Both the position numbers and the translations under genes were made by a program. DNA of 64,000 bases from Cyclobacteriaceae bacterium (GTDB lineage: Bacteria > Bacteroidota > Bacteroidia > Cytophagales > Cyclobacteriaceae), in NCBI GenBank assembly GCA_019638395.1, contig JAHBTX010000004.1:186001-250000 (forward strand), written 5' to 3'. Below are positions 1 to 64,000 of this stretch, piece after piece (within the stretch, counting starts at the first letter, position 1; each line of letters starts with the position of its first letter). The notes beneath the pieces were generated by a model. It searched no databases and was not told the DNA's origin. It saw only the letters and a program-made list of their open reading frames with translations.

Positions 1-482
1 AAAAATAATCTGCGTACAGAAGTACCCGAACCTTTGGGAGCTGCCAATACAACATCTATATCAGCCGGTGGAACAATGCCGGTTTGTTCTTTGAAGGTAA
101 TACCAAAGCCGTGTGAGAAGTATAATGTTTTTCCTTTTGTAAGGAATGGTTTAATGGTAGGCCACAAGGCAATTTGTCCGGCATCGGAAAGCAAAAATTC
201 GATAACAGTTCCACGCTTGGCGGCTTCTTCAATATCGAACAAAGTTTCACCGGGAATCCAACCATGTTCTACAGCTTTGTCCCAGGTTTTGGAACCCTTG
301 CGCTGACCTACAATTACTTTAAATCCGTTGTCGCGTAAGTTGAGCGCTTGTGCCGGACCCTGCACTCCGTATCCAATAATTGCTATGGTTTCATTCTTGA
401 GTACATCCAACGCTTTCTCCATGGGGAATTCTTCGCGGGTTACCACTTCTTCCCATACACCTCCGAAATTGATCTTTGCCAT
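1..482 (-). CDS. ilvC: Ketol-acid reductoisomerase, N-terminal part (cut by window edge)
   Basis: Converts acetolactate and acetohydroxybutyrate to the dihydroxy acids of valine and isoleucine synthesis, using NADPH and Mg2+. The visible 160 residues begin MAKINFGGVWEE. The Rossmann nucleotide-binding loop GYGVQGPAQA lies at about 37-46, and the motif with FSHGFGI follows near 120, as in the family. The C-terminal knotted domain lies beyond position 1. The gene is last of the visible ilv genes read on this strand (E-D-B-N-C), 88 bp after ilvN, so co-transcription is likely. The start is the ATG whose complement ends at 482; no better start lies upstream. Identity is secure; only completeness cannot be judged. 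Confidence 0.93.
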   Translation of the reverse strand, partial: MAKINFGGVWEEVVTREEFPMEKALDVLKNETIAIIGYGVQGPAQALNLRDNGFKVIVGQRKGSKTWDKAVEHGWIPGETLFDIEEAAKRGTVIEFLLSDAGQIALWPTIKPFLTKGKTLYFSHGFGITFKEQTGIVPPADIDVVLAAPKGSGTSVRRLF

Positions 483-489
483 TTTTTAA

Positions 490-537
490 TAGTATTTAGT
501 AGTTAGTATTGAGTAATTAGTATTTAGTAGTTAGTAT
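490..537. repeat. 20-bp direct repeat in the ilvN-ilvC gap
   Basis: The 20-mer TAGTATTTAGTAGTTAGTAT occurs at 490-509 and again, exactly, at 518-537, separated by 8 bp. Each copy is itself built from TTAGTA-like words. It fills most of the 88-bp gap and lies just before the ilvC start codon, so its copies would form the 5' untranslated stretch of ilvC. No function is known to me. Confidence 0.85.
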
Positions 538-570
538 CTTTTTAATCTTAAATCTTGAATTTTAAATCGT

Positions 571-861
571 TTAGTCCACATCAACAATGCGTTCGCTAAG
601 CTCCAGGTAATGATCGCTGCCTGCTGTGTAGTTTGCATATTCTACTTCAATTAGCTTTTCCAATTGATGTTTTACTTTTTCCATCATATCGGGTGTAGTG
701 TGCAGTAACAATACAGCACCACCTTTGCGAAAATCGTTTTCGTTTTCGTGGGCCATTAGTTTTTTTATACGGACACGTCTGCGGTTAAGTACATTAACAA
801 TCCGATTAAGGATAGAGAAGTTGTTTTCGGCTACGAGTTCTAAGGTATAATCTTGTTTCAT
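571..861 (-). CDS. ilvN: Acetolactate synthase regulatory (small) subunit, ACT-domain only
   Basis: Regulatory partner of the acetolactate synthase large subunit encoded just upstream; ACT domains of this family bind branched-chain amino acids and mediate feedback control. The 96 residues form essentially one ACT domain: strand 1 YTLELVAENN, a helix with ILNRIVNVLNRRRV, and a second half with KVKHQLEKLIEVEYA. Usual IlvN/IlvH proteins are about 160-180 residues with a second C-terminal domain, which is absent here, so the size is closer to the enterobacterial IlvM type. It sits 60 bp after ilvB and before ilvC. The start MKQDYTLEL is preceded by a CCAG-rich repeat also seen before ilvD. The ilvN label follows position and fold; ilvM would be equally defensible. 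Confidence 0.82.
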   Translation of the reverse strand: MKQDYTLELVAENNFSILNRIVNVLNRRRVRIKKLMAHENENDFRKGGAVLLLHTTPDMMEKVKHQLEKLIEVEYANYTAGSDHYLELSERIVDVD

Positions 862-921
862 ATTCAGTTACCAGTTTCTGGTTACCGGATTACCGGCAAC
901 TGGAAACTTTTTTGTTACATT

Positions 922-2667
922 CTACTTCGGTATTTCGAGTATCACTTCTGCTACGCCAGCTCCGGCCGGTACCATCGGGAATACGTTATCTTCTTTTTCT
1001 ACTACTACTTCCAAAAAATACGAAGTTTCTGCAGCGAGCATTTTCTTTAGTTCAGCCTCCAAGTTTTTTTGTTCTGTAACTTTTGCCGCGGGTATGCGGT
1101 ACGCTTCAGCAATTTTTACAAAATCAGGATTCTGCATTTCGGTAAACGAATAGCGTTTGCCATGAAAGAGTTGTTGCCACTGGCGCACCATGCCCAGAAA
1201 ATTATTATTCAATACCAGAATTTTTACTTGAATGTTGTACTGCATAATGGTTCCTAATTCTTGAACCGTCATCTGATAACCGCCATCGCCAATTACAGCT
1301 ACTACTTGTTGTTCTGGTGCCGCTACTTTTGCACCCATCGCTGCTGGTAATGCAAAACCCATGGTACCCGCACCGCCAGAGGTAATATTGGTACGGGGAT
1401 TTTTATATTGGTAATAGCGCGAAGTTACCATCTGATGCTGACCAACATCGGTAACTACTACTGCCTCGCCTTTGGTAAGCTCCGAAAGCATGTAAATCAC
1501 TTCGGCCATTTTTAGGCTTGCGGTGTTTTTGATTTCTTTTGCCACTACTTTTTCAAACTCTTCCTGATTAAGTTTTCGAAAACTTTCAATCCATTCCGCA
1601 AAGGAATTTTTTACACACAATTTGGTTAATGCGCTTAATGCTTCTTTTGCATCCGCATGCACATAAACTGTAGGCGTGATGATCTTGTTGATCTCGGCTT
1701 TATCGATATCAATATGAATAACCTTTGCTTGCTTGGCATACTTGCTTACGTTTCCGGTAACGCGATCGTCAAATCGCATCCCCACCGCAATCAACACATC
1801 ACATTCATTGGTATTAATGTTTGGTCCGTAGTTACCATGCATACCCAGGTAGCCTACATAATTCGGGTGATCAGACGAAAGCGCACCCAATCCCAACAAA
1901 GTACTTGCTACAGGAATTCCTGTTTTTTCAACAAAGGTTTTTAATTCATTGCTGGCTCCGGATAGCAGCACACCTTGACCTACTAACAGGTAAGGCTTCT
2001 TAGCCTGATTGATGAGCGCAGCAGCAGCTTCAATTTGTTCAACCTGAAGCACAGGCTTGGGTTTGTACGTGCGCACGGTGTGGCATGCTTCGTATTCAAA
2101 CTCTTCAATCAATTCGTTTTGTGCATTCTTGGTAATGTCAACCAACACAGGTCCTGGTCTTCCGCTTGCCGCGATGTAAAATGCTTTCGCGATGGCAGGA
2201 GCAATGTCTTTTGCTTCTGTTACTTGTACATTCCATTTCGTAACGGGTAATGTTGTGTTAATTACATCGGTTTCCTGAAAAGCATCGGTACCCAGCAAAT
2301 GGGCAAACACCTGACCGGTAACACAGACAACCGGAGTGGAGTCAATCAGGGCATCGGCCAAGCCAGTGACCAGGTTAGTCGCACCCGGACCTGACGTTGC
2401 AAACACGACCCCGGTTTTACCTGACACGCGGGCATAACCTTGCGCAGCATGTATGGCACCTTGTTCGTGGCGAACAAGCAGGTGAGTAAGTTTATCCGCA
2501 TAGTGATAGAGCGCATCATATACTGGCATGATGGCACCACCCGGATAACCAAAAATGTGTTCTACTTTTTCAGCGACCAGGCAACGCAACAAAGCTTCTG
2601 AGCCTGTAATTTTGGTTGTGGTTTTAACTGCTTCCGCCTCTTGTTTTTCGATCTTAGTTGCTACCAT
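922..2667 (-). CDS. ilvB: Acetolactate synthase, large catalytic subunit
   Basis: Thiamine diphosphate enzyme that condenses two pyruvates, or pyruvate with 2-oxobutyrate, as the first common step of valine, leucine and isoleucine synthesis. At 581 residues the length is typical. The catalytic glutamate lies in VRHEQGAIHAAQG (about E68). The ThDP/Mg motif starts GDGGYQMT at about 460 and runs to the NNNF element near 488. The N-terminal 20 residues are a charged extension before the conserved start of the fold. It lies between ilvD (58 bp upstream) and the ACT subunit (60 bp downstream), as expected for a catalytic/regulatory pair. Confidence is high because both cofactor motifs and the pathway context agree. 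Confidence 0.96.
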   Translation of the reverse strand: MVATKIEKQEAEAVKTTTKITGSEALLRCLVAEKVEHIFGYPGGAIMPVYDALYHYADKLTHLLVRHEQGAIHAAQGYARVSGKTGVVFATSGPGATNLVTGLADALIDSTPVVCVTGQVFAHLLGTDAFQETDVINTTLPVTKWNVQVTEAKDIAPAIAKAFYIAASGRPGPVLVDITKNAQNELIEEFEYEACHTVRTYKPKPVLQVEQIEAAAALINQAKKPYLLVGQGVLLSGASNELKTFVEKTGIPVASTLLGLGALSSDHPNYVGYLGMHGNYGPNINTNECDVLIAVGMRFDDRVTGNVSKYAKQAKVIHIDIDKAEINKIITPTVYVHADAKEALSALTKLCVKNSFAEWIESFRKLNQEEFEKVVAKEIKNTASLKMAEVIYMLSELTKGEAVVVTDVGQHQMVTSRYYQYKNPRTNITSGGAGTMGFALPAAMGAKVAAPEQQVVAVIGDGGYQMTVQELGTIMQYNIQVKILVLNNNFLGMVRQWQQLFHGKRYSFTEMQNPDFVKIAEAYRIPAAKVTEQKNLEAELKKMLAAETSYFLEVVVEKEDNVFPMVPAGAGVAEVILEIPK

Positions 2668-2725
2668 CTTTTTCTTATTTACCTGCTTCTCTTTTTTGTC
2701 AATTGCCTATTGCCCTTTGTCAACT

Positions 2726-4405
2726 TTATTCTTCATCCGTAACGCATCCGTCCGCAGCAGTTTTTACATGTTGGGCATATTTATAAAGCACACCACTCTT
2801 TACCCGCAATGCCGGAGCTTTGTAGTGCGATTTCCGGATCGCAATTGTTTTTTCATCTACCAATAAATTGATCGTGTGTTTTTTTACATCGATCTCAATC
2901 CAATCGCCATCTTCAATAAGTGAAAGCAATCCGCCATCAAATGCTTCGGGTGTGATATGACCAATTACAAATCCGTGCGAGCCACCTGAAAATCTTCCAT
3001 CGGTAATTAGAGCCACACTTTTACCAAGACCAGAACCCATAATTAAACTGGTAGGCTTTAACATTTCTGGCATACCCGGAGCGCCCTTCGGGCCAACGTA
3101 GCGAATCACCACTACATCGCCTTCTTTTATTCTTCCGGATTTAATACCATCTACCAATTCAAACTCACCATTAAACACGCGCGCAGTTCCTTTAAAGCGT
3201 TCGCCCTCTTTGCCCGTGATTTTTGCAACCGATCCTTGCGGAGCCAGATTACCATAGAGTATCTGCAAGTGCCCGGTTTTCTTAATAGGTTTTTCAAACG
3301 GCAGAATTACGTCTTGCTTTTCGAAGTCGAGGTCTTTGGCGTTGGCAACATTTTCGGCTAATGTTTTTCCGGTAACGGTTAAGCAATCCCCATGGATGTA
3401 ACCCTTGCTTAATAAATATTTGATTACTGAGGGCACGCCACCAATTTTGTGTAAAGCCTCCATTAAATATTTACCGCTGGGTTTTAAATCGGCAATAAGC
3501 GGAGTTTTATCAGAGATGCGTTGAAAATCTTCTTGGGTGAGTTTAAGTCCTACGCTTTTTGCCATCGCAATTAAATGCAACACGGCATTGGTAGATCCGC
3601 CTAACACCATCACAATCGTAATTGCATTTTCAAATGCTTTAAACGTCATGATGTCGCGCGGCTTAATGTCTTTTTCCAACAACAACCGTATGGCTTTAGC
3701 GGCTTCGGTACACTCGGCCGATTTTTCTTTACTTAAAGCTGGGTTGGAAGATGAATAAGGCAACGCCATACCCAATGCTTCGATAGCGGATGCCATGGTG
3801 TTAGCTGTGTACATGCCACCACACGCACCGGCACCCGGACAGGAATTTTGAATAATGCCTTTATAATCTTCATCGGAAAGTTTGCCTTGAATTTTTTCGC
3901 CCAGCGCTTCAAATGAAGATATGATGTTTAACTCGCGGCCTTTGTAATGACCACCGGCAATAGTACCGCCATACACCATAATAGCTGGACGGTTTAATCG
4001 GCCCATCGCGATAAGCGAGCCCGGCATATTTTTATCGCACCCTACAACAGCAATCAATCCATCGTAATATTGTGCACCGCAAACTGTTTCAATTGAGTCG
4101 GCAATTACTTCGCGGCTTACTAATGAGTAGCGCATGCCTTCTGTGCCATTGGCAATGCCATCGCTTACGCCAATGGTATTAAAAATCAAACCCACCAGTT
4201 CCTGATCCCACACGGCTTGTTTTACTTCACCAGCCAATGCATTGAGGTGCATGTTGCAAGTGTTGCCATCGTAACCAGTACTTACAATACCAACTTGTGC
4301 TTTTTTAAGGTCGTGCTCTGTTAAGCCAATTCCATACAACATGGCCTGCGATGCGGGCAGCGTAGGGTCTTGGGTGATTGTCTTACTATATTTATTGAGT
4401 TCCAT
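2726..4405 (-). CDS. ilvD: Dihydroxy-acid dehydratase
   Basis: Iron-sulfur enzyme that dehydrates the dihydroxy acids to the 2-oxo acids, the step before transamination. At 559 residues it matches the family. The three expected cluster-ligand cysteines are visible: C50 (DGNTCNMH), C123 (VGCDKNMPG) and C195 (GAGACGGMY). The C-terminal part carries the SDGRFSGG-like signature as [12 protein letters not shown]. It lies between ilvE and ilvB on the same strand. The start codon is directly preceded by a 14-bp tandem repeat, so the translation initiation region of this gene is made of repeat units. No lesions seen. Confidence 0.96.
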
Positions 4406-4440
4406 TCTGGTTACTGGCTTCTGGTTACTGGCTTCTGGTT
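4405..4440. repeat. 14-bp tandem repeat abutting the ilvD start codon
   Basis: TTCTGGTTACTGGC occurs at 4405-4418 and 4419-4432, followed by a partial third copy (TTCTGGTT) to 4440. Read on the coding strand it gives CCAGTAACCAGAAG words immediately upstream of the ilvD ATG. A related word, TTCTGGTTAC, recurs at 876-885 before the start of the small-subunit gene. Confidence 0.85.
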
Positions 4441-4489
4441 GTTTGCTACCAATTTACCAGTAGCAACAAACCAGAGACAAGCAACTGAT

Positions 4490-5377
4490 TTAAACAATTA
4501 CGTACGAATAACTCTTATCCAACACAATACATTTGTAAGCCTCTTGCACTACTGCACCCATGGATTGTTTCCAGGGTTTGGCAAAGGGTTGCCCTTCGAT
4601 TGATTCAATGGCTACTACTTCGGCAGCTGTACCGCAGAAGAAGGCGCTGTCAGCTTCAAACAATTCTTCGGGACGGAAAAACTTTTCTACTACCGGCAAA
4701 TCCATCTCGCGACAGATTTCAAAAACAGTTTGGCGGGTAATACCAGGAAGAATGTTTCCAAGTGGAGGCGTGTAAAGCACACCATCCTTTTCAAAAAAGA
4801 AATTGGCTCCGGGCCCTTCCGCCACGAAGCCATTTATGTCAAGCATCAATGCTTCATCAAAGCCACGTTGTTTCGCTTCGTTGGTAGCCATGATGGAGTT
4901 TACATAATGACCACACACCTTGGCTTCCATTTTTACCGATTTCGGATTAGGTCGTTGGAAAGAAGACACACAAACCTTTAGAGATTGATGGCTGTGGTAT
5001 TTACCCCATTCCCATGCGGATATCATTACTGATACCCCGGTGGGTGCCGATAAGGTCATATTAGGAGCGCAATAAACCAGTGGGCGGATGTAGGCATCTT
5101 TCAGATTATTTTTTTCCAACACCTGGTAGGAGAGTTGGGTTAGTTCTTCGGTAGAATAGTTGAACGGAATACCCACCAGTTCACAGCTGCGCTGAAGTCG
5201 TGCAAAGTGTTCGTGAGGTTTAAAAATTTTTACGCCATTTATTGTTTGATAGGCGCGAATGCCTTCGAAGACACCATAACCATAGTGCAAGGTTTGACTG
5301 TATAAATCGGTGGCGGCATCTTTTGCCTTTACAAATTTTCCATCGTGGAAGATGATGGTGCTGTCGGTGTAGTACAT
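4490..5377 (-). CDS. ilvE: Branched-chain amino acid aminotransferase
   Basis: PLP fold-type IV transaminase that makes Val, Leu and Ile from their oxo acids with glutamate. From the chosen start MYYTDSTIIFHDG it is 295 residues, normal for the family. Conserved elements are LHYGYGVFEGIRAY (about 30-43), the PLP lysine in KMEAKVCGHY (about K153), and the EGPGANFFF loop near 190. A longer reading frame starts at 5425, but that start would lie inside the terminator hairpin upstream, so the internal ATG at 5377 is preferred. It is the first structural gene of the operon and directly follows the attenuator, so it and all genes after it should be under that control. Confidence 0.93.
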   Translation of the reverse strand: MYYTDSTIIFHDGKFVKAKDAATDLYSQTLHYGYGVFEGIRAYQTINGVKIFKPHEHFARLQRSCELVGIPFNYSTEELTQLSYQVLEKNNLKDAYIRPLVYCAPNMTLSAPTGVSVMISAWEWGKYHSHQSLKVCVSSFQRPNPKSVKMEAKVCGHYVNSIMATNEAKQRGFDEALMLDINGFVAEGPGANFFFEKDGVLYTPPLGNILPGITRQTVFEICREMDLPVVEKFFRPEELFEADSAFFCGTAAEVVAIESIEGQPFAKPWKQSMGAVVQEAYKCIVLDKSYSYVIV

Positions 5378-5411
5378 AAGGTAGTTTAGAACAATCGTTA
5401 GTTTGCGGTTA

Positions 5412-5453
5412 ATACTATAAAACAAAACCGTCCTGCTTGGGGCGGGACGGTTT
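5412..5453 (-). terminator. Intrinsic terminator of the ilv leader (attenuator)
   Basis: On the minus strand the transcript would form a stem AAACCGTCC / GGACGGTTT (5445-5453 with 5425-5433), extended by two more pairs past one mismatch, with a 5-nt loop. It is followed by a T-rich run (TTTTGTTTTAT). It lies between the leader ORF stop and ilvE. A GCCCC in its loop side (5439-5443) can instead pair with GGGGC at 5480-5484, giving a possible antiterminator. Confidence 0.8.
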
Positions 5454-5474
5454 CAATATCTTTTTACAATATCG

Positions 5475-5573
5475 CTACAGCCCCGGTTTTCGGAGAATAA
5501 TGACATTGAGCACGAGCACACGGATTACTGCCAGCGTGCGATTGATTTGATTCATGTTGTTTATTAGACTCAT
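5475..5573 (-). CDS. Putative leader peptide of the ilv operon, rich in Leu/Ile/Val
   Basis: Short ORF of 32 codons (start ATG at 5573; alternative ATG at 5555 gives 26). About 15 of the 32 residues are branched-chain, and the stretch LAVIRVLVLNVIIL has 11 of 14. The stop lies 21 nt before the terminator hairpin that precedes ilvE. This is the architecture of the E. coli ilv and leu attenuators: a ribosome stalling at Ile/Val/Leu codons would free the GGGGC segment near the stop codon to pair with the loop of the terminator, while a ribosome at the stop would cover it. The frame stays open further upstream, but that part overlaps the neighbouring ATPase gene and shows no such bias. The role is inferred, not proven. 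Confidence 0.75.
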   Translation of the reverse strand: MSLINNMNQINRTLAVIRVLVLNVIILRKPGL

Positions 5574-5597
5574 AATCTTGTGCGTGAGTACAAGATT
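5574..5597. promoter_or_regulatory. 8-bp inverted repeat just upstream of the ilv leader ORF
   Basis: Perfect arms AATCTTGT (5574-5581) and ACAAGATT (5590-5597) with an 8-nt spacer, ending one base before the leader ATG at 5573. It could be a 5' RNA hairpin of the leader transcript or a protein binding site. No clear TAnnTTTG promoter element was found next to it. Confidence 0.5.
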
Positions 5598-5673
5598 CAA
5601 AAATTTTGTAATGAGTTTCAACGAAACCGAGATAAAAAGTTTCAGAAAATGACTATAACGAATGTTAGGTGGG

Positions 5674-6858
5674 TCAAAAGATATTTCCACCCCAAACAAA
5701 ATCCGAGTATTGACCGGGTGTATTTCCCACCAATATTGTTTTGCTAAGGTTAGCAATTTTTGATCTTGTCTTAAGTGCAGCATGATCCGGTTGAGTAGGA
5801 GTTGTTTTTATTTCGATGGCTGTATTCTCTTTCCAAACCAAATCTATTTCCTGGCCCGATTTCTTCTGATAAAAATGAGTTTCGCCTCCCAACCGCTTGA
5901 ATTGATTAATGACTGAATTTTCAAAAAGCTTTCCTATTGGCACATCGCCTGTCAAACTTAATAAACCTGAATCCGAAAAATAGTATTTAGCCTGCTGGCT
6001 TATTTCTTTGTCCACGTTGTTTGTATATGGAGCGAGTTTTACCAGGAAGTAGGTTTGTTCAAACAGGTTGAGATAATTGGTAACTTTGTTTCTATTTAAC
6101 CCAGCTACCGAAGCAAGTTTACTGATGTCAAGTTTGCTACCCACCCGGGTGCCCAAGAGCCGGATAAGTTTATAAAGTTCATCATTTAAGGAATAGTCGG
6201 AAAGAATTTTTACATCCATGTCGATGTATGCATTCAGAATATCCTCCAGCATTCCAACTTTAGAGATTCGTTTATCCATAAGTGTTACTTCTGGAAATCC
6301 ACCGAACTTCAAAAAATCATCGTAATGCTTTTTATATTGGATATAAAAAGCTTCGTTGAACTTTTTCAGGCTGAATTTTTGATAAGCTTTTTCCTCAAAG
6401 CCTTTGAACCTCAGATATTCACTAAAAGTAAGCGGATGTAAGTCGAAGATTTTTTTCCGGCCAGCCAAACTTTCTGAGAACCGGTTCTTCAGGTAAAATG
6501 AACTTGAGCCGGTAACTATAAATTTTACATTGTATGTGTCATACCAATATTTAATAACACTTACTATTTCAGGGAGTAGTTGAATTTCGTCTAACGCGAT
6601 AGTACACTTTTTTGTAAAATCAAGACCCCGCACTTCAAGAAATTGTTCCATTTCCTGGTAGGTAGCTTGCTTAAAGATCAACCGGTTTTCTATCCGCTCC
6701 AGATCCAGATAAATTTTATTCCTTCCGGGAATCAAATCCAGCAATGCCTTTACCAGAGTTGATTTACCAACCCTGCGCATGCCGGTGATTACCGTAGCCG
6801 ACCGTTCTTTCAGGTGGCTGGTGAGCGTTGTAAATAAATCTCTTTTGAAGGGAGTCAT
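5674..6858 (-). CDS. AAA-type ATPase with C-terminal DUF4143 domain
   Basis: Member of the AAA_14/DUF4143 family, widespread stand-alone ATPases of unknown cellular role. From MTPFKRDLF it is 394 residues, typical for the family. Walker A is GMRRVGKST at about 26-34 and Walker B is IALDEIQLL (D90, E91). The C-terminal part contains EIDLVW followed by AIEIKTT (about 337-353), the pattern of a restriction-endonuclease-like fold. A longer frame reaches 6915, but those extra 19 codons run through palindromic DNA, so the ATG at 6858 is preferred. The gene ends about 100 bp upstream of the ilv leader ORF. The palindromes before it suggest its own regulation. Function in this cell is unknown. Confidence 0.8.
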   Translation of the reverse strand: MTPFKRDLFTTLTSHLKERSATVITGMRRVGKSTLVKALLDLIPGRNKIYLDLERIENRLIFKQATYQEMEQFLEVRGLDFTKKCTIALDEIQLLPEIVSVIKYWYDTYNVKFIVTGSSSFYLKNRFSESLAGRKKIFDLHPLTFSEYLRFKGFEEKAYQKFSLKKFNEAFYIQYKKHYDDFLKFGGFPEVTLMDKRISKVGMLEDILNAYIDMDVKILSDYSLNDELYKLIRLLGTRVGSKLDISKLASVAGLNRNKVTNYLNLFEQTYFLVKLAPYTNNVDKEISQQAKYYFSDSGLLSLTGDVPIGKLFENSVINQFKRLGGETHFYQKKSGQEIDLVWKENTAIEIKTTPTQPDHAALKTRSKIANLSKTILVGNTPGQYSDFVWGGNIF

Positions 6859-6861
6859 AAC

Positions 6862-6921
6862 TTTGTGCACAAATATAGTGCATAAAGTATAACTATTTGC
6901 ACAAATTTTGTGCAAATAGTT
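6862..6921. promoter_or_regulatory. Cluster of palindromes upstream of the DUF4143 ATPase
   Basis: Two perfect palindromes fill the 67-bp gap: TTTGTGCACAAA at 6862-6873 and a 31-bp one at 6891-6921 with 15-bp arms (AACTATTTGCACAAA and its complement). Both share the core TTTGTGCA/TGCACAAA, and a further half-like TAGTGCATAAA lies between. Shared half-sites suggest operators for one regulator. The larger one could also form a hairpin after the aminotransferase gene, but no T-run follows it. Confidence 0.55.
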
Positions 6922-6925
6922 AAGT

Positions 6926-8227
6926 CTAATTTGCCAGATACTCCACTATACCATCACGAATCGCGGTAAATGTTTTCACCAGAATCTCTTCATTCTCTTC
7001 CAGCAGCGTAACACGGAAACCTTGAAGCTCGGAACAGAAAGAAGAAATTGGAACCACACAAACTCCTTTCGCGCCAAGCAGGTAATACACAAAACGTTTG
7101 TCGTGTGGAATATCTTGACTAGTCCATTCTTCTACCAACTTGCGTACGCGATCATCTTCAATATGAATATTCTGTCCGTGTTTTAAGGTGCCTTCGTGGA
7201 AGATGATGGTGTTATAGAATGCTCCAAAAGTTTCGTTGAACGTGAGTTGCGGAACAGTTCGCAAAATATCGGCAATGATCTTACTGCGCTTGCCGATGTT
7301 GCGATTGGTTTCATCGCGATAGGTTTTAAAGCGCGCATCCCCCAATATTTTTGGAATAGCCAATTGCGGCAACTTGGTTGAACACACTTCAATCATCTTG
7401 GCATTATCCAACGCCTGGCAAAACCGGTTGAAGTCCCCATCCTTATCCCGGTTGTAATATTCCATCCAGCCGCAACGCGCTCCCGGCCACGGTAACTCTT
7501 TTGAAATTCCTTTCATAGAAATGCCAGGCACATCATCAATCACTTCCGCTAATGAATAAGCCTTAGCTCCGTTGTACGTGATGTTGATGTAAATCTCATC
7601 GGCTACCAGAAACAACTTAAACTTCTTGGCGATCTCAACTATTCGTTTCAGAGTCTCGTACGGATACACCATGCCTGTGGGGTTATCCGGGTTGATAATA
7701 AGAATACCTACGATGTTGGGGTTGTACTTTACTTTATTATAAAGATCGTCCAGATCGGGATACCATTTATTATTAGGGTCCAGTTTGTAGGTTAACGGTT
7801 CGTGGCCGGCATGAGCCGCTTCGGCACTGGAGTGCGTGGAGTAAGCAGGCGAGGGACCAATTACTCTGGAGGTAGGTGTAATGTATTGATATACTTTGGC
7901 AATGGCATCGCCCAATCCATTGAAAAAGCAGATATCATCGGGTATAATCTGAGTGCCACCCAACTGGTTGGTTTGTGCAGCCAAAAACTTTCGGGTTTCT
8001 AAAATTCCTTTGCTCGGACAATAACTATACGCATCGTTTTGTAGGGCGAGGTCGGCAATAATTTTTCTGATCCACTCCGGCAATTGATGATGCTTTTGAA
8101 TCGGGTCGCCAATGTTTTCCCAATAGATTTCTTTACCAAGATTGCGGATCAGTTCGGCCTTCTTTACGATCTCACGAATTTCGTAGCTAAGCTCTTTGGC
8201 ACCTTCGCTTAATAGTTGTTGTCGCAT
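6926..8227 (-). CDS. PLP-dependent aminotransferase, class I/II
   Basis: Fold-type I aminotransferase, 433 residues. The PLP-binding pattern is clear: NPDNPTG at about 179-185, the aspartate of LVADEIY at D210, and the Schiff-base lysine K243 in GISKELPWPGARCGW. The SKELPWPG context with a longer-than-usual loop resembles alanine/aspartate aminotransferase-like subgroups. Substrate cannot be read from sequence; glutamate-pyruvate or a related amino acid pair is a reasonable guess. It is a single gene, 115 bp after the histidine kinase gene on the same strand and 67 bp before the ATPase. Not obviously part of the ilv operon despite proximity, because the leader/terminator and ATPase gene lie between. 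Confidence 0.85.
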   Translation of the reverse strand: MRQQLLSEGAKELSYEIREIVKKAELIRNLGKEIYWENIGDPIQKHHQLPEWIRKIIADLALQNDAYSYCPSKGILETRKFLAAQTNQLGGTQIIPDDICFFNGLGDAIAKVYQYITPTSRVIGPSPAYSTHSSAEAAHAGHEPLTYKLDPNNKWYPDLDDLYNKVKYNPNIVGILIINPDNPTGMVYPYETLKRIVEIAKKFKLFLVADEIYINITYNGAKAYSLAEVIDDVPGISMKGISKELPWPGARCGWMEYYNRDKDGDFNRFCQALDNAKMIEVCSTKLPQLAIPKILGDARFKTYRDETNRNIGKRSKIIADILRTVPQLTFNETFGAFYNTIIFHEGTLKHGQNIHIEDDRVRKLVEEWTSQDIPHDKRFVYYLLGAKGVCVVPISSFCSELQGFRVTLLEENEEILVKTFTAIRDGIVEYLAN

Positions 8228-8342
8228 GATTGAATTGAAAGCATCAAAGTTGAGAACTTAAAAGGTTATTTTGTATAGAATGAATCCAAAAAAAATGAGA
8301 TATACCAAGTGCTGAATAATGTGCCAAACAAACAAGGGTTAG

Positions 8343-11300
8343 TTATTTCAATAATTCGTCATCCAGCAATGCAATAACCCGATCAATTTGAGTGGTGATA
8401 AGTTCGGATTTGTGAACAGGTATTTTTTGTTCGACTTTAACCAGATCGCGAATTTCATCTAATGTTGAAGTTAGCTCAACCGAGTCAATCATTCGGATAG
8501 TTGTGATAGCCTTGTGCAACGATCCTAGGAATAAATCCGGATTATTTTTTTCAAGGGCTTCAAAGAATTTTTGGCGTATCTCCACCAGGTTGTCTTTAAA
8601 TAATACAATCAGTTGTTTCTTAAGTTCAACATTACCTTCGGTGTATTCATCAATACTCTTCAAGGTAGTGGAATTCTTAATTTGCTCTCCTTGTATTTTC
8701 GAATACCTGTCAACTATTGATTTAAGATCTTCCGGCTTAAAAGGTTTGGACAAATAACCATTCATACCATGATCGGTTATGCGCTGCTGAACTTCGGTTG
8801 AAGCAGAGGCTGTAAGTGCTACAATTGGAACACTTTTGAAATAACTTTCTGACAATTGGCGGATGCTATCAGTAGCCTGATAGCCATCTATGGCGGGCAT
8901 TTGTAAATCCATTAGTACCAAATCAAACTTTTTGGTTTTGATTTTTTCAATGGCTTCCTTTCCGCCATCAGCAAGGGTAACTGTATGCCCCCATTTTTTT
9001 AAAAATCCTGCAGCAACCTCCTGATTTACGGGGTTATCATCCACCACAAGTATTCGCAACGAGTTGCTTGCTGTATTTAGGTTTGAAATTGGTACCGATT
9101 CTATAAACGCTTCTTGCATTACCACCTCGAATGAGAAAGTAGAACCTTCACCCATTTTACTTTTTACCTGCAGTTGCCCGCCCATTAGCTCCACCAGATT
9201 TTTGGTGATAGCAAGCCCCAAACCCGTGCCCCCATATTTCCGGGTGGTGTCGCTGTTGGCTTGTGTAAAACTTTCAAAAATTGTATTCAATTTATTGGAG
9301 GGAATTCCGATACCAGTATCGGTAATTGAGAATTGAATGGTATGTGTATGACTTCCTATTTGTACTGATTTTATTTCTACGTTTACGCTTCCAACCTCGG
9401 TAAATTTTATAGCATTATTAACCAGGTTATTTAATACTTGCGTTAATCGCACTGAGTCGCCAGCAAAATAGCGGGGTAGTTTTGAATCAAGAGATACTGA
9501 CAGCTCAATTTGCTTCTCATTAGCTTTAAGCGTCAGAATATTTATAACATTACGGGCTACCTCGTGTAAATCAAAAGGTATAGTCTCCAAAATAATCTTA
9601 CCCGCTTCGGCCTTACTAAAGTCAAGCACATCGTTGATGATGGAAAGTAAATTTTCACCTGAAAATTTTAAAAGGCTCAGACGTTGCAGTTGGTCTTCGC
9701 GGGGGTTTTCAGCCAGCATCAGATTGGTAAGGCCCAGAATACCATTAATGGGTGTGCGGATTTCGTGGCTCATCATACTTAAGAACTGGCTCTTCACTTT
9801 TGTTGCATTCTCGGCTTTTTCTTTTGCCTCTTGCAAGGCAGCCTCATACAGTTTACGAGCTGAAATATCGCGCACGGTAGATTGAAAACCGGTTAATTCA
9901 TTATTAGTGTAAACTGGCTTAATAACATTTTCAACCCACACCAAGCCACGGTGTTTGGTTGCAATCCGAAACTGCATGGGTTCGATTGATTCGCGATTCT
10001 GCATTTTATCCTGTAGATGGCCTACACTACTTAAGATTTTTGCAGCATCTTCGGCATAAATAAAATCGGTACCCAGTCGTCCAATCATTTCTTCGGGGGA
10101 ATAGCCGTGTAAATCAAGACATGCGGATGAAATATATTCAAAGGTTCCATCGAGTTTATGCAGACTAACTACATCGTGCGAGTTCTCTGACACAAGTCGA
10201 TACAGTTTTTCTTTACGCGCCACTTCTTCGCGCGCAAGTTTAGATTCTGTTATATCAATACTTATACCCACCAGGCCAATGATATTTTGATTTTCATCGC
10301 GCAATGGAACTTTAGAAATTAAAAACCAACATTGACTTCCATCCTTGCGCATGTTCAGGGTTTCTACGTTAACGATACTTTCCCCTGTAAACACACGTTT
10401 ATCTTCCGCTATTGAAAGCGCGGCTGATTCAGATGGATACAATTCAATATCACTCTTTCCTAAAATTTCAGCTTCGGTTTTAGCGCCCAGGTATTCGTAC
10501 TCGGCTTTGTTAGCCAGAATTTTTTGGGATTGCAGGTTTTTTACATAAATATTTACAGGTATGTTATCAATAATCGTTCGCAACAAAAGTCGCTCGCGGT
10601 ACAATCTCAGCTCAGCTTCTTTTATTTTCGTGATGTTGCGGGCAACTACATTTACCCGGTATGCTGTTTTGCCCGCGAACTGAATTTTTACATTTTGCCC
10701 TATCCAAACATCTTTACCCGATTTTGTTTTTATACGAAATTCCTGATATGAATTTTTGTTGAACGTGGCCACCTGTTGTTGATAAAATTCTATAGCAGTT
10801 TTTCGATCATCAGGATGAATAACTTCGGCATAGGTTTTTGTTAACAATTCATCGCGGCCATAACCCGTAATAGATTCAACTCCGGGATTTACAAACGAGA
10901 ATTTTCCAATCTCATTTAATTCGTAAATCATATCGGAGGCATTCATCACCAACTCGCGGTATTGCCGTTCGCTTTGTGTGAGGTTGTCTTTGAGCGATTG
11001 CACGTGCGCAAGACTTTGTTGCAAATCTTTTTCGCGAGTCTGTAATTGATTGTTTAATTCTGAGAGTAATTTGTTTTGGTTTGCTACCCGCATTAAGGTA
11101 GGGTAGAATATATAAACGAACTCAAGAACCAGAATAATCAACCCTAAAACAGCCAGTAGATATTCTACCCGCTTCAGGTTAGTTAGTTTGGCTTCGGCTT
11201 CTTTTTGGTATTGACCTACCGTATGCTCCATTGTAAGTAGATAGGGTAGTTCAACTTCGGCAATCTGCTGAATAGCTTTTTGTATAGTTTCTGCTTGTGG

Positions 11301-11699
11301 GTTGGCCAATATTTGCTGTGCGGCACGTTCAATCTGGTTAATGCGGGGTGAGTTTAATAAGAGCAATGAGTCAATGGTTTTACTTTGTGGGCCATTGCTA
11401 TTTTGTTGAATTAGCAATTCGTGTGTACTCTTCCAGTTTTGAGTAAGTGTGCGCAGTGTGTCTAAGCTGTATGATCCTGAAATCAATTCGATATTTTGAT
11501 TGTAAAAAAGAAATAGCGTTAGCTTAGAAATACGTTGGCTAAGCATGCGCTGTCGGCCAGCAAGGTTAATCAACTCGGCATCCTGGTTTTGCTGGTGTAA
11601 GTCGTATTGAATAATTACTTGCGATACCACCAGCGTAAGTACAATAGAAGCAATAAAAACGAGGTACCGTTTTTTCAGCCGGGTTGAAATCTCTTCCAT
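8343..11699 (-). CDS. Hybrid sensor histidine kinase with three PAS domains, receiver and HPt-like tail
   Basis: Membrane phosphorelay sensor of 1118 residues. Transmembrane helices lie at about 11-31 and 180-200, enclosing a periplasmic helical domain with AGRQRMLSQRI (about 48-57), the motif of the PilJ/NarX-type sensor region. A coiled segment (205-245) leads to PAS domains at about 245-365, 370-490 and 497-615. HisKA carries the phospho-accepting H645 in MMSHEIRTP. The ATPase domain has NNAIKF (761-766), DTGIGIP and GTGLGLA. The receiver (881-1000) has D931 in LMDLQMP. The tail (1010-1118) is helical with H1062 in SLHKAITTI, plausibly a histidine phosphotransfer domain. No separate response regulator is adjacent. 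The signal is unknown. Confidence 0.9.
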   Translation of the reverse strand: MEEISTRLKKRYLVFIASIVLTLVVSQVIIQYDLHQQNQDAELINLAGRQRMLSQRISKLTLFLFYNQNIELISGSYSLDTLRTLTQNWKSTHELLIQQNSNGPQSKTIDSLLLLNSPRINQIERAAQQILANPQAETIQKAIQQIAEVELPYLLTMEHTVGQYQKEAEAKLTNLKRVEYLLAVLGLIILVLEFVYIFYPTLMRVANQNKLLSELNNQLQTREKDLQQSLAHVQSLKDNLTQSERQYRELVMNASDMIYELNEIGKFSFVNPGVESITGYGRDELLTKTYAEVIHPDDRKTAIEFYQQQVATFNKNSYQEFRIKTKSGKDVWIGQNVKIQFAGKTAYRVNVVARNITKIKEAELRLYRERLLLRTIIDNIPVNIYVKNLQSQKILANKAEYEYLGAKTEAEILGKSDIELYPSESAALSIAEDKRVFTGESIVNVETLNMRKDGSQCWFLISKVPLRDENQNIIGLVGISIDITESKLAREEVARKEKLYRLVSENSHDVVSLHKLDGTFEYISSACLDLHGYSPEEMIGRLGTDFIYAEDAAKILSSVGHLQDKMQNRESIEPMQFRIATKHRGLVWVENVIKPVYTNNELTGFQSTVRDISARKLYEAALQEAKEKAENATKVKSQFLSMMSHEIRTPINGILGLTNLMLAENPREDQLQRLSLLKFSGENLLSIINDVLDFSKAEAGKIILETIPFDLHEVARNVINILTLKANEKQIELSVSLDSKLPRYFAGDSVRLTQVLNNLVNNAIKFTEVGSVNVEIKSVQIGSHTHTIQFSITDTGIGIPSNKLNTIFESFTQANSDTTRKYGGTGLGLAITKNLVELMGGQLQVKSKMGEGSTFSFEVVMQEAFIESVPISNLNTASNSLRILVVDDNPVNQEVAAGFLKKWGHTVTLADGGKEAIEKIKTKKFDLVLMDLQMPAIDGYQATDSIRQLSESYFKSVPIVALTASASTEVQQRITDHGMNGYLSKPFKPEDLKSIVDRYSKIQGEQIKNSTTLKSIDEYTEGNVELKKQLIVLFKDNLVEIRQKFFEALEKNNPDLFLGSLHKAITTIRMIDSVELTSTLDEIRDLVKVEQKIPVHKSELITTQIDRVIALLDDELLK

Positions 11700-11773
11700 T
11701 AAGTGAAAATAATAAACTCAACGCGGCCTGTTTTGCCGTGTACACCAAATTTTAAACCGTACGTGTAGTAGGT

Positions 11774-13399
11774 TTACTTGAGTGGCTGTTTCTGGGCTTT
11801 TAGAGTTTGCGCCAGTTTTACGGCTTCGTATGCATTTACCAAACCACCGGTGCTGCTAAGTTGGTCAAGTTTAGCTTTTCCACCACCTGGTTTTTTAACC
11901 TGTAGGTTGTCGAACTTTCGGGTTGATTTCATCAGAATATCTTTAACTTCGGTAGCGCTAAACTCCGGAAAGTAAGACATAATAAGTGCCGCCACACCAG
12001 CTGTGCTAGGGCTTGCCATACTGGTACCGCTTTCATTTTTGTATTTACTGCCCGGCACCGTAGAATAAATTTCAACACCGGGTGCAAAAAAAGCCACCAT
12101 CTTTTTACCGTAGTTGCTGAAACTGCCCACCAATTCATCACCACCCCAGGCCGATGCTCCTACTTCAATCCAGTTTTTGGCTTCCTTACCATCTGCATAC
12201 ATGCGGGTTGGAAAATTTTTTTCTTCATCTATGTTTTCACCATCATTGCCCGCGGCATGGATCAGCAACACGCCTTTTTGTTCGGCATACCGCACAGCCT
12301 TGTCAACTGCTTCTTTTTGTGGCGAGAATGATTTGCCAAAACTCATATTAATAATATGGGCACCGTTATCCACCGCATAAATAATGGCATTGGCTACATC
12401 TTTGTCGCGCTCATCGCCATTGGGTACTGCACGCACAGCCATAATTTTTACATTATTGGCAATACCTTTAATACCGAGGTTGTTGGTTCGGTCGGCCGCA
12501 ATAATACCGGCTACGTGGGTGCCATGGGTAGCATCGGGCCCGGTTACATCGTTGTTGCCATACCCTTTTTCATAAAGATTATTTATATCATCACCCACTA
12601 TCTCCCGCGAATTGAACGTTTCGTTATAGCCGTATTTTACAATCACTTCGTAGTAATCCACCGCCTCTTTCAACTCGCCTACATAATCTTCTATGTTTTC
12701 GCCTTCACCCATATTCCGGTACATGTTTAACAGAAATCCTTTTGCAAAAAGAAGTGCAGGTTCTTTGGTTTCAAATTTTTGTACATCTTCGGCTGTAAGC
12801 TTTTCAACTTTCATAATCGACTTAATAGTGTCGATGCTGTGATTAATGTTGCGATAGATATTTGCGTATAATTTGTATTGTTGTTCATTTTTAGCTTTCA
12901 GTTTTTCAAACTTAGTTTTAATCTGCTTATAGGTATCGTATTCGGCTTTTTGTTTTTTATTTACTTTGTTTTCTTCCAGGGTTCCGTATCGGGCATGCAG
13001 CCGAATGTATTCACGGGTAAGTTCATAGGTGTCGGCATCAACATTCCCATTTTTACCACCAATAAAATTCCAACCGTGCACATCATCGATATACCCGTTG
13101 TTGTCATCATCAATACCGTTACCGGGAATTTCCTTTTCATTTCTCCAAATTACCGTTTTCAGATCTTCGTGTTCGATATCCACACCCGAGTCGATTACGG
13201 CTACTATTACTGTGCGCGAGGGTTGTCCTTTCAGCAGCGTTTCATAAGCACGTTCGGAGCTTACACCCAACAGGCTATCCAATTCAGGGTCGCGCAAAAA
13301 CCAATCTTGCGGTATTGGTTTAGAAGTGGTGCTTTGTGAAATGGCCGGAACCAGAAATACGAGTGAAAATATTACACTCAGGAAAGTCTTTTTTATCAT
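11774..13399 (-). CDS. Secreted subtilisin-family (S8) serine protease
   Basis: Signal peptide at residues 1-21 (MIKKTFLSVIFSLVFLVPAI, then SQ). The catalytic triad is visible: D70 in AVIDSGVD, H292 in THGTHVAG, S460 in ESGTSMASP; the oxyanion asparagine is N385 in HAAGND. At 541 residues it is longer than a minimal subtilase because about 145 charged, mostly helical residues (125-270) are inserted between Asp and His. No type IX sorting domain is seen at the C terminus, which ends soon after the catalytic domain, so export to periplasm or outer membrane is more likely than T9SS release. It is divergent from the small-ORF pair on the other strand. Substrate unknown. Confidence 0.9.
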   Translation of the reverse strand: MIKKTFLSVIFSLVFLVPAISQSTTSKPIPQDWFLRDPELDSLLGVSSERAYETLLKGQPSRTVIVAVIDSGVDIEHEDLKTVIWRNEKEIPGNGIDDDNNGYIDDVHGWNFIGGKNGNVDADTYELTREYIRLHARYGTLEENKVNKKQKAEYDTYKQIKTKFEKLKAKNEQQYKLYANIYRNINHSIDTIKSIMKVEKLTAEDVQKFETKEPALLFAKGFLLNMYRNMGEGENIEDYVGELKEAVDYYEVIVKYGYNETFNSREIVGDDINNLYEKGYGNNDVTGPDATHGTHVAGIIAADRTNNLGIKGIANNVKIMAVRAVPNGDERDKDVANAIIYAVDNGAHIINMSFGKSFSPQKEAVDKAVRYAEQKGVLLIHAAGNDGENIDEEKNFPTRMYADGKEAKNWIEVGASAWGGDELVGSFSNYGKKMVAFFAPGVEIYSTVPGSKYKNESGTSMASPSTAGVAALIMSYFPEFSATEVKDILMKSTRKFDNLQVKKPGGGKAKLDQLSSTGGLVNAYEAVKLAQTLKAQKQPLK

Positions 13400-13488
13400 A
13401 CTGCTTAAAGTCTAAAAACTGTGCCAAGATACATCTAAACCGTTTTCGATGCGCATTTATTTAGTATGATACCCTAACAACTGCCTCA

Positions 13489-13596
13489 ATGGATGGAATA
13501 TTTGTAAAAAATGAAGGAAGATATTACCTCCGTACCGGCAAAGGCAGGATGAAGAATATCTGGCAATGCAGATTTTACATCTTTGATGTTAAATAA
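13489..13596 (+). CDS. Small ORF, 35 aa, first of a pair
   Basis: ATG at 13489, TAA at 13594; product begins MDGIFVKNEGRYYL and ends FYIFDVK. It is basic and aromatic with two short beta-like stretches and has no signal or membrane segment. It is followed after 11 bp by a second small ORF on the same strand and then by a strong terminator facing the same way, while both larger neighbours run on the other strand, so an independent transcript is likely. I do not recognise the family. Length alone makes the call uncertain. Confidence 0.45.
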   Translation: MDGIFVKNEGRYYLRTGKGRMKNIWQCRFYIFDVK

Positions 13597-13607
13597 AACG
13601 CACCACT

Positions 13608-13733
13608 ATGATTCTCTTATGTCTTACAGCCGTTTTAACTTTCTTTTTAGTGTTCTTTTCCTCTGTGGTAAAACTCCATAACGAGTTGAAACCAAAAGCC
13701 AGTGCGTGGGGCCGTAAAGAAGTTGTGGCTTAA
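13608..13733 (+). CDS. Small membrane protein, 41 aa, second of a pair
   Basis: ATG at 13608, TAA at 13731. The N-terminal half MILLCLTAVLTFFLVFFSSV is one hydrophobic helix; the rest is hydrophilic and ends KASAWGRKEVVA. The charge pattern places the tail in the cytoplasm. It lies 23 bp before a plus-strand intrinsic terminator and 11 bp after the 35-aa ORF. The organised TM-plus-basic-tail sequence and the terminator make it look like a real gene. Family not recognised. Confidence 0.55.
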   Translation: MILLCLTAVLTFFLVFFSSVVKLHNELKPKASAWGRKEVVA

Positions 13734-13755
13734 ATCTGTAACCGAATTTTTGAGC

Positions 13756-13787
13756 AAGACCATCCGGAAGGGTGGTCTTTTTTATTT
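13756..13787 (+). terminator. Intrinsic terminator after the small-ORF pair
   Basis: Stem AAGACCATCC (13756-13765) with GGGTGGTCTT (13770-13779), 10 pairs including one G-T, tetraloop GGAA, followed by TTTTTATTTATT on the plus strand only. The minus-strand side has no T-run, so it serves plus-strand transcription, supporting the two small ORFs as a transcribed unit. Confidence 0.85.
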
Positions 13788-13794
13788 ATTTCCT

Positions 13795-16700
13795 TTACGG
13801 ATTCGTAGTATAATTTGAAACCTGCGTATGCGATGGTGTTACTACTTCCGCGAAAGCATGATCAGCTCGTTTACTTACCATGGGTAACTTTTCCATACGG
13901 GCCACATCAATAGCATACACACCAAAGTCTTCGGTAACTTTTCCATGTAGCTGATAAAATCCGCGGCCCCGAAACGGAAACTTTAAAGCTGAATCCGGGA
14001 AGTGAACGGTATCAAACACTTCTCCCTTAGCATCGTAGAAAGTTCCAAAGCACATGTGGTCGTGGTTTTTCATGGTAAAGGCATCTTTGGTTGTAACCAC
14101 ATAACCGACTATGCGTACCGGCTTTCCTTTCTTCGATGACAATTCACGTGCAGTGGTATCGCCATAATCCTGCGTAAGCAACAGATCGAACGGATTGCAT
14201 AATGGAAATCCAAGTAACTCTAATTCGTCAAAGGCATCTTCCAGGTTATTGCGTTTCAACACCGGCAACGGAAAAGATTTTGGCTCAGTATCAAACAATT
14301 CTTCTACGGAAGTAGGGCGCGAACGGGTTTTATTAAAGAACAACATCGATTCCCAAAGTAATTGTTGCTTGGTTTTTCCGGTAAACCGGAATGAACCTAA
14401 GCGAATGAGTATGCGCAACTGTTCTAACCCAATGCCGGGTGTGCGCCTGAGAAAATTATCAAGACTTTTATACGGGCCATTTTTATTTCTTTCCTGTTCA
14501 ATGTGATTTCCGATTTTTTGTTCCAGACTTTTTAAGTGAATAAACCCAATATAAATCTGCGTGCCGTAGATAGTGGTGAAGTAGTTGCTATGGTTTACGC
14601 ACGGAGCCAGAATGGTGGCCCCGTTCATTCGGGCTTCATGAAAATAAAACTCGGTGCGATAGAATCCACCAAAGTTATTGATCACACCTACCATAAACTC
14701 TAATGGATAATGCGCTTTCAGAAATAAACTCTGGTAGCTCTCTACTGCGTAGCTGGCTGAGTGACCTTTGGCAAACGAATACCCGGCAAAACTTTCAATC
14801 TCAAACCACACCCGATCAATAATTTTTTTATCATAACCGATCTTTTCACAGTTTTCAAAAAACTTATCACGCACGCGTTGAAACTCCTCGCGCGAACGAT
14901 ACTTGCCACTCATACCTCTTCGTAATACATCCGCTTCGGTTAACGTAAGTCCACCAAAATGGTGTGCTACCTTAATCACATCTTCCTGATACACCATTAC
15001 GCCATACGTGTCGTGCATGATTTCATCCATCTTCGGATGAATGGATTCGTACTTAATGTTATTACGATGCATGTGGTAGCGTTCGATGTAAGCCTTCATC
15101 ATACCCGAACTGGCTACCCCCGGCCGAATGATGGAACTGGCCGCAACCAGTGTGAGGTAATCATCGCAACGCAACTTGCCCAGCAACATGCGCATGGCGG
15201 GCGACTCCACATAAAAGCAACCCATGGCTTTGCTGTTGCGCATCAGGTCTTTTATTTTTTCATCGCTTTTAAATTTTTTGAATTGATATACATCTACATC
15301 AATACCCTGGTTTCGCTTTACATGTTTAACCGTTTCTTTAATGTGGCCCAAACCCCGTTGACTTAAAATATCGAACTTATAAATACCAAAATCTTCGGCA
15401 GCGTGCATTTCAAATTGCGATACGGGTAAACTCTTTGGTGGATATTCGGTTGCCGTAAAAGCATAAATGGGCTTGTCGGTAATGAGCACACCCCCGGCAT
15501 GAATGGAAATATTGGCGGGTAATTCTTTTTGTTCGATGTATTCCGCGAAAGCAATAATTTTATTGGCGATGTGATCGCGCGGTAAAGTTTCTTTCCGACT
15601 CTCCACCAACATATCAATTTCGTCTTTGGGTAAACCAAAAACTTTTCCCAGCTCGCGCAGAATAGATTTGGCTTTGTAGGTTACGTGTGTGCCCAACAAA
15701 CAAACATGATCGTAACCATATTTATTAAACAGGTATTCGTAAATGGCATCGCGGTTATCCCACGAAAAATCAATATCGAAATCGGGTGGTGTTACGCGTT
15801 CTTCATTTAAAAACCGTTCGAAGTATAAATCAAGTTCAATCGGATCGACATTGGTGATGCCGAGACAATAAGCAACCGTACTATTAGCCCCACTACCGCG
15901 GCCCACAAAATCGTATCCCTTTGAACGGGCAAACAGAATTAAATCGTAGATAATAAGGTAATACGAGATAAAACCTTTGTGCGAGATGATGCGCAATTCC
16001 TTTTCGATGTGTTTGTTCCAGATGGTGCGGTCTGCACCATAGCGTAAGGCATATCCTTTTTCTGTCTCAGCCCGCAGGTATTCCAGGTCTTCGGCCGCGT
16101 TGCTGCGCAGGTACTTTTTATTTTTGTCTTCACCGGGTTTACATTCAATTGAACATTGATCTAACAGAAAGCGTGAGCGTTCCAATAAATCAGGAAACTG
16201 AGCAAACCGGTTTCGCAATTCGGGCTCGGGCAACATGTATTCATCTTTGCGGGCCTGTTGGTGTTCGGGCAACTTGCTTAACAACGTATTGTGAGCGATG
16301 CACCGGAGCAAGCGATGGGTGTTGTGATCGCGGTAAATAAATTTATTGCGGCCAGATTTTTTATCGTGTACTTTTTGTGGAGGTAGAAACGTTACCGGAT
16401 GCAGCGCTACAAATTTAGGTGCAAATGCTTCGCGCGATGGATCGGCTGCATAAGCTACCAACTGGTGACTGCTTACGCCTATAAATTCATTTTCGCGTAA
16501 AGCTTCAGGTTGGATTTGTGGGTACGGATAAATTACAAATGTATTCTCCATAACCGGTGCCCGTGGAGGTAACGGTTTGTCTTCACGATTATGATAAGAG
16601 AGAAACCGGTTTATTAATTCAAAGCCAGTATTATTCTTAGCAATAATAATATAAAGCAGTTGCTGACTTTTATCGCGAAACTCAATACCGACCACTAGCT

Positions 16701-16914
16701 CTAACGGATAGGCTTCTTTACCATATTTAGTGAGCCCATTGGCCTGTGGTTGATTTTCGTAACAGATGCGGAGTAATTCAAGATAAGAAGCGGTGTTATT
16801 AATTTCGGTTAAGGCCAGTTTATGAATGCCACAGCGTTTGGCTTCGTTGAAAAGAGTTTTAATAGGCAGCGTGCCGTATTTAAAACTGAAACCGGTGTGG
16901 CAGTTGAGGTACAT
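13795..16914 (-). CDS. DNA polymerase III alpha-type subunit (DnaE family)
   Basis: C-family replicative-type polymerase, 1039 residues. An N-terminal PHP domain (1-~210) starts MYLNCHTGFSF; only one histidine of the usual H-x-H metal motif remains. The polymerase core has the GRGSGANS motif (338-345) and the catalytic aspartates in PDFDIDF (377-383). The tail has a helix-hairpin-helix region (LRRTPGIGLEQL) and an OB-like domain (about 890-1000). The sequence is shorter than housekeeping DnaE (about 1150-1200) and sits near dinB, as in translesion cassettes of the ImuB/DnaE2 type, so an error-prone role is likely but not proven. Its start lies 9 bp from a REP-like palindrome. Confidence 0.88.
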   Translation of the reverse strand: MYLNCHTGFSFKYGTLPIKTLFNEAKRCGIHKLALTEINNTASYLELLRICYENQPQANGLTKYGKEAYPLELVVGIEFRDKSQQLLYIIIAKNNTGFELINRFLSYHNREDKPLPPRAPVMENTFVIYPYPQIQPEALRENEFIGVSSHQLVAYAADPSREAFAPKFVALHPVTFLPPQKVHDKKSGRNKFIYRDHNTHRLLRCIAHNTLLSKLPEHQQARKDEYMLPEPELRNRFAQFPDLLERSRFLLDQCSIECKPGEDKNKKYLRSNAAEDLEYLRAETEKGYALRYGADRTIWNKHIEKELRIISHKGFISYYLIIYDLILFARSKGYDFVGRGSGANSTVAYCLGITNVDPIELDLYFERFLNEERVTPPDFDIDFSWDNRDAIYEYLFNKYGYDHVCLLGTHVTYKAKSILRELGKVFGLPKDEIDMLVESRKETLPRDHIANKIIAFAEYIEQKELPANISIHAGGVLITDKPIYAFTATEYPPKSLPVSQFEMHAAEDFGIYKFDILSQRGLGHIKETVKHVKRNQGIDVDVYQFKKFKSDEKIKDLMRNSKAMGCFYVESPAMRMLLGKLRCDDYLTLVAASSIIRPGVASSGMMKAYIERYHMHRNNIKYESIHPKMDEIMHDTYGVMVYQEDVIKVAHHFGGLTLTEADVLRRGMSGKYRSREEFQRVRDKFFENCEKIGYDKKIIDRVWFEIESFAGYSFAKGHSASYAVESYQSLFLKAHYPLEFMVGVINNFGGFYRTEFYFHEARMNGATILAPCVNHSNYFTTIYGTQIYIGFIHLKSLEQKIGNHIEQERNKNGPYKSLDNFLRRTPGIGLEQLRILIRLGSFRFTGKTKQQLLWESMLFFNKTRSRPTSVEELFDTEPKSFPLPVLKRNNLEDAFDELELLGFPLCNPFDLLLTQDYGDTTARELSSKKGKPVRIVGYVVTTKDAFTMKNHDHMCFGTFYDAKGEVFDTVHFPDSALKFPFRGRGFYQLHGKVTEDFGVYAIDVARMEKLPMVSKRADHAFAEVVTPSHTQVSNYTTNP

Positions 16915-16922
16915 AATTTTTT

Positions 16923-16946
16923 ATGGTCTGTGTACTCACAGACCAT
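16923..16946. repeat. REP-like palindrome 1
   Basis: Perfect 10-bp arms ATGGTCTGTG and CACAGACCAT around loop TACT. It lies 9 bp upstream of the dnaE-type start codon. Confidence 0.85.
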
Positions 16947-16969
16947 CCATCTTCTATTTATGACTATTC

Positions 16970-16992
16970 ATGGCCTGTGTCTCACAGGTCAT
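16970..16992. repeat. REP-like palindrome 2 (degenerate)
   Basis: Arms ATGGCCTGTG and CACAGGTCAT with one mismatch (G-T) around loop TCT; a diverged copy of the same family. Confidence 0.75.
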
Positions 16993-17033
16993 CCAACTAA
17001 TTTTTTTCGTTGGACTTTGGTGATTTTTCATTT

Positions 17034-17055
17034 CGGTCTGTGAGGACACAGACCG
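17034..17055. repeat. REP-like palindrome 3
   Basis: Arms CGGTCTGTG and CACAGACCG, loop AGGA. The whole 22 bp is identical to copy 5 at 17747-17768 on the other side of the transposase. Confidence 0.9.
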
Positions 17056-17136
17056 ATGTAAGAGATAAATTTTGAGTAATCGTTATTGATATTCACATTA
17101 CTCGTGTATTCAAAGACCATTTTTTCCCCTTCCCCG

Positions 17137-17158
17137 AAGTCTGTGTCCTCACAGACTT
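17137..17158. repeat. REP-like palindrome 4, at the 3' end of the transposase gene
   Basis: Arms AAGTCTGTG and CACAGACTT, loop TCCT, i.e. the opposite orientation to copies 3 and 5. It ends 8 bp before the transposase stop codon. Confidence 0.88.
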
Positions 17159-17165
17159 ATCTCTT

Positions 17166-17723
17166 TCAAAACCGTTCCCGATAATCCGTGATAATTCCAA
17201 ACTCATCAAACCCTTTTTCGTAAAAACGAGCAGACGACCACTTGTAATCTTCTGGTTTAGAAACAAGATTCCAGTGCTCTTGTAGCGGATTCAAATGAAT
17301 GTATTCGATCTTTTGCTCAACAATCAATTTAGAATTCATTTGAATTGCTAAAGGATCGCGTTGCCAGAAGCGGTGTTTGCGCTCGCGATCATGTGAATCT
17401 TTAAAAGGAATAATCTGTGGAGTTAGTCTTACTCGCTCTAAAAACTGATGGCTGGTAAATTTGTTAAAACTAGCATAAGGCATTTCTTTCCCATTCAGAT
17501 TTACCATCTCCCAGATAGCATGAATGTGATTGGGCATAATTACAAATGCATACAACTTAATTTTTTCACGACTGACAAGATTTTTCCAGCAATTAATAAT
17601 GATGTACTTGTTCAAATCGTGTTCTAATAGTCTATTCCAGTTTTTGATAGTATCCGTCCAGAAATAGACTTCATTTAAAATCATTTCAGATTTACGAGGA
17701 GCATATTTTCCTTCGAAGTTCAT
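17166..17723 (-). CDS. REP-associated tyrosine transposase (RAYT, Y1/HUH type)
   Basis: Single-strand HUH nuclease of the transposase_17/Y1 family, 185 residues. The HUH motif is MPNHIHAIW with H66 and H68. The likely catalytic tyrosine is Y141 in KIEYIHLNPLQ, the position conserved in RAYTs, and a further Y/W-rich motif follows at 160-168 (YKWSSARFY). RAYTs are usually single-copy domesticated relatives of IS200/IS605 transposases thought to mobilise REP palindromes. Here the gene is framed by REP-like palindromes on both sides, the closest ending 8 bp from its stop and starting 23 bp from its start codon. The frame is intact, so the enzyme may be active. It lies between dinB and the dnaE-type gene on the same strand. 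Confidence 0.9.
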   Translation of the reverse strand: MNFEGKYAPRKSEMILNEVYFWTDTIKNWNRLLEHDLNKYIIINCWKNLVSREKIKLYAFVIMPNHIHAIWEMVNLNGKEMPYASFNKFTSHQFLERVRLTPQIIPFKDSHDRERKHRFWQRDPLAIQMNSKLIVEQKIEYIHLNPLQEHWNLVSKPEDYKWSSARFYEKGFDEFGIITDYRERF

Positions 17724-17746
17724 GGTTTAAGTGTGTTTCATGATTT

Positions 17747-17768
17747 CGGTCTGTGAGGACACAGACCG
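17747..17768. repeat. REP-like palindrome 5, upstream of the transposase gene
   Basis: Arms CGGTCTGTG and CACAGACCG, loop AGGA; identical to copy 3. Confidence 0.9.
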
Positions 17769-17878
17769 AGGTTTGGATTTATTTTAATTTTTCTCTCTTT
17801 CAATGTTTTTCTCTCAATATTCTGTGTTCGCGGAGAACATCTGTCTTCAAAACCACTCTTATATCTTCCCAATGGTCT

Positions 17879-17898
17879 GGTCTGTGTCCTCACAGACC
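17879..17898. repeat. REP-like palindrome 6, at the edge of the heptamer array
   Basis: Arms GGTCTGTG and CACAGACC, loop TCCT (inverted relative to copy 5). It directly touches the first unit of the 7-bp array, and its left arm is preceded by a partial duplicate (GGTCT). Confidence 0.88.
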
Positions 17899-18043
17899 AT
17901 CTTACATCTTACATCTTACATCTTACATCTTACATCTTACATCTTACATCTTACATCTTACATCTTACATCTTACATCTTACATCTTACATCTTACATCT
18001 TACATCTTACATCTTACATCTTACATCTTGCATCTTACATCTT
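17898..18043. repeat. Heptanucleotide tandem array, about 21 units of CATCTTA
   Basis: 146 bp of uninterrupted CATCTTA units; one unit near the dinB end (18024-18030) reads CATCTTG. The array starts at REP copy 6 and ends inside dinB: the last codons of dinB (Lys-Met-stop) are made of array units. Seven is not a multiple of three, but the dinB stop is in the first unit met by a ribosome, so copy changes would not alter the protein. Confidence 0.95.
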
Positions 18044-19246
18044 CATCAAATCCTTCCTGATCTTGCCATTAAACACATTCATTTCCATGCGCACGCGTTT
18101 GCTTACACCCAGCGTGGTGGCGCGCACCAGTTTATCTACACCATGTTTATGTTTGATAATATCCATCGCTTCATACAGGTTTACATCTTCTTCGGTTTCG
18201 TCAAACAAACTTATTTGATGATTGCCCTGCACCAGGTTACTCAGACGTACACCCACCAGCCTGATCAGCATTCTGCGATTGTAGAGTTTATCGAACAGCT
18301 CTTGCACCACGCGTAAAATCACATGGTCGGAAGAAGTGTAGGGAATATGTACCTGCTTGGTTTCGGTATCGAAATTGGAATAGCGGATTTTTACCGTAAT
18401 GCATGATGTTAGCTTTTTCTGTTCGCGCAGTTGAAATGCCACCTTTTCTACCATCGCAATCAGAATAGACTTTAATCGCTTTACATCAATCGTGTCCTGA
18501 TCGAATGTCGATTCGGTTGAAATCGATTTTTGTTCGCTGTACGAAACCACGGGCGAGTCGTCCAAGCCGCGGGCTTTATTCCACAAACTCATGCCATTTT
18601 TACCAAACGCACTTACCAGAAAAGGCAGTGGCATTTCCCGTAAGGTAGCTACCGTGCGCACGCCCATGTCGTATAAGAAGGAGGCGGTCTGTTTTCCGAT
18701 CATCGGAATTTTATCAATGGCGAGCGGATCGAGAAACTGGTTTACCTGGTGTAATGGAATTTGTATTTGCGCCTGTGGTTTGTATTCGCCTGTGGCAACT
18801 TTGGATACTAATTTGTTTACCGATAGTGCCATGGAAATAGGCAGGTCGCTCTCTTTAATAATTTTTTTTTGTAGTTCGATGGCCCATTTATAAGTGCCTA
18901 CATAGCGATCCATGCCGGTGGCATCGATGTAAAATTCATCGATGGAAGATTTTTCGAAAGCCGGAGCTTTGTCGGCAATGATTTCAGTAACTAAATGCGA
19001 ATACTGACTGTAGGCTTCCATGTCGCCCGAAATCACTTTGGCATCGGGGCAAAGTTGCAACGCTAAATACATGGGCATGGCCGAGTGTACCCCAAATTTG
19101 CGGGCCTCATAACTGCAGGCTGCTACCACGCCTCTGCGGCTGCTACCGCCTACAATAAGCGGTAACCCTTTCAATTTTGGCTCTTTTTTGCGCTCTACGG
19201 CAACAAAAAAGGCATCCAGATCTAAGTGTATAATGCTCTTCTCCAC
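18035..19246 (-). CDS. dinB: DNA polymerase IV (DinB, Y-family)
   Basis: Translesion polymerase of 403 residues. The palm carries the metal aspartates in IHLDLDAFF (near residue 10) and the acidic pair in SSIDEFYID (near 102). The Bacteroidota-type signature GGSSRRGVVAACSYEARKFG lies at about 33-52. A C-terminal little-finger domain is present; no clear beta-clamp QL.LF box is seen, though HQISLFDE near residue 350 could serve. The final residues DLMKM run into the heptamer array. An overlapping set of palindromes lies 9 bp upstream of the start. The dnaE-type polymerase gene is downstream on the same strand but separated by 1.1 kb of REP/RAYT DNA. Confidence 0.94.
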   Translation of the reverse strand: MEKSIIHLDLDAFFVAVERKKEPKLKGLPLIVGGSSRRGVVAACSYEARKFGVHSAMPMYLALQLCPDAKVISGDMEAYSQYSHLVTEIIADKAPAFEKSSIDEFYIDATGMDRYVGTYKWAIELQKKIIKESDLPISMALSVNKLVSKVATGEYKPQAQIQIPLHQVNQFLDPLAIDKIPMIGKQTASFLYDMGVRTVATLREMPLPFLVSAFGKNGMSLWNKARGLDDSPVVSYSEQKSISTESTFDQDTIDVKRLKSILIAMVEKVAFQLREQKKLTSCITVKIRYSNFDTETKQVHIPYTSSDHVILRVVQELFDKLYNRRMLIRLVGVRLSNLVQGNHQISLFDETEEDVNLYEAMDIIKHKHGVDKLVRATTLGVSKRVRMEMNVFNGKIRKDLMKM

Positions 19247-19254
19247 AGAACAAT

Positions 19255-19284
19255 AATACTAAATTTTTTAGTATTAACTAATAC
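19255..19284. promoter_or_regulatory. Overlapping palindromes upstream of dinB, candidate operator
   Basis: Perfect 9-bp arms AATACTAAA and TTTAGTATT with a 3-nt spacer (19255-19275) overlap a second palindrome GTATTAACTAATAC (19271-19284). All halves share TAGTAtTA/TAATACTA. Position 9 bp before the dinB start is that of a repressor site. Which regulator binds is unknown. Confidence 0.55.
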
Positions 19285-19323
19285 CTGTGGGTAACTGAGC
19301 AGAAAAATTTAGGGTTCTGAAAA

Positions 19324-19743
19324 TCAGTATGGCTGGTAATTTTTACTGGTAGCTTTTAGAGCAGGCTGGATATCGGCCGGTTTAATGGCTGCGGCATTGT
19401 TCCCCCAGGTATTACATATATAGTTGAGTACATCGGCAGTTTCCTGATCGGAAAGTGAAAAGCCCGTCATTTCTCCGTTATAATCTGTTCCGTTAACCTT
19501 CATTTCTCCGCGTACACCCTGCAACACTACTTTCACTAATCGGTTTTTATCAGCCAAATAGTCGGCCTTGGCTAATGGTGGAAACACACCCGCCAAGCCT
19601 TCACCTTCGGCCATGTGGCAGGTAATACATTGGGCTTCGTAAATACTTTTACCGCGTTCCATGCTGGCTTTCAGATCAAAGGTTTGATCGAACGAAAAAA
19701 AGAATGGTGTCAGTAATAGAAATATAATTAGCGTTCGCTTCAT
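19324..19743 (-). CDS. Periplasmic c-type cytochrome (single haem)
   Basis: Class I cytochrome c of 139 residues. A signal peptide lies at about 1-19 (MKRTLIIFLLLTPFFFS). The haem-binding motif is CITCH at 39-43, and the distal methionine is probably M in GEMTGFSLSD near 105. The start MKRTLII at 19743 is preferred over the longer frame because the signal peptide begins there. The domain is like those of nitrite/copper or cbb3-associated cytochromes (FPPLAKADYL motif). No oxidase or dehydrogenase gene is adjacent, so its redox partner cannot be told. Single gene, running toward dinB on the same strand. Confidence 0.85.
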   Translation of the reverse strand: MKRTLIIFLLLTPFFFSFDQTFDLKASMERGKSIYEAQCITCHMAEGEGLAGVFPPLAKADYLADKNRLVKVVLQGVRGEMKVNGTDYNGEMTGFSLSDQETADVLNYICNTWGNNAAAIKPADIQPALKATSKNYQPY

Positions 19744-19802
19744 GATCAGTTTAGTTAATGCATCCACCAAACAATATACCGTAATAGAAAATCAGGTACG
19801 GT

Positions 19803-19840
19803 ATAAAAATATCAAAGTCACCTGATTTGCAAGTGACTTT
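19803..19840 (-). terminator. Probable terminator of the tRNA-Leu transcript
   Basis: On the minus strand AAAGTCAC and GTGACTTT (19833-19840 with 19814-19821) form an 8-bp stem with an 11-nt loop, followed by GATATTTTTAT. A competing 9-bp pairing AAATCAGGT / ACCTGATTT (19789-19797 with 19820-19828) overlaps it. Confidence 0.45.
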
Positions 19841-19849
19841 AATAATTAA

Positions 19850-19894
19850 GTACCGAAGGCGCCCCGATAATTATTGGGAGAACCCGCAGATCTT
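19850..19894 (-). pseudogene. Fragment of a tRNA-Leu 3' end
   Basis: GTACCGAAGGCG at 19850-19861 repeats exactly the 3' end of the neighbouring tRNA-Leu (19898-19909), and GAACCCGCAGATCTT at 19880-19894 repeats 14 of 15 bases of its T-arm region (19916-19930). Between them the fragment has 12 extra bases, so it cannot fold as a tRNA. It is either a decayed duplicate or a remnant of an integration site. Confidence 0.6.
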
Positions 19895-19898
19895 TTTG

Positions 19899-19980
19899 TA
19901 CCGAAGGCGGGACTCGAACCCGCACATCTTGCGACACACGCCCCTGAAACGTGCGTGTCTACCAATTCCACCACTTCGGC
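19899..19980 (-). tRNA. tRNA-Leu, anticodon CAG
   Basis: 82-nt class II tRNA. Acceptor GCCGAAG pairs with CTTCGGT (one G-T), discriminator A. The D-loop has AATTGGTAGAC, the anticodon loop TTCAGGG gives CAG, a long variable arm follows, and the T-loop is GTTCGAGTC. CCA is not encoded. A second tRNA-Leu lies 56 bp upstream on the same strand. Confidence 0.93.
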
Positions 19981-20007
19981 ATTGTAAGTTTATCAACCTT
20001 CACCGTT

Positions 20008-20028
20008 CCCCACTCCTATGGAGAGGGG
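20008..20028. repeat. Short hairpin between the two tRNA-Leu genes
   Basis: CCCC-A-CTCC and GGAG-A-GGGG pair around TAT with one A-A mismatch. It is a likely processing or spacer hairpin in the tRNA transcript; no T-run follows on either strand. Confidence 0.5.
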
Positions 20029-20036
20029 TTAGGTTG

Positions 20037-20118
20037 TGCCCAGGACTGGACTCGAACCAGCACACCTTGCGGCACTACCCCCTCAAAGTAGCGTGTCTAC
20101 CAATTTCACCACCTGGGC
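20037..20118 (-). tRNA. tRNA-Leu, anticodon GAG
   Basis: 82-nt class II tRNA. Acceptor GCCCAGG pairs with CCTGGGC, discriminator A. The anticodon loop TTGAGGG gives GAG. The variable arm has the TGCCGCAAGG stem-loop and the T-loop is GTTCGAGTC. CCA not encoded. With the CAG tRNA downstream it forms a small leucine tRNA cluster, probably one transcript. Confidence 0.93.
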
Positions 20119-20212
20119 TTTAAATCATTTTAACCAGGTTAATAGAAACAGATCGACCGGGTTAAATGAGGGACGGCAAAAGTAAAAAGGTTTTGGAATT
20201 TTACCAATGCAC

Positions 20213-20668
20213 TTAGCGGACTGCTTCCGGCACCTTTTTACCCGGAATTTTTCGTTGCAGGTAGTGCACCAACTTTTCGTATTCGGTGTGTTCTTTTTGC
20301 CCGATGGCTATGCGCAAGTGGTTATCGCACTGTATTTCAAGTTCTTTAAACACAGAATTTTTACCGGTTTTTACAACATGCTCGCGCCAGCTTATAATTT
20401 GTTTAATGTTATAGCTATGTGTTCTTTTTAATACTGGGTACGTAAGCTCTAATTGGTTATTACCAACCCGAATTATCTTATACCGGATAAAAATGCGGTA
20501 CAAAACAAAAATGGCAAGGGGTATAAGTATAGCGACTATGGCCAGGTTATACCAGGCATACACGTTTTGTATAACAGCCATTACATTAAGCCCAAGCACA
20601 ATAAATGTAAGGAGCAAAAAAAGCACAAACGAGATTAAAGTTTGGGAACGGGGTTTGGAAACTATCAC
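20213..20668 (-). CDS. Small membrane protein with PH-like cytoplasmic domain, unknown function
   Basis: 151 residues. Two transmembrane helices at about 10-30 and 40-60 are separated by a very short loop. A soluble part of about 85 residues follows with alternating strands (KIIRVGNNQLELTYPVLK, then ELEIQCDNHLRIAIG), resembling bacterial PH/YdbS-like domains. No enzyme motif. It is placed between tRNA-Leu and tRNA-Thr genes on the same strand, so may be co-transcribed with tRNA genes. The function is unknown and the PH-like assignment is by general pattern only. Confidence 0.65.
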   Translation of the reverse strand: MIVSKPRSQTLISFVLFLLLTFIVLGLNVMAVIQNVYAWYNLAIVAILIPLAIFVLYRIFIRYKIIRVGNNQLELTYPVLKRTHSYNIKQIISWREHVVKTGKNSVFKELEIQCDNHLRIAIGQKEHTEYEKLVHYLQRKIPGKKVPEAVR

Positions 20669-20688
20669 AACAGATTTAATAAATTAAG

Positions 20689-20760
<72 letters not shown>

Positions 20761-20817
20761 AATTACAGTCAAAAGTAAAATTAAAATTATTGACAAAAAG
20801 CATATCTTGGCGAAGCA

Positions 20818-21252
20818 ATGCTTTCGAAGAAGTGTAAATACGCCATCCATGCGCTTGTGTACTTAGCTGAACGCTATCAGCAAGGGCCCGTTCATATTCA
20901 GGAAATAGCCGAACGACAACACATACCTAAAAAATTTCTTGAAGCCATTTTACTTGAGCTCCGCAATGCAAAGGTGCTCAACAGCAAGAAGGGCAAAGGT
21001 GGTGGCTACTACCTCTTTAAAAAACCCGAAGATGTAAACCTGATTGAAATTATCCGGTTGATGGATGGTGCCATTGCCATGCTGCCTTGTGTATCGCTTA
21101 ATTATTACGAACCCTGCGAAGAGTGCCGCGATGAAAAAACCTGCGGTATTCGCGATAGTTTTTTAGGCGTGCGCGATGAAACATTAAAAATTTTACGAGA
21201 AAGTACCCTCGCCAAAATTGTAAAACGCGAAAAGGCACTGAGTAAAAAATAA
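20818..21252 (+). CDS. Rrf2-family transcriptional regulator, four cysteines
   Basis: 144 residues with an N-terminal winged helix (MLSKKCKYAIHALVYLAE, recognition region HIPKKFLEAILLELRNA, wing KGKGGGYYL). The sensing region holds C91, C100, C103 and C109 (LPCVSL, EPCEECRDEKTC), the place where IscR/NsrR-type members bind an iron-sulfur cluster. The spacing differs from classical IscR, so redox or metal sensing is inferred only. It lies 64 bp before a peroxiredoxin gene on the same strand, with an inverted repeat at the peroxiredoxin promoter, suggesting that it controls that gene and perhaps itself. Confidence 0.87.
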   Translation: MLSKKCKYAIHALVYLAERYQQGPVHIQEIAERQHIPKKFLEAILLELRNAKVLNSKKGKGGGYYLFKKPEDVNLIEIIRLMDGAIAMLPCVSLNYYEPCEECRDEKTCGIRDSFLGVRDETLKILRESTLAKIVKREKALSKK

Positions 21253-21263
21253 TTTTATTTAAT

Positions 21264-21294
21264 GTCTATTAAATCTATAGACTTATTATATTTG
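21264..21294 (+). promoter_or_regulatory. Promoter and candidate Rrf2 operator before the peroxiredoxin gene
   Basis: TATATTTG at 21287-21294 fits the Bacteroidota -7 element TAnnTTTG, 22 bp before the start codon. Directly upstream, GTCTAT and ATAGAC form a 6-bp inverted repeat with 7-nt spacer (21264-21282), at the -33 position. No TTG is seen at -33, consistent with a regulated promoter. Confidence 0.5.
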
Positions 21295-21316
21295 AAACTA
21301 TTAAAACCCTTAAACT

Positions 21317-21952
21317 ATGTCAATTCGATTAGGCGATATCGCTCCAGATTTCAAAGCAGATACAACGGAGGGCTCTATTCAATTCCATCAATGGTTGGGT
21401 AATAGTTGGGGAGTTTTGTTCTCGCACCCAGCTGATTTTACGCCCGTATGCACAACCGAATTGGGAGCCGTAGCCAAGCTACGTTCGGAATTTGACAAAC
21501 GCAATGTAAAGGTGGTGGCCTTAAGTGCCGATCCGTTAGAATCGCACACAAAGTGGATTGGCGATATAAACGAAACGCAACAAACAGTGGTAAACTTTCC
21601 ATTGATTGCCGACCCGGAGTTTAAAGTAGCCAATCTGTACGATATGATTCACCCACAGGTAAGCGATAAATTTACGGTACGTTCGGTCTTTGTAATTGGG
21701 CCCGATAAGAAAGTAAAACTTACTATTACGTACCCGGCATCAACAGGCAGAAACTTCGATGAAATTTTGAGGGTGATTGATAGCCTGCAGTTAACAGCCG
21801 GCTACAGCGTGGCCACACCGGCAAACTGGAAACACGGTGAGGATGTTATAATTACAGCGGCAGTAAAAGATGATGATATTCCAGGTAAATTTCCGAAAGG
21901 CCATACCCGCATTAAACCTTACTTGCGCACCACTCCGCAACCTAATGTTTAA
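21317..21952 (+). CDS. Peroxiredoxin, 1-Cys Prx6 type
   Basis: Thiol peroxidase that reduces hydrogen peroxide and alkyl hydroperoxides. 211 residues, the length of the Prx6 group. The peroxidatic cysteine is C45 in HPADFTPVCTTELG; no second cysteine is present, so it is a 1-Cys enzyme needing an external reductant. The family's C-terminal region with KGHTRIKPYLRTTPQ is intact. It has its own promoter-like sequence and lies just behind the Rrf2 regulator. The context suggests oxidative or thiol stress defence. Confidence 0.93.
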   Translation: MSIRLGDIAPDFKADTTEGSIQFHQWLGNSWGVLFSHPADFTPVCTTELGAVAKLRSEFDKRNVKVVALSADPLESHTKWIGDINETQQTVVNFPLIADPEFKVANLYDMIHPQVSDKFTVRSVFVIGPDKKVKLTITYPASTGRNFDEILRVIDSLQLTAGYSVATPANWKHGEDVIITAAVKDDDIPGKFPKGHTRIKPYLRTTPQPNV

Positions 21953-22056
21953 CCTTATGCAACAAGAGATTTTGAAGTTGTTGAGCGTAATACTTCTATT
22001 CTAAAAGGAATGAATGAGTTTGTTTTTGCTTATTAAGCAAGGGTAGCAATTATTTT

Positions 22057-24759
22057 TTAAAACCGAACTGAAAGGGAGCCTCGGTATTCCTTATTGGTAA
22101 ATTTGATTACATAATAATAGACACCAGCAGGTTGATTGCGTGCATACCACCTAAATTTTCGGTCGTAACTTTCATATACTGGTTTGCCCCACCTGTTAAA
22201 AACTTTAACCCACTCAAAACGGCCTTGGCAATTATCGGGTGGAAAGGCTACCCCGGCATCCGGGTTTTGATCCGGATCAGAAATTAACGGATCAATTCCT
22301 TCCACAGCAAAGTAATCATTATAGCCATCGTTATTAGGTGTAAATACGTTGGGTGGTGTAAAATCTTTTTCAAAACCTATATTGTCTTTTAGGTTAATAA
22401 GTATGAGTACCGTATCGGCTTTTGTACTGAAGCACCGGTTATCGCTTACGCGAAAAGTGAACTTATAATTATTGTCAAAAAGTCCATTGCGAAATACACT
22501 GCAATCGGGTGTCCAGGTAAAAGTGGTTTGTACCGGCCCTACATTTTGCACCGGTGTAAATACATAACCTTCGGGTTTTATATTTCCACTGGCATTTATC
22601 AGTTGCAGTGTTAGCAAATCTGGTTCGGGCAATATATCGGCATCGGTTCCGGTTAGGGTTAGCAAAATAGTGTTGCCGGTTTGGTATGTAAGGGTTTGTT
22701 CATTAACGGTTTCATTTTCGTTTTGAATTGTAAGGAGTGGTTTTGCATTTAAGGGTGGTAAAATTTTTACCTGCACATCCACGGTATCGGCTTTGTAGAT
22801 CCGGCATTTATTAGTTGCGTCTTTTACTACGAATGTAAATACCACGGTGCTGTGCTTATTCAAATCAAAATTTGCACATCGAATATCCCAATTAAATAGC
22901 GAGCTGATGCTGCCATTACCACTTGCAGCAGCAAAGGTGGCTCCATAAAACTCCAGCGAATCTCTTTTTACAACATCCAGTGTTAAAAAATCATGATCAA
23001 CCAAATCGGTACCTGTAACGGTGAAGGTAAGCGATTCATTTATTCTGCGCTGAATATTGAGTACGGTGCGTTCATTCGGATTGGGAGTAAGGTCGGTATC
23101 AATTACCGGATCGGCATTGCCGGGTAGTATAACCTGAAATTTGAAAGTAACGGATGTAAGTGCATTGTTATCGCATATGTCTTTATCGTTTACCAGAATT
23201 TTCACTTCAAAAAAGGTACGATTGGTAAAATCAAAAATATTACAAAAAGCATCCCAACGGATTTTGCCGGTAAGTTTTCCATTTATACGTGGCTCGTTTA
23301 TGGTAACGGTAAATCCGGCATCGGCCAACACAAAACCATCGGTGGTAATAAAGGGAATCAGTTCATCATTTTCATCATCGCGTATTTCAAAATCGGCTTC
23401 GTACACTGCGCCTTCCAAAAGTGTAACCTGTGTAACGGGTAAGGTGGGTTTTACAAAATACGGAGCGGAGTTGAATGGTGGTTGGGTGTTTACAATTACT
23501 TTTAAGGTGTCTGTTAAGGGTAAACTACAGGCGTCATCAAACGCAATGATGCCAATCTGGTAAGGACCATCGATAAACGGGCATTGCGGAAAGCAAATTC
23601 TAAAATCGCGCGTGCTGCCATTGGTAAGCAGAGCAGTAGTTACTTCCGGTAAAATTGAACTAATATCTTTTCTGAAATTGAGCGGCACAACCCGAATGGA
23701 TACGCGCTCTGAAAAATTTGTTTCAAGTTTACTGGCATCCGGATCGCTTACGCGTACATCAATGCATCGATCGGCATTGGTAACAGTATTGCTAAATGAA
23801 ACCGACATATTCTCTGCATATATAAACGCTGCATCGGTAAGTTTTTTTCCGGTAATGGCTGGTGGTTCGGCTTGCGGGCAGGCATCTACTACCAGCATTT
23901 GAAAATCGCGCCTGCTCTCACCAATTTTTTCACCATTGCGGAACTCATCAATCTTTACAGCAAAAACAAATAGCCCTTGTGTGCGGGGTGTAGCTGTTAA
24001 TAAACCTTCTTTACTAATGCGCAGATCGGGTTGGCCATTTATTATATTAGTGAGGCTGTAACCTGGGCGCCACACTACGGGCGGATAAGGGCCTGCTGAA
24101 ACCGGAGGTAGTGCATCGGCTGTTGTGGTATTAAGCGGAGTAGTAATGGAATACACCAACGAGTCGCCATCATCATCAACTCCGGCAAAGTCAACATAAT
24201 AAGGTCTGAAAGGGCAGGCAAAATCATTAAGTGGAGGAAACAACCGGGGCGAAGAATTGCGAAAAGGTTCACCATTTTTTACTACCGGAGGAAATTCAAG
24301 GTAAAAAGTTTGTCCTGCAGAAATGTTAGCGCCACCAGGCACCTGGCTGAAAATGTTGGTAATGCTGTAATTACGGCAGCATCTTTCCCATACTACAAAA
24401 TAACCTAGCGGATCGTTAAACTGAGCAGGTGATAGCGTAATAACGCTGGTATATAAAAGCTTACTGGTTACGATTTCGCCTTTAGAGCACTCGGGTTGTG
24501 TATAGGGCACATTGGTTTCATCTACGCGGGCTAGTGTAACTGTACTCATTAATACTTTGTCGCGCTTGCGAAAAATGGAAACTGTAGCCGAGGGATCTTT
24601 GGCACCGGGGGCACCATTTAGCTGATCAAAATAAATAATCAGGTTTAGCCGATACTGATTTCCGGAAATATGAATCAATTCAAATTCGCCACCCACAATG
24701 TGCGAGGCAAATACCGGAAACACGATTAACAATAAAAGTGTGAGTAGAATCTTTCTCAT
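22057..24759 (-). CDS. Large secreted protein with gliding-motility/T9SS type B C-terminal domain (CHU_C)
   Basis: About 900 residues with a signal peptide (MRKILLTLLLLIVFPVFA). After the mature start SHIVGGEFEL the protein is a series of beta-sandwich-like modules, each with aromatic and PDLLTL-type strands. The last about 90 residues have the CHU_C pattern: TPPNVFTPNNDGYNDYF, then FNRWGKPVYES and PAGVYYYVIKF. That domain directs export through the type IX system. The start MRKILL (24759) is preferred over a slightly longer frame. It is an isolated gene facing the peroxiredoxin gene. Likely a surface adhesin-like protein; the ligand is unknown. Confidence 0.85.
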   Translation of the reverse strand: MRKILLTLLLLIVFPVFASHIVGGEFELIHISGNQYRLNLIIYFDQLNGAPGAKDPSATVSIFRKRDKVLMSTVTLARVDETNVPYTQPECSKGEIVTSKLLYTSVITLSPAQFNDPLGYFVVWERCCRNYSITNIFSQVPGGANISAGQTFYLEFPPVVKNGEPFRNSSPRLFPPLNDFACPFRPYYVDFAGVDDDGDSLVYSITTPLNTTTADALPPVSAGPYPPVVWRPGYSLTNIINGQPDLRISKEGLLTATPRTQGLFVFAVKIDEFRNGEKIGESRRDFQMLVVDACPQAEPPAITGKKLTDAAFIYAENMSVSFSNTVTNADRCIDVRVSDPDASKLETNFSERVSIRVVPLNFRKDISSILPEVTTALLTNGSTRDFRICFPQCPFIDGPYQIGIIAFDDACSLPLTDTLKVIVNTQPPFNSAPYFVKPTLPVTQVTLLEGAVYEADFEIRDDENDELIPFITTDGFVLADAGFTVTINEPRINGKLTGKIRWDAFCNIFDFTNRTFFEVKILVNDKDICDNNALTSVTFKFQVILPGNADPVIDTDLTPNPNERTVLNIQRRINESLTFTVTGTDLVDHDFLTLDVVKRDSLEFYGATFAAASGNGSISSLFNWDIRCANFDLNKHSTVVFTFVVKDATNKCRIYKADTVDVQVKILPPLNAKPLLTIQNENETVNEQTLTYQTGNTILLTLTGTDADILPEPDLLTLQLINASGNIKPEGYVFTPVQNVGPVQTTFTWTPDCSVFRNGLFDNNYKFTFRVSDNRCFSTKADTVLILINLKDNIGFEKDFTPPNVFTPNNDGYNDYFAVEGIDPLISDPDQNPDAGVAFPPDNCQGRFEWVKVFNRWGKPVYESYDRKFRWYARNQPAGVYYYVIKFTNKEYRGSLSVRF

Positions 24760-24858
24760 ACAAACCAACTGCGTACGAAAGGTAGCGAATTTAAGCGGCT
24801 GCTAAAACCGTCTATTCTTGTAATTTCGCACTCTATTTTGGAACGATTAGATGATGAA

Positions 24859-24978
24859 ATGAGCATAAACGGATATTTACCCAACGGTTTATTAATTCCG
24901 CAATACTTGTTGGTGGCAGTACTCTTGGTATGCGAATTCCTCCCGATGGTTATCGGGTTGGCCATAAAAAAATTATGA
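24859..24978 (+). CDS. Small membrane ORF, 39 aa, directly before rlmD
   Basis: ATG at 24859, TGA at 24976; MSINGYLPNGLLIPQYLL, then VAVLLVCEFLPMVIGLAIKKL. About 28 central residues are hydrophobic, consistent with one transmembrane helix ending in a basic tail. It ends 4 bp before the rlmD start, so translational coupling is possible. A TAATTTCG element (24821-24828) lies upstream. No family recognised, and the opposite strand is also open here, so it may be chance. Confidence 0.35.
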   Translation: MSINGYLPNGLLIPQYLLVAVLLVCEFLPMVIGLAIKKL

Positions 24979-24982
24979 GCAC

Positions 24983-26431
24983 ATGAAAAAGGGCGACCGG
25001 TTGGAAAACATTACCATCGAAACGATGGCTGCTGAAGGTAAATGCGTAGCTAAAATAAACGGGCAGGTATTGTTTATTAATGGAGGTGCACCGGGCGATG
25101 TAGTAGAAGTTGAACTTGTTAAAATAAAAAGTAACTTTTTAGAAGGAAAAGTTACCGCTATTCAAAAACCATCTACCCAGCGGGCTACACCTTTTTGCGA
25201 ACATTTTGGATTGTGTGGTGGTTGTTCGTGGCAGCATATTAACTACGAAACACAATTAAAATACAAACAACAGCAGGTTGTAGATAACCTGGAACGCTTG
25301 GGCGGATTAACCCTTCCGGCTATTTCACCCATTATTGGTTCAGTCCAAACCCAACAATATCGAAACAAATTGGATTTTACCTTTACGGCAGGCAGGTGGC
25401 TAACGTTTAATGAACTTGCAGAAAAAAAGAATAGCGGATTAGAGCCATTACCAAGTGGTCGCTTTCCGGATGAGCCTGGTTTGGGGTTCCATATTCCGCG
25501 CATGTACGATCGTGTTTTTGATGTGCATACTTGCCATTTGCAACCCGAACCATCCAACGGCATCCGCTTGCTGGCGCGAAAAACAGCCCTTGAAAACAAT
25601 ATACCCTTTTTTGATCTGCGTAAGCAGATTGGATTTTTGCGCACGCTAACCATTCGCACGGCCAGTACGGGCGAGGTAATGATTATACTGCAGGTAACAT
25701 ACGAAGAACAAAAATGGATTGAGTTAATCCTCCAAACCCTTACGGATAACTTTCCTCAAATAACATCGGCCAACTACATTATTAATGGTAAGCGTAACGA
25801 TACGTTTGCCGATTTGGATGTTATTTGCTGGAAGGGAAATCCGTACATAACCGAACAAATGCCCAAACCGGATGGAACAGGAGTTTTACACTACCGGGTT
25901 GGGCCTAAGTCATTTTACCAAACCAATTCGCAACAGGCTTTTGAACTTTACAAGGTAGCCTGGCAAATGGCCGGTTTAAAAGGCGAGGAATTGGTTTACG
26001 ATTTATATACGGGCACGGGTACTATTGCCAACTTTGTAGCGGCACAGGCTAAAAAAGTGGTGGGTTTAGAATATGTGGAAGCCGCTATTGACGATGCGAA
26101 GGTTAACTCAAAGATCAATTCAATTACCAATACTGATTTTTATGCGGGCGATATGAAAGATTTGCTAACAGAACGTTTTCTTTCGCAACATGGAAAGCCC
26201 GATGTAATTATAACCGACCCCCCGCGTGCCGGCATGCATGAAGATGTTACCCGCATGCTTCTTATGGCGGCCCCAGCACGCATTGTTTATGTTAGTTGCA
26301 ATGCAGCAACACAAGCCCGCGATCTTAAAATTTTAACCGAGCAGTATGCCATTACAGCCGTGCAACCTGTAGATATGTTTCCACAAACCATGCATGTAGA
26401 AAACGTGGTACGGTTGGATCGGTTCCAATAA
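24983..26431 (+). CDS. rlmD: 23S rRNA (uracil-5-)-methyltransferase, RlmD/RumA type
   Basis: SAM-dependent enzyme forming 5-methyluridine in 23S rRNA. 482 residues: a TRAM domain at about 1-60, the iron-sulfur cysteines C72, C78 and C81 in FCEHFGLCGGCSW with a further one in DVHTCHLQ, and a Rossmann methyltransferase domain with DLYTGTGTIANF. The catalytic cysteine lies in YVSCNAATQ near 430, preceded by DPPRAGMH. All key residues are present. In Bacteroidota the single RumA-like protein may modify a different uridine than in E. coli, so position 1939 is inferred. It is followed by sucD. Confidence 0.92.
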   Translation: MKKGDRLENITIETMAAEGKCVAKINGQVLFINGGAPGDVVEVELVKIKSNFLEGKVTAIQKPSTQRATPFCEHFGLCGGCSWQHINYETQLKYKQQQVVDNLERLGGLTLPAISPIIGSVQTQQYRNKLDFTFTAGRWLTFNELAEKKNSGLEPLPSGRFPDEPGLGFHIPRMYDRVFDVHTCHLQPEPSNGIRLLARKTALENNIPFFDLRKQIGFLRTLTIRTASTGEVMIILQVTYEEQKWIELILQTLTDNFPQITSANYIINGKRNDTFADLDVICWKGNPYITEQMPKPDGTGVLHYRVGPKSFYQTNSQQAFELYKVAWQMAGLKGEELVYDLYTGTGTIANFVAAQAKKVVGLEYVEAAIDDAKVNSKINSITNTDFYAGDMKDLLTERFLSQHGKPDVIITDPPRAGMHEDVTRMLLMAAPARIVYVSCNAATQARDLKILTEQYAITAVQPVDMFPQTMHVENVVRLDRFQ

Positions 26432-26491
26432 CAAAAATTCCCGTTGCCTGCACCGGTAAGCTTTTTTCAATTGTTCTTTTACCGCACCAAC

Positions 26492-26521
26492 TTGGCTACC
26501 AATAATAATCTCCTAATTTTG
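26492..26521 (+). promoter_or_regulatory. Promoter of sucD (Bacteroidota type)
   Basis: TTG at 26492-26494, a 19-nt spacer, then TAATTTTG at 26514-26521, a full match to TAnnTTTG. It lies 19 bp before the sucD start codon. The same TTGG-19-TAnnTTTG form recurs before rplC. Confidence 0.7.
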
Positions 26522-26540
26522 TGAGCTAACCTTTTTCTCT

Positions 26541-27416
26541 ATGAGTGTACTTGTTAATAAAAACTCCCGTGTAATTGTTCAGGGTTTTACTGGTTCTGAA
26601 GGCTCGTTCCATGCCGGCCAAATGATAGAATATGGTACTAACGTGGTAGGTGGTGTAACACCCGGTAAGGGCGGGCAAGTGCATTTAGGGCGGCCTGTGT
26701 TTAACTCTGTAAAAGAAGCAGTGGAGAAAACAGGTGCCGATGTATCAATCATTTTTGTGCCACCGGCTTTTGCGGCCGATTCAATTATGGAAGCTGCCGA
26801 AGGCGGAATAAAAGTTATTGTAGCAATTACAGAAGGTATTCCTGTAAAAGATATGATGACGGCTAAAAAATATGTAAAGGAAAAAGGAGCCACCTTGGTG
26901 GGCCCGAATTGCCCGGGTGTAATTACTCCGGGTGAGGCAAAGGTGGGTATAATGCCCGGCTTTGTATTTAAGAAAGGTCGGGTAGGCATTGTGTCAAAAT
27001 CAGGAACCCTAACGTACGAAGCGGCCGATCAAATTGTGAAAGCAGGGTTGGGAGTTTCAACTGCCATTGGTATTGGTGGCGATCCGATTATTGGCACTCC
27101 CACCAAAGATGCGGTTGAACTTTTAATGAACGATCCGGAAACGGATGCCATTGTAATGATTGGTGAAATTGGTGGTAACTACGAACCCGTGGCCGCACGG
27201 TGGATTAAAGAGAATGGAAACAAAAAACCGGTTGTAGGTTTTATTGCCGGTCAAACGGCACCACCCGGAAGACGCATGGGCCATGCCGGTGCAATTATTG
27301 GTGGTGCAGAAGACACAGCCGATGCCAAAATGAAAATTATGCGCGAGTGCGGCATTCATGTTGTGGAATCGCCTGCACTGATTGGTGAAACCATGCAACA
27401 GGTATTGAAAAAATAG
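26541..27416 (+). CDS. sucD: Succinyl-CoA ligase, alpha subunit
   Basis: Alpha subunit of the TCA-cycle enzyme converting succinyl-CoA to succinate with nucleotide triphosphate formation. 291 residues. The CoA-binding part has [17 protein letters not shown] (about 13-29), and the phosphohistidine is H248 in [13 protein letters not shown]. The sequence closely fits the family throughout. The beta-subunit gene sucC is not next to it, which is common in Bacteroidota. It has its own promoter and its own terminator, so it is a single-gene transcript. Confidence 0.96.
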
Positions 27417-27439
27417 TTAGCAGTAATTAATTATAGAAG

Positions 27440-27472
27440 AAAAGAGCTATCTAAATGATGGCTCTTTTTTTT
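27440..27472 (+). terminator. Intrinsic terminator after sucD
   Basis: Stem AAAAGAGC-t-ATC with GAT-g-GCTCTTTT, loop TAAAT, followed by further T residues on the plus strand. Confidence 0.8.
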
Positions 27473-28031
27473 AGTTAATGTTAGATTGAGTCTGAAAAAA
27501 CTATAGACTTTTTCATTAAGCCGCTTATCAAATTTTTTTTACCCTTAGTTGTAATTAAAATAGATTCATATTACTCAAAAAAACATGGTAATCTCTAAAC
27601 ATAGAATTTGATGTTCATTATAAACTTTAACTGCATTGCAAATAAGTGTGGAAAAATTACACAGTCAACCAGCGGTTACCGTTAACATTATTCTATTTTT
27701 TACTAGAATCTTGATGACGCTTGCTCAATGGATGTTTTTACCATTTATTTCAATGCATGACAATCAAGATAAAATTTAGAAGAGCCATTTGTGTAAATTT
27801 CTATTTATAAATGTTTATTCTAAATGTAAGGTGTAATCCGTTTACATTCAATTTTTATCATTTATTCACAATAATCTATTGCAGCTCAGAACAAGCGCTA
27901 TAGTAATTACCCCAGCAATAATTTGAGTAAATCATTATGAAGTATATGTTACGTTCATGTAACATAAATTTTGTTTTATACACACTTCTTATACTTTGCC
28001 TCTTTAAATATTTAACCTAAACTAAAAATCT
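27473..28031. other. AT-rich gene-free stretch upstream of the SusC gene
   Basis: No convincing ORF is present on either strand in about 560 bp. It ends with an inverted repeat TATGTTAC / GTAACATA (6-nt spacer, 27945-27966), directly followed by TTG (27971-27973) and TATACTTTG (27990-27998), which resemble -33 and -7 elements for the SusC operon. The rest is long AT-rich DNA without repeats I can see; it may hold regulatory sites. Confidence 0.5.
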
Positions 28032-31000
28032 ATGAGGAAAATTCTTCTATTGAGTATGCTTCTTGCTGCTTGGGTCACCGTCCTGGCCCAAGATCGGGAA
28101 GTATCCGGAAAGGTAAGTTCATCGGATGATGGAGCCGCCTTACCCGGTGTGAATGTGGTTCTGAAAGGAACCTCGAATGGAACAGTAACTGACGCAGAAG
28201 GTAACTTCCGATTAATTGTTCCAGCGTCAGGTGGTAGTCTTGTGTTTTCATTTATTGGTTTTAAGACTACAGAAGTTGCAATTGGAGACAGGTCTTCTAT
28301 TACTGTTAGTTTGGCACAAGATATTGCTGAATTACAAGAAGTGGTTGTAACCGCTCTTAACATCGAGAGAAGCAAGAGTTCATTGGGTTATGCCACACAA
28401 CAGGTTAGTGGAGATAACATCCGCGTTGCTCGTGAACAGAATGTAAACACAGCCCTTGCCGGTAAGATTGCAGGCGTTCAGATTGTTTCCGGATCAGGTG
28501 CTAAGTTTGGTGCTCCTGCAGTGCGCATCAGAGGTATAAGAGGTGTTAGTGGCGGTACTCCTTTATACGTATTAGATGGTATTGTAATTGATGATCCTAC
28601 TGCAGTTAACATGGATAATATTCAAAATATTAACGTGTTAAAAGGTGCCAATGCAGCAGCACTTTACGGAAGCCGGGCCCGCGATGGTGTGGTGGTTTTA
28701 ACATCAAAAGGCGGTAATCGCTCTGGTAAAATGTCTATTGATATCAACCAGACCACTACTACTGAGCGTGTTTACATTCTACCTGAATACCAAAACGAAT
28801 ATGGCGGTGGATACGATCAGGAATTTGATATATTCACTTTTAACCCGGCTATACACGCACCTCAACTTTCGAACTTAAACGGAATGCCCTATGCGTATTT
28901 CAGTGCTGATGAGAGCTGGGGCCCTAAGTTAGATGGCCGTATGGTAGGACAGTGGGATTCGTTTACCCCTGGCACCGCCAATTATGGAAGAGCGCATGCC
29001 TGGTCACCGCAACCGGATAACATTCGCGATTTTTTCAGAACCGGTGTAATGAACAATACGAGTGTAAATATTGGAAAGAGTGGTGAAGGGTATTCGTTAA
29101 ATACAACCTTAACCAAATCTTCCCGAACAGGCGTAATGGAAAACACAAATCAAGATAAAATATTCCTGAACATTAATTTCAAGGCAAAGCTTTCTGAAAA
29201 ATTAGAAGTACAGGCTTTTGCTAACTACAACCAATCCTATACAAAGGGTAATCTTTTTGAAGGCTATAATAGTATTGGTTCAAACTTTAACCAATGGTAT
29301 CAGCGCCAGCTAAATACCGATGACCTTAGAAAGTATTGGAAGATTAATGGCAATTACACTTCATGGAATATTACATCACCAACTAATCCAACTCCATTAT
29401 ATTGGGATAACCCCTTTGCTTATTTGTATGGTGCATACAGCGAAACAACCCGCGATGTGCTAAGCTCAAAATTTGCCGCAACCTACGAAATAATTCCTGG
29501 CCTGAAAGCTTCGGTAGATGTGATGCGAAACAGCCGTAACGAAGTTTTCTATGACAGAAGAGATGCTAATTTGAAAATTGGCCCAGCCTTTTTCAGAACG
29601 TATAGCGACAAGCGAATAGAAGATAACATTCAAGGTATGTTAAGCTACAACAAACAATTGGGCGATTTCTCATTAGTAGCGTATGCAGGTTTGAACTATC
29701 GTACCAATACACGCGATTATATTAATGCACAAACATCTGGTGGTCTTGCTCTTCCTGGCTTATTCAATGTGCGTAACTCCTTAGATGCTTTCCCACCAGA
29801 AAACTTCTGGTCTAAATATAAAGTAAACAGCTACTTTGGTTCTGTTTCTTTTGACTGGAAAAGGATTGCATTTATCGATGCAACCTTACGCTCAGATTAT
29901 GATTCCCGCTTGCCTAATGGAAACAACGCCTATGTTTATCCATCCGTTTCAGCATCGTTTGTATTCTCTGAACTTACCGATCTGCCCTGGCTTTCATTTG
30001 GTAAAGTCAGAACCAGCTTTGCAAGTGTGGGTAACGAGTTAAATGTGTATCAAAGCACACCTACTTATTCATTGGGTATTCCGTATGGAAGCAACCCAAT
30101 TACATCTGTACCTAATGGTCTTATTGATCCAACCCTGCGTCCGGCAACAACCAGTTCGGTTGAGGTTGGTATTGAGTTAGGATTTTTGGATAATAGAATT
30201 AACACTGAATTTTCGTACTACAATCAGGATAACAGCAATGAATTGCTAAACGTTGCAATTCCATCTGCTTCTGGTGGTAGCACCTTCCTTACTAACTCGA
30301 TTAACTCTTATACAAGAGGCTGGGAGCTGTCTATTGGCGGATCGCCAGTTAAGAATGCCCGAGGTTTAACCTGGGATGTTAACTTCAACATCGCCAAGAA
30401 CACCGTGTTTATTCAAGACATTGGTTATGGTGTTAATTCTTTTGCCTTGGGTAATGGTTTCCGTGGTACATCAACTTCTGGTGGATGGGATGGTCAGGCT
30501 TTGGCACGTGCCAACGAAGAGTGGGGTGTAATTGTAGGCCGTAAACTGAGAAGAGACGATAATGGTAATGTGATTGTAAATGCTTCGGGATTACCATTAA
30601 CGGATGCTAACCAGGATTTAGGACATATCCTTCCTGATTTTACAGGCGGTATCTTTAACAGATTTACCTACAAGAATTTTGAAGTAGCCTTTACGATCGA
30701 TTATCAGATAGGAGGTAACTTCATGTCAATATCACGTATGTTTGGTGCCTATGCTGGTTTAACAACTGAAACTGTTGGAAACAATGATAAGGGTAATCCC
30801 ATGCGAAACCCTCCTGCCGAAGGCGGTGGTTTAACCTTTGGTGGTGTTTTTGCTGACGGCACACCTGCTAATGTGTATATCGGGGCCGATCAGTATTGGA
30901 AATCTTTGTTTGGTGTTTCTGAGCAATGGATTTATGATGCAACATTTGTTAAGATGCGTGAGTTGCGGATAGGATACAATATCCCAGCTTCATTCCTAAC

Positions 31001-31199
31001 AAAAACCAAATATCTGAAAGCTGCTTCTGTAGCCCTTGTAGCCAATAATCCATTCCTGATCTATTCAAAAGTGGATGGAATTGATCCAACCGAAATTGGT
31101 GGTGACCTGGTTGAAGCCCGAAACAATGGTTCGTGGGTTGAAAGTGGTAACCTGCCCGGAACAAGAAGTCTTGGTGTAGATATAAGACTTAAATTCTAA
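28032..31199 (+). CDS. SusC/RagA-type TonB-linked outer-membrane transporter
   Basis: 22-stranded outer-membrane importer of 1055 residues. Signal peptide at 1-19 (ending WVTVLAQ). A CarboxypepD_reg-like domain follows (about 22-100, DREVSGKVSSSDDG to VSLAQDI), then the TonB box LQEVVVTAL and plug domain with the SusC motif GKIAGVQIV and LYVLDGIVIDDP. The barrel ends in DIRLKF with a terminal phenylalanine, as for outer-membrane beta barrels. It is followed within 8 bp by a SusD gene; together they form a lid-and-channel uptake complex. No polysaccharide enzymes lie nearby, so the substrate may be peptide, oligosaccharide or other; it cannot be read here. Confidence 0.94.
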   Translation: MRKILLLSMLLAAWVTVLAQDREVSGKVSSSDDGAALPGVNVVLKGTSNGTVTDAEGNFRLIVPASGGSLVFSFIGFKTTEVAIGDRSSITVSLAQDIAELQEVVVTALNIERSKSSLGYATQQVSGDNIRVAREQNVNTALAGKIAGVQIVSGSGAKFGAPAVRIRGIRGVSGGTPLYVLDGIVIDDPTAVNMDNIQNINVLKGANAAALYGSRARDGVVVLTSKGGNRSGKMSIDINQTTTTERVYILPEYQNEYGGGYDQEFDIFTFNPAIHAPQLSNLNGMPYAYFSADESWGPKLDGRMVGQWDSFTPGTANYGRAHAWSPQPDNIRDFFRTGVMNNTSVNIGKSGEGYSLNTTLTKSSRTGVMENTNQDKIFLNINFKAKLSEKLEVQAFANYNQSYTKGNLFEGYNSIGSNFNQWYQRQLNTDDLRKYWKINGNYTSWNITSPTNPTPLYWDNPFAYLYGAYSETTRDVLSSKFAATYEIIPGLKASVDVMRNSRNEVFYDRRDANLKIGPAFFRTYSDKRIEDNIQGMLSYNKQLGDFSLVAYAGLNYRTNTRDYINAQTSGGLALPGLFNVRNSLDAFPPENFWSKYKVNSYFGSVSFDWKRIAFIDATLRSDYDSRLPNGNNAYVYPSVSASFVFSELTDLPWLSFGKVRTSFASVGNELNVYQSTPTYSLGIPYGSNPITSVPNGLIDPTLRPATTSSVEVGIELGFLDNRINTEFSYYNQDNSNELLNVAIPSASGGSTFLTNSINSYTRGWELSIGGSPVKNARGLTWDVNFNIAKNTVFIQDIGYGVNSFALGNGFRGTSTSGGWDGQALARANEEWGVIVGRKLRRDDNGNVIVNASGLPLTDANQDLGHILPDFTGGIFNRFTYKNFEVAFTIDYQIGGNFMSISRMFGAYAGLTTETVGNNDKGNPMRNPPAEGGGLTFGGVFADGTPANVYIGADQYWKSLFGVSEQWIYDATFVKMRELRIGYNIPASFLTKTKYLKAASVALVANNPFLIYSKVDGIDPTEIGGDLVEARNNGSWVESGNLPGTRSLGVDIRLKF

Positions 31200-31206
31200 T
31201 TTGATT

Positions 31207-32751
31207 ATGAAAATGAAGAAGATACTATCCATAACAACACTCTGTTTCACCCTGGTAGTTACATCATGTAATTGGGATGATTTCGGAGATATGAATGTTA
31301 ACCCGAATGCTACCACCATACCAACTACCAGCACATTGCTAACCAATAGCATGCTGTCGGCTGGTGGAGCAATACTTGCATCGCAAGGAGCGCTGTATGC
31401 GCAACATTTGTCCAACAAACAATATACTTCTGCAGATAACTACCAAACGATAAATTTCTCAACAGATGGCTGGTATAATGGCCCTTTGATGGATTTGCAA
31501 AAAATTATCGAGTTAAACACGCTTACGCCAGAAGTAACAATTGTTAATGGAGATGTGCAAAATCAAATTGCCGTGGCTAAAATTCTGATGTGCTACTATT
31601 ATCTGCACATGACCGATCGCTGGGGCGACCTCCCATATTCTGAAGCACTTCAGGGTGTTGATGGACTGTTGTTACCTAAATTTGATACTCAAGAATCGAT
31701 TTACAACGGTTGTTTTGAAACACTTAAGGCTGCTGCAGCAGCCATTAATACCGCAGTTCCAAACTCTAATTTGAAAGGCGATATTATTATGGGTGGAAAT
31801 ATGAGCAGATGGGTGAAATTTGCAAATACTATTAGGTTAAATGCAGCATTAAGGTTATCAAAAAGAAACCCTACAAAAGCTGCTACCGAGTTTGCAAGTG
31901 CATTCAGCGATGGTGTAATTGCGTTAGACAATACCGAAAACATCCGGTATGCATACCTGAATGTTCAAACCTATGAAAATCCTTATTACAATTCGTTTGT
32001 AACACAAGGCCGTGCTGATTGGGTATTGGCAGATCCACTCATGAATTTGATGCAATTGGATACTTACACAAGTCCACACCTTAGTTTCTATTCTGCCACT
32101 CATCCGTACAAAACAGCAACAGGTAAATTAAATGTGGTGGCAGATCCGCGCTTACCGGTTTATGCAAACCCTATCGAGAATACTACCAATACCTTTATTG
32201 GCATGCCTTATGGTTTAAGCGAAGCAAATGCGGGCTCAATTTCAGCAGCTCAGGTTTCGTTTTTAGGCAATGCGTTTAGGCAAAGAAATACCGGTGCAGA
32301 TATTTTCACATCGGCACAAGTAGCATTTGTATTGGCCGAAGGAAGATTAAATGGCTGGATAAATTCAGCACCATTAACAGCGCAACAGTACTACGAAGCC
32401 GGAATTCAAGCTTCCTTAAATCAACACGGAGTAGGCAGTGGTTTTGCCAATTACATAACCAACACCGAGGTTGCGTACAATCCTGCGCGTGCTCAGGAAC
32501 AAATTGTAACACAAAAGTGGATTGCTCTTTTTCCAAATGGTTACGAGGCATGGGCCGAATGGAGAAGAACAGGTTTTCCAAGCCTGGCTCCTGGCGACAA
32601 TGCTTTAACACCTAACAGATTAATACCAAGACGCCAGGCATACGGTACAGCAGAAGCAAATGCAAATACTGCTAACCATGCTGCGGCCTTACAAAATCAA
32701 GGCTTTACGGCCGATGATTTAACAGGTAGAGTTTGGTGGGATGCAAACTAG
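31207..32751 (+). CDS. SusD/RagB-type substrate-binding lipoprotein
   Basis: Surface lipoprotein partner of the preceding SusC. 514 residues from the ATG at 31207; a TTG start 6 bp earlier is possible. Lipoprotein signal with LVVTSCNWDDF: the cysteine near residue 21 would be lipidated. The remainder is an alpha-helical TPR-like fold typical of the SusD-like_2 subgroup, with YYLHMTDRWGDLPYSEAL and, near the C-terminus, QKWIALFPNGYEAWAEWRRTG, which are family hallmarks. It ends with a plus-strand terminator, so susC-susD form one operon. Ligand unknown. Confidence 0.92.
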   Translation: MKMKKILSITTLCFTLVVTSCNWDDFGDMNVNPNATTIPTTSTLLTNSMLSAGGAILASQGALYAQHLSNKQYTSADNYQTINFSTDGWYNGPLMDLQKIIELNTLTPEVTIVNGDVQNQIAVAKILMCYYYLHMTDRWGDLPYSEALQGVDGLLLPKFDTQESIYNGCFETLKAAAAAINTAVPNSNLKGDIIMGGNMSRWVKFANTIRLNAALRLSKRNPTKAATEFASAFSDGVIALDNTENIRYAYLNVQTYENPYYNSFVTQGRADWVLADPLMNLMQLDTYTSPHLSFYSATHPYKTATGKLNVVADPRLPVYANPIENTTNTFIGMPYGLSEANAGSISAAQVSFLGNAFRQRNTGADIFTSAQVAFVLAEGRLNGWINSAPLTAQQYYEAGIQASLNQHGVGSGFANYITNTEVAYNPARAQEQIVTQKWIALFPNGYEAWAEWRRTGFPSLAPGDNALTPNRLIPRRQAYGTAEANANTANHAAALQNQGFTADDLTGRVWWDAN

Positions 32752-32770
32752 TTTCTAAGAATTAATTGAA

Positions 32771-32801
32771 AAAGGCACTCAAACACGAGTGCTTTTTTTT
32801 T
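32771..32801 (+). terminator. Intrinsic terminator after susCD
   Basis: Stem GCACTC (32775-32780) with GAGTGC (32787-32792), extended by A-T pairs, loop AAACAC, followed by eight or more T. Confidence 0.85.
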
Positions 32802-32880
32802 GCCTTTTAAATAACTGCTATAACTCTGATCAAGTAATGATTGAATAGGCAAGCATGAATGCTTAACTCGAACGGTAATT

Positions 32881-35577
32881 ATGAAATTTTTTAAAATAAT
32901 TTCGATAGGCCTACTGGTACTTTCTACAGCTCGGGTAGTTCAAGCTCAAACGAATAATCTTAACCAAACCGTTATGGTTGATAACGATCAACCTCTAATT
33001 GACGTTTTGCTAGATTTGGAAAAAAAGACGGCATTACGATTCTATTTCTTTCACGATTGGATTGATCATCTAACAGTAAAAAAAACTTTAAGCGGTACAC
33101 CGCTTCATGAATTATTAACAGATTTATTGGAAGGCTCTGAAGTTGGATATGTGTATATGTATGACTATGCGGTTATATTTTACAAAAACCCAGTAGCAGA
33201 GCGCACCAGAAGGGAAATAGTTAATTCAGCACGAAAAAGAAACTTAAAAGTTGAAAGCATAGTAATAGGCCAAAAGTCTTCTGCCAATGAAGGTAGCCAC
33301 ATTACATTAAATGGAAAGGTTATTGACCAGCAAACAAAACGGGCACTGCCGGGTGTTTCGGTAAAGATTGATAACTCAAACATGGGAACCAGTACAAATG
33401 CTGCTGGCGAATACCAATTTGAGATCAAGGCCGGTGAACATGTGCTAACCTATCAGTTGGTGGGTTATGAAGAAGGAGTACAACAAATCTCAATATATAC
33501 AGCGGGTTCAGTGTTATTTGAAATGGATGAAGCTCCTACAACGCTGGATGAAGTTGTAATACAAGACAAGCGTATAGTTGAAAGATCGGTAGGACAAACA
33601 TCTATAAGCATACAAGACTTAAGCCGCGCACCAGCGTTTTTAGGACAACCCGATATTATAAAGGGTTTGCAAGTGCAGGCTGGTATTACTACCGTAAGCG
33701 AAGCAAGTTCTGGTTTTAATGTAAGAGGGGGTGGGGTAGATCAGAATCTGATCTTGTTTGATGGCGTGAGCATCTTTAACTCATCGCATGCCTTAGGTTT
33801 TTTTACTGCGTTTAATTCCAATTCTGTAAAGGAGGCAACCCTTTTTAAAGGCGGCATTCCTGCCATTTATGGCGGAAGAGTATCGTCTGTCTTGGACATT
33901 TCATCCATTGAAGGAAATTACAACCGCTGGACGGGTAAAGTAGGTGCCGGGTTGATAGCTGCTGATATTTCAGCTGACGGCCCTATTAAAAATGACACCA
34001 GTTCTCTTGCTGTTTCCTTACGTACCACCTACTCCGATTGGGCACTTAACTTACTTCAAAACCAATATTCAGGCATTGAAAAAAGCCTCGTGGCATTTTC
34101 AGACGGCTCATTCAAATACGCACATAAACTGAAATCCGGAGCAAAGCTCACCTGGTCTGGTTATGTAAGCCGTGATAAGTTTCAATTAGCTACCGATACA
34201 ATAAACTTCTGGAGTAACATGGCAACCAATGTGCGCTATGATAACATGGCAGGAGCAAAAACTTACTATAGTATCACCCTGTCTTTGGGGCGGTATGCTT
34301 TTAAAATTTCAGAGTATGATCCGGCCACAGCTTTCCGGCTATCTTATCAGATTTTGTATCCAGGCTTTAGTATGGATTTTAACAGAGATGGTACCCATAA
34401 GATAGCATACGGTTTTCAAAGCATGTACTATAATTTTAACCCGGGCACGTTACAACCACTCACAACCGAATCAAACAGTAAAACAATAGATATGTCGAAC
34501 GAAAGTTCAATTGAATCTGCATTTTATTTCAGCGATTCCTTTCAACCTTTTGAAAGAATAAATGTTGATGCAGGAATCAGATTGCCGGTATTTACCAGAT
34601 TGGGGCCAGGCATCCAGTATCAATATGAAGCTGGCCTGCCACGCGAACCTCGCAACATTATTGATTCGGTAAAATATAACAGTGGGGAATGGATGAAAAC
34701 ATATACGGGTGTTGAACCACGGCTATCGGTTCGATACCTGCTTAACAGAACCTCATCTGTTAAAGCAGGTTACAACCGAATCAATCAGTTTCTTCATCTG
34801 ATTACCAATACAGCCGCTGTAACACCGGTTGATATTTGGCAATCCAGTAATTCGTTTTTTAAACCACAAGTAGCTGACCAGGTTTCGCTTGGCTATTTCT
34901 GGAACACAACCAGCACCAGGTGGCATGGGTATATTGAGGGCTATTACAAAACCATTAGCAACATTTTAGATTTTAAAGACGGTGCAAATCTGATTCTCAA
35001 TCCTCGCCTGGAGACAGCTTTAATTCAGGGAAAAGGTAAATCGTACGGAGTTGAAGTTTCTGTAAGCAAACTACAAGGAAGATTACAAGGCGAGTTTAAT
35101 TACACCTACTCCCGTTCATTAAGGCTTTTGAATGGTACCTTCGAAAACGAACGAATAAATAATGGAAACTGGTATGCTGCTAACTTTGATCAACCACATG
35201 TTTTAAATTTAAATTGGCGATATACCCTCGGGCGCAAAGTATTTTTTTCAGGCATTTTTACCTATCATACAGGCAGACCTATTTCAATGCCCATTGCTGC
35301 TTATGATATAGATTACAATCCGATCATAGATTTTTCTGATCGTAACAATTACAGGTTACCCGATTACCATCGTTTGGATTTGGCTCTGATAGTGGAAGGC
35401 AGCAACAAAAAGCAAAAGTTTAAAGGCGAGTGGACTATTTCCATTTACAATGTGTATGGAAGAAAAAATCCATATTCAGCTTTTTTTGATTACAATGTGG
35501 CTGGATCTGTTCGCTCCAATCAAATTGCATTAATTGGAATACCCGTGCCCTCGGTTACCTATGCCATAAAATTTTAA
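32881..35577 (+). CDS. TonB-dependent receptor with N-terminal STN domain
   Basis: Outer-membrane receptor of 898 residues. Signal peptide 1-22 (ending RVVQAQ). A secretin/TonB N-terminal domain (STN) at about 30-105 (VMVDNDQPLIDVLLDLEKKT) is typical of receptors that also signal to an anti-sigma factor. A CarboxypepD_reg domain lies at 140-215 (ITLNGKVIDQQTKRALPGVS), a TonB-box-like TTLDEVVIQD, a plug near 235-340 (NVRGGGVDQNLILFDGVSIF) and a barrel ending TYAIKF. No FecI/FecR pair is nearby, so signalling, if any, acts through genes elsewhere. It is followed in 4 bp by a DUF4249 lipoprotein gene. Substrate unknown. Confidence 0.9.
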   Translation: MKFFKIISIGLLVLSTARVVQAQTNNLNQTVMVDNDQPLIDVLLDLEKKTALRFYFFHDWIDHLTVKKTLSGTPLHELLTDLLEGSEVGYVYMYDYAVIFYKNPVAERTRREIVNSARKRNLKVESIVIGQKSSANEGSHITLNGKVIDQQTKRALPGVSVKIDNSNMGTSTNAAGEYQFEIKAGEHVLTYQLVGYEEGVQQISIYTAGSVLFEMDEAPTTLDEVVIQDKRIVERSVGQTSISIQDLSRAPAFLGQPDIIKGLQVQAGITTVSEASSGFNVRGGGVDQNLILFDGVSIFNSSHALGFFTAFNSNSVKEATLFKGGIPAIYGGRVSSVLDISSIEGNYNRWTGKVGAGLIAADISADGPIKNDTSSLAVSLRTTYSDWALNLLQNQYSGIEKSLVAFSDGSFKYAHKLKSGAKLTWSGYVSRDKFQLATDTINFWSNMATNVRYDNMAGAKTYYSITLSLGRYAFKISEYDPATAFRLSYQILYPGFSMDFNRDGTHKIAYGFQSMYYNFNPGTLQPLTTESNSKTIDMSNESSIESAFYFSDSFQPFERINVDAGIRLPVFTRLGPGIQYQYEAGLPREPRNIIDSVKYNSGEWMKTYTGVEPRLSVRYLLNRTSSVKAGYNRINQFLHLITNTAAVTPVDIWQSSNSFFKPQVADQVSLGYFWNTTSTRWHGYIEGYYKTISNILDFKDGANLILNPRLETALIQGKGKSYGVEVSVSKLQGRLQGEFNYTYSRSLRLLNGTFENERINNGNWYAANFDQPHVLNLNWRYTLGRKVFFSGIFTYHTGRPISMPIAAYDIDYNPIIDFSDRNNYRLPDYHRLDLALIVEGSNKKQKFKGEWTISIYNVYGRKNPYSAFFDYNVAGSVRSNQIALIGIPVPSVTYAIKF

Positions 35578-35581
35578 GCGT

Positions 35582-36655
35582 ATGCGTAAGTTTTTCTCAA
35601 TACTAACTATAATACTAACCGCCTGCATTGATCCACTATCAGTAAAAGTAAATACACAGGCTGCCAAAAGACTGGTGGTAGATGGTTACATCCTTGACGG
35701 AACCGGTTTAAATTCTGTGAAGTTATTTTATTCCAAACCCCTATCAGTATCACGGCCATTAGCATTCGAAATGGTAACAGGAGCTACCGTAGAGATTAAG
35801 GACGATTTAGGTAACAGCCAATATTTAAATGAAGGTAAGCCCGGACATTATGCTGCAACTACACTAACTGCCACAGTTGGTAGAACGTACAAAGTAGTTA
35901 TTTATACAAACGGCCAACAATATGAATCTATACCTGAAACCATGACGAGTGCCGGAACAATAGATGATGTGTATTTCGAAGTTGCCTCCCCTCCGGTAAA
36001 TGGTATGGGGGCACTCGCAGTTTATATTAATTCACAAGGTATTTCCGGTTTGGATAATTTATTACGGTGGCGATGGACTACAACGCATAAAGTTAAATCA
36101 AACCCCGAGTTGCACATCACACCAACACCGGGTGGCGACAGGCCAACGCCTGAACCCTGTAGCGGGTATATTTATCAGCAAGGACAACTCCGGCAGGTAG
36201 GCGAGTGTACATGTTGTATTTGCTGGTCGTATAACTATAATGAAAAAGTATATGTTGCCAAAAACGACTTGGTAAGAAGTAACCTGTTTAACCGTCAATT
36301 TTTAGGTACAATTCCAGTATCGGCAATGCATTTTTACGATAAGTATCTTGTGGAGGTACAACAACTAAGTCTTTCACAGGAGTCTTATTATTATTGGGAT
36401 CTTGTACAAAAACAACAACAAGGTAGTACTAACCTCTTTCAGCCAAATGCAATAAAAATACGAGGTAACCTCAAAAACATAAATAACCCGGATGAAGAGG
36501 TGCTGGGGGTATTCAGTGTTTCAGGTGTAACAACAAAATCTGTTTATGTAGATGTTTCAAACTGGCCTTACCCGATTCCGCCTTTAGATACAGTAAGGTT
36601 TTCTTGCCTCGACTATTTTAAAAATCCTACCACAACTAAACCACTGTTTTGGTAA
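35582..36655 (+). CDS. DUF4249 outer-membrane lipoprotein
   Basis: Lipoprotein-type signal MRKFFSILTIILTACIDPLS with the lipobox LTAC (Cys 15). 357 residues of mainly beta structure matching DUF4249, a family almost always encoded next to STN-type TonB receptors in Bacteroidota. The start follows the receptor stop by 4 bp and its own stop overlaps the next start by one base, so the three genes are translationally linked. Four clustered cysteines (ECTCCICW near 210) are unusual and might bind metal or form disulfides. The family's role, presumably a receptor accessory analogous to SusD, is not established. Confidence 0.82.
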   Translation: MRKFFSILTIILTACIDPLSVKVNTQAAKRLVVDGYILDGTGLNSVKLFYSKPLSVSRPLAFEMVTGATVEIKDDLGNSQYLNEGKPGHYAATTLTATVGRTYKVVIYTNGQQYESIPETMTSAGTIDDVYFEVASPPVNGMGALAVYINSQGISGLDNLLRWRWTTTHKVKSNPELHITPTPGGDRPTPEPCSGYIYQQGQLRQVGECTCCICWSYNYNEKVYVAKNDLVRSNLFNRQFLGTIPVSAMHFYDKYLVEVQQLSLSQESYYYWDLVQKQQQGSTNLFQPNAIKIRGNLKNINNPDEEVLGVFSVSGVTTKSVYVDVSNWPYPIPPLDTVRFSCLDYFKNPTTTKPLFW

Positions 36656-38271
36656 TGAATTATTCGCATCAACCCGCACCCCGCGCCCCGCAGCTAATCA
36701 CGTTACGGTTATTAATTTATTTTGTAGCCAGTTTAATGTTTAATGAAGCCTTAGCCAATGATACCAATTGGCGGATAGTTTTTAACCAACCCCAGTATGC
36801 TTTGGGCGATACGGCTCATTTTGCTGTAGTTGGTATTAATAGTAAACATGCTTCAAGGAAATCTGTGTTGACGATAAAGCTGTTAGACAAGCAGGGTAAT
36901 TCTTTTTTTTATAACCGGATATTAATGACAGAAGGTTTTAGTGCTGGTTACTTACTATTCCCGGATCAAATGCCTGCCGGAGTATTAACAATGGTAATAA
37001 TTCCAGAAGTTGTATTAGAATCTGATTTTTTTGCATATACCGTAAATTGGTTTGTGTCTGAGAATGGAACCCTTGTGCCACTAACGGGTAAGTCAATGAT
37101 TGAAACCTGTAAGAATATAACTATTAATATGGATAGTATATTTATGGTGAGAGACAAAGTGGAAATTAACGTTAAAGGTGAGCGTATAAATAACCTTATA
37201 GTTTCCGCTTATAACAAGCAGGTATTTGCCGATTTTAATAATAATATCTATGTGGAACCAGATAGAGTAGTTCCTAACTCTAATCTTAAAACATCAGCCA
37301 GATGGCCATATTATTTCAGAGGCCGTGTTGTGCCAGAATCAACTCAAAAATCCACTATGGATTCAATCGCTATTACCATTTATTTAAGTAAAGTAAACCT
37401 GGTGTATAAAGTATTCACCAACAAGGCTGGTATTTTTGATTTTCCGCTCTTTATGGATTTTGAAGATGATTGGATTTTTTACAAAACCACTTATAAGAAC
37501 CAAACGATTGACGCAACCATAGAGCTTGAAAATGTAACAATCAACCCTCCAAACCTGAATGTTGATACAAGTAACTTTAAATTGGAGTACAGCAGTTATA
37601 ACAACATCAGAAAGTCTGTTGAAAACTCCTATAATTTTTTCCGTTATGGTGAGGGTATTGAAGAAGAAACGCTTTCTGAATCGGATATTATAACCGATAT
37701 AGATGTAAACATAGAGAAGTATGAACCATTCAATACCATGTACGATGTATTTCTGAACGTTGTACCCATGGTGCGGTATCGCATAGGCGAACCAGACCAG
37801 CTTAGAGTCTTTCTTAAAAAAACGGCTGGGTATGCAATGGCCGATCCGCTTTATATAATAAATGGCTATATGACTAACCAAACCGAATTAATTGCAGGAT
37901 TGGATCCAAGATTTATTAAAAGAATTGGTGTATTACGTACTGACAAAACGTTAGCTCGGTTTGGTGAATTGGGTAGCAATGGTATAATTATTATTGAGAC
38001 AAAGGCCAATGTAGAACTAACAAGCAAAAACACACTCTTTATAAAGGGTATAACCAAACACAACAGTGTGAGTAAAACAATTGAATTGGATTCCAAGAGT
38101 CCTGACTTACGGCCATCGGTTTTTTGGTGGGCAGGTACAAAACCACCAGCAGCAGGATTTTCGTTTTACACAAGCAATGCACCAGGCCAATACCTGCTTC
38201 AGGCATTCTTTACCGGTAACGAAAAATTTTGTAACCTTAAAAAGTCTTTTCAGGTTTCAATCAGCAAATAG
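36655..38271 (+). CDS. Secreted protein with MG2-like front and plug-like C-terminal part, unknown function
   Basis: 538 residues from the ATG at 36655, which overlaps the stop of the DUF4249 gene by one base; a TTG two codons upstream is less likely. A signal-like hydrophobic stretch (LITLRLLIYFVASLMF) ends near ALA at 35. The first part (FNQPQYALGDTAHFAVVG and following) resembles an alpha2-macroglobulin MG2 domain. Residues about 425-480 (LYIINGYMTNQ, then FIKRIGVLRTDKTLARFG, then NGIIIIETK) look like the TonB-receptor plug motif without a barrel. It is third in the receptor/DUF4249 operon. I do not recognise a named family; the plug resemblance is inference. Confidence 0.7.
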   Translation: MNYSHQPAPRAPQLITLRLLIYFVASLMFNEALANDTNWRIVFNQPQYALGDTAHFAVVGINSKHASRKSVLTIKLLDKQGNSFFYNRILMTEGFSAGYLLFPDQMPAGVLTMVIIPEVVLESDFFAYTVNWFVSENGTLVPLTGKSMIETCKNITINMDSIFMVRDKVEINVKGERINNLIVSAYNKQVFADFNNNIYVEPDRVVPNSNLKTSARWPYYFRGRVVPESTQKSTMDSIAITIYLSKVNLVYKVFTNKAGIFDFPLFMDFEDDWIFYKTTYKNQTIDATIELENVTINPPNLNVDTSNFKLEYSSYNNIRKSVENSYNFFRYGEGIEEETLSESDIITDIDVNIEKYEPFNTMYDVFLNVVPMVRYRIGEPDQLRVFLKKTAGYAMADPLYIINGYMTNQTELIAGLDPRFIKRIGVLRTDKTLARFGELGSNGIIIIETKANVELTSKNTLFIKGITKHNSVSKTIELDSKSPDLRPSVFWWAGTKPPAAGFSFYTSNAPGQYLLQAFFTGNEKFCNLKKSFQVSISK

Positions 38272-38275
38272 CGTT

Positions 38276-39619
38276 TTACAACAACTCATTTGCCAGGTTA
38301 GCCAACTCAGAACGCTCGCCTTTTTCCAACGTAATGTGCGCATACAACTCATGATCTTTTAACCGATCAATCAGATAAGAGAGTCCGTTACTTTGTGCGT
38401 CCAGGTAAGGGGTATCAATCTGGTGTATATCGCCTGTGAAAATGATTTTGGTGTTTTCTCCGGCACGTGTAATTATTGTTTTTACCTCGTGTGGTGTAAG
38501 GTTTTGAGCTTCGTCCACAATAAAACAAATGTTGGATAAACTTCGACCCCGGATATAGGCTAACGGGGTAATTACCAGTTTTTCGTTTTGCACCATTTCG
38601 GTAATCTTCGAATACTCTTTATCCGATTCGCTGTATTGGTTTTGAATAAACTTCAGGTTATCCCACAAGGGCTCCATGTACGGATTTAATTTTGATTTTA
38701 TATCGCCCGGCAAATAACCAATGTCTTTATTACTAAGGGGTACAATGGGGCGGGCAAGATAGATCTGTTTAAACTCCCGCTTTTGTTCCAATGCTGCCGC
38801 CAATGCAATTAGAGTTTTGCCCGTGCCGGCAACACCCTGCATGGAAACTAATTTTATTTCAGGTTTTAATACAGCATGAATGGCAAACGCTTGTTCTGCA
38901 TTACGCGGTTTTATGCCATAGGCATTACGTTTTTCAACTTGCTCTACCATTCCGTTAGCCGAATTGAAAAATGCCAACACCGATTTTTTACCACTCTTTA
39001 AAATGTAGTAGTGGTTTTTCATAGGTTTATCTTTACCCAATACATCTTCGGGTGGGCAATAACCTTTTTCATACATCAGGTTAATAATGGCTGGGTCAAC
39101 TTCTTCTACCACGGTGCGCCCTGTGTGCAGCGAACTAATGTTCTGAATTTTTCCGGTGGTGTAGTCTTCGGCTTGCAAGCCAAGCGCTTTCGCCTTCAAT
39201 CGCAGGTTAATATCTTTTGAAACCAATATAACCTTGCGGCCTTTTTCTTCTTTTTGCAAAAGCAAGGCCGAATTGAGAATGCGATGGTCGGCTTTGTCTT
39301 CATTAAAGATTTTATTGGCATCCATTAATGCGGTGCCACCGGTATCCATTACTACTTTAAAATTTCCTTTGCCCTTTCCGTTTATCGGATTCCAGCGGTG
39401 CAACATCTGGTCTTTGGCCAGTTTGTCTATTAACCGAATAAACTCGCGGGCTTCAAAGTTTTTAGTATCGTTGCCTTTCTTGAAGTTATCAAGTTCTTCC
39501 AACACCGTAATGGGAATACCAATATCATGCTCATCGAAATTGAGTATGCTGTTGTGTTCGTAGATAATTACAGAGGTGTCGAGTACAAAAATTTTCTTCT
39601 CCTTGTCTTTCTTACTCAT
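38276..39619 (-). CDS. PhoH-family ATPase with N-terminal PIN domain
   Basis: 447 residues. PIN nuclease domain at about 10-150 (KKIFVLDTSVIIYEHNS with the first acidic residue; ITVLEELDNFK with further acids). PhoH ATPase from about 250: Walker A GVAGTGKTLIAL and Walker B CFIVDEAQNL. PIN-PhoH fusions (PhoH2 type) are linked in other bacteria to RNA unwinding and cleavage. The gene ends 4 bp from the stop of the convergent receptor operon. Upstream lies the terminator hairpin of the MoxR cluster, so it is probably transcribed separately. No PIN active-site loss is apparent. Confidence 0.9.
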   Translation of the reverse strand: MSKKDKEKKIFVLDTSVIIYEHNSILNFDEHDIGIPITVLEELDNFKKGNDTKNFEAREFIRLIDKLAKDQMLHRWNPINGKGKGNFKVVMDTGGTALMDANKIFNEDKADHRILNSALLLQKEEKGRKVILVSKDINLRLKAKALGLQAEDYTTGKIQNISSLHTGRTVVEEVDPAIINLMYEKGYCPPEDVLGKDKPMKNHYYILKSGKKSVLAFFNSANGMVEQVEKRNAYGIKPRNAEQAFAIHAVLKPEIKLVSMQGVAGTGKTLIALAAALEQKREFKQIYLARPIVPLSNKDIGYLPGDIKSKLNPYMEPLWDNLKFIQNQYSESDKEYSKITEMVQNEKLVITPLAYIRGRSLSNICFIVDEAQNLTPHEVKTIITRAGENTKIIFTGDIHQIDTPYLDAQSNGLSYLIDRLKDHELYAHITLEKGERSELANLANELL

Positions 39620-39630
39620 ATAGGCAGGTT

Positions 39631-39698
39631 AAAAAAAGCGAAGACACGTTTCTTACCGTAGCGTTCATTAAGCCGGAAAGTATGAAACGTGTCTTCGC
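39631..39698 (-). terminator. Terminator-like long hairpin between the AlbA_2 gene and phoH
   Basis: Perfect 15-bp arms GCGAAGACACGTTTC (39638-39652) and its complement (39684-39698) with a 31-nt loop. On the minus strand the stem is followed by seven T. It lies 100 bp after the AlbA_2 gene and 11 bp before the phoH start codon. The large loop is unusual for a simple terminator. Confidence 0.6.
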
Positions 39699-39797
39699 AA
39701 AGTCAAATTCTATAGCGAAATCTAACAAAACGAAACGACAATTTGCAAATGTTGGCTGGTAAACTTTTTGTTATCAATCATCTATTTGTTACATAAC

Positions 39798-40463
39798 TTA
39801 GCCAACCCGTTCATACAAATCTCCTTTTTCCGAAGCGGTGATCTTAAGTACATTGGCCAGTACCAATAAAATCAGTTTGCGGCTTGCCCGAAAGCGATTT
39901 AAACCAGAAAATTCCATGTATTGCCGCAGGGTGATTAGCGTATTTTGATCCAGATAGGTCATCAAATTTTTCTCGGCATCGCCAAACACAAAGCGCACAT
40001 CGCGTTTCTTTTTCGATCTGCGCAGTATCTCCTGCATTTCTCTACTGGCCTTAATACTTTTATCCTGCACACGCACAAAGGTTTCGCGTGTTTTATCGAA
40101 TGTTAAAAAATGTACTTTTTCGCTGGGCGATATATCGTATCGCACTACAAACCGATTTTCGGAAATGGGAATTATATCTTCCTGATAGACAAGCAGCGGT
40201 TTGCAATGTTTGCTCAGCGCTTCGGTTATAACATGAATTTCTTCTTCCGGATATTTTACTCCGGGTATGGAGCCATCATCATCCACACCAATTAACAGTG
40301 TGCCACCATCGGTATTGGCAAACGCAATAAATTCGCGTACAATTTTTTCGGGGTGCGCAGCTTTGCGTTTAAATTCCAACTGCTGGCCTTCACCTTCCAG
40401 CACTAATTTCCGAAGCTCAAAAAAAAGTTGAGCCTCAGCGCTGGCCGGTGCCGAAGTCTTCAT
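39798..40463 (-). CDS. AlbA_2 (Schlafen-type) domain protein
   Basis: About 221 residues. The N-terminal part matches the AlbA_2 nucleic-acid-binding domain: LEFKRKAAHPEKIVREFIA, then FANTDGGTLLIGVDDDGSI, with the hallmark GGTLLIGV(D/E)D. A helical C-terminal region follows (NRFRASRKLILLVLANV). The ATG at 40463 is chosen; one at 40484 is also possible. Either start lies inside the end of the upstream MoxR-like ATPase gene (29-50 bp overlap), so translational coupling is likely. AlbA_2 proteins often act in regulation or defence, but its partner here, a MoxR/VWA pair, suggests another use. Function unknown. Confidence 0.8.
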   Translation of the reverse strand: MKTSAPASAEAQLFFELRKLVLEGEGQQLEFKRKAAHPEKIVREFIAFANTDGGTLLIGVDDDGSIPGVKYPEEEIHVITEALSKHCKPLLVYQEDIIPISENRFVVRYDISPSEKVHFLTFDKTRETFVRVQDKSIKASREMQEILRRSKKKRDVRFVFGDAEKNLMTYLDQNTLITLRQYMEFSGLNRFRASRKLILLVLANVLKITASEKGDLYERVG

Positions 40464-41946
40464 CGTCTTCCGATTGGTCTTCATCTTTCGGCAAGCTAAA
40501 CATACTGCTCAGTAAATCCTTAAACTGCAAGCCCGATGTAAGCGTGTGTTTGCTGATGAGGCTAAACTCCGCCAGGCCGTGCAAGGCAAATTCCATCAGG
40601 AAAAGTTTTAGGCTGCCGTCTCCACCTTTGTGGTACTCATTTATTAAATCGGCCAACCCGGGTACCGATTTCAAGACCTTCTCGTAATCGGATTGGGTAA
40701 GTTCATGCAACAAATCGATGGTGTTGCCATCGCCAAACCAGTTGGTAATTTTTTTATACGGACTTTTTTCTTTTTGCTTCCTGAATTTATCCGGATCAGG
40801 AAAATAATTGAGAAACTGCGTACGGATGGCTTTGCCAACTAAGTTTTGTGCTACAATGCCGGGCCCTTCCTGCTGGCCTTCATACACCAACTCTACTTTA
40901 CCGGTAACGGAGGGTACTACACCCACAAAATCGGACACGCGGATGCTTGTATTTTTTTCTTTGTTCAGTAAAGCTCTGCGTTCGGCTGCAGCCACTAAGT
41001 TTTCAAAAGCCGAAATAGTTAAGCGTGCCGATACACCACTCTTGGCATCCACATACTCACTCTTACGTGCTTCAAAAGCAATTTGCTCCACCAGGTCTTT
41101 GGCAATTTCGGGCACTGCTACTAATTGCTTTTGCTCACTGCGCACATGTGCTTCCTGTTGCGTAATTTTTTTTCCAATCTCTAAGGTTTTGGGATAGTGT
41201 GTGATGATCTGACTATCGATGCGGTCTTTCAAGGGTGTTACAATGCTTCCGCGATTGGTGTAATCTTCCGGGTTGGCCGTAAACACAAACTGAATATCCA
41301 GAGGTAGTCTGAGTTTAAACCCACGAATCTGAATATCGCCTTCTTGTAAAATGTTAAACAACGCTACCTGAATGCGTGCCTGCAAGTCGGGTAGTTCATT
41401 TATAACAAACAAGCAACGGTGCGATCGTGGTATTAAACCGAAGTGAATAACACGCTCATCGGAATAGGGAAGTTTTAATGAGGCGGCTTTAATCGGATCC
41501 ACATCACCAATTAAATCGGCAATGCTTACATCGGGTGTGGCAAGTTTTTCGGTATAGCGTTCATTGCGATGCAGCCAGGCAATGGGTGTATTATCGCCTA
41601 ACTCGGCAACTTTATCTTTTCCGTAACGTGAGATCGGTTTCAAGGGATCATCATTCAACTCCGAGCCTTCAATAACCGGAATGTATTCATCCAACAAGTT
41701 TACCATCAATCGCGCGAGCCGCGTTTTAGCCTGGCCGCGTAAGCCCAACAGGTTTATATCATGCCCGGCCAGAATAGCCCGCTCCATGTCTGGGATAACG
41801 GTTTCTTCATACCCCCAAATACCCGCAAACACGCTTTCACGTTTTTGCAATTTGGTAATCAGGTTTTGACGGAGTTCTTCTTTGATTGTTTTATACGTAT
41901 ATCCGGCACGCTTTAGTTCTCCGAGGGTTTTTACTTTTTCTATCAT
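40435..41946 (-). CDS. MoxR/ChlI-type AAA+ ATPase
   Basis: 503 residues. AAA+ ATPase resembling Mg-chelatase subunit I and MoxR: Walker A GLRGQAKTRL (about 68-77) and a Walker B-like LFVINELPDL with Asn-Glu instead of Asp-Glu. The sensor region FVFTANPEDYTNRGSIVTPL and long helical lid follow. It is directly downstream of a VWA-domain gene; MoxR-type ATPases act as chaperones that load or remodel VWA partners. The gene ends in an acidic tail (DEDQSEDDEDFG). It overlaps the AlbA_2 gene. Substrate of the pair unknown; no chelatase H subunit is in view. Confidence 0.87.
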   Translation of the reverse strand: MIEKVKTLGELKRAGYTYKTIKEELRQNLITKLQKRESVFAGIWGYEETVIPDMERAILAGHDINLLGLRGQAKTRLARLMVNLLDEYIPVIEGSELNDDPLKPISRYGKDKVAELGDNTPIAWLHRNERYTEKLATPDVSIADLIGDVDPIKAASLKLPYSDERVIHFGLIPRSHRCLFVINELPDLQARIQVALFNILQEGDIQIRGFKLRLPLDIQFVFTANPEDYTNRGSIVTPLKDRIDSQIITHYPKTLEIGKKITQQEAHVRSEQKQLVAVPEIAKDLVEQIAFEARKSEYVDAKSGVSARLTISAFENLVAAAERRALLNKEKNTSIRVSDFVGVVPSVTGKVELVYEGQQEGPGIVAQNLVGKAIRTQFLNYFPDPDKFRKQKEKSPYKKITNWFGDGNTIDLLHELTQSDYEKVLKSVPGLADLINEYHKGGDGSLKLFLMEFALHGLAEFSLISKHTLTSGLQFKDLLSSMFSLPKDEDQSEDDEDFGTGQR

Positions 41947-42008
41947 GGTAATTAGTCAATGGATGTTTGGTCGATAGTCAATAGCTCATGCCTGTCGACT
42001 TTCTTTTC

Positions 42009-43106
42009 CTATAAGTTCTTTGTTCTGTTACGCTTAAAATCTTCAAAAACAAGATTACCCAGGCCTTGCAAACTGCTGTAGTATGCATTGCCATTGTTGG
42101 CTTTAGTAAACTCGCGCACAAACGCTTTCAGGTACGGATCGGTAGCAATCATAAACGTGGTAACCGGAATTTTTATTTTTCGCAATTGCGAAGCCAGGCT
42201 CAATGTTTGATTCAGAATTTTCTGATCTAATCCAAAACTATTTTTATAATATTTAATTCCTTGTTTGATACACGTGGGCTTGCCATCGGTTATCATAAAA
42301 ATTTGTTTGTTGGAATTTTTTCTGCGCCTTAAAATATCCATCGCCAACTCTAACCCGGCCACTGTGTTGGTGTGATATGGACCAACCTGTAAATAGGGAA
42401 GGTCTTTAATTTCAATCTGCCACGCATCATCGCCAAATACCAGAATGTCCAAAGTATCTTTTGGATATTTTTTGGTGATGAGTTCCGCTAACGCCATCGC
42501 TACTTTCTTGGCAGGGGTGATGCGATCTTCGCCATATAAAATCATGGAGTGCGAAATGTCGATCATCAACACCGTAGATGTTTGTGTTTTGTATTCGCGT
42601 TCTAAAACCTCCAGGTCTTCTTCGGTCATGAAGAAATCATCCACACCATGATTTATTTGTGCGTTGCGGATAGAATCTGTCATTGAAATCTGTTCCAACG
42701 TATCGCCAAACTCATAATCGCGTCTGTCGGTTGTGGGTTCATCGCCCCGGCCACTATGTGTGGTTTTATGATCGCCCGATTTTGTCTTTTTCAATTTACC
42801 GAAAATTTCTTCCAGCGCAGACTGCCGCAGGTTTTGTTCAGCTTTGGCTTTCATACGGAGTTCACCGTTGGGGCCACCATCGGTTATGTAGCCGTTGCGT
42901 TTCAGGTCTTCTATAAAGTCGCCAATCCCGTAATCTTTGTTGGTAAGATTATATTGTTTGTCCACTTCGGTAAGCCACTCCAATGCTTCGGCTACGTTGC
43001 CTGATGTGATCAGCAACAATTGCATAAAGATCTTGAGTAGTTTTTCGAAGTCGCTCTTGGCGCTATCGGGTGGCGGTGTATATTTTGAAAACCGGTGACC
43101 TAGCAT
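42009..43106 (-). CDS. VWA-domain protein, partner of the MoxR-like ATPase
   Basis: 365 residues. After a helical N-terminal half (1-~165, with FMQLLLITSGNVAEALEWL) comes a von Willebrand A domain with a full MIDAS metal site: DISHS (D-x-S-x-S), T in HTNTVAGL, and D in MITDGKPT. No signal peptide is seen, so it is cytosolic, as in the CbbO/ChlD/RavA-ViaA style systems. It precedes the ATPase by 62 bp on the same strand. The pair's task is unknown. No lesions. The gap carries repeated AGTCAAT words. Confidence 0.87.
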   Translation of the reverse strand: MLGHRFSKYTPPPDSAKSDFEKLLKIFMQLLLITSGNVAEALEWLTEVDKQYNLTNKDYGIGDFIEDLKRNGYITDGGPNGELRMKAKAEQNLRQSALEEIFGKLKKTKSGDHKTTHSGRGDEPTTDRRDYEFGDTLEQISMTDSIRNAQINHGVDDFFMTEEDLEVLEREYKTQTSTVLMIDISHSMILYGEDRITPAKKVAMALAELITKKYPKDTLDILVFGDDAWQIEIKDLPYLQVGPYHTNTVAGLELAMDILRRRKNSNKQIFMITDGKPTCIKQGIKYYKNSFGLDQKILNQTLSLASQLRKIKIPVTTFMIATDPYLKAFVREFTKANNGNAYYSSLQGLGNLVFEDFKRNRTKNL

Positions 43107-43238
43107 ATTGAATTTCTATCGCGTTTCTATAAAGTTAATAACTCGCCTGCTTGGTTATTGTTTTAGAATTCGGTAATTGATAGGTAGCGTTACAACTTTT
43201 GCTGCCTGGGCATTAAAGTATTATACGCCAACCAAAGG

Positions 43239-44381
43239 TTAACTTCTAATCACAGCCTGTGTTCTTTCCAAAACCCGCTCGTAGTATTTTTCATACAACG
43301 GTAAAATGCGGGTAATATCAAACTCGCGCGCACGTGCCAATGCATTTGTTTTAAACTGTGGCAGGTTGTCTTTATCCAAAATAAAAAGTGCTTTGCGGGT
43401 CATATCCTCCACATCGCCCACGTTGCTCATAAAGCCGGTTACTCCTTGAATGTTTAATTCGGGTAGCCCACCGGTATTGGATGAAATTACGGGTACTTCG
43501 CACGCCATTGCCTCTAATGCAGCCAATCCAAAACTTTCTTTTTCAGAGGGCATTAAAAATAAATCGGCTACTGATAGCACTTCCTCTACTGCTTCCAGTT
43601 TGCCTAAAAACCGAACGGCATCGTTTATGCCCAACTCGCGGGCTAACGCTTCGGCCGGCTGGCGTTCGGGCCCATCGCCAATCATTAAAAGTTTAGATGG
43701 AATTTCTTTGTGAATGTTATTAAACACATGTACTACATCCATTACTCGTTTTACTTTGCGAAAGTTGGAGGTGTGTACAATTAACGCTTCGCCATTTGGG
43801 CAAATGGCTTTTTTAAAATGATCTTTCTTTTGTTTTTTGAATTTTTCCAAATCAATGAAGTTGGGGATCACTTCAATCTCGTTGGTGATTTTAAATGAGT
43901 AGTACGTTTCGCGTTTCAGATCTTCAGATACGCTGGTTACACCATCCGATTGATTGATACTAAACGTAACCACTGGTTCATAGCTGGCATCTTTACCTAC
44001 AAGTGTTATGTCGGTTCCGTGCAAGGTGGTTACCACCGGAATGTAAATGCCGTGTGTTTTTAAAATCTGTTTGGCCATATACGCTGCCGAAGCGTGTGGA
44101 ATGGCATAATGCACATGTAGTAAATCAAGGCCTTCGTTTTTAACAACACTTACCATTTTGCTGGCCAACGCCAACTCGTACGGAGGATATTCGAACAACG
44201 GGTAAGAACGAAACTCTACTTCATGGTAAAATAAATTTTCATTCAAGAAGTCTAACCGGCTGGGTTGACTGTAAGTTATAAAGTGAACCTGGTGGCCTTC
44301 TTTTGCGAGTGCTTTGCCTAATTCGGTGGCAACAACACCACTACCACCAAAGGTAGGATAACACACTATTCCGATTTTCAT
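43239..44381 (-). CDS. bshA: BshA, N-acetylglucosaminyl L-malate synthase (bacillithiol synthesis)
   Basis: GT4-family retaining glycosyltransferase that joins GlcNAc from UDP-GlcNAc to L-malate, the first step in bacillithiol. 380 residues. Family marks: KIGIVCYPTFGGSGVVATEL at the N-terminus, HVHYAIPHASAAY near 95, the donor-binding KVKRVMDVV region and MPSEKESFGLAALEAMACEVPVI near 278. BshB and BshC are not in this window. Presence of bacillithiol fits an organism that also has the 1-Cys peroxiredoxin, which needs a thiol reductant, but that link is inference. Confidence 0.92.
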   Translation of the reverse strand: MKIGIVCYPTFGGSGVVATELGKALAKEGHQVHFITYSQPSRLDFLNENLFYHEVEFRSYPLFEYPPYELALASKMVSVVKNEGLDLLHVHYAIPHASAAYMAKQILKTHGIYIPVVTTLHGTDITLVGKDASYEPVVTFSINQSDGVTSVSEDLKRETYYSFKITNEIEVIPNFIDLEKFKKQKKDHFKKAICPNGEALIVHTSNFRKVKRVMDVVHVFNNIHKEIPSKLLMIGDGPERQPAEALARELGINDAVRFLGKLEAVEEVLSVADLFLMPSEKESFGLAALEAMACEVPVISSNTGGLPELNIQGVTGFMSNVGDVEDMTRKALFILDKDNLPQFKTNALARAREFDITRILPLYEKYYERVLERTQAVIRS

Positions 44382-44574
44382 TTGTTACATTCTGTTTTAG
44401 AGTGGAGAGACGGATTAACCCCGGTATTATTTTGACGTAGAGCAATTGGTTTGGGGCATTCCATCTGGTAGCATTAAAGTGGCTGGTTTGAAGATAAAAT
44501 AAAATCCTAAAACCTCTTTGGTAAACCCGATAAACGGTCATTTAGTTTCAGCCGATGGTGCTATTAACTTAATA

Positions 44575-47304
44575 TTAATATTGATTGTAGTTGAAAATAG
44601 CTCTGTAAATAACCTCCTGAATGCGCGGCCGGATGTTCGCATTCAGCAACTTATTGTTATTCATATCGGGGTGTACCCGATTGGAGAGATACACAAACAC
44701 CAGGTTAAATTGCGGATCGACCCAAATGCAGGTGCCGGTAAAACCCGTATGCCCAAATGTAAGTGGTGAAGCAAATAACGTAGTAGGGCCTGCCCAATCG
44801 CTTACAGTAGGCTTATCCCAACCCAGGCCGCGCCTGCTGGTTTCGTATTGTTTGGTGGTAAAAAATTCTACTGTTTCGGGTTTATAGAATTGATGGCCGC
44901 CATAGTTTCCTTTTTGCAGCAACATCTGGCCAAGTTTTGCCAGGTCGTTAGCATTGCCAAACAACCCTGCATGGCCGGCAATATTTCCATGCATGGCTGC
45001 CCCCTGGTCGTGCACATAACCAGTTAACAAGCCACCTCTAAAAAGTTTATCGTTTTCTGTTGGTGCAATCTGGTTAGCAGCAAATTTTTGAAGTGGCAAA
45101 TACCCAAGTGTATATGCTCCCAACGGCTCGTACAGGTTCTGTTCCAAAAAATCTTCCATCGGTTGATTTAAAAGTTTTTCGGCCAGGCGTTGTAAAATAT
45201 AAAAGCCCATATCGCTGTAGCGATAGCCATACACCGTGCGTGCTGGCTTTTCCTGAATGCGGGCTTTAATAATCCATTGCCACAAGCTGTCTTTCATAGC
45301 TTTAGAGGCAAACATTTTTTCCGTTACCGGAAAGGGGTACTCCGCACTGGCAGTGGTGCTGTAGTATTGCGGTAATGGTAAATTATCTTTTACGGTACTG
45401 CTCCAAAAAGGAAGAAACGGCCATAGACCAGCCTGGTGAGTAAGTATGTCTTTTATAGTAAAATCCTTTTTGTTCGATTTTTTTAGTTCAGGTAAATACA
45501 CGGAGGCCTTTTTATTAATATCAATCAGGCCCTTTTCGTACATAAACATTACGGTTTGCAGCGTAGCGGCAACTTTGGTTACCGATGCTAAATCATAAAG
45601 CGTATGTTCTGTTACCGGTATAGTTTTGTTATAAGTTAGCCAACCACTGGCCTTATCATAAATTACTTTACCATCTTTTACTACCATTACATAGCTACCG
45701 GGAGTAGCGCAACTATCAATAGCCTGCCGGGCAATGGCTTCTATTTGTGCTAAGGTTTTGCTATCTACACCTGCGGCTTCGGGTAAAGAATAAGAAAGCC
45801 TGCCCAATGCATTTGTTTGAATACCAGTGCCAGCTTCATAAAGGTTAGGTACTGCAACAGGCAACACCCCCTGTGCCGGCATACCACCAAAAACAATTTG
45901 CGCAGCTATTTTTTGTATGTCGGCTGCCGGAGTATAACCGGCCAACAGAACAGGAAAACCTTTTAAGTGGATTAATTCATGGGCATAACCAAAGTAGCAC
46001 ATAATAACCTGCTGCTGGCGACTAACATTTTTGAGAAAAGAAATTATTGCCGAATCAGGAACTTCCAACAGAGCAACCACTACTACATTGCTACTGGCCA
46101 TTTCTTTTGCAAGCACAGTTGTATCGCTTAGTTGGGTTAAGTTAAAATGGCTAAAGGGTGCATACTTACTCAGGTATCGGGTAAATGTGGTTGGGTACGT
46201 GTTGCCAATAGAAAGTGAGGCAAATTTCTGGTTCTCTAACTGAACAACCGGCACAACCTGGCTGGCATTGGTTAGCACAGTAACCATACGTTCTGCTACC
46301 TGGTGCCGAAGTAGTTTTGCTTCGGGGTTATGCAGGCGCGCTAACAGGTTATCTGTGTTTATCCGCTTGTTAGCCAGGCCGGCATCGTATTTTATGGCCA
46401 ATATTTTTTTTACAGACGCATCTATGCGATCCTGCAACTCTTTATTCTTACGCAAGGCTCGCATAATTTTACGTACGGCCGCGGCTACATCATCGCTGCC
46501 CATAAGAATATCGTGGCCCAGGTGCAGTGCAATCAATTCAATTTCACCCTCCGGTTGCTTTCCGGCTAATTGTTTCAAATACGGGATTTCAGCAATTAAA
46601 ATTCCATCGTAATTTGGCCGCGGTATCAATTCTTCATCTTGCTTGCCGCGATCATCCGCCTTCAGATTAATAATGTGAGTGTAAGAGGATACTGCACCTT
46701 GCGTTTGTTGCAGGAATGGTTGAGCCCAGTCGGTATCAGCATCGGGTAATCCGCTTAGCAACGTAATGTTACCAGCAGTATTTAGCCCTTTTAAATAAGC
46801 AAGGTAGGTAGATAGAACACGGGTGCTGTTGTACTGGTTTGTTAACTCCTTTTGTGAAAACGGAATAGATACGAGGTTGGCATGAATACCCAGTAATTGT
46901 TGTTGCCGAACAGTTTCGGCACCGGCCTTTTCTATCAGCTCGGGTTGGGTTAGAGCCGCCAGCAGCCGTGGCGATTGCAAGGGTAGCAGGCTGTCGATAT
47001 TAACTTCGGCTTCCCATGCGCGGTTTATTACGAACAGCGGAACATCAGAACTTTGCTGGAGTTTATTTAATCGCTTAGCGTGACTCACCGGCCCGCTTTG
47101 CGTTATAAAAACACCACCGGGTTTAAGTTTTATAAAATCATTTTCTTCCGGATCGGCCGGAAGTTGTACCCAAAACAACTGGCTGATTTTTTCGGACGGT
47201 GAAAGGGTTTGAAAAACACTATCAACCCAGCGGGCTTTTGATTCTTGCGCAAGTGTGGTTAACTGAATGAAAATGAATAGAATAAAGAAAAATTTTTTCA
47301 ACAT
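44575..47304 (-). CDS. Fusion of a degenerate GH3 domain with a beta-lactamase-like serine hydrolase
   Basis: 909 residues with a signal peptide (MLKKFFFILFIFIQLTTLAQ). Residues about 22-550 align by order of motifs with GH3 glycosidases, but key residues are missing: the usual KHFPGHG element is replaced by LLSGLPDADTDW, and the nucleophile motif (T/M)DAL by ILIAEIPYL. The second part (about 535-909) is a class C/penicillin-binding-like hydrolase with SVTK (S about 574), a YSD element (YRYSDMGFY) and HTGFTG. GH3-beta-lactamase fusions are known in Bacteroidota as cell-wall-related enzymes; here only the hydrolase half looks active. Target, perhaps peptidoglycan-derived, is inferred. Divergent from the gene before mutL. 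Confidence 0.8.
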   Translation of the reverse strand: MLKKFFFILFIFIQLTTLAQESKARWVDSVFQTLSPSEKISQLFWVQLPADPEENDFIKLKPGGVFITQSGPVSHAKRLNKLQQSSDVPLFVINRAWEAEVNIDSLLPLQSPRLLAALTQPELIEKAGAETVRQQQLLGIHANLVSIPFSQKELTNQYNSTRVLSTYLAYLKGLNTAGNITLLSGLPDADTDWAQPFLQQTQGAVSSYTHIINLKADDRGKQDEELIPRPNYDGILIAEIPYLKQLAGKQPEGEIELIALHLGHDILMGSDDVAAAVRKIMRALRKNKELQDRIDASVKKILAIKYDAGLANKRINTDNLLARLHNPEAKLLRHQVAERMVTVLTNASQVVPVVQLENQKFASLSIGNTYPTTFTRYLSKYAPFSHFNLTQLSDTTVLAKEMASSNVVVVALLEVPDSAIISFLKNVSRQQQVIMCYFGYAHELIHLKGFPVLLAGYTPAADIQKIAAQIVFGGMPAQGVLPVAVPNLYEAGTGIQTNALGRLSYSLPEAAGVDSKTLAQIEAIARQAIDSCATPGSYVMVVKDGKVIYDKASGWLTYNKTIPVTEHTLYDLASVTKVAATLQTVMFMYEKGLIDINKKASVYLPELKKSNKKDFTIKDILTHQAGLWPFLPFWSSTVKDNLPLPQYYSTTASAEYPFPVTEKMFASKAMKDSLWQWIIKARIQEKPARTVYGYRYSDMGFYILQRLAEKLLNQPMEDFLEQNLYEPLGAYTLGYLPLQKFAANQIAPTENDKLFRGGLLTGYVHDQGAAMHGNIAGHAGLFGNANDLAKLGQMLLQKGNYGGHQFYKPETVEFFTTKQYETSRRGLGWDKPTVSDWAGPTTLFASPLTFGHTGFTGTCIWVDPQFNLVFVYLSNRVHPDMNNNKLLNANIRPRIQEVIYRAIFNYNQY

Positions 47305-47417
47305 CGGCCCGTTCGGTTTTTGTACTTTTACCTTTCTTTTAGAATTGTAATTTAAATCTATAACGAAAGGGAAAGGTTTATCCGATGCGAAGCTACGTTT
47401 AGATTAAAAGAAAAGCT

Positions 47418-47783
47418 ATGAAGTTTTTATCGTTATTCTCCAAAACGCCACAACATCAACGCTTTGTGTATAAGCCTCGTTTTTACGATGAGCAAAAAGA
47501 GGAGATGCTGGAGCGTGAAAGCCGGATTAAAAAAGAAATTGAACGCGAACGAGGTATTGTGAGCGAAGCAGATAATGGCTATCGCTCGCGTATAGCAGGG
47601 TCGTTTCAGGCAGCGCGCAAACGAAGTAAGCCCTCGTCTAACACCAATGCCACGCTTATCCGGCTGGGAATATTGTTGTACTTAACAGTTCTAATAATTG
47701 CCTTTTTACAGTGGGGCAAACCAGCACTTTATTCCATATTCGCGTTTATACCAGCCTACATTTATTTTAAGTTTAAAAAGTAA
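47418..47783 (+). CDS. Small conserved-looking membrane protein before mutL
   Basis: 121 residues. The first half is strongly charged and helical (EEMLERESRIKKEIERERG, a likely coiled coil at about 28-50). Two hydrophobic helices lie at about 79-97 and 103-117, ending KFKK. It starts the plus-strand group that continues with mutL 17 bp downstream and two rhomboid genes, so is likely their operon partner. I do not recognise a named family, and no catalytic motif is visible. Confidence 0.7.
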   Translation: MKFLSLFSKTPQHQRFVYKPRFYDEQKEEMLERESRIKKEIERERGIVSEADNGYRSRIAGSFQAARKRSKPSSNTNATLIRLGILLYLTVLIIAFLQWGKPALYSIFAFIPAYIYFKFKK

Positions 47784-47800
47784 TCTGCTCTCGAAACTTC

Positions 47801-49600
47801 ATGCCCGATATCATTCATTTACTTCCCGATTCTATCGCCAACCAGATTGCCGCGGGCGAGGTGGTGCAACGGCCGGCATCGGCAGTAAAAGAGTTGATAG
47901 AAAATTCGCTTGATGCCGGGGCAACGCACATCCGACTTTTCGTAAAAGAAGCTGGCAAAACGCTCATTCAACTAATCGACAACGGAGCAGGTATGAGTGA
48001 GACCGATGCGCGCATGAGTTTGGAACGACACGCTACTTCCAAAATCCGCACGGCCGATGATTTATTTCGCCTCCGTACAATGGGCTTTCGTGGCGAAGCA
48101 CTTGCTTCCATAGCAGCCGTATCGCACTTTGAAATGAAAACCAGGCAAGCGCATGCCGACCTCGGCACGCATTTAATCGTGGAAGGCTCGGAAGTGAAAA
48201 GTCAAACACCCGTAGCGTGCGAAAAGGGAACCAACATCAGTGTAAAGAATTTATTCTTCAACATACCTGCCCGCAGAAATTTTTTGAAATCCAACCCGGT
48301 AGAAATGCGGCACATTAGTGACGAATTTCAACGGCTTGCTTTAGCTCATCCGCAAATAGCATTTCAGCTACGGCACGATGAAGAATTGATTTATGATTTA
48401 CAACCTTCCAAACTAAGCCAACGCATTGTAGCTATTTTTGGAAAATCCTTTCAGGAACAACTTGCACCTTGCCAGGAAGAGACTTCGCTCATAAAAATAA
48501 CCGGGTACATTGGCAGGCCGGAATCAGCACGCAAAACACGGGGCGAACAATTTATTTTTGTGAACCAGCGGTTTATCCGCAACAACTATCTCAACCATGC
48601 AGTAACCAGCGCATTTGAAGGGCTGTTGCCCGATGGTAATTTTCCGTTCTATGTATTGTTTATAGAAATCGATCCGAAACATATTGATGTAAACGTACAT
48701 CCTACCAAAACCGAAATTAAGTTTGATGATGAACGTGCAGTGTATGGTGTAGTGTGGTCGGCCGTTAAGCAGGCACTGGGCACACACAACCTGGCACCGG
48801 CAATCGATTTTCATGCAGATGTAAACCTGGTGGGCAAACTCAACCAAGGTGTCAGTAAAGAACAGTATGTTGATGAGCAATTTTCAAATTCACTTAACCG
48901 CAGCAACCTGAGCAATTGGGAAAAACTTTTTGAAAGTGAGGTTCCGGCTTCAAAACTGTTTCAGAAAACAGAACCGGAAAATACCGTATTGCGCTTTGAA
49001 AGCTCAATCAACAAAACGGATGATGAGAAACCGAGCGAAGAGCAAGGGCTTTTCCAGTTTCAACAAAAATATATTGTGCGCGCTTCCAAAACCGGATTAA
49101 TGATTATCGATCAGCAAGCGGCACATGAGCGGGTTTTGTTTGAGCGATACCTCGCGCGCCAAAAAGGCAATGCGGGTAACAGTCAGCAGAGTTTATTTCC
49201 ACAAACGGTAACCCTCACGGCTTCCGATTATGCGCTTGCTATGGAGATTGAGCAGGAACTAATAGCCCTCGGGTTTAGGTTTGAAATTTTTGGTAAGAAT
49301 GCCGTGTTGGTAACGGGCATACCCACGGGTGTAACCGGCACGGAGAAAGAGTTATTTGAAGGTTTGATTGAACAGTTTAAGAAAAACCAGGCCGAGCTAC
49401 AGTTGCCCGTGCGTGATAACCTGGCGTTGGCACTGGCGAGGCGGGCCGCGGTAAAATCGGGGCAAAAATTATTGCCCGAAGAAATAAAATCGGTAGTGGA
49501 GGGATTGTTTGCCTGTGCCAAACCTAATTTTTCTCCTGACGGGCGCCCAACATTTTTTACCTTTGAAACGTCTAAGATAGAAAGTTACTTTACCCGATAA
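47801..49600 (+). CDS. mutL: DNA mismatch repair protein MutL
   Basis: Links MutS mismatch recognition to strand removal. 599 residues. The GHKL ATPase part has QIAAGEVVQRPASAVKELIENSLDAG at the start (E36-type catalytic glutamate in KELIENS), DNGAGM and TMGFRGEAL. After a variable linker comes the C-terminal dimerisation domain with the endonuclease-like motif IDQQAAHERVLFE: it matches DQHA(x2)E(x4)E except that the histidine is glutamine. The zinc-type C-terminal motif CAKPNFSPDGRPT near the end is present. So nicking activity is likely but with a changed residue. It is between the small membrane protein and rhomboid genes. Confidence 0.94.
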   Translation: MPDIIHLLPDSIANQIAAGEVVQRPASAVKELIENSLDAGATHIRLFVKEAGKTLIQLIDNGAGMSETDARMSLERHATSKIRTADDLFRLRTMGFRGEALASIAAVSHFEMKTRQAHADLGTHLIVEGSEVKSQTPVACEKGTNISVKNLFFNIPARRNFLKSNPVEMRHISDEFQRLALAHPQIAFQLRHDEELIYDLQPSKLSQRIVAIFGKSFQEQLAPCQEETSLIKITGYIGRPESARKTRGEQFIFVNQRFIRNNYLNHAVTSAFEGLLPDGNFPFYVLFIEIDPKHIDVNVHPTKTEIKFDDERAVYGVVWSAVKQALGTHNLAPAIDFHADVNLVGKLNQGVSKEQYVDEQFSNSLNRSNLSNWEKLFESEVPASKLFQKTEPENTVLRFESSINKTDDEKPSEEQGLFQFQQKYIVRASKTGLMIIDQQAAHERVLFERYLARQKGNAGNSQQSLFPQTVTLTASDYALAMEIEQELIALGFRFEIFGKNAVLVTGIPTGVTGTEKELFEGLIEQFKKNQAELQLPVRDNLALALARRAAVKSGQKLLPEEIKSVVEGLFACAKPNFSPDGRPTFFTFETSKIESYFTR

Positions 49601-49609
49601 TCCGATCGC

Positions 49610-50203
49610 ATGTTTCGAGTTACTCCTTTGGTCAGGAATCTGATCATCATCAACATAGTGGTTTTTCTGGCCCAGAATTTATTGAGCAATCTTCACATAA
49701 CAGAATATTTATCGTTGTGGAGTGTAAACTCTCCGTATTTTAAACCGTACCAGTTTTTTACCTACATGTTTGCGCATGGCGGTATGGGCCACATTTTCTT
49801 TAATATGTTGGCATTAGCCTCGTTTGCACCCATACTGGAAAGCTACTGGGGCGATAAAAAGCTACTGATTTTCTATCTCGCTACGGGTATTGGAGCCGGA
49901 ATTATTTATGCAGCCGTAAATTACTTTTTAGGAGGAGGCGGTGGTGGCATTATGTTGGGTGCTTCGGGTGCCATCTATGGAATTTTGATGGCTTTTGGTA
50001 TGAGTTTTCCCAACATGGAAATTATGTTATTGTTTCCGCCCATTCCTATTAAAGCCAAGTACATGGTTTTTATTATGGGTTTTATTACGTACGCATTAGA
50101 TAGCAGTGGTACTGTTGCACACCTGGCACACTTTGGTGGTGCGTTTGTAGCGTTTATCATTATCTCCATTTGGCGTGGACAAGGCAGCAACCGCGGTTGG
50201 TAG
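49610..50203 (+). CDS. Rhomboid-family intramembrane serine protease 1
   Basis: 197 residues, six hydrophobic helices. Catalytic serine in GASGAIYG (about S123) and histidine in AHLAHFGGAF; the oxyanion region HGGMGHIFFNML fits the L1/TM2 HxxxN-type motif. It begins 9 bp after mutL. The mutL-rhomboid-rhomboid order is a recurrent arrangement in Bacteroidota. Substrates unknown. Confidence 0.9.
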   Translation: MFRVTPLVRNLIIINIVVFLAQNLLSNLHITEYLSLWSVNSPYFKPYQFFTYMFAHGGMGHIFFNMLALASFAPILESYWGDKKLLIFYLATGIGAGIIYAAVNYFLGGGGGGIMLGASGAIYGILMAFGMSFPNMEIMLLFPPIPIKAKYMVFIMGFITYALDSSGTVAHLAHFGGAFVAFIIISIWRGQGSNRGW

Positions 50204-50245
50204 CGTAATAAATTAAGTTTTATCTTAGGTAGAAATTGAAGGGTT

Positions 50246-51142
50246 GTGTTTGACGAATTTAAAAATGCATTCAGCCGGCATAATAATGCCCACGTACAGT
50301 TAATCATTATTAACGTGGCTGTGTTTTTATTGCTTGCCGTTATAATGGTTGCTGCTAACATTACTGAATCTGAAAGCGTGTTTAGTTGGGTGCATGCCCA
50401 GGTTGCTATTCCAGCCCGGTTAGCGGTTTTCATTGAAAAGCCGTGGACAATTATTACCTATTCGTTTGTTCATGACCTATCCAGCATCTGGCATATCCTT
50501 TTTAATATGCTGGTGTTCTATTGGTTTGGAAAACTTTTTATTGAATACCTCGGTAGCGATAAACTTATCGCCTTGTATATATTGGGGGCGTTGACAGGTG
50601 CTTTTTTTTATCTGCTCGTCTATAATACAATTCCTTTTTACCAGAATAGAATTCCAGAGCTTGGTATGGTGGGGGCATCGGCTGCGGTGTATGCCGTGCT
50701 GGTTGCAGCCGCAACACTCCTTCCAGATTATACCTTCTTTTTATTATTGTTAGGTCCGGTACGCATTAAATACATAGCATTATTCTATATCGTTATTTCC
50801 TTTCTGGGGTCGGTTGGCTTAAATGCGGGAGGTAACATTGCACACCTCGGTGGTGCATTTATGGGTTACATCTACATCAAACAACTTCAGGCGGGTGTAA
50901 ACTGGGGCGGTTGGATAACAGCAACATTGGGTTGGGTCAAAGGTTTGTTTGCTCCATCCTCTAAAGTGAAGATTACTTATCGTAAAACAGAGCCGCGCGC
51001 TACTTCGTCTACACCAAATTCAAAAATGAGTAAGGCAAGTCAGGACGAGATAGATGCCATTCTCGATAAAATCTCAGACCGGGGTTATGAAAGCCTGAGC
51101 AAAGAAGAAAAGGAAAAGCTTTTTAACGCGAGTAAAAGGTAG
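50246..51142 (+). CDS. Rhomboid-family intramembrane serine protease 2 with charged tail
   Basis: 298 residues; starts with GTG at 50246 (VFDEFKNAF read as Met), as no in-frame ATG lies near. Rhomboid core with the serine in GASAAVYAVL and histidine in IAHLGGAFMGY, and SIWHILFNMLVFYWFG. Here Gly after Ser is replaced (GASAA), yet GxSx is kept. A cytosolic basic linker follows, then a conserved-looking C-terminal stretch SQDEIDAILDKISDRGYESL, then SKEEKEKLF, common to Bacteroidota rhomboids. It is 42 bp after rhomboid 1 and ends before a strong bidirectional terminator. Tandem rhomboids may have different substrates. Confidence 0.88.
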   Translation: MFDEFKNAFSRHNNAHVQLIIINVAVFLLLAVIMVAANITESESVFSWVHAQVAIPARLAVFIEKPWTIITYSFVHDLSSIWHILFNMLVFYWFGKLFIEYLGSDKLIALYILGALTGAFFYLLVYNTIPFYQNRIPELGMVGASAAVYAVLVAAATLLPDYTFFLLLLGPVRIKYIALFYIVISFLGSVGLNAGGNIAHLGGAFMGYIYIKQLQAGVNWGGWITATLGWVKGLFAPSSKVKITYRKTEPRATSSTPNSKMSKASQDEIDAILDKISDRGYESLSKEEKEKLFNASKR

Positions 51143-51149
51143 AAAAGAT

Positions 51150-51193
51150 ACTCGGGTTACACAAGAAGACTCTTTGTGTAACCCGAGTTTTAT
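51150..51193 (+). terminator. Strong intrinsic terminator after the rhomboid genes
   Basis: 15-bp perfect stem ACTCGGGTTACACAA (51150-51164) with its complement (51174-51188), 9-nt loop, followed by TTTATCTTT on the plus strand. The minus side has a weaker T run, so it may also act on the convergent small gene. Confidence 0.88.
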
Positions 51194-51198
51194 CTTTA

Positions 51199-51396
51199 TT
51201 AGGCAACAGTTTTGCTACTGGTGGCTTTGTTGTTGAAAACAAAATAAAGGATTAAGCCTACTATAGGCATTATAAATGTTACAACATAAAGAGCAATTTT
51301 TTTCTCTTTATCTAAAACTGCGTTGTACGTTTTAACATAAACAAACGCAATAATTGCAAAAGAAATAAGTAATAGAATTTGAATGTAGTTGGCCAT
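51199..51396 (-). CDS. Small two-helix membrane protein (PLDc_N-like)
   Basis: 65 residues with two transmembrane helices: YIQILLLISFAIIAFVYV (about 4-21) and IALYVVTFIMPIVGLILYFVF (split over 34-54). The second has the PIVGLILYF pattern of the PLDc_N/phospholipase D-nuclease N-terminal membrane family. It has no catalytic part. The gene converges on the rhomboid operon terminator and precedes nothing on its strand, so it is probably monocistronic or at the end of the 51.9 kb unit. Function unknown. Confidence 0.65.
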   Translation of the reverse strand: MANYIQILLLISFAIIAFVYVKTYNAVLDKEKKIALYVVTFIMPIVGLILYFVFNNKATSSKTVA

Positions 51397-51427
51397 GGCT
51401 TTTTAGTTTAAATTTAAAATATTCAAT

Positions 51428-51942
51428 TTAAGATTGTGGAACTTGTGGTACATCTGGTCGGTCGCATCCTCTGTAAACACAATCCAACACGAGGGCGGCC
51501 ATACAAAATGGAAACTCACCAACGCATAATGCTGTACTAAACGGCCCCATATTCTCAAAATCCCTTCCAGCGCAATTAAGTGCATCTTCAGCATCTCTAC
51601 AAGCAGCAGCTTTACCATTCTTCGAATATTTTCCTTTCGTTAGCACAGAATTTTCAAAATGAAACGAAAAAACATCTTCATTACCACCTAAGATAATACT
51701 TCCATTAAAACTCCCTTCACGGAATGCATCCTTCATATTTGTTACTGGAATGGCGGAATGTACCTTCAAAGTAGTTACAAAAAGAATTTCCTCATTTTTA
51801 TCAAAAGATCATATTGTCCAAGTAGGCACATCTTTATAACGTACCTGAATTGCTAACATTTCATTTCCATCTTTTGTTAAAATTAGATTTGTATTGTTTA
51901 ATTCTAATTTTTAGAAGCAATACCTAAATTTTTGAATTCCAT
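51428..51942 (-). pseudogene. Broken gene for a Cys-rich protein: one frameshift and one nonsense codon
   Basis: Reading on the minus strand from the ATG at 51942 gives MEFKNLGIASKN then TAG at 51904-51906. One added base in the T run there would continue as LELNNTNLILTKDGNEMLAI and on through VRYKDVPTWTI to a TGA at 51809-51811, after which the same frame continues SFDKNEEILFVTTLK to the stop at 51428. If TGA was TGG the protein would be one continuous chain of about 170 residues. The downstream part is cysteine-rich (CRDAEDALNC, then FPFC, then DCVYRGC). Two lesions make a programmed event unlikely; it reads as recent decay. Product family not recognised. Confidence 0.7.
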
Positions 51943-52049
51943 GGAATTTAAAAAAATCTAGGTTAATCTTTCAACCTTTGTTGAGAGTTCACTTTAAAAA
52001 CCTTGAATAAAATTTATAAGCTTAAAGGATTTTTTTTCTGACTTGTAAT

Positions 52050-52745
52050 CTAATAATCCTTCAACGCAAAAAACTGAATCATCATCGTGATAATCTCCTG
52101 CGCAGAAGTAAGGTAGAATACATCTGGATTTTCTTCGTTAAAACGTTCTAATTTTTTATTGTATTGGTCTTCGGTAAGATTATACAATTCAATCAATTTC
52201 TTTTTAGTCTCCGGATCGCTAATTGTTTTGCGATAGGTTTCTGTTCTGCTAAGTTCATCGCGTTTGTTTTTGGTTTTGTCTTTTCCGCCAAGACCAATGG
52301 TAATACCAGGGCCAAATACGGCAACCTCATTTGGTGGAGGTTCTAAGGTCTGCTTCTTTAGTTGAATCTGTGTGTTAGGCGGTAAGTCTTTTTTCCAATC
52401 ATCCATTCCTTTTATATCGTAATCGCCATATACGGTTACATCCTTCAGCAGGCGGCTGTCTTCGGCAAGCAAAATTCGCAACCGGTCGTCAGCCTTGCTT
52501 ACACGATGTAAATGTGGTTTATGGCCCATGCGCGTAAATACCAGTGTATCGCCTGGCGAACAGCTAATCCGAAACGTTCCGCTTTCTGAGGTAGAGATGC
52601 CAATGGGTTTGCTCTTAACCTGAACAGCTACAAAGGGTAGGGGTTGAAAGGTGGCGGAGTCTTGAACAATGCCCGATATGCTAACCTGAGCCTGACTAAC
52701 AATGGAAGCTACTGAAAGGAAAATAAATATATAAAGTACGCGCAT
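52050..52745 (-). CDS. Secreted protein with CarboxypepD_reg-like domain
   Basis: 231 residues. Signal peptide 1-19 (MRVLYIFIFLSVASIVSQA). A carboxypeptidase regulatory-like beta-sandwich follows (about 20-100: VSISGIVQDSATFQPLPFVA to HKPHLHRV), as found at the front of many Bacteroidota outer-membrane proteins. The rest is charged, helical and without barrel. It starts 32 bp after the stop of a 627-residue gene on the same strand and may be its operon partner. No enzymatic motif; likely a periplasmic or surface protein of unknown role. Confidence 0.75.
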   Translation of the reverse strand: MRVLYIFIFLSVASIVSQAQVSISGIVQDSATFQPLPFVAVQVKSKPIGISTSESGTFRISCSPGDTLVFTRMGHKPHLHRVSKADDRLRILLAEDSRLLKDVTVYGDYDIKGMDDWKKDLPPNTQIQLKKQTLEPPPNEVAVFGPGITIGLGGKDKTKNKRDELSRTETYRKTISDPETKKKLIELYNLTEDQYNKKLERFNEENPDVFYLTSAQEIITMMIQFFALKDY

Positions 52746-52777
52746 CTTGTAAAGATGATTTCAGGAACAATTTAGTT

Positions 52778-54661
52778 TTAAAAGGGGTCTTTACAATTTT
52801 CGCAATAAGCCTTTTTAAGAACAGGTTCTTTGAGTAATTGAAAAGAAACGCCTTCCTCGAATGAAGAATTGAATTGGCTGCAAAACCGGTAACGATTTTG
52901 ATTAATAGCATTTAGCATAATGGCGCGATAACCAACCGATTGTAAATTCCGGCTATTGTAAATTGTAAGGCTTAAGTAGTAAAACAATAAATCTTCGGAA
53001 GCCTGAATCGATTTTACCCGGTTTTGCAAGAGGCGAATAGACCAATCGAACATGCTGTAATGCGAAAAATATTTGGCGAGGTTAAGCAGGTCGGCATCGT
53101 TAAGTTTGAGCGGGGTATAGGTTTGATAAATAAATTGAAGCGCTTTGTCCTTAGCAGTAAAATTGTGATTACGCATGTGCACCTCCGATAAAATAATGTG
53201 ATAATTAATGAGCAGGCGCCTCACCAGTACGTCCGGTATTTTTTTAGCGCGAAGGGCTTCAATTTGTTTTTTTAAATTATCCAATGGTTGTAATAGATCA
53301 GTATAAAGCCAGGCTTCCAAATGGAGGGCACACAGATTGTAATCTATTTTAGAGTTGCCCGGTAAAATTGTTTTTAGTCTTTCAAAAACCTGAATAGCTT
53401 CAAATACATCGGTAGCACCAATATCGTGTAAAAAGGAGGCTCGGTTTAACAGTAAGCTACCCATTTCATTGGCCTCAGGAATCCGCAATTCCTGAAGCAC
53501 CGTATCGGGCAATTCGCGCTTTCGGATTTTGTGAAAAATAATTTGCTGCAAGTAGCGGGCTTCGTCCAGGTTTCGCTCTAAAATAGATTGCTCGAAAAAC
53601 TTTTTTAGTTGCTGTGGGTCACTTTCGCGCAACGAAAGCCTTTTCTCTAATTGAATTATTACAATTGCTTTGCGATGATTTTTTAAAATTGGTTCTAATC
53701 TGCTTTCAAGATTGTTTCGCGTTAGCTCTTGTTTCACCTCTTCTTTAGTTAAGGCAGCTAAGTATTTATAAGGAGAAAGTTGAATGTCGTTCAGAAAATC
53801 AACCCAGTTTTCAAACGTGGTTACCTGCGATTCTATTTTCTCTTTTTGAAAAGCCTGCAACGCACCCACCATGCTTTCTGCCCGCTCTTGCTGCAACTTA
53901 AGGTTACGTTGATAATCGCCTTCGATGGAAGTATAGGCTTGAATGGAAATTTTGGTAATAGCGTAGTCGGTTAGGTTAAGCGAATCAATTAGTGGTTGAA
54001 CATCTTTTTGATTGTAGATACTTTTATTTTTTTCAAAGGGAATTGAAACGTGAATGGTTTTGGAGAGTGCTTTGTGTTTTTCAGTGAGCTGCGATTCGGT
54101 GAGTGTATCATAATATAAACCTGTTTCTAGTAGTTTCCAACCATGGAAATCCACGTTAACCATACGCCCTGAATAGCACAAGTATTTATCCTGCAACAAT
54201 AAGTAATTGGCCTCCAGCGATTGGCCCGCTAAAACATCGGGTATAGTACCGATAGTAATGGCAGTATATTGACCAGGACTTTCCAACATGCTCCTTCGGA
54301 TGTCATCGCGATACAAAGGTTTCAATAAATAACCGGTATGCGAAAACCACGATGAGGCGGGTACAGGTTCGCAACCAAATTGCGATTTCTGTACAATATC
54401 TACTGCAATGCCATCATTCTTGTCTTGGAATAATGCTTCAAACCATTGCCGGCCATTTATATACACCAGCACCTGGTTGTTTTCAATACGGGGGCTTAGC
54501 CGCACTTCTTTGGGAAATAGTGAAAGAGTGGTTAAGATTTGCCGGCACTTGTTAACATCACCTTTTGGATCTTTAATGTCGTAGTTCCCCTCATTAATCA
54601 GTTGCGCTGAAATTTTTGAGAAGGTTAAAATCAGCAAGCATACCAAAACCAATAAACGCAT
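52778..54661 (-). CDS. Large secreted protein of unknown function with OmpA-like region
   Basis: 627 residues with a signal peptide (MRLLVLVCLLILTFSKISA). Residues about 205-280 (IPFEKNKSIYNQKDVQPLID to LQQERAESMVGALQ) follow the OmpA-like peptidoglycan-binding pattern in strand/helix order, but without the classical NxxLSxxRA motif. The following 330 residues are helical and TPR-like (LNRASFLHDIGATDVF and further). The C-terminus has CENC. I do not recognise the family. It is followed by the CarboxypepD_reg gene on the same strand and preceded by rlmN (50 bp), so may be in one operon with it. Function unknown. Confidence 0.65.
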   Translation of the reverse strand: MRLLVLVCLLILTFSKISAQLINEGNYDIKDPKGDVNKCRQILTTLSLFPKEVRLSPRIENNQVLVYINGRQWFEALFQDKNDGIAVDIVQKSQFGCEPVPASSWFSHTGYLLKPLYRDDIRRSMLESPGQYTAITIGTIPDVLAGQSLEANYLLLQDKYLCYSGRMVNVDFHGWKLLETGLYYDTLTESQLTEKHKALSKTIHVSIPFEKNKSIYNQKDVQPLIDSLNLTDYAITKISIQAYTSIEGDYQRNLKLQQERAESMVGALQAFQKEKIESQVTTFENWVDFLNDIQLSPYKYLAALTKEEVKQELTRNNLESRLEPILKNHRKAIVIIQLEKRLSLRESDPQQLKKFFEQSILERNLDEARYLQQIIFHKIRKRELPDTVLQELRIPEANEMGSLLLNRASFLHDIGATDVFEAIQVFERLKTILPGNSKIDYNLCALHLEAWLYTDLLQPLDNLKKQIEALRAKKIPDVLVRRLLINYHIILSEVHMRNHNFTAKDKALQFIYQTYTPLKLNDADLLNLAKYFSHYSMFDWSIRLLQNRVKSIQASEDLLFYYLSLTIYNSRNLQSVGYRAIMLNAINQNRYRFCSQFNSSFEEGVSFQLLKEPVLKKAYCENCKDPF

Positions 54662-54711
54662 GGGTTTAACTTTAAAGCTCTTAACTCTTAATTATAACTT
54701 AATAAAAAAAG

Positions 54712-55755
54712 TCACGTCTTATTCGCTAATTGTCCGCACGCGGCATCAATATCTTTTCCTCTGCTTTTGCGAATGCGGGTAGTAATACCATTACTTTCTA
54801 ATAAGTGCATATACATATCCAGCACAGCTTCATCGGCTTGTTGAAACTCACCATCATCAATCGGGTTGTATTCAATCAGGTTTACTTTGGAAGGCACAAT
54901 TTTTGCAAATTTTAGTAAGGCCTGCGCATGGTGGGGAGTGTCGTTAATTCCCTTCCACACTACATACTCGTAGGTTACTTTGCTTTTTGTTTTCTGATAC
55001 CAATATTGCAAGGCTTCGGCTAATTCTTCCAGCGGGTTGGTATCGTTAATGGGCATGATAGACGATCGCGTTTCATTTAGTGCAGCATGCAACGATACAG
55101 CAAGGTTAAACTTCGGGTTATCATCGGCCATTTTTTTAATCATCTTGGCCACGCCTACAGTTGAAACCGTAATGCGCCTGCTGGCCATGTTTAATCCTTT
55201 CGGAGAAGTGATTTTTTCGATGGCGGCCATTACGTTGGCATAATTCAACAGGGGTTCACCCATGCCCATAAACACGATGTTGGTGAGCGGTCTGCCAAAA
55301 AACACTTCCGCTTGTTCTTTGATTGCGGCTACCTGATCGTAGATTTCATCTACACTTAAATTTCGCTGCCGTTTTAATCGCGCGGTAGCGCAAAATTTAC
55401 AAGCCAGACTACAACCCACTTGTGAAGACACACAAGCGGTTATCCTTTTCTCAGCCGGAATTAATACCGATTCTACAACCAAACCATCGTGCAACGTAAC
55501 GGCATTTTTAATGGTGCCATCAGTGCTGCGCTGCATGTTGTCAACCTTTATGTGGTTGATTACAAAGTTTGCCTTCAGCATGTCGCGGGTTTCAAGCGAG
55601 ATATTGGTCATCTGATCAAAACTCTTGGCCGATTTCTGCCAAAGCCATTCATAAACCTGCTGGGCACGAAAAGCCTTGTCGCCCTTTTCTACGAAAAATG
55701 CTTTTAGCTCTTCTAACTTAAGTTTGCGAATGTCGCGTTTTGCCGTTTCTATCAT
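54712..55755 (-). CDS. rlmN: 23S rRNA/tRNA adenine-C2 methyltransferase RlmN
   Basis: Radical SAM enzyme that methylates A2503 of 23S rRNA and A37 of some tRNAs. 347 residues. The radical SAM cysteines are C115, C119 and C122 (GCSLACKFCATA), and the catalytic cysteine near the C-terminus is C340 (DIDAACGQLA). N-terminal HhH-like region with EWLWQKSAKSFDQMTNIS is as expected. All key residues are present. Divergent from the DUF1611 gene; downstream lies the unknown secreted protein. Confidence 0.95.
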   Translation of the reverse strand: MIETAKRDIRKLKLEELKAFFVEKGDKAFRAQQVYEWLWQKSAKSFDQMTNISLETRDMLKANFVINHIKVDNMQRSTDGTIKNAVTLHDGLVVESVLIPAEKRITACVSSQVGCSLACKFCATARLKRQRNLSVDEIYDQVAAIKEQAEVFFGRPLTNIVFMGMGEPLLNYANVMAAIEKITSPKGLNMASRRITVSTVGVAKMIKKMADDNPKFNLAVSLHAALNETRSSIMPINDTNPLEELAEALQYWYQKTKSKVTYEYVVWKGINDTPHHAQALLKFAKIVPSKVNLIEYNPIDDGEFQQADEAVLDMYMHLLESNGITTRIRKSRGKDIDAACGQLANKT

Positions 55756-55846
55756 GCTAATAAAATCGATAGCAAAGGTACGCTAACACAAAACATTTTT
55801 TTTGAGTTTCGGATTTTATCCTTGTATTTTTCGAGACTATCAAACT

Positions 55847-56923
55847 ATGGAAAAGAGCAACGCAATTATTATCACAGCCGGATATTTAGACAGCAACAAC
55901 GGAAAAACTGCCCACGGATTGATTCGGGGCACCGATCGCTATACCATTGTGGGTGTTATCGATCAAAAACATGCAGGCAAAGATGCCGGTGAGGTTTTAG
56001 ATGGCAACCATCGTAACATTCCGGTTTATGCTTCCATCGAAGAATTTTCGAAATCCTCCAAGCAGTTAGCCAAGTATTGTATTATTGGTGTTGCTACCAA
56101 AGGTGGAGTAATTCCAGATTCGCTACGGGCAATTCTGAAAGATGGCTTGATACACGGTTATGGACTCGTGAATGGTCTGCATGAATACGTTTCAGATATT
56201 CCGGAGTTAGCCGATTTTGCACGAGCCCGCGGCCTTGAAATAATTGATGTACGCAAGCCAAAGAAAGTGAAAGACCTGCACTTTTGGAGTGGCCAGATTA
56301 AAAGTGTGCATTGCCCCAAGGTGGCGGTGTTGGGTACCGATTGTGCCTTGGGTAAAAGAACTACCACCCGGTTTCTGGTGGAGGCCATGAAAAAGGCTGG
56401 CTACCGGGCCGAAATGATTTACACCGGGCAAACCGGTTGGATGCAAGGCGCGAAGTATGGTTTTGTGTTCGATAGTACATTAAACGATTTTATTTCGGGC
56501 GAAATGGAACATGCCGTAGTGCAATGCTGGGAAGAAGCCAAGCCCGATATTATTTTTATTGAGGGCCAATCATCCTTGCGAAATCCCAGTGGCCCGGCTG
56601 GTGCCGAATGGATTGTTTCGGCCGATGCTAACGTGGTGGTGTTGCAACACAACCCGGCCCGAAAAAAATTTAAAGGTTTAGAAGATTATCCGGCCGACAT
56701 TGCCCCGATAAAAGACGAGATTGATCTGATCAGAATTTATGGTGCCACAACGGTAGCATTAACGGTTAATACCGATAAGATGACCGTAGCAGAAGCGCGC
56801 GCTTACGCGAAAGAACAGGAACAAGCATTGGGTATTCCCGTGGTGTTGCCATTAGAAGATGGTGTTGATAGGTTGATACCAATCTTCAAGGATTTAATTG
56901 ATAAATCAATTGCACAGGTTTAG
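55847..56923 (+). CDS. DUF1611-family protein (DgcN-like)
   Basis: 358 residues from the ATG at 55847; an upstream TTG start at 55802 is less likely. The C-terminal domain has a P-loop-like VLGTDCALGKRTTTRFLVEAM near residue 165-185 and EGQSSLRNPSGPAGAEW, marks of DUF1611. In some marine bacteria, DUF1611 (DgcN) and a dipeptide-epimerase-like racemase (DgcA) act together on N-acylated D-glutamate; the neighbouring gene 11 bp downstream is such an epimerase, so the pair fits that scheme. The substrate in this organism is inferred by analogy only. Confidence 0.82.
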   Translation: MEKSNAIIITAGYLDSNNGKTAHGLIRGTDRYTIVGVIDQKHAGKDAGEVLDGNHRNIPVYASIEEFSKSSKQLAKYCIIGVATKGGVIPDSLRAILKDGLIHGYGLVNGLHEYVSDIPELADFARARGLEIIDVRKPKKVKDLHFWSGQIKSVHCPKVAVLGTDCALGKRTTTRFLVEAMKKAGYRAEMIYTGQTGWMQGAKYGFVFDSTLNDFISGEMEHAVVQCWEEAKPDIIFIEGQSSLRNPSGPAGAEWIVSADANVVVLQHNPARKKFKGLEDYPADIAPIKDEIDLIRIYGATTVALTVNTDKMTVAEARAYAKEQEQALGIPVVLPLEDGVDRLIPIFKDLIDKSIAQV

Positions 56924-56934
56924 TACGAAATAAG

Positions 56935-58002
56935 ATGAAAATTAAAACTATAAAAGTTTGGTCGGCCGATCTGGGCAACACAAAGCCCTACACCATTGCT
57001 TTTAAAACAGTAGATGAAGTGTTAAATGCGTTTGTGGAGATTACACTTGATAGTGGTTTAACCGGTATTGGTGCGGGTAATCCCAGCGAGTATGTAACCG
57101 GTGAAAGTTTCGAGCAATGTATAGAAGCCCTTCAGGAAAAGAACATTCAGTTTTTGATTGGTCGCGATATTCGCCAACTCAGCCAACTTACCTTTGAAGT
57201 ATGGCAACAGTTACCCAAAAATCCTGCTGCACGGGCTGCGCTGGATATTGCACTTTATGATGCGTTTACAAAATACCTGGATGTTCCGTTAGTAAAATTC
57301 TTAGGCCAGAAAATAAAATCCCTGCCAACATCTAACACCATTGGTATTAAGAATGTAACCGAAACCTTGAAAGAAGCCAGAGAATATGGTGAACGCGGCT
57401 TCCGGATTCTAAAAGTAAAGTTGGGGAAGGATTTAGAGGAGGACATTGAGCGCATGGTGAAACTGCGCGAAACCTTCGGTAAAAAATTTGTGATTCGCAT
57501 TGATGCCAACCAGGGTTATACCGTTGCGCAAACAATTGAATTTTATAATCGAACCAAAGCACTGGATATTGAACTGATTGAGCAACCACTAAAAGCGAGA
57601 GCCATAGAAGAAACGCGCCAACTTCCGGATGAGATCAGAAGAATAATAGCAGCCGATGAATCATTACTATCACCCAACCATGCGTTGGAGTTAGTGAAGC
57701 CACCTTTGGCAACGGGTATTTTCAACATTAAGTTGATGAAGTGTGGTGGTGTGAGCCAGGCATTAAAAATTGCCGATGTAGCCCAGCATGCCGGTGTTGA
57801 ATTGTTTTGGGGTTGTAACGATGAAAGTATAGTAAGCATTACAGCCGCCCTTCATACTGCGTTTGCGTGTGCTCAAACAAAATACATCGATCTGGACGGA
57901 AGCCTCGACCTTGCAAAAGATGAAGTAACCGGAGGCTTTATACTGAAGGATGGTGTAATGTATTGTTCGGATAAACCGGGTTTAGGTGTAGATAGAATTT
58001 AA
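56935..58002 (+). CDS. Dipeptide epimerase / enolase-superfamily racemase (DgcA-like)
   Basis: 355 residues. Enolase superfamily, muconate-lactonizing subgroup: the acid-base lysine motif ILKVKLGKDL near 158-166, metal ligands D in IDANQGY, E in LIEQPL and D in AADESL, and the second lysine in NIKLMKCGG (about 265). These fit L-Ala-D/L-Glu epimerases. It overlaps in context with the DUF1611 gene 11 bp upstream. It is followed without gap by the redoxin-like gene (stop at 58002, next ATG at 58003). Whether it acts on muropeptides or N-acyl amino acids cannot be told. Confidence 0.87.
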   Translation: MKIKTIKVWSADLGNTKPYTIAFKTVDEVLNAFVEITLDSGLTGIGAGNPSEYVTGESFEQCIEALQEKNIQFLIGRDIRQLSQLTFEVWQQLPKNPAARAALDIALYDAFTKYLDVPLVKFLGQKIKSLPTSNTIGIKNVTETLKEAREYGERGFRILKVKLGKDLEEDIERMVKLRETFGKKFVIRIDANQGYTVAQTIEFYNRTKALDIELIEQPLKARAIEETRQLPDEIRRIIAADESLLSPNHALELVKPPLATGIFNIKLMKCGGVSQALKIADVAQHAGVELFWGCNDESIVSITAALHTAFACAQTKYIDLDGSLDLAKDEVTGGFILKDGVMYCSDKPGLGVDRI

Positions 58003-58581
58003 ATGATGAATGTTGCCAGGTTGATTTGGGTATTAACGTTCGTATTGAATTTGAACGGCTTTGGTCAGAGCCATTCACATGCCAATGAAGGCTCACAAAA
58101 ATTAGCAAGTCCACCCAAAAGCATTGTAATTTTTATGGCAATAGATTGCCCGGTAACTCAAAAGTATATGAGTACGATCAAGGCTTTGGCATTGCAATTT
58201 CAAAATAGGATTTCAGTTACAGGCTATTTTCCGGCCGGATTAACCAGGCAACAAGAAAAACAATTCCGCAAGGAGTATAAACTTCCAGCTACGATCGGAT
58301 TAGTAGATGACAAATCTCATCGCATGACGAATAAACTAGCAGCTTCCATTACTCCTGAAGTATTTCTGCTTAGCGCAACAGGCGGAGTTTTGTATTCGGG
58401 CGCAATTGATAACTGGTTTTTTGAATTGGGCCGATACCGACCTGAAGTAACCGAGCATTACCTGCTTGATGCAATAAAGGCCACTCTAAATCAAACTGCA
58501 CCCCCGGTTGAAAAAACTACGGCAGTAGGGTGTTTTATTCAATCAAAGAAAGCTGCTAAAGGTCATCACCAACACGAATGA
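58003..58581 (+). CDS. Thioredoxin-fold (redoxin-like) protein, single Cys motif
   Basis: 192 residues, signal peptide ending near residue 22 (LNLNGFGQ). The redoxin fold has IVIFMAIDCPVTQKYMS, with one cysteine where thioredoxins carry CxxC (C-P-V-T instead). A second cysteine lies near the C-terminus (VGCFIQS), and the tail is histidine-rich (GHHQHE), as is the mature N-terminus (SHSHAN). These His clusters suggest metal contact. Its stop overlaps the start of the next gene, a cytochrome c/monooxygenase-like protein, by ATGA, so the two are co-translated. Precise function unknown. Confidence 0.78.
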   Translation: MMNVARLIWVLTFVLNLNGFGQSHSHANEGSQKLASPPKSIVIFMAIDCPVTQKYMSTIKALALQFQNRISVTGYFPAGLTRQQEKQFRKEYKLPATIGLVDDKSHRMTNKLAASITPEVFLLSATGGVLYSGAIDNWFFELGRYRPEVTEHYLLDAIKATLNQTAPPVEKTTAVGCFIQSKKAAKGHHQHE

Positions 58582-59831
58582 TGTTTAAACTTTTTTTGAT
58601 ATCGGTTTTGATAATAAGCAATCAGGTTTGCCTGTCACAATCGATAACCTACTTTCAATCCATTCAACCTTTACTCGAAAAAAACTGCACCATGTGTCAC
58701 AGACCTGGTGGAATTGGTCCGTTTAGTTTACAGACATACGAAGAAGTAGCAGCAAAAGGAAATTTTATTGGCCACGTAACCAAAACCAGGTACATGCCAC
58801 CCTGGAAGGCCGATCCAACATTTCAATCCTTCAGAAATCAAACTACCCTGAAACAAGACGAGATTGATCTGATACAAAAGTGGCTTGCTGCAGGCATGCC
58901 GAAAGGTAAAAAGCAGAAAAATGCTTCAGCAGGGCCAACCACGCAGGTAGTTAAACCCGATTTGAGTTTGCCAATGGTTAAGAGTTATCAACTTTCTGAT
59001 CAGGCAAAAGAAGACTTTCGGTTTTTTGTTATTCCAACCCATTTGCAAAAGGATACTTATCTCTCGGCTATCGAATTTGTACCGGGTAATCGTAAACACG
59101 TGCATCATAGTCGGGTAATGGTTGACTCTACGCAGAAAATAAGAGGCATCGATGGTATGAGTGAACTCGATCCGCGCATAAAAGAATTTCAGACTATTCC
59201 ATTAGCCGATGAATTTCTCTATGGCTGGGTACCGGGAAATACAAAAATTTTCTTCCCACCCGGAACGGGAAAGTTTATTAAAAAAGGTTCGGATTTAATT
59301 TTGAATATTCATTATTCACCAACCTCTGGCACGCAAAAAGATTTATCAGTTGTGAATTTATATTTTGCCAAAACACCGGTTAAGCGCGAGGTAAAAACAC
59401 TAACGCTAAAAGAGAGCGACATCCGGAATCAACCATTTTTTATTGAAGCCGAACGTAAACCAATTTTTTATATGGATTACGCGGTGCGAAAAGATATTTC
59501 ACTCATCTCCATTATGCCGCACATGCATTTTATTGGTAAGTCATTTCAGGCTTACGCAATTACACCAACCGATGAAAAAATTCCGCTTATTAAAATTGAC
59601 GATTGGGATTTTAACTGGCAAACAACCTATCAGTTTAAAAGTCTTTTAAAAATTCCGGCCGGGTCGCGCATTCGGGTAGAAGCTAAATTTGATAATACTT
59701 CCGAAAACCCCATGAATCCCAATAGGCCGCCCCGCGATATTGGCTATGGGTGGAATTCTACTGACGAAATGTGCGATCTTATAATCTACTACCTCGACTA
59801 TGAAGAGGGTGATGAGCACGTAAAGTACTAA
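58578..59831 (+). CDS. Cytochrome c fused to a copper monooxygenase-like (PHM-type) domain
   Basis: 417 residues with a signal peptide (about 1-20). A short haem c domain has CTMCH (C37, C40, H41) and a likely axial methionine near M73 in TRYMPPWK. The remaining 300 residues are beta-rich and carry histidines arranged like the two-copper centres of peptidylglycine monooxygenases: H174, H176 and H177 (KHVHHSRV), H245 (NIHYSP), H315 and H317 (MPHMHFIG) and M398 (TDEMCDL). It is encoded with the redoxin-like protein (overlap). The end overlaps tail to tail the transporter ATPase gene by 4 bp. Substrate unknown; oxidation of a small organic molecule or copper handling is inferred. Confidence 0.8.
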   Translation: MMFKLFLISVLIISNQVCLSQSITYFQSIQPLLEKNCTMCHRPGGIGPFSLQTYEEVAAKGNFIGHVTKTRYMPPWKADPTFQSFRNQTTLKQDEIDLIQKWLAAGMPKGKKQKNASAGPTTQVVKPDLSLPMVKSYQLSDQAKEDFRFFVIPTHLQKDTYLSAIEFVPGNRKHVHHSRVMVDSTQKIRGIDGMSELDPRIKEFQTIPLADEFLYGWVPGNTKIFFPPGTGKFIKKGSDLILNIHYSPTSGTQKDLSVVNLYFAKTPVKREVKTLTLKESDIRNQPFFIEAERKPIFYMDYAVRKDISLISIMPHMHFIGKSFQAYAITPTDEKIPLIKIDDWDFNWQTTYQFKSLLKIPAGSRIRVEAKFDNTSENPMNPNRPPRDIGYGWNSTDEMCDLIIYYLDYEEGDEHVKY

Positions 59832-60799
59832 TCCGTAAGGGCACGTAACGCAATCAACAATTCTTCAATGGAGGATAGTTGCTGGGTTTGCTTATCTGTT
59901 TCTAAGTAAAACGAAACCATACCGTGCAATGAAGAAACACTGACTTTTAAGGTTGCATCATTTGCTACCTCGTATCCATTTCGCTGCAAAGCATTCTTAG
60001 TCCATAAAAACTCCGGTCCGGCTCCTGATAGATTCACAGATACTTTGCGAAAAGGTGTGTGTTGAATTTTACCGGTTTTTAAATCAAAACCTTTTAATTG
60101 AAAAACCTGGTCAAACGTGCCATTCAACACCAGGTCTTCCGGAATACCCGTTACAATTTTTTGATCGGGTGTGGCGAGCCATATTCTATCGGCTGTTTGT
60201 AGGGCCAGGTCCAACTCATGGGTGGCAACCAGAATTGTTTTACCGGCATCGCGTGCCAGCCTGCGCAACAAATTCATTATTTCCACCCGGTTATTAAGAT
60301 CAAGGTGTGCGGTAGGTTCATCCAGCAAAAGGATATTAGCATCCTGAGCCAATGCTTTCGCAATCATAGCCATTTGTAGTTGGCCGTCACTCAATTGATG
60401 CAGTTGCTTGCCGGCAATTGATTCGAGATGAACAAGCCGGATGGCATGGTCAATTAACTCATGATCGCGTTGGCTAAGTGTTAACCACCAATTGAGATAT
60501 GGATAGCGCCCATACGTTACAAGATCGCGCACCGTCATCAGACTTCCGGAAATTTTATCGGTTAGCACAATTGCTACCGATTGATTTCTTGTAATGAATC
60601 CGCTAAAAGGTATGTGAATGCCCGCAAGAGTTTTTAATAAAGTTGTCTTTCCAATTCCGTTGGTACCCATAAAGCAAACCAATTCGCCTTTCACCAGTTG
60701 AATTGAAAGCGGCTCAAATAGAAAGAGGTTTTGGTTGCCGGTGGTAAATCCAACCTGCAGATTTGAGGTTTGGAGTGCTATGTTTCCAGGCTCAGACAC
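59828..60799 (-). CDS. ABC transporter ATPase, FecE/BtuD type
   Basis: 323 residues. Walker A GTNGIGKTTLLKTLAG (about 45-60), signature LSDGQLQMAMI, Walker B ILLLDEPTAHLDL, and an H-loop in VATHELDL. It resembles iron-siderophore/haem/cobalamin ATPases. It has an extra about 65 residues at the C-terminus after the ATPase fold (KVSVNLSGAGPEFLWTKNAL and on). Its start overlaps the end of the permease gene by 8 bp. No substrate-binding protein is in view, so iron or cobalamin specificity remains open. Confidence 0.88.
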   Translation of the reverse strand: MSEPGNIALQTSNLQVGFTTGNQNLFLFEPLSIQLVKGELVCFMGTNGIGKTTLLKTLAGIHIPFSGFITRNQSVAIVLTDKISGSLMTVRDLVTYGRYPYLNWWLTLSQRDHELIDHAIRLVHLESIAGKQLHQLSDGQLQMAMIAKALAQDANILLLDEPTAHLDLNNRVEIMNLLRRLARDAGKTILVATHELDLALQTADRIWLATPDQKIVTGIPEDLVLNGTFDQVFQLKGFDLKTGKIQHTPFRKVSVNLSGAGPEFLWTKNALQRNGYEVANDATLKVSVSSLHGMVSFYLETDKQTQQLSSIEELLIALRALTD

Positions 60800-61802
60800 T
60801 GATGCGTTTTGTTTTTATTACCATCCAGATTACTACCGGTGCTCCAATTAAAGAAGTAATAGCATTAAGTGGAAGTACCTGGGTGCTTCCTGGAAGCTGA
60901 GCCAGAATATCGCAGCACAACAGTAAAACAGCACCACCCAACATTACAGCAGGCAGCAATATTTTATGATCGGATGTAGGCATGAACAATCGTACAAGGT
61001 GTGGAACGGCAAGTCCCACAAACGCAATAGGCCCACAGAACGCGGTTATTGCACCAACCATCATTCCGGTGGTAATTACAATAATAACACGCGCTCTTTT
61101 TGTATTGATTCCAAGATTCAACGCATAGGCCTCACCCAGTAATAAGCCATTCAGGTCTTTAATGAGTGCTATACTAATGGCTAGTCCAACACCTACCATA
61201 ATGGCCAGTACAAGTAGCTCCGACCAGTTGGTGCTTCCTACACTCCCCAGCATCCAGATCATAAAAGTTTGCAGGTCGTCAGCCTGGCTGGTAAATTGAA
61301 GAACACTTACAATTGACGAGGTAGCTGCGCTGATCATTAACCCCACTATTAATAAGGCTGTGTTGTCGCGTACATAGCGGGCAATATTTATAATTAACAA
61401 GAATACCAGTGCTCCCCCCATTCCAGCCGCAATCGCCACACTCCACGAACTTTGAATAAGTAGCAAACCACTATAATGACTGGCCATCAGCAATACGGCA
61501 ACAAACAAACTTGCGCCAGAGGTAAGCCCTAGCACATCGGGCCCAGCCATGGGGTTGCGAAAAAGAGTTTGCATTAATAAACCGCCCGTGGCCAAGGCAC
61601 TTCCAGCTAAAATGCAGGTTAGTGCTTTGGGTAACCTGAATTGCCAAAGTATTTCAGAGGCCATTCCGGTTTTCGAAAACAGTCCATTTAAAATCTCTGG
61701 TAACGATAATGAAACACTGCCTAAAGAAATATTAATAAGAAAAAGTGCCCCTAAACCAAAGGCAAAAATTAATAACACCAAACCCGATGAAGTTTTATTC
61801 AT
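60792..61802 (-). CDS. ABC transporter permease, FecCD/BtuC family
   Basis: 336 residues, about ten transmembrane helices. Family elements: ILNGLFSKTG, LGLTSGASLFVAVLLMASH, ILAQLPGSTQVLPLNAITSLIGAPVVIW near the C-terminus (in pieces) and GPIAFVGLAVPHLVRL near 267-282. It is upstream of and overlapping the FecE-type ATPase. Divergent from the ribosomal protein cluster; the start at 61802 has a gene-free gap of about 200 bp before the rplC promoter. Together these form an uptake system for an iron chelate, haem or cobalamin, but the binding protein must be encoded elsewhere. Confidence 0.9.
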   Translation of the reverse strand: MNKTSSGLVLLIFAFGLGALFLINISLGSVSLSLPEILNGLFSKTGMASEILWQFRLPKALTCILAGSALATGGLLMQTLFRNPMAGPDVLGLTSGASLFVAVLLMASHYSGLLLIQSSWSVAIAAGMGGALVFLLIINIARYVRDNTALLIVGLMISAATSSIVSVLQFTSQADDLQTFMIWMLGSVGSTNWSELLVLAIMVGVGLAISIALIKDLNGLLLGEAYALNLGINTKRARVIIVITTGMMVGAITAFCGPIAFVGLAVPHLVRLFMPTSDHKILLPAVMLGGAVLLLCCDILAQLPGSTQVLPLNAITSLIGAPVVIWMVIKTKRISV

Positions 61803-61998
61803 TTCTTAACAAATCGCAATTGTACGAAAAGTAAAGCCTTTTTAAGCTTGCTGAAAACTTACCTCTAAGCATTTCGGTGTTTCGAGTTAAATAAAAATAT
61901 ATTTGTTGTATGGCATTGATAGTGAGATTATTATAACTAATAATTTCTCTCAACCGGTTGGCCAACAACCGATTCTATTATTTTTTTGAAACCCCCTC

Positions 61999-62028
61999 TT
62001 GGTAGCTACACTTTAGTTCCTATCTTTG
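61999..62028 (+). promoter_or_regulatory. Promoter of the rplC ribosomal protein operon
   Basis: TTG at 61999-62001, a 19-nt spacer, TATCTTTG at 62021-62028. It lies 64 bp before the rplC start codon and gives a leader of about 60 nt. The match to the Bacteroidota consensus is complete. Confidence 0.75.
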
Positions 62029-62092
62029 CAGTCCTTTTTGCGGAACAAAACCCTCAAAACGGATTAAAAACAAGTAAAATAAGGTTTCAACC

Positions 62093-62725
62093 ATGCCTGG
62101 AATTATCGGACGAAAAGTAGGAATGACCAGCGTATTTGGCTCAGATGGCCAGAATATCGCAGTAACGGTCATTGAAGCAGGCCCTTGTGTTGTCACTCAG
62201 GTTAAGAACCATGAGACGGACGGATACCGGGCTGTGCAGCTTTCCTTCGCAGAGCGAAAGGAAAAGAATACTCCCAAGCCGCTGGTTGGTCATTTCAAAA
62301 AAGCCAACACCAGCCCCAAGAAATCTACAGTTGAATTCAGAGACTTCCGTGCGGAGTTTGAAGGCATTGTAGAATTAGGAAAGGAGATAAAAGTACAAGA
62401 TGTATTTGCCGAAGGCGACTTCGTAGATGCAGTTGGCACCTCGAAAGGTAAAGGCTTTCAAGGTGTAGTAAAACGCCACGGCTTTAGTGGTGTAGGTGGT
62501 CAAACACACGGTCAGCACAACCGCTTAAGAGCTCCTGGTTCTATGGGTAACGCATCTTTTGCGTCACGCGTAATCAAGGGTAAGCGCTTGCCGGGCCGTA
62601 TGGGTACCGACCGTGTAAAGGTTACCAACCTGAAGGTGGTAAAAATTCTGGCCGACAAGAATCTGATCTTGGTAAGTGGCTCAGTACCGGGTGCAAAGAA
62701 TTCAACCATAATCCTGCAGAAGTAA
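62093..62725 (+). CDS. rplC: 50S ribosomal protein L3
   Basis: 210 residues. [15 protein letters not shown] at the start, and [29 protein letters not shown] in the central loop that enters the ribosome core (in pieces). Length and conserved glutamine loop GGQTHGQHN are normal. First gene of this cluster, behind its own promoter; rpsJ (S10), which usually precedes it, is not present here. Its stop overlaps the rplD start by one base. Confidence 0.97.
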
Positions 62726-63357
62726 TGGAAATAGCAGTTGTAAAACAGAGCGGGGAAAGCACAGGCCGCAAGGTGAGCCTTACCTCAGAGGTATTTGGCA
62801 TTGAGCCGAATGACCATGCTATATGGTTGGATGTAAAGAGTTTTCTGGCTAACCAGCGCCAGGGAACACACAAATCCAAGCAGCGTAATGAAATTTCTGG
62901 TTCTTCTAAGAAGTTAAAGAAGCAGAAGGGAACAGGTGGAGCCCGTGCGGGTAACATCAAGAACCCACAATTCAAAGGAGGTGGACGTATTTTCGGTCCT
63001 ACTCCACGTGATTATTCATTTAAGTTGAATAAGAAAGTAAAAGACCTGGCTCGCAAGTCGGCACTTACTTACAAAGCAAAAGATAATCAGATTGCTATCG
63101 TGGAAGACTTCAACTTTGAAGCTCCCAAGACCAAGCAGTACATAAGTCTGTTAAAGTCATTATCCGTACAGGATAAGAAAACGTTGGTAGTGCTACCTGA
63201 AGTTAAAAAGAACATTGTTCTTTCAGGACGTAACATCCAGAACTCAAAAATAATTACTGCCGATCAGATCAATACCTACGATGTGATCAATGCAGAGCAG
63301 ATTATTCTGGTGGAGAGTTCACTTTCCAAGATCGACAACCTTTTAATTAAACAGTAA
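62725..63357 (+). CDS. rplD: 50S ribosomal protein L4
   Basis: 210 residues. The long exit-tunnel loop has [19 protein letters not shown], and [18 protein letters not shown] follows; both are family hallmarks. Start overlaps rplC stop (TAATG). Primary rRNA-binding protein; in other bacteria also an autoregulator of the S10 operon. Confidence 0.97.
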
Positions 63358-63361
63358 TACC

Positions 63362-63649
63362 ATGAGTATCTTAAAACAACCCCTGGTTACTGAGAAAGTT
63401 TCATCCCTGAATGAAAAAGGCAAGTATGGTTTTATTGTAGATGCCGCTGCCAACAAGGTTGAAATCAAGAATGCAGTAGAAAAGATGTATGGTGTAAACG
63501 TGGAACGTGTAAATACCATAAATGTATTGGGCAAGTTCAAAAGCCGCTTTACCAAAGCAGGTGTATTGTCAGGACGCAAGCCCAGCTACAAGAAGGCCAT
63601 TGTAACGTTGGCTGCTGGTGAAGTAATTGATTTTTATAGCAACGTATAA
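63362..63649 (+). CDS. rplW: 50S ribosomal protein L23
   Basis: 95 residues. Conserved start LKQPLVTEKVSSLNEKGKYGF and NKVEIKNAVEKMYGVNVERVNT (in pieces). L23 sits at the tunnel exit and docks trigger factor and SRP. Four bp after rplD and 10 bp before rplB. Confidence 0.96.
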   Translation: MSILKQPLVTEKVSSLNEKGKYGFIVDAAANKVEIKNAVEKMYGVNVERVNTINVLGKFKSRFTKAGVLSGRKPSYKKAIVTLAAGEVIDFYSNV

Positions 63650-63659
63650 ATTCTGAGCA

Positions 63660-64000
63660 ATGGCGTTGAAAAAACTTAGACCTATTACCGCTGGCACACG
63701 GCATAGATTGTCGCCCGGTTTTGAGGATATTACCGAAAGCAAGCCCGAAAAATCATTGGTGGTTACCATCAAGAAAACGGGCGGACGCAACAGTAACGGT
63801 CGTTTAACGATGCGCTACATTGGCGGTGGACACAAACAGAAAATCCGATTGATTGACTTTAAACGCAATCGTTTCGGCATTCCTGCTGTTGTAAAGTCGA
63901 TAGAATACGATCCAACGCGCACAGCACGGATTGCTAAACTATTTTATGCAGATGGTTTCAAATCCTACATTCTTGCACCGCAAGGAATTAAAGTAGGCCA
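63660..64000 (+). CDS. rplB: 50S ribosomal protein L2, N-terminal part (cut by window edge)
   Basis: The visible 113 residues begin [39 protein letters not shown] (about 42-61) and [19 protein letters not shown] fit the RNA-binding domain of L2. The gene continues beyond 64000. Last visible gene of the ribosomal protein operon. Confidence 0.96.

Follow-up and report, generated by a model that had tools for sequence, protein, structure and literature searches.

In the ilv and leu attenuators of enterobacteria, a leader peptide rich in leucine, isoleucine and valine precedes a terminator that stands before the first structural gene, and the leader RNA can adopt three pairings, 1:2, 2:3 and 3:4. 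Leader-peptide attenuation requires a ribosome close behind the polymerase. Elongation can also be stopped by repressor roadblocks, as with CodY in Bacillus: a protein bound to the DNA downstream of the promoter stops the polymerase, whose RNA end then lies about 14 nt short of the protein's site. A comparative study of attenuators from 2004 reportedly touched on the Bacteroidetes. The covered portion of a paper on Flavobacterium psychrophilum finds strong clues to leader peptide attenuation ahead of operons for amino-acid biosynthesis, describes flavobacteria as being without Shine-Dalgarno sequences and gives TAnnTTTG as the Bacteroidota-type -7 box; the term "ilv" has 0 occurrences in its main text (PMC9723704). 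Short ORFs reminiscent of leader peptides are mentioned for Bacteroidota in the covered portion of a further paper (PMC7366714). An open-literature search for a terminator-operator ruler or a Cytophagales ilv leader peptide yielded none among the matches listed.

Here we describe the region ahead of ilvE in a member of the Cyclobacteriaceae. The window is the whole stretch of DNA that was analysed, 64,000 nt in length (GCA_019638395.1, contig JAHBTX010000004.1, positions 186,001 to 250,000), and positions are those of the window. An initial annotation, made from the sequence alone, had proposed a leader-peptide attenuator at this place.

Materials and Methods

Some match for the ilvE locus was obtained in 56 of 58 genomes; the best 30 places were taken (the window's genome included) together with nine named loci, and removal of five duplicates from these 39 left 34 ilvE upstream regions, which were aligned. 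The 33-row alignment A1 omits L030, which is without an accepted leader. Leaders were accepted under common criteria: 9-45 codons, at least six Leu/Ile/Val codons and 33% Leu/Ile/Val, and a stop no more than 75 nt from the hairpin. In the class search, the ilvD regions of 20 out of 27 places were scanned.

The pairing tests were run on a set of 67 leaders, from which seven loci had been removed by hand (L030, L158, L161, L162, L163, L165 and L166), along with nine more peptides judged to fall within coding sequence or not to be the ilv leader; L129 was left out as a duplicate of L039. L131, which belongs to the same genus, is counted among the 26 leaders of the group "family", and L175, which belongs to the same family, among the 8 of the group "class".

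The Leader ORF and Its Operon

The features of the region are collected in Table 1. As initially annotated, the region heads an ilv operon, in which ilvE, ilvD and ilvB are followed by an ORF without an NCBIfam match at 1e-15 that we take to be ilvN from its position. Beyond the window edge, ilvC and ilvA continue the operon, and a leuC-leuD-leuB-leuA cluster lies about 3 kb past ilvA; all of the named genes except the ilvN-like ORF score above their NCBIfam cutoffs. The window sits within an 827-kb contig, and the nearest named relatives of its genome are Cyclobacteriaceae/Cytophagales metagenome genomes (nine loci, ilvE identity 71-96%). On the upstream side, the same strand carries an AAA/DUF4143 ATPase gene whose end, at 5674, is about 220 nt from the hairpin; a 15-bp inverted repeat with a 3-nt loop (6890-6922) adjoins this gene.

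Table 1. Features at the head of the ilv operon, in window positions
Feature	Position	Strand	Basis
ilvN-like small subunit	571..861	-	position
ilvB, acetolactate synthase large subunit	922..2667	-	NCBIfam acolac_lg, above cutoff
ilvD	2726..4405	-	NCBIfam ilvD, above cutoff
ilvE, first structural gene	4490..5377	-	NCBIfam branched-chain amino acid transaminase, above cutoff
Downstream operator-like element CAAACTAACGATTGTT	5390..5405	-	motif searches; 17 nt from TTTT-run start
Interrupted U-tract (T G TTTT ATA)	5416..5424	-	sequence; tract comparison; T-run spacing
Intrinsic terminator hairpin, one C-A mismatch in the window's genome	5425..5453	-	folding; inverted repeat I3; covariation
Segment 3, GUCCCG in terminator 5' arm, antiterminator 3' side, conserved register	5443..5448	-	shuffle test; pair counts
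Leader peptide ORF, 32 codons, 15 Leu/Ile/Val	5475..5573	-	translation; kept in relatives; frame test
Segment 2, CGGGGC at leader ORF end, antiterminator 5' side	5480..5485	-	shuffle test; pair counts
Segment 1, last regulatory codons; pairs with leader end as pause/protector hairpin	5491..5508	-	minimum-energy fold; CUCCG:CGGGG pair counts
Candidate Bacteroidota-type promoter TTGAA ... AATCTTG	5591..5621	-	by eye, alignment
Upstream operator-like element ACCTAACATTCGTTAT, 62 nt before -7-like CTTG	5655..5670	-	motif pattern, spacing

The leader ORF translates on the minus strand as MSLINNMNQINRTLAVIRVLVLNVIILRKPGL, followed by the stop, and 11 of 14 codons within LAVIRVLVLNVIIL specify Leu, Ile or Val. 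Its stop is separated from the hairpin by 21 nt. The initial description had given the same codon counts and the same spacing, and both agree with the translation. Of 2000 dinucleotide shuffles of the leader region, one yielded an ORF with 15 or more Leu/Ile/Val codons, and the enrichment of end-product codons in a short ORF, seen here in the translation and the shuffles, recurs in 48 of 49 ilvE sites. Across the 67 leaders, the Leu/Ile/Val fraction of the last 18 codons is 0.54 in frame as against 0.26 and 0.06 in the other frames; the in-frame fraction is the highest in 67/67 leaders, all of them preselected for Leu/Ile/Val content. The entire leader folds at -47.1 kcal/mol (z -3.3), a stability equalled by 0/200 shuffles.

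Terminator and Alternative Pairings

The hairpin reads AAACCGUCCCGC-CCCAA-GCAGGACGGUUU and is followed by TGTTTTATAG. Folded by itself, the terminator part has a z of -2.9, with 1/200 shuffles as stable. A simple terminator scan, in which three terminator-like sites per 3 kb were found against 2.8 expected, had the hairpin on the plus strand only; it is absent from the minus-strand list because the one C-A mismatch breaks the stem. Despite that listing, both the fold and the covariation place an intrinsic terminator between the leader ORF and ilvE. In the alignment of the terminator stem, 98.1% of 363 cells are paired, and 18 stem cells are changed on both sides, a number matched by 0/500 shuffles, as were the paired cells and the covariation score. 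Pairs with double changes number four (matched by 19/500 shuffles), and the number of pair types was matched by 199/500. The hairpin and T-rich run first noted before ilvE are thus present, with compensatory changes in the stem.

An antiterminator overlaps the leader end and the terminator arm and is exclusive with the terminator. It pairs CGGGGC with GUCCCG (GYCCCG in the alignment), with 91.9% of 198 cells paired, as against at most 52% when the columns are slid. Double changes are confined to four cells (2/500 shuffles) in two pairs (94/500 shuffles). This 2:3 pairing is short in the window, 6 bp in the conserved register including one G-U; the pairing of leader end and terminator arm is worth -13.8 kcal/mol against -7.5 kcal/mol in shuffled sequence, a value reached by 0/200 shuffles. 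The initial annotation had paired GGGGC (5484-5480) with GCCCC (5443-5439). Both motifs are there, but their register is not conserved, since it needs loop sequence that most aligned relatives lack, and it was replaced by CGGGGC:GUCCCG.

The pairing of leader end with terminator arm could also be assessed free of the alignment, and it beats mononucleotide shuffles of the same leader (p<0.05) in 53/67 cases: 24/33 in the genus, 23/26 in the family and 6/8 in the class, with mean energies of -15.2, -16.7 and -13.0 kcal/mol against shuffled means of -7.8, -8.5 and -6.3 kcal/mol, respectively. The test was not passed by 14 leaders, nine of them in the genus set (L002, L004, L006, L010, L012, L014, L020, L025, L026, L146, L148, L159, and one of two each in L152 and L167). 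A cross-locus control was weaker because related terminators have common sequence: a leader's own pairing was in the best 10% only in 12/33, 16/26 and 5/8 leaders of the three groups. The weakest of the three pairings is the 1:2 pause/protector hairpin over the control codons, CUCCG:CGGGG, with 83.6% of 165 cells paired and still 69.6% after a one-column slide. Judged on these comparisons, the leader ORF and its pairing before ilvE are not a chance occurrence.

Distribution of the Leader in Relatives

The common criteria accept a leader in 48/49 ilvE sites and in 10/37 leuC sites, the latter being the false-positive baseline, that is, what the criteria pass in such DNA. Relatives share the leader's C-terminal portion, which in the window reads ...VLVLNVIILRKPGL, together with the hairpin and the tract downstream of it; the N-terminal parts vary in sequence and length. 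In L030, the most divergent locus of the genus (ilvE 54% identical), no leader was recognisable by eye. The family search found ilvE at E <=1e-60 in 28 of 69 genomes, and a script detected leader and terminator in 24/27 family-search loci (one of them, L131, from the same genus); in L136 the script missed the leader, yet a Leu/Ile/Val-rich ORF is visible. In the class search, leaders were accepted in 6 of the 20 ilvD regions, five in other orders (L159, L164, L167, L170 and L174) and one in the same family (L175). Further true leaders may be present in L158, L161 and L169, and the class count is therefore conservative. Two leader peptides and two terminators are arranged in tandem before the ilv genes in L139, L152, L174 and perhaps L167.

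The conservation that had been set as a check on the initial annotation is thus found both for the Leu/Ile/Val-rich leader and for the two alternative stems, the terminator through its compensatory changes and the antiterminator through its excess over shuffles.

Operator-Like Elements at ilvE and leuC

Two operator-like elements flank the leader, an observation additional to the initial annotation. The downstream one, CAAACTAACGATTGTT, sits between the terminator and ilvE. The pattern CWAACTAACRNTTGTT, derived from the same genus as was searched, has 83 matches in 46/58 genus genomes, often two per genome, as against nine for the reversed pattern. The 82 distinct sites lie before ilvE (44), before leuC (36) or before other genes (two, L058 and L099), so that with this genus-derived pattern 80/82 distinct sites of a motif recurring above background are at ilvE or leuC. 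A looser pattern, with loci fetched via ilvE added, gave 87 sites, of which 49 belong to ilvE, one to another gene and 37 to leuC, where one of the two rows of L117 is an upstream copy.

At ilvE, the element lies 17 nt past the T-run start in 45/49 sites, 16 nt past it in two and 6 nt past it in one, one site being without a run; the spacing between element and ilvE start codon is variable, 2 to 17 nt. At leuC, the 17-nt spacing is found in 29/37 sites, with other values in four and no run in four. With the hairpin's outermost G-C pair as the reference point, the element lies at 22 nt in 45/49 ilvE sites and at 16-24 nt in leuC, with outliers at 48 and 63. Given that the sequences are related, the fixed spacing could be partly inherited. 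Within the first 12 nt after the stem, the longest T run is exactly four in 38/38 leaders with the element and 5-9 in 28/29 leaders without it (three in the remaining one), a contrast that does not represent independent events because the element-bearing sequences are one group of relatives.

Most leuC sites have the hairpin, the T run and the 16-bp element at its 17-nt spacing and lack a comparable leader peptide; in the window's genome the leuC site is L043/L051 (contig C22, about 181179-181260). The leuC hairpins differ in sequence, and a -7-like box is recognisable at 33 sites. In 20 of these the hairpin starts 10-23 nt after the box, too close to accommodate a leader peptide; in the other 13, the window's genome included, the interval is 53-60 nt. 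The long-leader leuC sites (L043, L082, L084, L090, L092, L094, L105, L124 and others) have a conserved CCCAATAACCTAACCTAAACC before the hairpin, and several contain a mini ORF, ATG ATT ACC CAA TAA. In the leuC family search, the script found the element in the six loci nearest the window's, its own included (L176-L181), and it is absent from the other leuC family loci (29 of 30 loci read). A 14-base pattern was rejected as a sign of spread beyond the family: 77/241 order genomes match, but the reversed control matches many too.

A promoter-like sequence with conserved spacing is seen by eye in the alignment upstream of the leader; its TTG would be the -33 box. A sigma-70-type scan listed no minus-strand site by the leader. 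By pattern, a site related to the downstream element (ACCTAACATTCGTTA in the window) lies upstream of this candidate promoter in 41/49 ilvE sites. A stricter pattern retains 39 ilvE sites: in 37 of them the -7-like CTTG follows the end of the site by 59-64 nt, in one by 54 nt, and one is without a box. The leuC variant is AAACACTYGTAAG, and in the 23/37 sites where its spacing was measurable the -7-like box follows its end by 48-52 nt, a difference between the two operons of about one helical turn. No clear period was apparent in the spacing from upstream to downstream site, and the idea that this spacing is helically phased was dropped.

The short motif CTAACRNTYGTT is not enriched across the window's genome, where it matches 11 times and its reversed control 16 times. 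An acyl-CoA dehydrogenase-like gene is preceded by sites of the form CTAACNNNNGTTTG in 23 of the 27 genus loci that were readable among the 29 at L206-L234 (one with GTTCG; L225, L226, L231 and L233 are without an exact match); no NCBIfam model scores above cutoff for this gene. These sites suggest that the regulon may exceed ilv and leu. In the window's genome, CTAAC-N4-GTT sites close to the ilv/leu element lie by paaA and a TetR-type gene (L046:1501 and 2420), which suggests that a putative regulator at the ilv/leu element may be a TetR-type protein.

Discussion

As the initial annotation proposed, the region at 5412-5573 is, with high probability, a ribosome-mediated transcription attenuator of the ilvEDBN(CA) operon; leader conservation, stem covariation and antiterminator pairing argue for this reading, and the ORF, the terminator, both alternative pairings and their conservation are computational observations. 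The attenuator very probably turns the operon on under Leu/Ile/Val shortage. For its operation we infer a promoter, translation of the leader, stalling and readthrough. With charged Leu-, Ile- or Val-tRNA scarce, the ribosome would stall in the LAVIRVLVLNVIIL codons and cover segment 1, leaving CGGGGC free to pair with GUCCCG of the terminator 5' arm; this pairing would block the terminator, and the polymerase would continue into ilvE. When amino acids are ample, the ribosome would reach the leader stop and the terminator would form, as it also would on an untranslated leader, in which segments 1 and 2 would pair.

The position of the ATPase gene, on the same strand and ending shortly upstream, would suit an ordinary terminator of that gene accompanied by a chance hydrophobic ORF, but the conserved leader, the covarying stems and the constant position before ilvE make this very improbable. 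Hardly better placed is a riboswitch, a T-box or a protein-bound RNA leader instead of a ribosome sensor. The region is indeed structured (z -3.3) and the downstream element is also transcribed; against this, 0 of 4227 Rfam families match the leader at gathering score, the window has three tRNAs only, the leader ORF has its frame bias, and pairing between element and leader exceeds shuffles (p<0.05) in 0/49 ilvE and 1/37 leuC sites. We give somewhat more weight to the idea, unlikely as we consider it, that a DNA-binding regulator chiefly controls the terminator, with the leader peptide serving, in the genus, as an auxiliary or decaying input. The leuC sites speak for it, having retained the hairpin, the T run and the equally spaced element with no comparable leader peptide, as does the greater number of invariant columns in the element than in the leader; a decaying input, however, leaves unexplained that most ilvE leaders keep their ORF, frame bias and 2:3 pairing. 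The last alternative concerns the second layer only, namely that the downstream element serves the initiation of translation at ilvE and leuC and not transcription. Its place just upstream of the start codons, abutting that of leuC in 21/37 sites, fits such a role, but the distance to the ilvE start ranges from 2 to 17 nt where the T-run distance is fixed, and related sites lie upstream of candidate promoters; we think it improbable, if slightly less so than the preceding one.

Beside the ribosome-read attenuator, a DNA-binding regulator probably provides a second layer on ilv and leu. The putative protein would bind about 61 nt before the -7-like box and 17 nt past the T-run start, and the downstream-bound protein could press on a polymerase paused at the U-tract, raising termination; leuC would have the same two-site layout with no comparable leader peptide. 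More tentatively, the element-bound protein may be a roadblock to polymerase. Fourteen nucleotides counted from CTAAC would put the RNA end at the U-tract's end, a position from which the polymerase could be released by the hairpin. A broader scheme, which we offer with some reserve, is that the ilv and leu operons of this clade might use an operator-clamped terminator, with the same regulator setting initiation upstream and ilv adding a ribosome-read leader. The regulator, about one polymerase front-edge past a weak U-tract, would convert a pause to release, and the same protein at a helically phased upstream site would govern initiation; the ilv terminator would integrate tRNA charging and a metabolite signal, and the leu clamp would act alone. 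Similar sites at the acyl-CoA dehydrogenase-like gene raise the possibility that an acyl-CoA, or some other branched-chain intermediate, is the signal.

A conserved ilv leader makes transcription-translation coupling in Bacteroidota testable through a natural reporter. The fixed spacing between terminator and element suggests how an intrinsic terminator could come under the influence of a DNA-binding protein, and ilv and leu together constitute a natural experiment, one element with and without a leader peptide.

The enterobacterial ilv and leu attenuators resemble the window's in the Leu/Ile/Val-rich leader, the three pairings and the position of the terminator; the window's differs in having no Rfam match, in belonging to Bacteroidota, in its short interrupted U-tract and in its flanking operator-like elements. 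CodY-type roadblocks are alike in the proposed DNA-bound block, the window's candidate site being at a fixed distance from an intrinsic terminator. As far as the covered portions of the papers go, the Corynebacterium ilvB-II motif and ilvBNC attenuator also combine a short ilv-leader ORF with alternative hairpins, in Actinobacteria and with another gene order (PMC10272879, PMC11857589). The F. psychrophilum candidates belong to the same phylum, with no operator element in the portion of the text covered (PMC9723704), and the Bacteroid-trp RNA (RF01692) is, in the covered portion of its source, a cis-regulatory RNA of Bacteroidetes linked by name to trp (PMC2864571) and is unmatched in the window. 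The attenuation mechanism itself is therefore known, and what is new is its combination with an operator-like element at fixed spacing.
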